A DNA stretch of 64,000 bases from Macrocystis pyrifera (Eukaryota; Sar; Phaeophyceae; Laminariales; Laminariaceae). The notes under the pieces were generated by a model. That model was not told where the DNA came from and did not search any database. It saw only the letters and a list, made by a program, of their open reading frames with translations. The DNA is taken from the NCBI GenBank assembly GCA_031763025.1, contig JASSKH010000007.1, positions 12,940,454 through 13,004,453 on the forward strand, read 5' to 3'. Positions 1-64,000 of this stretch are shown here, piece by piece (position 1 is the stretch's first letter; every line of letters begins with the position of its first letter). The position numbers and the translations under genes were made by a program.

Positions 1-430
1 ACGCTCGATCTCGACAGAGACTCAGCCCACGGGCAACCCGCGCGGTGGCGGGAAAGATCAACTAGTATAAATGACGGGCTCGAAGAAATGAGGTGGATGA
101 ATGCTCTAGGGGGCAAGAGCTTGCCGGCGGCGTCCAACGGTATCCTCCCAAACCTGAAAAGAAGCCCTTTTTTTGCCATTCGACACGTTTGTTGTACTGT
201 AAAAGACCTGCTCGTGCGACGATAGACGATAGGCGATAGACGCTCGATCTCGACAGAGACTCAGCCCACGGGCACCCCGCTCGGTGGCGGGAAAGATCAA
301 CTAGTATAGATGACGGGATCGAAGAAATGAGGTGGATGCATGCTCTAGGGGGCAAGAGCTTGCCGGCGGCGTCCTACGGTATCCTCCCAAACCTGAAAAA
401 AAAGCCCATTTTCTGCCATTCGAGACAGAT
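1..430. repeat. Direct tandem duplication, period about 239 bp
   Basis: The segment beginning ACGCTCGATCTCGACAGAGA at position 1 recurs at position 240 with few substitutions and stays alignable for about 190 bp, through the shared TAGGGGGCAAGAGCTTGCC block to the CTGCCATTCG-like end. No recognisable gene is present. The open frames on both strands simply read through the repeat. Confidence 0.85.
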
Positions 431-519
431 ACAGCAGTAGTAGTACTTGTAGATAATGTTTTTCATCTATTTCGTGCACACCAGCGGCCAATGCGCTGCA
501 CTGAGCGTGGGACCCAAGC

Positions 520-736
520 ATCTGAGCCAACTCTTGTATTCATCGCCACCCGTGCACAACAAGACAGCACTACAGCAGTAGCAGGCACCTGGTCTGGTGT
601 ATAGACGTCTCCTCAACTCGGTATGGGCGTACGGGCGTCTGAGCCAACTCTTGTATTCATCGCCACCCTTGCACAACAAGACGGCACTACAGCAGTAGCA
701 GGGACCTGGTCTGGTGTATAGACGTCTCCCCAACTC
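520..736. repeat. Direct tandem duplication, period 117 bp
   Basis: GAGCCAACTCTTGTATTCAT occurs at 524 and again at 641, and both units run on to GTATAGACGTCTCC(T/C)CAACTC. The unit contains the TACAGCAGTA motif that recurs across the window. Downstream, to about 850, is a degenerate TGGTATGGTATATGGGA minisatellite. Confidence 0.85.
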
Positions 737-1059
737 GGTATGGGATATGGGACATATTGGTGGTATGGTATATGGGATATGTTGGTGGTATGGTATATGG
801 GAATATGGGAAAACCGCCGCATGTGGTATGGTATGTGTTGACGGTATGGTACGGCAAAAACACAGTATATGGTAAGTTACGTTAGCGGTAGGTACCATGG
901 TACGATGTCGTGGATGTATTATATGGCTAAATTTGCCTGGTATGATATGTTTCAGTATATAAGGTCCGTAAGGGTCGAATACGTCGTACGAATATCATCT
1001 ATTTGTATCGAGCTTATATATCGGCCATTGGAAAGTGTTCGAAAATATAAGCCTTGCGG

Positions 1060-1093
<34 letters not shown>

Positions 1094-1096
1094 AGA
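1060..1096. repeat. (ACAG)n microsatellite
   Basis: An uninterrupted run of GACAGACAGACA units. Simple sequence only. Confidence 0.9.
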
Positions 1097-1625
1097 TTTG
1101 CATTTACCAAAACAGAGACTCAGTTCTACAAACTGAGAATAGCACCCATCTAAGACCATGTCTCGCGCCCATTTCGTGCTTTTCCTTGCATTGATAGCTA
1201 TGTCTCGCGCCCATTCCGTGTCTTTCCTTGCATTGATTCACAGAGAAACCAAACTTATCTATCTGTCGTCCGTCTCCCAACCGAGCAGCGAATGGCCGAT
1301 GACAATGTCTGCTGCCCTCGTTTTTTTTTTTTTCATTGTCGTCAGTTTTTTTCCTCTGCACTTGCTGTACACTATACAGTATGGGCCCGCCAACAAGAAC
1401 CACGTACTCGTAATCTGGGCAAGCCTGAGATTCTCATTGGGGCGCCATCTTCAAACAACCTTGAGCATAGGTTATTATATAGAATTTTGTGTAGAGCTCA
1501 CCACTGAGCCGTTTTCTTGGCCTAATTTTCTTGGCGTTCTCCAAAAGTGAGCATTGTGTTCTTTTTGGGCATTTTCTTATTGGCGGGCCTATACTATAAT
1601 GAAGTCCCAAAAGGGTTATGAGATG

Positions 1626-1743
1626 TTACGGGGGACCATAGTAAATACCTGGTAGGACCTACGGTACACACACAAATCTATCATATTTAATTTCCCTATT
1701 TTTGCTAATAATATTTGGTCCTATTTACTATGGTCCCCCGTAA
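1626..1743. mobile_element. MITE family 1 copy (TTACGGGGG palindrome)
   Basis: A short palindromic element with ends TTACGGGGGACCATAGTAAA and its reverse complement, and an AT-rich centre. At least 16 full or partial copies lie in the window, typically 105-118 bp. No coding capacity, so it would need a transposase from elsewhere. This copy carries an extra CCTGGTA relative to the other copies, immediately inside the left arm. Confidence 0.85.
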
Positions 1744-2139
1744 CAGTTCCCTCGCCTCACCTTTTCTAGCGTCACCATTGCGGTGGTGCACGTTGTTTAT
1801 ACTACCAATAGTAGAGAGGTAAACAAGGCAAGAGGCGGCCTCATAATGAGGCAAGGCCGTGTGGGTCCGAAGAAAACAAGCGAAAACACGCACACTCGCA
1901 CGAAATCCCGCCGCACTCTTAAACACACCACCAAAACCACAAAGCTACAGCATCCCGGCGACCGCGACAGCTTCAAGACGGCGTGCGAGGAGACACGCCC
2001 TATGAGGTAGCCCATCAGGCTTGCAAGCGTCTATAGACCCCGTATATATATAGCTCTCGCAATCAGTGATATAGACCGCCTACAGACAGCACACAGACAG
2101 ACAGACGACCTACAGTAACTGCAATTAAATAGTGGAAGT

Positions 2140-2480
2140 GTTATGGTACCGCTTTGAATGGCGTAGAAAGGGCGGTAATTACCGGGGGGTACATATGTTG
2201 GGGATCGTATTTTAGTACTTGGGAGGCGTATCATAGACGGAAACCAGGGGTTTCCAGCGAGGCAAAACCAGCATCCCGTCAGTGTGTCCGTCGTGCTCTA
2301 ATGGAACAATAAAAAACTGCTCTTCTTCTATCTCTAAGGAATCAAAACACGTGAGTAATAACAAGCGCCTGCTCAATAGGCAAACCTGGCACAGGGATAC
2401 TCTGTGTCCCAACCTGACCGTACTACACTTGGCGTCGACGGCAGAACAGGGCGTGAGTTCGAATCTCACGTCCACCGTGA
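2140..2480. repeat. Dispersed repeat, partner at 47875-48130
   Basis: This segment and 47875-48130 share an ordered set of blocks: TTATGGTAC(C/T)GCTT, TAGTACTTGGGA(G/A)GCGT, CCAGCGAGGCA, TTCTTCTATCTCT and CACACGTGAGT-like sequence. The similarity is patchy, as for an old element. No open frame is shared. At 2453-2476 a tRNA-like T arm (GTGAG-TTCGAAT-CTCAC) is present without a matching tRNA body. Confidence 0.6.
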
Positions 2481-2690
2481 AAAACGGTTTTGAAAGAAAA
2501 TTAAATTTCCCCATGTAAAAAAACGGAAAACTATCTGGATCCCTAGAAATTGGAACCGCGTGTTGGTGACACGCGAGACCCGTACGTATATCCGGCCCGT
2601 TAGAAAGGTATCTGTGTTCAAGGCTCACTCTGGGTAGGCGACTGGATAACCTTTTACCAGTAGCCCAACGGACTAAGACCTTAACAAACG

Positions 2691-2772
2691 GCGTCGACGG
2701 CAGGATTCGAGCACGCGCGTGAAATCACATTGGGTTTCGAACCCATTCCCTTGAACCACTCGAGCACGTACT
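2691..2772 (-). pseudogene. tRNA-Ser(CGA)-like sequence, degenerate
   Basis: The minus strand reads like a tRNA-Ser. There is a CGAGTGGTT D arm, an anticodon loop TTCGAAA giving CGA, a long variable arm (GTGA/TCAC), a TCGAATC T loop and a 3' CGTCGACG. The 5' acceptor half does not pair with the 3' half, the T stem is disrupted, and the top anticodon-stem pair is A-A. I read it as a pseudogene or the head of a tRNA-derived short retroposon. The 3' block GCGTCGACGGCAG also occurs 259 bp away, at 2432. Confidence 0.5.
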
Positions 2773-3103
2773 TCACCGGATACTCTATACCAGGAATAGA
2801 TATTCGTACGTATCTCTCAGAAGTATCACACGCAAGCTTACAAAGAAGACGAGTTTCGACGAAATCCTCGATCTCCCAGCTCGAGCTTCAAAATCAATAA
2901 ATATGTATATGTACTTCGTGCGGAGCATTTGTTGTAGCTATCATTATAGCCGTTTCGCTCAAACGTATCTAGAAGAAGGGCAATGAATCTATTAATAGAA
3001 GAAGGCAGGCGTCTATATTGACAGCAGGTTCGCTCAATCTACGTAGCAGTCAGTTATATTAACAGTGTACCACTGCACAAGCTCTATTCTCCACTTCGCA
3101 ATA

Positions 3104-3551
3104 CTATTGTTGACCATCTCCGCCGCTGCCACCGCTGCCGTCGCCCCTACCACCGTCCCTGCCGCTGCCGCTACCCCCATGGATGCCGCGGCCGCCGCCC
3201 TCAAAGCTGCTAGGTCCGCGCTTGCTTTTCTTGGCCGGTGGATTCTTCGCTGCAGGTGAGAGTGCTGACCCCCCCCCCGCCTCGGCCTCGAGCAGAACGG
3301 CCGTGTGGGCGTTAAGACGTGTCGTCGTCGTCGCCGTCGTCGTCGTCTTACTGCTCTGGCCCTTGCTCCAGTCCTTTCCCTCGGTGTTGTTGCTGTTTTT
3401 GCTCTTGTGCTTGCCCTTGGTCTTGTTCTTATTGCTGCTGCTCTTGCTTAAGGTGTTACTATTGTTGTTGTTGTTGGTGGTGGCGGTAGTGGTGGCTTTG
3501 TGGCTGTTGACCTTGCTGCTGTTGTTGCGGTTCTTCCTGTTGTTGTTGTTG

Positions 3552-3582
<31 letters not shown>

Positions 3583-3991
3583 CGCCTTGGTCTGGTTCGA
3601 CCGACCTCGAGAAGCTCAAGGCCGTCACCGACGACAAGGCAAGCGCGGCGAGCGACGACGTGTCCAGCCGAGACAGTACTGGAGTTAAGGTTAATGCCGA
3701 TGTTGACGTTGATGTTGACTGTGATGTTGAAGTAAATGTTGATGCTGACGTTGAAGTTGATGCTGATGTTGATATCGATGTTGATTGTGGTGGTGGTGGT
3801 GGTAGTGGTGATGATGATGGAAATATAAGAGAAGTAGGAGAAGGAGGACTAGGTAGACGTGGGCGCAGAAGGAGAGAAGCACTCGAGCTTGGCGGTGGCG
3901 ATGGTGGCAGTGGTGGCGGTGGTGGCGGTGGTAGCGGTTCTCGCGGCGCGTCGTACGTTACCCCGCAAACCAGGAGGCTTTTGGCGACGTC
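3104..3991 (-). CDS. TSEN2: TSEN2 terminal exon with low-complexity tail
   Basis: The acceptor CTTGCTGCAG precedes GAC at 3991, phase 0. The exon opens with DVAKSLLVCGVTYDAPREP, carrying the catalytic Lys, then Pro-, Ser/Thr-, Asn- and Lys-rich stretches, and ends at a TAG (3104-3106). Known Sen2 proteins usually end within about 50 residues of this Lys, so most of the 295 residues are lineage-specific. The opposite strand also stays open because of the codon repeats; the conserved start fixes the strand. Confidence 0.85.
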
Positions 3992-6441
3992 CTGCAGCAA
4001 GGAACCGGAAACATAACAAAAACGTTGTTTGAACATCGCGTATTAATTAATCAAACAGGAACAGGTAGGTAGGGAGGGATGGGGGGGGTGGGGAGGGGAA
4101 TGAGGGAGGAACGGGGCATCCAGACAAAGACGTGTTTGTGTTAGCGCTAACGTTCACCCTTCTGAATCCCCAAGCTCAAAGGGAAAGGTAAAGTACGTTC
4201 CGTTTCGGCCACGGTTGTCACACCCGAGGGGCTTCACGGTCTCAGGGCATACGTTTCCTCTACCCCCCGCCCGCCCCCTTCCCGAGGACGCTCGTCTCCC
4301 TAATCTGGCAAGCCGTTACATTACGGTCGGCAACTTGTGTTTCCTTTTTTCTCTAGAAATAACCTACACCTTGTACTTAGTACGTACAATGCAAAACATG
4401 TCAGCTGTGACGTCGATTAAAATACATGTTCGATACCAGAACTCTGTACCTTAACGTTGAAGCGCTGGTAGATGTTGTTTTAGGTACGTAGGTCGCGTAC
4501 GGTCCATAAAAACCTTCCTTGTAGGATATACTGTATACATTAGTGTTGTTGTCTTTGTTTTCGTTGCTGTTGTCGTCGTTGTTGCTATATATTTGTTGCC
4601 GAAATCGCGGTTGTTCTTTGTGGTTCTTCCTGTTCCCACATGAGCTCAATGCCTCAATATTGCTCATGGACAGTGACTCTCCCCGCTTGACGAATGAACA
4701 GCAACACCACTGCCTCAACCCGGGGCTCTCACCGGCATCAGTCTCGTCACGGTCTTGATGTGACTCCACGAATCCCCCACCCCCTCCCCACCAACGCCTC
4801 CATCACCACCACCACCACCACCACCACACCCATGACGTGCACGCAGTAACGGGAGTGGCACTCGTCCGGCGCTCCCTCGTAGAGTACGTAGTGCGCCCCA
4901 TACTTGTGGCCCGCCTGCACGGTGAAGCTGCGGCGTGTCAGACCAATTTTACGCGCGAGGGGAGGGGGTTCGGGGGTTAGAGATTAGAGTAGGCGGGGAG
5001 GTTGGGGGTTGGGGGAGCAAGAGGGGCCTGGGGTTGGAGGTTTACGGGTTGGGGTCGAGGGAGATGGGTCGGGGGGTGGCGGATTGGGGTGGCGGATTGG
5101 GGTGGCGGATTGGGGTGGTGGGTTGGGGGGGGTTGGGGGTCGTGGGCTGGGGGGCTTGGGTTGGGGGTGGCGGGTCGGTGGTCGGGGTTCGGGGATGCGG
5201 GGTCGGGGGTTGGGGGTGGCGGGTCGGAGGTTGGGGGTTTGAGGCTGAAGGTTGCGACTGAAGGTTGCGGCTGGGCGGGGCGGGGGCAGGCGGGGGACGT
5301 GGACGTCTGCAACAGGAAGGGCAAAGCGTGGTGGTTTAACGCACAATCGAACAGAAACTGAGCTCGTTTTTCTCTCGGGCGGATGAGATCATGCATGCTG
5401 AATCTGTATGATAGCCGCGAGTATTCACTAGTGCTGCTGATATTGCCTGCCGTGCCCCTGTTAGCCGCCAAGGCCTTCAGCTTTGTCGCAACGGCTCCCT
5501 TCGACCGTGACGGAATCGAGTCCCAGATTATGAGAACGGCACAAAACAAGTGCGGAGACGCAGGATTCTCCGAGGTCGTGATGAGGCGATCGTCGCCTGA
5601 TGCACGAAATAATGGCTGACGTATGGGTAACTTTTAAATTTGAGTAAACATCAGAAATAATGAATCAAGTCACGCCACTGCGGGGACGGGGGGGTCGGTA
5701 GCAAGCGGATCAAAAGAGCGCCCGGTCAAATACAAAAAAAATACGACTTGCTCGTTCGGCGCTATCCATGGACTGAACACGAGAGCAACTCGCCGCGCCG
5801 AAAAAAAATCGTTTGTAGAACTGTACCGTATATCACACAGCACCGTGACGTATCGTAACGTATCACACTGCTGTACGGTACTGTATCACACCGCATTGTG
5901 CGTACCATACACCGCGATGCGACGCACCGTACCGAACCATACCACACCGCACTTTGCCCTACCGTACCGCCCGCACCGTACCGTATTATACGGGCCGTAC
6001 CATACCGTACATACTGTACAGTATCATACCATACTTGACCGTACGGTACCATCGCCTCGCTCACTTTCTCGTCCGAAAATGTCGGTACACGGCAAACATG
6101 GCGGGAAAGTCCGGCCGCCGAGCGCAGCAATACCGCCACGCCTCGTCCACGCTCAACAATCCAGATGACCTCGGCCTTGACTTTAACGATGACAACGGCG
6201 AGAGCGCCGCGCTTTCGAAGTCGGAATCATTGGCTCCATCGCTTGGCTGGTGGTGGTGGTGGCTGTGGCTGTGGCTGTGGTGATGGTGTTGGTGGTCTTG
6301 ATGATCATGGTGGTCGAGGTGCGGGAGATGAAGAGGGGTCGATTTCTCCTCAACGGCACGTTCCGCTGTCGGCGGCCGAAGGGCATCCACGCCTGCGACG
6401 GCCAACTTTAGACACTCGTCTACGTGCGTTAGGTAAAAGGC
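3104..6441 (-). CDS. TSEN2: tRNA-splicing endonuclease catalytic subunit Sen2 (5' exons not found)
   Basis: Sen2 is one of two catalytic subunits of the endonuclease that excises introns from pre-tRNA; it cuts the 5' splice site. Three exons join in phase: 6441-6065, 4927-4733 and 3991-3104 (TAG stop). The first gives AFYLTHVDECLKLAVAGVDA, a His-rich linker, then SVDEAWRYCCARRPDFPAMF and AVYRHFRTR. The second gives NFTVQAGHKYGAHYVLYEG followed by ECHSRYCVHV, and later WSHIKTVTRLMP. The third starts DVAKSLLVCGVTYD. The catalytic triad is visible: Tyr of VLYEG, His of CHSRY eight residues later as in human TSEN2, and Lys of DVAK. After the catalytic core there is an unusual 280-residue Pro/Ser/Asn/Lys-rich tail. 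The N-terminal region and start codon should lie above 6441 but were not recognised. Family assignment is firm. Confidence 0.9.
4733..4927 (-). CDS. TSEN2: TSEN2 catalytic exon (Tyr/His)
   Basis: The acceptor ACACGCCGCAG precedes CTTCACC, and the donor is CCG|GTGAGA. The first half encodes the Tyr/His catalytic core. The second half, WSHIKTVTRLMP, is in a different frame, and a (GTG)n run at 4799-4826 lies between. Either a very short intron is removed (32 nt with donor GTGTGG and acceptor GATGGAG, or 53 nt with donor GTCATG; both restore phase) or the microsatellite length is wrong in the assembly. Confidence 0.8.
4960..5290. repeat. TSEN2: G-rich minisatellite in TSEN2 intron
   Basis: Degenerate units such as GGTGGCGGATTGGG and GGTTGGGGGT on the plus strand (C-rich on the gene strand). 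The open frames on both strands here are products of the repeat. The rest of this intron, to 6064, holds a degenerate ACCGTACC repeat at about 5830-6050. Confidence 0.85.
6065..6441 (-). CDS. TSEN2: TSEN2 upstream exon
   Basis: The acceptor is GCGCGCGTAG (a TAG acceptor) before GCCTTTTACC, and the donor is AGAAA|GTGAGC, phase 2. Joined to the next exon it reads RHFRTRNFTVQAGHKYG without a break, which is the strongest support for this model. A His/Ser/Asp-rich linker separates the two conserved blocks. Confidence 0.85.
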
Positions 6442-7141
6442 CTACGCGCGCGCGACACCAGGAAGGGGGGGCGGGGGGGGGGGGGGGTGGAGGATGGGAG
6501 GGGAGGGGCGGTGAGTGTCAGCAACAGCAGAGGTATCGACTTTTTCGTTGAAGGTGACATTTAATGTAGACATACGGCAGAAACTTGTTGACCCTTCACA
6601 CAAACGATGACAATTTGGGCACTCTAGAGGGTAAACATGGCGGAAACAAACGTCGACTACAACGGCGTTGGTGACACGAAACAGTAGAAGCAGTTGCAAA
6701 GAGGATAACACGTCATAGTGGCAGCAGTAGCAGCAGCAACAGTAGTACTACTACTAGTGGTAGTAGTAATGGTGGTAGTGAATAAGCATTTCGGCCTGCT
6801 GGAGTAGGGGATGACACATAAAATGTCCCAACTGAGCTATACGACACGCTTTCGCTGCGTGACTTTTACTCGAGCGACATGCGCACTTTCACCATAGAGG
6901 CGGGGTGAAAAACCACAATCATGTAGGGCTGTGAGTTGGCTGACAATAAAGAAGTCAACGACTTAATAATACTTTTGTTGGCTAGGCATCACAATAAGTT
7001 GCGTTCGGATATTTGCAGAGTTCCGCGTCTTCAGCGGTATCTGACTTGGCGCCTTTGAGGCTCGAAGTGTGTCTATTATATTTATGAATCCTAAGTCAGA
7101 TACAGTAGTTGGCTTACTTTTTCGCCATCCAATTACTACCA

Positions 7142-7247
7142 TTACGGGGGACCATAGTAAGTAGGACCAAATATTGTTCGTAAAAAAAAGGGAAATATAT
7201 ACGTTTTTGTGTGTACCGTAGATCCTATTTACTATGGTCCCCTGTAA
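7142..7247. mobile_element. MITE family 1 copy
   Basis: Arms TTACGGGGGACC and GGTCCCCTGTAA around an AT-rich centre, 106 bp. Confidence 0.85.
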
Positions 7248-9075
7248 TACCAGTGAAGCCCAGCCAAGTCACACCCTACTGATCAATACCAGTGTGTATT
7301 TTTCGTCCAGTACACCTGAGGCCCAAAAGGGTTCACAACAGAACCTTCCCCACCTCTTCCAACGACAGCTGCAAAAGGCATCTCCGTTGCTGGTCCGCCG
7401 AGTTAGATTGCTCCAGCTGCGATGTCGACGGCGCCCGCCGAGGAGGGACCTATCTGCGTCGAGATGAGAAAAACAACGCAGCGCAAAAAAATTCCGGCAT
7501 CTGATTGGTCAACACACCGGGAACTGATGAACGAGAAAAACAAACAACCCACTACCTCCGATGTATCTATTAAATAGCGTAGAGACGATTGTTGTGGCAT
7601 CTCCGTATCCCCTCTATTTGACACGGAGGCGTTACCGCTCCTCCGAAGGAGAAACCACGCGCCCCTTGTCGTCAGAAGACATCTGGGCGACGCCAGAACT
7701 ACGCTAACAATTGCCACGTGTGAGCGGTCAAGCAGAACCAGATATAACCTACGTGGCAGCAGTATATGGTGGGATCCGTCCCACGCTGCCTCATCGTATT
7801 CTGGTGCAACTACTGCACTCCCTTTTAGGGGACAAACCACTTAAAATTATACTATGAAAAAGACGAAGGCGCGATAAATTTGTCTGTCATCTGATTGGTC
7901 GACCTACGGCGACTGGTGATGAGAAAAAAGTACGTCGAATATCTATTCGTGGGTCGAGGTGGACGCGCGCGCAAACAATTTTTAGCAACATCTGATTGGC
8001 TAAGGACTGTCAGGTGTCGCCGCAGCGATGGGCGAGAAAATCGAGAGCTCCTCGAACGAACCAAACCACGGCACCCAGAAGGCACGGCCACCAACCTGAG
8101 TCTGTGGGCACCTCTAAGTTTTTTTTGTTGTTGCGACCGGCAGAAAAGTGTGGCCACGAACCTACCGTAGCATTCGGTGGCCATTGTCCTGCATGCCCAT
8201 CAGTAGGCTGCAACGCGAATCACGCGCAAGAATCTGCGGTGCGGGTGGAGATCTCTGCATTTTTCCACCGCTTGGTTGTAAAGCATGACTGCAGTCTAAG
8301 CAATTCGTCGACGCCTTAACTCTAACCAGGTATATAGTTTGGGATCGGTAAGGCTCTTCTGCTGCCATCAGCCAGAGACTTTCACCCAGTCTACTTACTG
8401 TCTCCGCGTTGATTCGAGGGAAATCAACGCGGGGTCGGTAAGTACTGCTTTCCCTAACCGCTTCCTGCTCTTCTCGTGCTGCTGCATGGGCGCCGACGAT
8501 GGAGCTGGCATCGTCTTGCTTTTCCTGCACAGCCAGAAGGGTTCCTCCCGCCCCAGGGACGCCCTCCTTGCGTCCCCTGGTTTGGTTCCAAGACCTGGGC
8601 ACTACTCTGCCCGCAACTGTAAGGGTCACTTGGGTATCAATGTGACATCCAAAACGTTGCCTATATTACCGGACGGAAGGGTACTCGTATGTGGCAAGCT
8701 GTTGAAATATGAAGAATACGGAGTCCACAACATCCCCCGCCGCTAGCTGGAGAGACTGGTAGCGTTACGATCAGTGTCCGATCGAAACCCACGGAGAGAA
8801 TGGTGCGCAGTAGGATAGTATTGCCCTTGTTGGGGTCGACAATATGCTACATGCCGCAGCCTCGAAGCAAAACATTTCGCATACTTTGGGATCCCGGTGA
8901 TGGCCGCCACAGGCTACCACAGCCACCCTTGCCCTTGGGGAAGAAACCCAGCTGACGAGTGCAGGGGGGGGGCATCCGACACGGCGAGTGAGGGTTCTGC
9001 CTCTCCACCAAACATGGCGCATAGGAGCGTCTTTTTCGTCCTCCTCAACGAATTTGCTACCGAGCTTGTACCACG

Positions 9076-9144
9076 CTGGATGAAAGTGTAAGGAACGTCT
9101 GGTCTTCGTATTTATATCCCAGCGTTCCTTACACTTTCGTCCAG
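9076..9144. other. Long hairpin, 22-bp stem with one mismatch
   Basis: CTGGATGAAAGTGTAAGGAA is followed 25 nt after the stem by its inverted partner, ending ACACTTTCGTCCAG. The stem is 22 bp with one mismatch. It could be a tiny fold-back element or a small-RNA precursor; the sequence alone does not decide. Confidence 0.7.
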
Positions 9145-11420
9145 AGTAGTATTACGTAGGCTGGCAACTCCGCTGGGTAGCACCAGAGGATCAACAGCGC
9201 GATTGTTTTCATTTTTCTATGCAGCGGTACTCGGATCTTGTATCGCTTTTGTGTTGTAGTTGAGTTCCCCTGTAGCCTGTACTCGTATTAATAAGAGGAC
9301 TCTGTGCTACTACATAAATCGTAAGGCGACCTCCTGATATCGCGCGCTGCGCGGGCTTGGAGTTCCTCCAATCTTGGGCCATCTTGGAGTTGCACCAAGC
9401 AATCTCCAATTTCGGGCCATCTCGTGTGACTGCTGTGGTCGCCTTGATTTCTTCCCTCACTGGACGAACATTCTCACACTTGACTCAGCTCACATAGGAC
9501 TCACGACTAACGACGACTTTGCACTGCCGTGCAGAGCTTCGCGTACTGCACGTCGTATAACATCCAGCGTGCAAGAGCCAAGCCTGTTGTGAGAACAGTC
9601 GTATGTATACTCGTGGAGCTTACGCCTGTTCCCTGTTGTGTTACTCTGCGCCAGGTGCTGCTGCCGTGTGTACGTATCACAGCATCACGGGTATCCATGA
9701 CATACCGCTCATCATGATCTCGCTGTTGCGGTTGCAGACATGATTCTTCTCGCAAGGAAATATCAACATTTTCGGCATCCCAACTACTGTTTGGCGGCCT
9801 CTGCGAAACAGGCTGGTTGTACACCCGAACGGAACGACGCGACAATATGTACCATACAGAAGCAGCGTACGAGTACTACGAACTCACCTCCGTTACCTTT
9901 CCAAAGTGGCGGCTCAGGATGTCCCCAAGGCACCCACCCCCACCTTCTTCGCTGACAGAATAGCAGTCACGGTGAGGGTGATATCTGCTGCTACCGTCAC
10001 CACCTTGAGCGACAAAAATGACGTTCGCCACATCTCCGGATAGCAATGCCCTCAGCCAAACCATGTTGCATGTGGCTCCCCAGCAGTCCCTACACGGGGT
10101 AGAACCGGTGCTTGTGTTGTTGGTCGGAGCGGAGGGGATAGTTTTAAACGTTAGCCTTTGGAAGAACGCCTTTCCAAGACTTATAAATATTCTAATAGTG
10201 AGAGGAGGGGAAAAATGCGGAATTTCACAGCGCGGCAGTTGGTCACACGAGCTCTCCGCCTGCGCTGCAGGACCAGAAAGGCGATGATAAGCGCGATACG
10301 CTGGTGAGGACTCTTGTATTTTGAGCAAGCACTTTTTTGGCGCGTGCACGAAGGACAGATAGCAGTAGCAGTGTGCATGCATTTGCTCAATGTTCGAGAC
10401 ACGTTCGAGTGCAAAGTGAAAGACGATTTCACTGAATTCTGTATTTGATCACGGCAACTTTCGTTTTCTGTTATATGCTCCACACGGCATGTCGCGACCT
10501 ATATGGCCGCCCGACGCAGATTTCTGGCGCAGTGCGCACGGTGCACGCACACGAAGCCTTCGGCCGCCGCGCGATCCCGCGACTCCCAGTGTCTAGTCTC
10601 TCGCCACGACGAGTGCTCCTGCCGGGTAGAAACATCTGCTTTTGTTCCTTCCTGGCAACGAAGTCGCCCCCCCCAAGAAAAGATGATCAACACATAAAAC
10701 GAGACGATAGCACTGCTGTTGCTGCTATTAATACTGATGTGCCTCACTATCACTAATAATAATCTAATGATAATAATAAATGGCAAAAAGCAACAAGCGC
10801 TCAGATCCCCCGGAGCGCCGCACATGCCCGTCTTGGTTCACGAGGGATACCGATCATAGCCTCCATCATGAACCTTAGCGCATAGGATAGGGTGCTCCTA
10901 TTTATACACCCAACCCTACTACGTCGTCCTTTTCCTATCCAAGGTTCGCGCCACGAACGCGGCCGTGCGATTACGGTGTCGTATATATACGTATCATACC
11001 CGCTGGGTATACATACTCGTACATAGCAGTACCCCGTACGTACTGGTATCAGTACCTGGTACCAGGCGCACGACCGCAAACGGCCAACGGTCGTATATCA
11101 GATATACCAACCTTGTACAGCGGCAGGAAGGAGAGGAGGAGCGCGCGACAGCAGCGGTGCAGGTATCGCCATGCATGCTCGCGCGCTTGTCGTGCATGTC
11201 CTCTCGTTGCACTCCGGACATATCGGATCCAGCTATCGTGTACCGGGTATAACCCCGAACAACCCGCGCTGCTGCTGAGCTCCTGCTACTCGTGTGGCAC
11301 ATGCTGTATTTGATGATCGTCATTTGTTTTTTTTTCGACATGTTTCCACCCCCTCGGATAGATCATGTTGTACAGCAGCAGTAGCCAGTAGATCATCTGC
11401 AAGATAGATCATCTACATTA

Positions 11421-11527
11421 TTACTGGGGGATCATAGTAAATAGGACCAAATATTGTTAGTAAAAATAGGTAAATGTATAGGTTTTTGTGTGTACCGTAG
11501 GTCCTACTTACTATGGCCCCCCCGTAA
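11421..11527. mobile_element. MITE family 1 copy
   Basis: Arms TTACTGGGGGATC and GGCCCCCCCGTAA, same interior as the other copies, 107 bp. Confidence 0.8.
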
Positions 11528-11945
11528 TAGTAGTTCGTCACCTGCCGTTGTTAGAGGTTGTGCAGGATCTATCCATCTGTCTACAGTACAGAATCCACCC
11601 AGAAACCTGTGCTGCAGCAGATCATGCAGATTATACGAGTCGCTGAACTGTTATTATTAGTACTGCTGCTGTAGACCATACAAGATCGGGAACAGATCTA
11701 TCTGCCTTGAAAGGTCTAACAATAGATGATGTATCAGGCGGGAATCGATGGTCCTTCCGAGGGGTGCATCCCCTCGGTAGTCCCAAAGCAATATTACTAT
11801 TAATAGCGCGATAAAAATAGCCCTCCGCCCTGCTTGCTCGATCTCCTTTCTCCTCCCCATCCTCCTCCTCCTCCTCCTCCTCCTCCTCACACGCGTCTAT
11901 ATACCAGGACACCGCTACTGCGCGACCCCCTCCACCCCCCTCCAG

Positions 11946-43504
<31,559 letters not shown>

Positions 43505-45029
43505 ATAAAACAGCATGCCTAAAGAAGGGCAGGGGGGTGACGAATTGGTACGGGTAGGGGTTAGCACCCTGTAGCTTTTTTCTTCAGCCCTTCGCTCTCA
43601 CCTGAGCAGCTAGCTCAGTACCCCAATGATCAACCAACGCTCAAATTCTTTATTTTTTTTTCAGGGAATAAATACCGCAAGCTATATTAGTAAAGCCCCC
43701 CCGATGCAGAAAATCCCCATGAGTCTATCTAGGCTTGGGCGTCTTGAGGAATACTTTTGTAAAGTACACATCATGGTCTAAAAAATATCGGGTAATGTCC
43801 TCAGGCAGGAGCTCCGTTAGTGTGAGGAAAGGTTTTTCGCTCAAAAGTGCAACCCCCTGCTGGTAGCACTGCTCGGACGAGGGATGAGGGTTGGGAGCGG
43901 CGGGGGGGTGACGGGTGGAGGTAGGGGGGTTGGGGGGGGGGGGTGGGGTCGGGGCGGGGGGGGGGGTCGGGTCTCACGCGAATCGGGAAGCGCGAGGGGG
44001 CAGCGAGGGATCGACATACCAGGTATAATGTACGTGTGATGACAGTCGAGCGGAGCCTGTCGAAAGCTTGGGGGGGGGAAATGAGTTTTGTTTTTCTCAA
44101 AAAATCGGGAAAGCGAAAATATACGTGCACGATTGCTCGATACAAGTTTTTTTCGAAGCTCGTACAAAAAGTGCGTCGAACGTTTTCGAAGCTCGGGGAG
44201 TGGGGGGGAGATGCGGAGCTTTTCCCCCTGTTATGCTGGGAAGAAATGCGTGGATGTGGGTTTTTCCGAGTTAAGATGAGGCTATAATCGGTGTGCAGTC
44301 TCTCCCCCTATTTTTGCTTGAGCTCATACAGGTTGTTGTGCTCTTGATTGCGCTTTCTAACAGGGAAGGGGGCGGGGCTCGGTGAATCAAATCAACCTTT
44401 TTGGACGAGAATGGCTGCTGGTTCTTGTGCGACGTTGTATTGCTGTATCCACAAATACACAGCTGTGGAATGCAATCGGTCAGTGTCTCTGGAAGCAGTT
44501 CTCGTGATGAAAAGTAGGCGTGTCTCCTTTTGCGTGCGTGTTTTTTTCGGAGTTTTTTTGTGTGCGTTTTCCGGCTAAGGAGACCCTTGTTGGCCACGTC
44601 CTCCCTGCTTCGCCTCCTCTCGACGGTGTTGCCTCTTTCTTTGCGATGGTGTTGTTACCTTCAAGCTCGCGGTTCTTCTAAGATGGTGTTGCCTTCGCTG
44701 GTGTTGTATTGTTTGCATGGCGTTTCCTTTGCGGTGGTGTTGCTGTTGTTTCGTGTGCGATGGTGTTCCAATCGTTGTGGCGGCGTTTCTTACTTCTGCT
44801 GGTGTTGGTCCCTTTTATTGCGATGGCGTTTATTATATACATGATGACACGAGCGAAAGCCAGCAAGCGCGTAAATGTTGATCCTCTCCCAGTGGAATAT
44901 CATACGTGGGGTGTTTTGGTTGTGACTTTTATTTTTCTTGTGGGGGGTGGCCCGGCACGATGCGGCCACGGATGGTAGTAGGTGGGTCTAGTGGATGGTT
45001 TCTGCGCCGCTTTCAATTGTTACTTCGAG

Positions 45030-45480
45030 AGACCTTTGTTTAGGTTTTTTGCTTTGCTCGTAGGGGTTGCTTGAAAGTTTGCTCTCAAGAAGCCTCGCCG
45101 GTTGCCTGCTTTCAAGGAATTTACTTGCATGAAATGACTCACTTGCTTGCTTGAAAGGCTTGAAATGACTCACTTGCTTGCTTGAAAGGCTCTGCTTGCT
45201 GTGTTGGCTTACGTGCTTGAAAGGCTCTGCTTATTTTGAGGGACTTTCTTGCTCGAATTACTTGATTGCTTGCCTGCTTGCTTGCTTCATTAAAGAGTTG
45301 CATACTGGACGGGCTTGCTTTGTTTGAAGTCCTTGTTTGAAAGCCTTGCCTGTAAAAGTCTTGCGTTGAAACGTTTCGCTCTGGTTGAAAATTGAAGCCT
45401 TGCTTGCTTGAACGCCCTGCTTGCTCATATAATTTGCCTTACTTGATTGAAAGCATGCTTGGCGAAGATTGATGCTGACG
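45030..45480. repeat. TTGCTTGCTTGAAAGG minisatellite
   Basis: Degenerate units of CTTGCTTGCTTGAAAGGCT and variants across about 450 bp. Confidence 0.85.
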
Positions 45481-47305
45481 GCATCCTGTGGTTTTAGAGC
45501 CAGCTATCGGAAGCATACGACGAGTGGTATCATATGGATGTATTCCATCTTCATTTGTACAAACCCTGTAGCGCCGAGGTAACGCGGACGAAAACGCACG
45601 TGTAATTGTTTTTCGTTGCGAAAAGACTGATTGATGGTGAAGGATGATACCATCGTGTGATATTTAGACTAAATGTGGTACGGTATGTAGTTTTACGTGT
45701 TGCATGTGGTTTTCAGTTGGTTGGCCGGTGGATCGGTTTGATTGGTTGATCGGTTCGGTTCGGTTTGGTTGGTTTAATTTGTTAGTCGGTTCGGTTCGGT
45801 TTGGTTTTGATTGGTGGGTCGGTTCGGTTTGGTTTGTTGGTTGGTCGTGTCAGGCAGTCACTCGGTGTGTTGGCGATAAGTTTTACGTCGTTAATCTGTT
45901 TTTTGTTCGGTCTCTTACAGCAGTAGCTCCAACAGACAGACTGAGTTCACTCACTCCCTCTCGCTCTTTCTCTCACTCATCTGTACGAGTAGCAGCCAGA
46001 TCGGAGTAGTAGTAGATGATTCGTCGTACGGCACGTGAGCCTGTGGGCTGGTGCAACAGTAGATCGGTGCGCTCTCCTTGCAGGCTGGCCGGATACAGTA
46101 CTTACAGGGACGTCGTTTCGTTCAGCGCACACGTAAACTATTAATTGGATTCCTCTTCTAGTTTCATCTCCTAGTTGGACCCCGCACGAATGTCCCGGGG
46201 ACTTGTGTGCCATACGTGGAGGAATCTACGAGTATCTGCTTTTGGGTGTTTTTTGTTCTTAATCGCGGACGATTCCGCTGAAAAATCACCCGTTTTGTTC
46301 AATCATAATACGTCGGTGGCTGATGTTATCTTTTTTCATAATCGCTCGCAGCAGCAACACATACAGGCGGCGTGGTTTCCGCATGGACAACCAAACAGGG
46401 GGACGGACGCCCCCCCCCCCCCCCCCCCCCCCCCCGCCGCTTCGACGCGGGGTGGGGGGAGTGTTGGTCGGGTATTTGCTTTTGTGGGCGCGCTTCGGCA
46501 GGGATGGCATTTTTTACCCGAAATATTTCTGAGTGATGAGAGCCTTTGTTTTACCGAGGAAATACGCAACGTGATGTTCAGTTTGTCCAGTATTTTTTTT
46601 CGTTGCTGACCTGCTGTGTACAGGTCATCCATAGCGCTCACTGCTCCTCGGGTCAAGTTACCCCCTTCAGAATTGCGCCCCACCTTTTTGGAGACAACCA
46701 ACTATTAATAGGACTTGAAAAAAAGTGTGGGATTTTTTTGCAGTAGTAGTGCGGTCGCCCCGGTATATAGTCAAGTGGTTAGATGCTGCTGCAGCAGTAG
46801 CATTGGTGCCCGTGTTCGAATCCCACCGCCGTGGTGAGAGCTTGGCTTTATTTGCAAAAAATCAAGAGGGACCGATCGCTGAGAGCGCCTTCGTAGCGCG
46901 GGTAGGCACAACTCGAAGTGAGTCCACGAGAGGGAAGAAAGGGCTGCGGTCTTCTGGTGACAAAAAAGCGAAGCGCGAAACGTGGTGGGGAGGGGAGATG
47001 AGAGCCTACCGTGTGACTCCGGATCTGAGCTACTTTTAGGATGGAGAGAGGAAAGGAGGCCGAAGATGATATTAAGTGGGATGGAAAAAAGAAAAGAAGA
47101 ATCCAATGGTTGCCAAAGTAAGTGTGGTATTCTTCTCAGTCCTTTCAAGACTGCAGACCCGTGTTTTCGGGACGAACCACTGATGATATTCTTCTTCAGA
47201 GCCCGTGTTTGTTGAGTGAGGTATGGTCCTTTGCTCCCCAAGAGGGGAGGAGTCTCAGAAAATTGCAGGTGCACGCCCTTTATACCTTGACATGCGCCCC
47301 CCACC

Positions 47306-47380
47306 CCCCGTCCCCGCATTGTAGAGGTGTGAGGGTGTATGGTCATACGACTAAGGTCATGCATGATAATGAGTGCACCT

Positions 47381-47413
<33 letters not shown>
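47306..47413 (+). mobile_element. Poly(C)-tailed repeat, truncated copy
   Basis: CCCCGCATTGTAGAGGTG...GGTCATGCATGATAATGAGT then poly(C) of about 30. Confidence 0.75.
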
Positions 47414-47414
<1 letters not shown>

Positions 47415-47874
47415 CTTCTCCCGGTCTTGCCCTTGCGGCAATCAACGTGGAGCAGGCAAGGAAGGCAGCCAACGTTGCAGTGGGTGGGCATACTGTCAAG
47501 GTGATACCAACAATAACACTATTATAATAATATTGCACACCGGTTGGTTGGAAACCTTGGAAAAAAAAAAAAAAAAAACAGTTTCCTCTTTGTTGACCCT
47601 GCTTGATGGGATTATCCCCGCGGGGAGTGCTTGCTATTTTGTCGGGATCTATCTGTGGCAGTGTTTTTGTCGCGGGAAATCGACCTAAAAACGTTTTTTT
47701 TACGTGTTCACGTTCCATCAGTGGCGGATTTTTTGTTCTTTTGATACGTAGTAGCAATATTGATGTAGTTCCCGCAAGCGGGTGGACAGCGCCCCCACCC
47801 CACACACACACACGTACATCCGCCGACCTCCCCCATAAGGCGATAAATCCATGCTAACCAGGCAAAGCAACCAT

Positions 47875-48130
47875 GTTATGGTACTGCTTAGAATGAGGCT
47901 GAAAGGCCGGTGATTGCCTGGGTTCAGATATCTGCATCGTTTTTGTAGTACTTGGGAAGCGTCTCTTAGACGAAAACCCCAGCGAGGCACGAGCCTTGCT
48001 CTCGGTCTCCATCGTGCACGAAAGGAATAAAGCTGCCATTCTTCTATCTCTTAAGCGAACGTCACACGTGAGTCCCAACGAGTACCTACTCAATGGACAA
48101 ACCTAAAAAGGGACACGAAAAGTGTCGCGA
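47875..48130. repeat. Dispersed repeat, partner of 2140-2480
   Basis: Shares TAGTACTTGGGA, CCAGCGAGGCA and TTCTTCTATCTCT with the first copy in the same order. Confidence 0.6.
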
Positions 48131-48416
48131 CCTTGAACTTAACCACCACAACCTTGCGGGTGGAAGATTATGCCTCACGTTGCCAAGATGGTCAAGTAAT
48201 AGTCAGCAACGGTGATTGACAATTGTTGTGCGGAAAACACGTCTGGAGCATTCAGCGAACCCACCGTCCTCGCCATGATAAATACCGTCAGAATGTTGTA
48301 CTACTGCTGTGCTTTATTGCTTTTTGTCCCAATCAACAACACAACAAATAAATGCGTACGTAGTAACAGTGGGTTCTGAGCTTTTCTAAATGGGGAGAAT
48401 GGACTCGATTTAAGGG

Positions 48417-48520
48417 GGGAGCGGGGGGGCGGGGGCGGGGGGCGTGTACTCATTTGTTGCTCGCCTTCGTCATTCGGCCATTGACCACCACGCATCTCTT
48501 TCGAGGCGGAGCAGCACCGT
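48417..48520 (-). mobile_element. Variant poly(C)-tailed repeat, inverted
   Basis: G-rich tract, GTACTCATTTGTTGCTCGCC and TCTTTCGAGGCGGAGCA, the reverse of the 41812 variant. Confidence 0.7.
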
Positions 48521-48723
48521 TCCTGCTCCTATTAGACACCTCCCATCTTTTGGGCGATCGTTACGTTGTTTCCATATATCACATGAAATCTTTTTGCTGA
48601 TATTTTATCCCCTTCCTGCTTCGCCGCCTGTGACCACCATCTTCTATCTCCTACATACAGCAGTAGGAGGGGGGGAGGGGGCAGTTTTAGTCACACACAC
48701 GGTTGTTTTTTGCGTTTTTTTCT

Positions 48724-48829
48724 ATTACGGGAGACCATAGTTAATAGGACCTATGGTACACATAAAAACCTATATATTTACCTATTTTTGCTACCAGTAT
48801 TTGGTCCTATTTACTATGGCCCCCCGTAA
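48724..48829. mobile_element. MITE family 1 copy
   Basis: TTACGGGAGACCATAG and CTATGGCCCCCCGTAA arms, 106 bp. Confidence 0.85.
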
Positions 48830-49416
48830 TAGTCTTGTTTTGGTTTGTCCCCAGAACGGGACCGCAGTAGTAGTCATATCAAAAGGGTGAAAAGACCCTC
48901 TATCTACTCGGTACGATAGCTGCATTTATTTCCCGTAGGTAAACCTATTCGTACGTAACTGGTACCACTTTAGACGGAAATATAAGGACCGCTTGGTATT
49001 CATATTAATGTATAAAATATCCTTATATTCCCGAACATCCCAGAGTGGTACAGCAGAGAATGCGGAGTGCTGCTGTTTCAGTATATATATATGTCCTGTT
49101 GACCCGGGGAGCATCCAGTAGAGCCACTGGCCTATATATATCATTGACAAGGAATTACACTCACTTGTAAAATGGAATACGCGTGTTCGGCTTATTATAC
49201 ACACTTGTAAAATTCAGTAAAAATGGAGTATAGACGAGACGTATTACGCAGCTTGCAGAGTTGAGTACCAGTATCAACTATTAATACTTAATCAGTCGAA
49301 CTCACAGCTGACGTATTTCATAATTTTATAAGAAAATGTATACAGATCTTGCTTGGCCAAGCTTCGACAAAAACAACAACAATGGTTGATACATTGGGTG
49401 GGCTGTAAACCCTGTA

Positions 49417-49521
49417 TTACGGGGGTCCATAGTTAATAGGACCTATGGTATACATAAAAACCTATATATTTACATATTTTTACTGACAATCTTTGGTCCT
49501 ATTTACTATGGACCCCCGTAA
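49417..49521. mobile_element. MITE family 1 copy
   Basis: TTACGGGGGTCCATAG and CTATGGACCCCCGTAA, close to a perfect palindrome in the arms. Confidence 0.85.
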
Positions 49522-49705
49522 TAGTAGCCCTATTAATAGTAAACCTCGACTGCCCCAGGAAAATTCTTAACTGGAATGCAGACAGACGTAATGACGAGGA
49601 GCTTTTTTTAGGGTCGACACTCGACATGCACACAACATACCTGGTATTGTTTTGTTTGGTCGAAGCCGTGCGTGCGTGGGTAGTAAGTCGTAAACAATAA
49701 TACTA

Positions 49706-49810
49706 TCACGGGGGACCATAGTAAACAGGACCAAATATTGATAGTAAAAATAGGTAAATATATAGGTTTTTATCGATACCATAGGTCCTATTTATTATGG
49801 ACCCCCGTAA
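49706..49810. mobile_element. MITE family 1 copy
   Basis: TCACGGGGGACCATAG and TATGGACCCCCGTAA arms. Confidence 0.85.
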
Positions 49811-50000
49811 TAATATCTGCTTCGTATAAATATTTTCGCGGGGGTACATACATACATACCAGGTACGGTGAACACGACCAACTTCGGTGTGTAAACACAG
49901 ACACAGGGAGACAACTTACTACTGGCACCTGGTTCTTCGGCCCATCGTCGGTTCTGAACACTATAAATACTTCGGGCCCCCCAAAATACTGCAGTACTAT

Positions 50001-50104
50001 TTACGGGTGTCCATAGTTAACAGGACCAAAAATTCTTATTAAAAATACCTATATATGTAGGCTTTTATGTATGCCATAGGTCCTGTTAACTATAGACCCC
50101 CGTA
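50001..50104. mobile_element. MITE family 1 copy
   Basis: TTACGGGTGTCCATAG and CTATAGACCCCCGTA. Flanks ACTATT and CTATTA hint at a short target duplication. Confidence 0.85.
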
Positions 50105-50308
50105 CTATTAACTGCTGCTGCTGTTGTGCTTTGTTCGGTTCGTTTTTCTTTTGTTTCTTTCGATGTTTCCCTCTTGCATCGCATGCTGCAACGTGTGTGT
50201 GGGTATCGTCGTGTCTGTATATCCAGCACGACGACATGACATTGTATTGTCTACTCTACTTACTGCGAAACAATATATACAGAAAAGTATCCCTTGTCTC
50301 GTGGTTTT

Positions 50309-50400
50309 GTGACCACAGACAGAGACCCTTGTATCTCTCTTGCGATTTGAAGAATCGGGAAGGACACCGGTTGGTTGTGCTGGATGTCGACGGTTAGAAA
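50309..50400. repeat. Short derivative of the GATATC-rich repeat family
   Basis: Joins the left end (GTGACCACAG...CTTGTATCTCT) to the right end (GAAGAATCG...GTGCTGGATGTCGACGG) without the GATATC core. Confidence 0.5.
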
Positions 50401-53318
50401 CGACGGCATACTGCGAAAAACAACGCACACACTGCTACCAGCTATAATAAGCAGCAACGAGTTGTGTTTTATTTGGCCGAAACAGAGACTAAACGACTAA
50501 ACCTTGTGGAAGGGTTCATATAATTTGTGATCACCACCATCATCATTCATCACCATCAGTTCTCGTAATTATTAATGCGGACGGACGTAAACCATGCATC
50601 GGCAAGATTAGGCCCCACGAAAGAAAGCAGAAACGCCGGAGGAACCGACGCCGTTATCGCAGCCAGCCATGCTCTACACTGAACTTCCTAAGCAGCAAAG
50701 AAAGCAACAACAAAAAACTAAGAAAGATGGAAAACGCGCCGTGTACCAAAAAACGAAAAAAAAAAAAAACGTTTCACGTATACATATACGCGTACGTACA
50801 AAATAAGTACTCGAACATTGAGCTCAGCCACCACAGCTTTCCCCCCGCAAGCAAGTCCTGAATCCGGCAGTACGTATTGTATGTAGTAGTTCGATAATCC
50901 AGGCCGACCTTCTAGCTACAACAGTAGAAGCTTCTCTCCCTATAATCCGCCCTTCTCCGTCCGTCCTTCCCCTCTTCTCGTCGATCCGAAACACAGCCTA
51001 AAACCTGACCTCTCTGTCGCGATCGCTCACCAAAAGTGAACCAACCAATACCAACCCCAACCTCAACCCTCCCCCTACCCAGCCCCACCCCCCCTCTGCC
51101 CTCCCTAAAAAAAACGCCAACGATATAGACAACATATGAAACACCACTGCTTTTATCACCAGTACCAACACGGCTCCGACGACTTCATAGCGACGACCTT
51201 GTGGCTTTTCTTCCTCATCTGTGGCAGGCCGAATCAATTACTGACTCTTCGCCTTCGCAATCGTCAACAATTCAGATCGACCATCCCTTTCATGTTTCTC
51301 ATCTTCACCCAATCGAACTCATTTTTCACCTCAGCCAATCATTTCCGGGGAAAAAAAAAAAAGTCCAGGACCGTTTTCGATATTCGTATTGAATCCTTTA
51401 GGACTGAACCCGCGTTTTCGGGCATGAAAAACTACTTGAAATTAGTGTGGGATCGTTTTTTTCTACTACAACTAAAAGGGGTTAAGTAAGACCCAAACGG
51501 TCCATACATAATACATATCCGCCCATGCACCTAAACGAAGAGCCAGGCCCTGGAAAAGTCTCGGTTCCTGCTTGCTTCCTCCATCGGAATGAGACGAACC
51601 GACACGCTATACGGGTCACATCCAATCAAACCTAACAGAAGCACGCACGAGTACGGCAACGATGAGCCGCACAAACCATCAAGTAAACCAGCGGGTATAC
51701 CAAAAGAAGAAAAAAACCAAACGAAATGAATCAGAGCCCTCATTGGTTAGGGAACCAACCGTATGCCATGCAACCCACGCGACGCGTTCAGGCGGAGCAC
51801 GAAATCTCTTTTCTACGAGTATCGCCAGAGTAATAATACCAGTGCCAGAAAGTAGTCGCACGCGTAGCGGCCAGTCCAGCCTACACAGGCAACAAACACC
51901 AGGTAAGCAGCCGGCGAAGGAGCTATAGGAGACCGTGGTTTGATTCCTTGACTGCCAAACAAGGCCTAGATACCGGTTTGACCTTCATCTCTTGATAGGT
52001 AACCGCCTCCAACACTAAAACCAGTATGACAACGTCAAAAGAGGCTTCGACGCGGCCAAAACTTCGGTTTTCTACTACGAAGTAGTAGCTTGCTAATAGT
52101 CTGCCAGTAGGTGTTGATCGTTCGAGAAGGAAAAGAAAAAAGAAGAAAAACTGCACACAGAAAATTACCCTGCGCTTGCCTCTCCCATGAAAAAATCACA
52201 ACGAGCTCCAAACTCGAACCTTTCCCCGTCTCCACCCCCCCCCCCCCTACCACGCTAGCTAGCCCCCTCCCTCCCCAGACCTGCCTATCATGGTACTGTA
52301 ATCACAGGTTCGCTGCCGATCTGGCAGCTTCGTGCACCCCCCCCCCCCCCCCCCCCCTCGCTCCTACAACCCCAAGATACAAACATATGTCATAAACCAA
52401 CAACACAAAGAGTTCGCAAAAAGAGTTGCACAGAAAGGGTGTGCGAAAAATACAAGAGGGGAAAGAACGAAGTACGTATACACGTATATACTCGTAGTCG
52501 CACGAAAAAGGATACGGGAATGAATCATGAAGAAAAAAAAAAAAAAAAACGGAAAAGAGGGAACCAAACAGTAAAGAGATCAAGACACCAGATAGAACCA
52601 CTGACCAGCACCACGACTAGACAGGATGACGAAAAAAAAAAACAAGAGAGAAAGAAAAAAACGTGTTTCACGCCTCCCGCGGACTCCGCCTCAACTGAAA
52701 AAAACAAAAAACAAAAAGTAGTGGCCCTATGACCAAGGTAGCTGGTTGCCAAAGTCAAAGCCAGCAGTAAGTGTGCCCCCTGCCCACTGCCATGCGGCTT
52801 GCCCCGTTTTCTTGCCGTCTCTCTAGAGTACGTTTATCCTACGAAGTCACACAACAAAAAACGAAAAACGAAAACAAAAACAAACGTAACCAGCCAAGCC
52901 ACGCCACGCCACGCCAGACTTTTCTTTGTTCCTTTTAGCTAATAATATACTTTTATTAACGAAAACAGCAATGAAAAAGAAAAAATGTCAAGGACTTCGG
53001 TCATGCTGCAGTCAAGCAACAGCACCGAGCAAAGAAAAGCATCGCAATGCGAGGCCGGTATAAGACGTCAGAGTCAAAGTCGGGCGGCAGTAGAACCAGG
53101 CCAAAAAAAAAGGGAGGTCTCAAATTCTTCTCCAAACTTTCTCCGAGATTTACCAGACTATTCTCAGAGTCATCTCAGAATCGTGTCAAGAGTCTTCTCC
53201 GAACCTTCTCGAGAATTTCGCCCAGATTCCTCGCAACTTCCTCCCCTCCCTCCCCCCAAAATCCCGCTTCGAGATCTCCCCCTCGCAGATAGATTAGACC
53301 TTGACCCGATTTTCAGGT

Positions 53319-54292
53319 CTACGCTCTTCTCGACAGACTGCCGTCCACCGCAAGATTCTGACCGGTGACAGAACCGGCGTGGTTCGACAGCAAGAAGGAC
53401 ACCGCAGACGCCGCGTCCTTGCCGGACCGCTTCCGCGTCGACGACGACCTCCCGCCGGCGGCGCCGCCCGCGCCGCTCCTCCCGCTCCCCTCTGGCACGC
53501 TCACAGCGTTAACGCGCACGTGCGGCCACGAGCTCGCGGCGAGAGAGTGGGTAAGCCGAGCAAGCCCACCCCCCGCGGTCGCCAGCGTCTCGCTGTTAAT
53601 CCCGGCCACGCGCGAGGCCGTGTACACGACGTTCACGATAGCACCGCCGCCACCGCCAGCCCCGACCGTGCCCTTCGAGCAGGCCGCCTGCAAGAGCGGC
53701 AGCGCGTGCTTCGTGGCGAGCATGGGCTCCGTCAGCGCGCCGGTAAGCGCGTCCGCCCAGTCCGACGGCTCCAGGTCCTCAAGCGGGTTGGACGAGACGG
53801 CAGGCATGCTACCGCGCCCCCCCCCCCCCGCCCCGCCCGCGTCTCCACCGCCGCCACTAGCGATACTGCCTCTCTGCTGCTGTTGAGACCCGGCGCCGGT
53901 AGAGGCCGCGGTGTTACACACAAGCCCGTCCATGCCACCAAACGACTCCTGGCACAGCTCCGCCAAGCGACACGCCCCATCCTCGTCCCCCGGCCCACCC
54001 ATATCGAAGAAAACGAGACGCCCCGCGGTAAACGCATCCACGTTAGGGGTGCCCTCCCCACCCCCCTGAGCCCGGCCGCGGCAGCCTCGTCGTTGGACAT
54101 GCCTCGGTCGGCCGCGATCACCGAAGCCCCGTCCATGAGGAGGCGTTTCACGATCGCGGGGCCGCACCCGCGCAGCGCCCCCGTCACCGCAACCTTGCGG
54201 CCCCGGAGCCCCTGCAGGGATTTGACGGTGCTCTTGGCCTTCGTCAGGTCCGCCTTCAGTCCGTCGATCTCTCCCTGCATCTGCGTCTTCAG
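53319..54292 (-). CDS. Coiled coil plus SDR-like Rossmann domain (possible myosin tail)
   Basis: Reading begins after the acceptor-like TAACTACCCAG with LKTQMQGEIDGLKADLTKAK, a near-perfect heptad pattern. It passes into GRKVAVTGALRGCGPAIVKR, the TGxxxGxG nucleotide-binding motif of classical SDRs. In a second frame, after six C at 54061-54066 (one base missing), come LVFFDMGG, FGGMDGLVCNTAAS (in place of NNAG), AIVNVVYTASRVAGI, ARLTHSLAASSWPHVRVNAV, and AVSFLLSNHAGSVTGQNLAV with a TAG stop at 53319. By alignment the catalytic Tyr and Lys positions are Leu and Gly, so oxidoreductase activity is doubtful. A separate gene could start at the Met in the coiled coil (54280). Otherwise this is the last exon of the myosin. 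Confidence 0.8.
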
Positions 54293-54473
54293 CTGGGTAG
54301 TTAGTTAGGTGGGTGGGTGGTCGGGTTTCGAAGAGGGAGGCGCGGGGTTGGGGGGGGGGAGGGGGAGGGGAAGGTTTGAGACAAATGACGTGGCGATGGG
54401 CGATCGGTTGCAGATCATGGCACTTGGGGTGTCGATCGTTCGTGTGATAGGACGGATTGAGATTGGCGAGGCG

Positions 54474-54475
<2 letters not shown>

Positions 54476-54518
<43 letters not shown>

Positions 54519-54530
54519 GGGGGGGGGGAT
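54476..54530. repeat. Poly(G) tract
   Basis: About 40 consecutive G, then TGGGGGGGGG. It is flanked on both sides by related sequence (ATGGCACTTGGGGTGTCGAT and ATGACGCTCGGGGTTTCCAT), so two similar units each abut a G tract. Confidence 0.9.
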
Positions 54531-54683
54531 GGGTTCCGGAAACAGTCTTGTTTTGCTGTGGCGATTGTGTGGGGCTAGGCTCATGACGCTCGGGGTTTCC
54601 ATCGTTCGTGCGAGAGCCGGGATTCGGGGAAGGCGGACGGAGGGAAAAGGAGAGAAGGGCTGGAGATGAAATCGTTTTTCGTA

Positions 54684-54788
54684 TTACGGGGGACCATAGT
54701 AAATAGGACCAAATATTGATACTAAAAATAGGCAAATACATAGGTTTTTGTGTGTACCGTAGGTCCTATTTACTATGGTCCCCCGTGA
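54684..54788. mobile_element. MITE family 1 copy
   Basis: TTACGGGGGACCATAG and ATGGTCCCCCGTGA arms. It lies between the SDR exon and the myosin IQ exon. Confidence 0.85.
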
Positions 54789-55489
54789 TACCGTAGTACA
54801 TATGAATAGTGGCGCCCGTCTGGCCCATGGCGCTCCGTGAAGTCGAGTGTTTTCCAACTGCGCTACGAATACAAGGCAATACAAGTACATGCCAGTCAAA
54901 CACCCAAAATACTGCTGTACCGCCATGCTTCTGCTCACGTTGTGCTATATATATATACCTGGTAGTATATATAATATATATATATCTATATATACCTGGT
55001 AGTATATATATAATATTCATTCGCCGAACGGACATGTGCAACGCGATGCGGTAGAGATGCACCGCGCGCGTCGCATCGCACCGCACCCCGCCAGCCGCTT
55101 CCATGCAAAACTTGGAAACCCCTTTAGTCCCAACGACAAAAAAAAAAAAAAAACAACCCTCCTGAACAAAAAACAATGCCCCCCCCCCCCCCCCCAACGC
55201 CATCGCCGCCTCGATCGCTGTGGTTCTTCCTACTCAACGCTCTTCCCGATAACTACACCCCAACTCATCATCCGTTCCTCCCTCTGGACTCCATCCTCCA
55301 TACCTTGAAAAAAGCACCCGCTGGGTTTCTACTCGTGACGTATAACTCATGCGCGACCAGGCCACTATCACGCTAGGCGGTAGTCGGCATTTTGCCATCT
55401 AAGGGGGACAGTGGATCGCACCGCCCCGAGACAGTTGTTCAAACATCCCCTACTACTGCTGCAAAAAACATCCCCTACTACTGGTGCTA

Positions 55490-55595
55490 TAGACGTGGGA
55501 CCACAGTAAATAGGACCAAATATTGTTAGTAAAAATACGTAAATATCTAGGTTTTTATGTACACCATAGGTCCTGTTTAATATGGACCCCCGTAA
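55490..55595. mobile_element. MITE family 1 copy
   Basis: TAGACGTGGGACCACAG and ATGGACCCCCGTAA arms, left end decayed. Confidence 0.8.
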
Positions 55596-56011
55596 TAATA
55601 CCAAGGGAAAACAAGCAAACATACAGCAGCAGCAGCAGCAGCAGCAATTAACACCAAATACGGTTTGAAACACACACACAAGCAAAGGGGGGATGGGATA
55701 TACCTGGTGTTTGGGCGAGTACATCGCAGTTTTCTTTTGAAACAAAAAAAAAAAAAAGTTTCCTCGAAACGTCGTTGCATATCTCACAGGGGGGCTAAAA
55801 TACCAAACAAAATGCCCCGACAAGGGCCGGAAGCCAACCCCACCCCCCACCTACAACGCCCCACCCACCTACCAACCCACCCCAATCCAGCAGTGGGTCG
55901 TTCCTCTGTAGTGCCCGCTGCCCGTACATACACGTGCCGGTAAGGTCGCTCGGCGTACATGGGAATAGCCAGTGCGGCATTGTACGGAGTAGTTAGTGCC
56001 GGATGCCGGTA

Positions 56012-56115
56012 TTACGGAGGACCACAGTAAATAGCACCTACGGTAACACAAAAACCTATATATTTCCCTATTTTTACGAACAAAATTTGGTCCTATTTAC
56101 TGTGGTCCCCCGTAA
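56012..56115. mobile_element. MITE family 1 copy
   Basis: TTACGGAGGACCACAG and TGTGGTCCCCCGTAA arms, just downstream of the myosin IQ exon. Confidence 0.85.
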
Positions 56116-56181
56116 TAAAAGTATAGTAGTGCCTGTATTGCTGGCTGCTGACGCACACCGGCACTCCAGAGGAACCATTAC

Positions 56182-59100
56182 CGTCACTGCTCCCCACCTG
56201 CTCAAGCCTGACCGAAAGGGCTGCTCCTCCAGCTGCTTCTGCCTCTCCTCTTCGGCGAGCCGGAGCGTCTCGGCCTCCTGGGCCTCCTTCTCCTTGCGCT
56301 TGCGCACGAACTCCTGCATCTCCCGCCCCACCGTGGCCCGCGTGTTCTCCCCCCTCACCCACGCCTGGACGGCGACAGCGGCCCTGCGCTCCTTGAGGAA
56401 CTTCTTGCGCACCAGCCAGCAGCGAATCGACGTCTGCAGCTTGGTGATCGAGTTCGCGATCATGGCCGTCCTGAATGAGACGGGTGATGATTCACGGGAG
56501 TGGATGATGCAAGGTTGATGGATGGTAGGGTGGCGGGTTGACGGGTGGACGGATCATGGTTTGAGGAAGGTAGCTTCTTACCAAGCATTCGAGAAACGAG
56601 GTTGACACACCCTGTGAACGACACCAACACAAAAGCTGACCCTCGGTTAACCCCCAAGCCGATCAGACCCAATCACACCAGCGGCTACTGTAGCGTTAGC
56701 CCCTTTGGTCCTGTGCACAGCAGGGTGTGTTGTGCCAACAACTTCTCTCGAATAAACTGAAAAGCTATGCACACCTCCGACAGACCAGCGACTCCCACAG
56801 TTCACGATCTGTATGACATGATCTGTTCCCGACATTGCATGATCTGTATGACACCTAACAGCGCATGTTCCCCGGTGGGAGCCGCACAAATCTGAATGAT
56901 CTAGCTCATGTTTTCTGGGTCGGATCTGTACCGTAGACAGATCCCCCACAACCTTTCACAACGGCAGGTAGCCGAGGAACTAAATCATCTATCTGTAGAT
57001 AGATCATCATCTGCCCCGAGTGTGATAGTTTTCGCCGGGTGGGCTATGGGTGATACTTAGTGTATTATGGGGTGATAAACAAATACCTGGTATATAATAT
57101 AATATATATTTATAATTTATACATACATTTGTAATATACATATATTTATAATTTATACATATATTTTTAATACATACATGTGTAAGGTGGGTGAACTACA
57201 GTACGTACATATGAAGTGATAAATGAAAAGGGACGGGAACGTTGCGGACGGACGGGAACAAACCGACACTACTGGTAAAAACACGAATTCGAGGACGGCC
57301 GAAGCAAGAAAAACATGCAAAACAGGCGAAAAAAAAAAAAAAGAAGAGCCACATGACCACCTGACCACCCACCCCCTTCAAGAAGCAGGCCGCTCGCGGA
57401 AAGAAAACGGAAGAACGCATGAAACAACTTCATCACGTCGCTGGTCAAAATAAAACAAAAACAAAAACAAAACATGGAAGCTATTTTTTATCGCACGCGA
57501 GAAAGGAAAGAAGCCTCGCCGTACCTGAGCCTCTCTATGCTGTTGAACGCCTTCTGTTGGAAGAACACTTTGGTCAGACCCATCTGCATTCCCACGTCGC
57601 GGCACAGCGCCATGAACTGGTCGTCTGTGGCGGCCTTGGCAGGAGCCTTAGTCACCTTCTCCACGATGGACACAACCAGCGCCTTGCACACTGCTCGTTC
57701 CGACTCCTGGTCGATCTCTCCTCCGTCCTGACAAATAAAAAATACGTAGCGAGAGAGATAATGAGAGACTTCAATGCAACACGCTCACAAAAATGCGTGG
57801 CAAGAGTCAGACCAACCCAAGCCAGTAATCGCCCACATGTTTCATGGCCGGACAAGATAACCTTGTGCGGGCTGGGCTAGGCAGGGAGGCGCACAGATTG
57901 CCCCTTGCTGTGCCGCAGTTTGGTCAAAATAACTTTAAAATATATTGGCCTGCCAGTCCCTCCCTACCCCCCCCCCCCCCCCCCGCGCCGCCCTCTTTTC
58001 CCCCTCCGATGCCTCACCTGTGCGCAGTTCCTGTAGGCGTTCTCCACCACCAGCGGAGCAAGCACGCCGTATCGGTCTATGAACTCCTGTAGACCGCGAA
58101 TGGGAATTAAAAAAATCGAGAGACACGGAGACGAAGAGAGGATAAATACGAGAGGGAAAGACAAAAGAGAGAGCAGGGCCTACCGAAGGCGACGCGATTG
58201 ATTGAGACTAATTAACACGAAAACGAAAGACAGCAAAAGCAAGACTTCAGAACTGAAACAAAAACGAAGGACACCAGAACCGATCAGCATGAAAGAAAAA
58301 CAGGTTCGCACATCCGAAAAGCAAAAAAAACAAATTTAAAGTTCGAGGCATTGACATTCCTTTCTTCGTCTTCCTCTACCCCCCCCCCCCCCCCCCCTCT
58401 CCTGACAACAAAAACAACACAATGTTACGCTCTGTCGCCCCCCCCCCCCCCCTCCCGTCCCTCCCCCCCCCTCCCGTCCCTCCCCCCCCCTCCCCTAGGT
58501 CCCTTCGTCTATCCGCACCTGAATACCCAGGCGGACGGGGAACCCAGCGCGGGCCACCCTCACCACCTCCAGCACGCCGGCGTTCCTCAGCTGCTCCGCG
58601 ATACGCTCGAACGAAAAGTTGGCCGGAGACAGGTCATCGTTCGGCTTGATCGTGCGCACGTAGTGCGGATGCGTCTTGTCCACCGTCGAGACCAGATTGT
58701 TCAGGTTCTCGCGGAACTGCGCGCCCAGCGATTTGGCCCCGATGGTGGTACGTCTCCCGCGTCGAGCCGCGCCGCCGCCACTGGCGGCGGTGGTTCCGCC
58801 CCCGCCGTCCGATCGACGGGGATTTCCCTTCACCTGAGGAAGCCAGCGTTGTCAGAGGAGGGGGGGGGGGTGGGGAGGGTGTCATGGACAGAAAGGACGA
58901 AAGCGAGTGCGATGAAGAGCCTCCATGTGTTCCGCCAAAGTATAAACCGTTCTTGTATGAACTTCAGGTTGCAGTAGACAACAGCAGCAGGCAATCGACA
59001 ACGAACAGCAGCAGCAGCAGCAGCAGGCAATCGACAACGAACAGCAGCAGCAGCAGCAGCAGCAGCGAAAACGAGGCCCACCGCACAAAACAAAAAATCA

Positions 59101-59531
59101 ACAACAACATTTTCAACGCCATGGTCGACATAAGCCAACCAACCACCAAATTATCCCACCAACCAACCAACCAACCAACAAATTATCCAACCAACCAACC
59201 AAACAACCAATGACTAACAAGCAACCATCCCACCTTCGTCGATTTGGCCTCGATCTCGCCCATGAGCACCGTGAAGTCAGACCCGGACGAAAGCAGCATG
59301 TCAATCCCCTCCTGCTGCAGCGTGTCCCTGTTCTTCTCGATGATCCCGTCCGTGCTGTAGACCACCTTGCCGGCGTAGTGCCGGACGCAGAACTTGTGCT
59401 CCACGCGCATCTTGGGCGCCAGCTGGAATCGGTCGTGCCCCTCGCACTTCTTGTACATCTCCCGGGCGAACCGGTCGTCGGTCGATTTCCCCAGGAGGCA
59501 CTGATATAAATTCATCACAACGACGAAAAGC

Positions 59532-59562
<31 letters not shown>

Positions 59563-60502
59563 GGGGCAGCAGCAGCAGCAGCGTCAACAACAACAACAAT
59601 GGCAACAGCAGCAATCGCAGCGACAAAACAAACACCACCACACCACCACCACCATCAACACCACCACCAACACCAACACAGCAACACCACCACCACCACC
59701 AACAACAACAACGACAACAACACCGCCACCAACATCAACAAAATGAACAAGGGAGGTTGGGGTGATGTTGGTGAGGAGGGGGCATTGACGGGGGCGGTGG
59801 CGGTAGGACTCGCAAGAGAGGGTAGAGATCAACGGCGGAAGGAGAGAAGTGCCCCACTGCGAAAGTGCGCCATCAAGACAGCTAGCCGGTGTAGGCCGCA
59901 CGTTTTCTTGGGGGGGGAGGGGGGGGGTTCGGCGGGGCACGGCGAGCAAATAAAACGTGTTCGCTGCTCGATTTTTTTTCCAGCTGAAAGAGAGAGAGAG
60001 GCATCTCGCTTTGACTTCAGGTACAGCAGTAGGTTGTCTCGAAAAGGGAGGATGCAGTCTTCCGAAGGCGAGGCCACCTTCTCCACACGTGAAACGTGAA
60101 GGACGGATTTCTACATTCATTACTTTGAGGACAACGAGATTCTTAGAACGCAGCCTACCCACACTGGCACCGCTGTACACCTCCTGGCCACCCTAACAGT
60201 ATCCCAACACTGCTGTACGCCTGCATACACTAACAATGCTGTCTGTACACCTCCTGGCCACCCTAACCCTATCCCAACACTGCTGTACGCTTCCTGGGCA
60301 CCCTCCCCTACCTCAGCGCAATAAAAATATGGGTGTCCAACACCCCCCCCCCAAAAAAAGCCGGGGGTTTCCGGAGCCGACGCACCTGCTCATCCAGGGT
60401 CGGGATGATCCCGTTCGGCTTCTTGTCGATGAGCTCGATGCAGTCCTTGTTGTCCGGGAATTCTATGAAGTTCCACTCGATCTTCTCGCGCTCATACTCC
60501 TC
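56182..60502 (-). CDS. Myosin heavy chain, partial (C-terminal motor, converter, IQ motifs)
   Basis: Actin-based ATP-driven motor. Six exons join in phase: 60502-60386, 59500-59234, 58833-58519, 58086-58018, 57727-57525, 56470-56198 (or 56182). They read [57 protein letters not shown], a basic loop 2 with a Gly-rich insert, the actin-binding helix [43 protein letters not shown], the converter [20 protein letters not shown], then IQ motifs ([14 protein letters not shown] and [11 protein letters not shown]) and a charged helix ending ERQKQLEEQ. The upstream exons with the P-loop and switch regions are outside the window, beyond an intron of at least 3.5 kb. The myosin class cannot be decided from this part. 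The tail may continue into the coiled coil and SDR exon at 54292. Confidence 0.93.
56198..56470 (-). CDS. Myosin neck exon (IQ motifs)
   Basis: The acceptor GTCTCATTCAG precedes G|ACGGCC, in phase with the converter exon ([10 protein letters not shown]). Donor choices are AGCAG|GTGGGG at 56198 (phase 2) or ACG|GTAATG at 56182 (phase 0). Only the second is in phase with the coiled-coil/SDR exon. Confidence 0.88.
56588..56752. mobile_element. MITE family 3 copy in myosin intron
   Basis: Arms TTCGAGAAACGAGGTTGACA and GTGCCAACAACTTCTCTCGA around GCCGATCAGACCCAATCAC, shared with 23820-23962. Confidence 0.75.
57060..57190. repeat. AT-rich TATATTTATAATTTATACAT repeat
   Basis: A low-complexity AT stretch in the myosin intron, containing one ATACCTGGTATAT motif. 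Confidence 0.85.
57525..57727 (-). CDS. Myosin converter exon
   Basis: Acceptor TTATTTGTCAG, donor CTCAG|GTACGG, phase 2. It encodes [33 protein letters not shown] and [14 protein letters not shown]. The MGLTKVFF block is diagnostic for the converter. Confidence 0.93.
58018..58086 (-). CDS. Myosin exon ([12 protein letters not shown])
   Basis: 69 nt, acceptor GGTCTACAG, donor CAG|GTGAGG, phase 0. Follows FPVRLGIQ as in other myosins. Confidence 0.92.
58519..58833 (-). CDS. Myosin exon (loop 2 and actin-binding helix)
   Basis: Acceptor GGCTTCCTCAG, donor CAG|GTGCGG, phase 0, 105 codons. It contains an Arg/Gly-rich loop 2, [26 protein letters not shown] and the LRNAGVLE helix. Confidence 0.94.
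58980..59075. repeat. CAG-rich tandem repeat in myosin intron
   Basis: CAGCAGGCAATCGACAACGAA units with growing (CAG)n runs. Next to it, 59160-59210 is (CCAA)n. Confidence 0.85.
59234..59500 (-). CDS. Myosin exon ([12 protein letters not shown])
   Basis: Acceptor TTTATATCAG, donor AAG|GTGGGA, phase 0, 89 codons. [18 protein letters not shown] is typical of the lower 50-kDa region. Confidence 0.94.
60170..60310. repeat. Tandem repeat, period 70 bp, two copies
   Basis: CTGTACACCTCCTGGCCACC starts at 60173 and 60243. Both units continue with TATCCCAACACTGCTGTACG. Confidence 0.85.
60386..60502 (-). CDS. Myosin exon ([13 protein letters not shown])
   Basis: Acceptor GTTTTGACAG, donor CAG|GTGCGT, phase 0, 39 codons. 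It is the most 5' myosin exon seen here. Confidence 0.94.
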
Positions 60503-61310
60503 CTGTCAAAACCGAAAAAAAAGGGAAAAAGAAGACAGCAGTACATACACAGGGGTCGCCGCCAGAATACGCAAACGTTAATTGAGGCTTCGATTTCGCA
60601 CGGTCTATCGTCTATCTACTCCCGCGCCAAAACACGCACGCGCGCGCGCGTTATAAAAGGTTTCGACTTCGTACAACAAAGTATGTTTACCCCGGTACTC
60701 CCCAGTAATCACCCGCACAAAGTTACCCTTCACTACATTGACTTGGTTGTACGATAACTATAACCTCTCTGGGACTTCATTCAGAGAGGGGAGCGAAAAA
60801 GTGTCGAAACTAAAACACGGCGGTTACAGGTTACAGCATCGGCCACACGACGGGAAACCAAGGAGGAGTGCAGGAGTAACGTAGGGAATAAATCGGGGAC
60901 GCGCGCGCCCTCGAGCCACACACACAACGAACGTTACACACAACTCTATGTAGTTCACGATACAACAACAGGTAGTGGTTGGTGGACCTATTTTAACCCT
61001 TTCAGAACTGCTCTGTACATAAACAAGTTATCCAACTCTAATTTCAAAAAGTTTCTACCCAACTGTCCTCAAGACGCTACTAACAATGCAGTCCTCGTAA
61101 AGCGGTCATCGCTCAGACCAACCCGTGACCGCCCTGAAATGCGTGGTCTTATCTCTGACATGATCTCCATCTCTTTACTACGGTGAAAAATTGATCCCAA
61201 ACTACTACCGTAATTCCGAACACATATTACTATAATTAATAACACTTGTATGTAGTTTTCTTCTCGTACCAGGCCGATCTACTTGGTTTTATCTCTACTC
61301 TACATTGCAT

Positions 61311-61429
61311 AGTAAAAGGGTTGACCCTCCGAGGGCAAACTGCAGTCCCGTTTATCAATATAATAGGAGACAAACCACTCTAATTCCAAGTGATTCGCGC
61401 CCAAAACGGGACTGCGGTACTAAAAGGGA
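61311..61429. mobile_element. MITE family 2 copy (TAGTACnGCAGTCCCG palindrome)
   Basis: Ends AGTAAAAGGG... and ACTGCGGTACTAAAAGGGA, interior AGACAAACCACTCTAATTCC. Related to the element at 62960. Confidence 0.7.
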
Positions 61430-61857
61430 TGCTCTTAAAAATCGGTATATATATATATATACGTACCAGGTATATATATATATATATTTTTTTTTTTTCA
61501 TCATCACTTTTACTTTCCAGCCCACTCGTAGGAGGTTTTACCCTCGACGATCTTCTGGACAAGCCGAGGTCACAGGTGTCGTCCCTTCTCCCCCCCGGTA
61601 CGTGCCTTTATTTTGCTGTAATATCAATATTATACTATATCACTTTGGCCGTGAACACAAACTCCGTTTTGACTTTAATTTGAACATTAAACGTGGATTA
61701 TAATATGACCCCGGCCGGAGTGGTGCTTAACCCCTGCTGTACTCCGCTCTCATTTCGGGGACGAATCACTTGGAATTAGACCCATGTTTGCGTTTCTGCA
61801 CAGCAGTGCAGTTTTCAAGACAAACCATTAAATACTACGGGAAACTATTCTGGGCTC

Positions 61858-62350
61858 CAGGATTGAGTTTTTAGGTCGAATATACGCGTTTTACACGGGG
61901 GGACTGTCGAAAACACCGGTAGAGTCCTCAGAAAGATCCCCGGAGTTTTCCGAGAACTCTCGTGAACAGCTTTCCGGTTCTCCAGAGTTCCACAATAATT
62001 TAATTCAAGGAACAGCCAATCGGAGAGTTCCACAGCAGTAATTTAATTCAAGGAACAACCAATCAGTTTTCTCTGGAGGGTAAAAAAACAAGATTGTGAC
62101 CAGAATAGAAGTAATGGGTCTTCGAAGATTTTGGGTGAAACATCATGTCCTCAGAACTGGCAACATGGACGAGCGTCAAAAACTTCGTGCGACTCCACGT
62201 ACGTACGGAGAAACCGGAAAACTGCTCAACAAAGCTCTCAGAAAACTAAGGGAAGCATCCTGAGGAGTCTACCGGCGTTTCTGACAGTCCCGCCCAATAA
62301 ATCGCGGGGAATTCGGCAAAAAACGACACAGTTTTTAGAGCCGTTCAAAT
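61858..62350. mobile_element. Fold-back element with long inverted arms
   Basis: The left arm (GGACTGTCGAAAACACCGGT, AGAGTCCTCAGAAAGATCCC, TTTCCGGTTCTCC) is complementary over about 130 bp to the right arm (GGAGAAACCGGAAAACTGCT, CCTGAGGAGTCTACCGGCGT). Inside the left part is a 40-bp direct repeat, AATTTAATTCAAGGAACA. No protein is encoded. Confidence 0.7.
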
Positions 62351-62898
62351 TTTTTCGCATAAAAATTGGTCTACAGCAGGTAAAGGGGTTGGGAACATTC
62401 ATCTGTGGGGTCAGGCTCACAATCTTAGGCAGCGTGCGTCTCCACTACACCAGGTACACTATTAACATTGATATGATCAAGCTGAGGCTGAAAAAAAAAT
62501 GTTCCACCTATTTTGGGGGGAATCCCGAGCAAAAAACGAATGTGTTCTCAATTAAAAAATATGTTGCCGCGTACCTGGTGCTCTGTACGCAAGCTCCCAG
62601 ATTTATACATATATATATGTATGTTTTTAAGGAGTTCGCATCTAACAAATGCGCCACCAGACCAAATCCGGAATAGCATATACCGGTATATATATAATAA
62701 TCGAATATCATACATACATCATCATCATCGCAGTTGGTGTCATATTCATACATACAAAAAAAAGGAAAGCAACTCCCCGGGATACAATTAATACAGCTAT
62801 TACTGGTAACACTAATTAACCGACTGCAGTCCTGTCTCGGACGGGGACAAACTACATACTAGGCAGGAGGACCATAGTAAACAGACCGAATATTGCTA

Positions 62899-63086
62899 TT
62901 ACGGGGGACCATAGTAACTTATGACCAAATATTGTTAGTAAACATAGGTAATATATAGAACCCCTTTAGTACCGCAGTCCCGATTTGGGGACAAACCAGT
63001 CCAACTCCAAGTGATCTGTCCCCCAAACGGGACTGCTGTACTAAAACGGATAAGTAAACCATAGGATTAACTATGGACCCCCGTAA
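62899..63086. mobile_element. MITE family 1 copy interrupted by a family 2 element
   Basis: TTACGGGGGACCATAG at 62899 and CTATGGACCCCCGTAA at 63086 are the two ends of one family 1 element. Its middle is split by a family 2 palindrome at 62960-63050. This nesting shows family 2 moved later. A family 1 fragment (62865-62895) lies just upstream. Confidence 0.8.
62960..63050. mobile_element. MITE family 2 copy nested in family 1
   Basis: Arms CCCTTTAGTACCGCAGTCCC and GGGACTGCTGTACTAAAACG, a 91-bp palindrome with GGGGACAAACCAGTCCAACT inside. Confidence 0.8.
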
Positions 63087-63096
63087 TAATAATATT

Positions 63097-63169
63097 AATA
63101 GTAAAAATAGGGAAATACAAAGTTTTTTTTTGGTATACCGTAGTTCCTATTTACTACGGTCCCCCGTAA
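63097..63169. mobile_element. MITE family 1, right half only
   Basis: AGTAAAAATAGGGAAATACA to ACTACGGTCCCCCGTAA. The left arm is missing. Confidence 0.7.
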
Positions 63170-63230
63170 ATAGTCAAAATATTTTTTTGTTGGTTTCGCA
63201 GATCCGCCAGCCAGGAGCAGTGTGTAGCTA

Positions 63231-63335
63231 TTACGGGGGTCCATAGATAACGGGATCAAATTTTGTTAGTAAAAATAGGTAAATATATAGGTTTTTATGT
63301 AAACCATAGGTCCTATTAACTAAGGACCCCCGTAA
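63231..63335. mobile_element. MITE family 1 copy
   Basis: TTACGGGGGTCCATAG and CTAAGGACCCCCGTAA arms, 105 bp, flanked by GCTA and TAGC. Confidence 0.85.
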
Positions 63336-64000
63336 TAGCGAACGCTACCGTCGTATCGGATACGAACTACGCACCCAGTATCGTAAAAAGCTGCTGGGTC
63401 CGTGACCGGAAAAGGGAGAAGGAACAAGCAAAAGGCAGCTCTTCCGTTCGTGAGACAACGCATCGAAGGGTGGACCAACATGGGGGGTTGACTGGTGTGT
63501 GGCGTGGCGTGCGCCGGAGGCCGGAGCGTCCCTCCGCCTTTCTGCGAACAGTTGTACACGTGTACGAGTACGAAATAAGGTAGCAGCCGTGAATAACTAA
63601 CCCTTAGGCTGGGGCGAAAATTGTCCAACAACCCAACTGTAAAAAAAAGGAAATTTCAAGTGTATGCGGAGTATACATAGCTTGTTTTATTTACCATTGC
63701 GGCCAGGAACGCAAGATGACCATTCGGGTCTTGACGTTAATACATCGATACCAACATTGTCACTTAACATTTCCACACAAGAACTCAAAACACTTTTCCG
63801 GAAAATGTACGGACCGCAATATTTCCATGATAAATCAGGAGGAGCGTGTGGGTATATTTCATATAAACACCCCATCGGTTCCTTATAAATACCCGAACGG
63901 TGCTTCCCTTTCCAGACAGTGGCTCAAAAAATATACGTACCTGCATGGACTCTGATGTGGGTAGCAAACAGCGATTCCCAGCCCAGTTTTAATACTATAA

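Follow-up and report, generated by a model that had tools for sequence, protein, structure and literature searches.

The 64-kb window (by which we mean the whole stretch of Macrocystis pyrifera DNA that was analysed) carries a myosin gene on its minus strand, and an exon encoding a coiled coil and an SDR (Rossmann) domain follows its neck. A paralogue of this gene was found on another contig, C223. The features of the window gene are the following:

60386..60502, minus strand: myosin motor exon, encoding ...PTLDEQ (gene model; 80% identical to the C223 paralogue there)
59234..59500, minus strand: myosin motor exon (C223 homology and gene model)
58519..58833, minus strand: myosin motor exon (gene model; 80% identical to C223 over 75 aa)
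58018..58086, minus strand: motor/converter exon of the myosin (gene model)
57525..57727, minus strand: converter exon of the myosin (C223 homology and gene model)
56182..56470, minus strand: exon of the IQ neck and charged helix (Pfam IQ; 3' end uncertain)
54293..56181, minus strand: putative intron of 1.9 kb (gene model; contains a repeat of about 110 nt three times, with inverted ends)
54068..54292, minus strand: coiled coil with the opening portion of the SDR, in frame A, signature TGALRGCG (Pfam; homologous to a single C223 exon)
54052..54067, minus strand: G-rich run in which frame A gives way to frame B
53319..54065, minus strand: remainder of the SDR to the stop codon, frame B (adh_short_C2; nominal start, overlapping the G-run)

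The myosin is complete upstream, with six further motor exons beyond the window edge (73046-65493 on the window scale), and its gene model is open for 928 codons ahead of the last exon. Myosin_head (Pfam PF00063, cut-off 33.3) matches the window gene with 727 bits (E 2.7e-218). GESGAGKT, NSSRFGK and DIFGFE, which we take to be the myosin P-loop and switches, are present in the models of both the window gene and C223. An earlier note on this DNA had described IQ motifs followed by a charged helix ending KQLEEQ, and both were confirmed in the exon 56470-56182, where IQ scores 34.1 bits (E 1.5e-08; 26.0 bits in the whole model, Pfam cut-off 20.3). Scanning the window for tRNAs and Rfam families gave no match. 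A search for PAP2/haloperoxidase, meant to indicate the kind of organism, gave 0 matches and says little, since the exons are split; the style of the genes suggests an algal type.

We compared 74 residues of the window coil and SDR start with the organism's own genome (537 Mb) and obtained four rows, namely the window itself, C223 and two weak ones (E 0.44 and 8.5). The match at C223:1369346-1369540 was 42% identical over 65 aa (E 3.3e-7), and a second myosin head sits just upstream of it on the same strand. Between 1368917 and 1369651 of C223, a single stop-free frame runs from the converter through the neck and the coil to the Rossmann start in one exon, without an intron. The spliced C223 model is intact (8 exons, 1,189 aa) and contains in one protein both Myosin_head (695.1 bits, E 1.2e-208, cut-off 33.3) and adh_short_C2 (78.4 bits, E 8.1e-22, cut-off 27), with an IQ match of 16.4 bits that is under the Pfam cut-off of 20.3.

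Regarding the last exon of the window gene, the minus strand encodes LKTQMQGEIDGLKADLTKAKSTVKSLQ from 54292 and then the SDR. The earlier note had read this as a coil running directly into an SDR fold with a stop behind it. The coil, the SDR and the stop codon at 53319, immediately past the SDR C terminus, were all recovered, but not the single frame, as the exon passes from frame A (from 54292) to frame B (to 53319) within the G-rich run at about 54067-54052. Of the SDR superfamily profiles (PF00106/PF13561), the frame A part matches adh_short with 24.3 bits (E 2.5e-05), slightly under the Pfam cut-off of 26.6, and the frame B part matches adh_short_C2 with 59.4 bits (E 5.1e-16). A window model of 1,002 aa that ends at the SDR start gives just 18.0 bits for adh_short, under the cut-off. 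The 246 codons of frame B that were tested (54060-53319) contain no internal stop, and only 0.2% of 2,000 base shuffles were stop-free. The third-position GC is 0.89 in frame A and 0.81 in frame B, compared with 0.85 in the other exons and 0.81 in C223. We discarded the idea that a tiny intron lies where the frame changes, because the sole GT..AG stretch that fits, by eye, is 8 nt long and too short to be credible. The own genome holds no further copy of the window SDR exon by which the frame could be checked, the other match being only 41 nt on C190. Length changes in G-runs are a common assembly error. The window copy may be intact and misassembled at this point, or it may be in the course of losing its tail.

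The splice from 56182 to 54292 proposed in the earlier note preserves phase 0, but both of its sites score below the others. The donor ACG|GTAATG scores 1.3 against 5.1-13.2 for the 17 other GT donors of both genes, and the acceptor scores 1.1 against 5.0-14.6 for 18 others, a comparison biased in favour of those same 17 and 18 sites, on which the matrices were trained. Furthermore, 24 of the 82 AGs within the intron score at least as high as the acceptor at 54292, and the AG at 54280 scores 2.0. A stronger donor, CAG|GTGGGG at 56198 (10.6), does not fit because of its phase, which is 2. No intermediate exon was found between it and the acceptor at 54292 among exons of 4-399 nt with an acceptor of at least 2 and a donor of at least 5, and weaker exons or exon pairs are possible. 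By eye, position 54292 is preceded by CTAACTAAC, a branch-like stretch. Ahead of the Met at 54280 the window exon has just 4 codons, one of them identical to C223, and therefore homology says little about where this exon starts. Because of the frame change and the low-scoring donor and acceptor, we strongly infer the fusion at the window locus itself rather than consider it proven.

The same observations bear on the possibility that the ancestral fusion is real in C223, whereas the SDR tail of the window copy is gone or decaying, which leaves a short-tailed motor as the product. The frame change, the lowest-scoring donor and acceptor of the set and the repeats inserted in the intron would all agree with such a decay. 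Nevertheless, the long stop-free frame B, the recognition of the SDR before and after the frame change (one of the two matches just under its cut-off) and the frequency of assembly errors in G-runs speak against it, and we regard the loss of the tail as rather improbable.

The earlier note had also weighed its fusion against two tandem genes, with the SDR beginning at the Met at 54280. In that case the myosin would have a short tail, and the separate SDR gene would have a spliced 5' leader. The 1.9 kb between neck and SDR, the weak splice sites and the unspliced neck frame, which continues to a stop at 56074, would be compatible with two genes. However, in C223 the neck, the coil and the SDR start share one stop-free exon, and therefore we reject two genes as the main explanation; the Myosin_head and adh_short_C2 matches within one modelled protein likewise favour the fusion. 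Moreover, the SDR is without the residues that active enzymes of this kind have (see below), and no stand-alone SDR gene of the C223 type is among the matches listed when the C223 SDR is searched in its own genome. Two genes at the window locus are thus very unlikely. That query listed the two exons of C223 itself, the window with E 0.05 and, as a weak match, C131 with E 0.14. This last match was the nearest candidate for an ordinary SDR gene as the donor of the tail and was rejected. A search of the genome with PF00106, in which 19 of 113 candidates were scored and 19 places listed, had neither fusion among the matches listed, and therefore this search misses such divergent tails.

The window gene is a diverged paralogue of C223 and the less clean copy of the two. 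Their motor exons are homologous exon by exon, with one intron position in common, and identical residues amount to 511/807 (63%) in the motor, 19/48 in the coil and 80/238 (33.6%) in the SDR. Across 200 random pairings the SDR identity averaged 8.5% and never exceeded 13.9%. A direct comparison of the two genes gives a weak match between their later SDR portions (30%, E 0.001). The dN was 0.75 in the SDR but 0.30 in the motor, dS exceeding 1 in each, and therefore the constraint on the tail is weaker. All these comparisons were drawn from one genome, where we counted by hand about 22 myosin clusters and compared 10 of the 20 non-fusion clusters with the fusion pair. One of these (L045) gave no match. 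In 16 recomputed motor segments C223 was closer to the window gene than to the other myosins matched there. None of the 10 clusters showed the SDR part at E 1e-5, which is a weak test, as the two known tails do not reach that level with each other. Since the junction of neck, coil and SDR is homologous in both copies, a single origin of the fusion, preceding an old duplication, is most likely. The frame change does point to a defect in the assembly or the gene here, but an artefactual architecture is almost inconceivable, because a chimera would not give the same order at two loci on two contigs that have no more than one intron position in common.

Active classical SDRs have a Ser and a Tyr-x-x-x-Lys, with four catalytic positions N-S-Y-K, and their dinucleotide signature is of the TGxxxGxG type. 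The signature reads TGALRGCG in the window copy and CGGAGGIG in C223 (Thr to Cys), and G38, G42, G44, D62 and N117 are identical between both SDRs. The Asp at the end of strand 2, a sign of NAD(H) preference, is retained. The suggestion in the earlier note of a pseudoenzyme tail holds up well, as the Tyr-x-x-x-Lys between strands 5 and 6 is missing in both SDRs: this interval contains no Tyr and no Lys in 45 residues of C223, and one Tyr and no Lys in 48 residues of the window copy. On alignments with the solved SDR 5f1p, matched by C223 with E 1.7e-15 and by the window SDR with E 5.6e-09, the four catalytic positions read, by eye, E-V-G-V in C223 and A-Y-L-G in the window copy. Therefore, although the dinucleotide signature is kept, the loss of the catalytic residues makes the tail most likely a pseudoenzyme, and judging from its sequence it is predicted to bind a dinucleotide. 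An active dehydrogenase carried by the motor would explain the retained signature and the matches to active SDRs across the whole fold; nevertheless, with no Tyr-x-x-x-Lys in either copy and none of the 25 NCBIfam models among the matches listed for each tail reaching its own cut-off, we consider it extremely unlikely.

Protist myosins are known for unusual tails. Among solved motors, the C223 head is best matched by 7dhw (E 2.3e-152) and 7kch (E 2.2e-149), named only 'motor domain of myosin' and 'unconventional myosin heavy chain', and then by myosin-Va (E 5.4e-146 and on) before myosin II, which is a match ranking and not a tree-based class. The order of motor, IQ and coil is the same as in class V and related myosins (V-like group, PMC3942036). 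However, class V/XI myosins have a DIL globular tail, whereas the 1,189-aa C223 model matches 7 Pfam families at E 0.01, DIL not being one of them, and has the C-terminal SDR instead. A similar plan, compared by description only, is found in the class XXX myosins of stramenopiles, with an N-terminal SH3-like part, IQ motifs, a coiled coil and one C-terminal domain; the C-terminal or tail domains given for classes XXX/XXI in the portions of the reports available are PX, PH, WW and Tub, in contrast to the SDR of the fusion. Classical SDRs such as PtmO8 (5f1p) and FabG-type reductases resemble the tails across the whole fold and in the dinucleotide signature, but they have the catalytic Tyr and Lys that both tails lack. 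To our knowledge, the SDR-type proteins HSCARG/NMRAL1, NmrA and MAT2B are not fused to a motor. They are said, in the part of the source available, to act by protein contact and NAD(P) sensing (PMC3793261), and there MAT2B retains the S-Y-K triad, whereas the myosin tails are without the catalytic Tyr and Lys.

Among the papers listed by full-text literature searches, as far as the texts were accessible, none was found to describe a myosin that bears an SDR or another oxidoreductase domain of the Rossmann type. The main text of the myosin surveys, in its available portions, did not contain 'dehydrogenase', nor, in those checked for these terms, 'Rossmann' (some surveys) or 'adh_short' (one); their tail lists sit in supplements and figures. 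Proteins with myosin and SDR may already be annotated automatically in databases. Within the accessible literature, the combination of a motor with a dead dehydrogenase-like tail was thus not found described for any myosin.

The best reading, which on the sequences of both genes is very probably correct, is that of a myosin motor whose pseudo-SDR tail would serve to dimerise, to sense a ligand or to bind cargo. The IQ neck would bind calmodulin-type light chains. The SDR fold usually dimerises, and the coil and the SDR could join two motors. Docking of cargo or regulation of the motor might then fall to the NAD-binding pocket or to its surface. More tentatively, and with considerable doubt, the dead SDR tail, kept in two old paralogues, could bind NAD(H) and couple actin-based transport, motor dimerisation or the choice of cargo to the redox state of the cell. 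If the tail does bind NAD(H), these myosins would make it possible to test directly if a motor of the cytoskeleton is able to read the redox state.

The genome (537 Mb in 223 contigs, the window being C221:12940454-13004453) was searched with 74 residues covering the coil and SDR start of the window gene. Besides the window itself there was one clear match, C223:1369346-1369540 on another contig (42% over 65 residues, E 3.3e-7); the two remaining rows were weak (E 0.44 and 8.5). The Myosin_head search of the genome had located a motor domain at C223:1357638-1368601, in the same orientation as this match. Within the 30 kb of sequence examined at this locus, a single open frame without a stop, C223:1368917-1369651, encodes converter, neck, coil and the Rossmann start KRKIVVCGGAGGIG. 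The C223 model of 8 exons is intact, has 1,189 aa and ends directly after the SDR C terminus. Pfam recognises in it Myosin_head at 76-825 (E 1.2e-208) and adh_short_C2 at 959-1183 (E 8.1e-22), together with a weak IQ match (16.4 bits versus a cut-off of 20.3). Therefore, the fusion is independent of the doubtful splice in the window, and a myosin-SDR fusion of the kind that the earlier note had proposed for the window gene is found in C223 within one modelled protein. We regard the fusion as almost certainly a gene family. The last codons and the start of the 3'-region of the C223 gene are repeated in five further copies at C223:1372309-1372968 (L017:1309-1968 in the piece of this contig), spaced by 94-170 nt and with 64-82% identity to a reference copy over 73 nt; several of them begin with a G-run.

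A myosin gene lies with its 3' half on the minus strand of the window; its model of 13 exons was hand-built from homology and splice signals using 20 kb of further contig sequence, the first Met being the assumed start. It has 928 open codons ahead of the last exon and a Pfam match to Myosin_head (E 2.7e-218). One of its introns is of the GC-AG type, with the GC donor AAG|GCGAGT at 68341 on the extended contig scale (L009).

Features of the two modelled myosin-SDR genes
C223:1368968-1369558, modelled exon with neck, coil and Rossmann start
Window, 54292 to the G-rich run, minus strand, frame A: coil and SDR start
Window, G-rich run to the stop at 53319, minus strand, frame B: rest of the SDR
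Window, 54681-54791, repeat copy, intron before the SDR exon
Window, 55488-55597, repeat copy, same intron
Window, 56009-56117, repeat copy, same intron

The junction between neck and SDR is the weakest point of the case at the window itself. Splicing from 56182 to 54292 does keep phase, as had been noted earlier, and in-phase joining is possible in the gene model. Small matrices built from other sites of both genes rate the donor at 1.3 and the acceptor at 1.1, versus 5.1-13.2 for 17 donors and 5.0-14.6 for 18 acceptors, which are the very window and C223 sites on which the matrices were trained. The intron contains 82 AGs, of which 24 score as well as the acceptor at 54292, and the AG at 54280 scores 2.0. 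A strong donor lies at 56198 (10.6), but its phase, 2, does not allow joining to 54292; no intermediate exon reconciling the junction was found at the thresholds used. The window model has 14 additional alignment columns here (Q followed by 13 residues) compared with the paralogue, perhaps because the true junction is at another place. The three tabulated repeat copies belong to a repeat of ~110 nt with inverted ends (TATTACGG...GGTCC), like a miniature transposon, that occurs in several introns of both genes.

From 54292 the window encodes LKTQMQGEIDGLKADLTKAKSTVKSLQ, with a hydrophobic residue every 3-4 positions by eye, followed by the SDR start TGALRGCG. The earlier note had read the coil as running into the SDR within one exon, with a stop after it; coil, SDR and the stop at 53319 stand, but the frame changes at a G-rich run (~54067-54052). 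Third-position GC is 0.89 in frame A and 0.81 in frame B versus 0.85 in exons 1-12, which is the coding level here, and the 246 codons tested in frame B contain no internal stop, as happens in 0.2% of 2,000 base shuffles. The frame change may be an assembly error or a real change; no second full copy of the last-exon DNA was found in the genome. The SDR intron of C223 (1369558) falls at about the same alignment place, a coincidence which may be the mark of an old intron loss.

Elsewhere in the window, the plus-strand open frames 22842-24323 and 41855-42511 contain short protein-like stretches, which suggests one or more genes, with no Pfam match at E 0.01. Long poly-G/poly-C stretches at ~24.0-24.3 kb and ~39.4 kb appear as poly-Gly and poly-Pro frames.

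Regarding the fold of the tail, the C223 SDR matched 102 distinct sequences of solved structures at E <=1e-5, the best being PtmO8 (5f1p, E 1.7e-15). The window SDR, read across the frame change with X at the break, gave 51 matches at E <=0.001, the best again 5f1p (E 5.6e-09), chiefly over its C-terminal half. The NCBIfam matches, 25 shown per tail and every one below the cut-off, were to general glucose-dehydrogenase/FabG-type SDRs. Both tails have the GxxxGxG glycines G38, G42 and G44 (numbering of the alignment's first row), D62 after strand 2, and DGLV with the next Asn. The catalytic set of SDRs is Ser-Tyr-Lys. Between strands 5 and 6, C223 has neither Tyr nor Lys, and the window has one Tyr and no Lys; the set is absent in both copies, in agreement with the pseudoenzyme tail anticipated from the window. 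Judged from these residues, catalysis has very probably been lost, and the kept glycines and D62 point to a retained cofactor side; the odds that dinucleotide binding is retained are roughly even.

By region, the window and C223 genes agree at 511 of 807 motor positions (63.3%), 24 of 75 neck positions (32.0%), 19 of 48 coil positions (39.6%) and 80 of 238 SDR positions (33.6%), and of their 12 and 7 modelled introns, respectively, one position is common. This makes the duplication an old one, with coil and SDR still present at both loci. The SDR evolves faster than the motor (dN 0.75 versus 0.30, with dS >1 in both parts). In 16 recomputed motor segments the two genes resemble each other more closely than C223 resembles the other fetched myosins, from 10 of ~20 further clusters in the genome, which fits a single fusion event before the duplication. 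Two of the rows listed when the genome was searched with the complete C223 SDR were its own exons; the others were the window, at E 0.05, and an ordinary SDR exon, at E 0.14. Two fusion genes are thus a lower bound, since an equally diverged third tail could be missed when the window copy is detected at just E 0.05.

Passages of earlier surveys describe varied tails in stramenopile myosins, among them PX, PH, WW, Tub, CBS and HEAT (PMC3942036, PMC2375034), and an expansion of classes XXX and XXI in Pseudofungi (PMC5795050), the passages of the latter containing no SDR tail on myosins. In the main text of three myosin surveys the word 'dehydrogenase' is absent, and 'Rossmann' is absent from the two of them in which it was looked for. 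Orphan myosins common to Ectocarpus siliculosus and Saccharina japonica are mentioned in PMC5583752, and the window and C223 genes could be candidate members of that group.

A protein built of motor, IQ neck, short coil and SDR could plausibly act as a two-headed motor whose tail is globular. SDRs are commonly dimers or tetramers. Regulators of the SDR type such as CtBP, HSCARG and NmrA are described as working via protein contact with NAD(P) sensing (PMC3793261). Redox sensing by the myosin tail is less likely than not; a tail binding NAD(H) without turnover could serve for dimerisation, as a docking site for cargo or as a switch of the motor.
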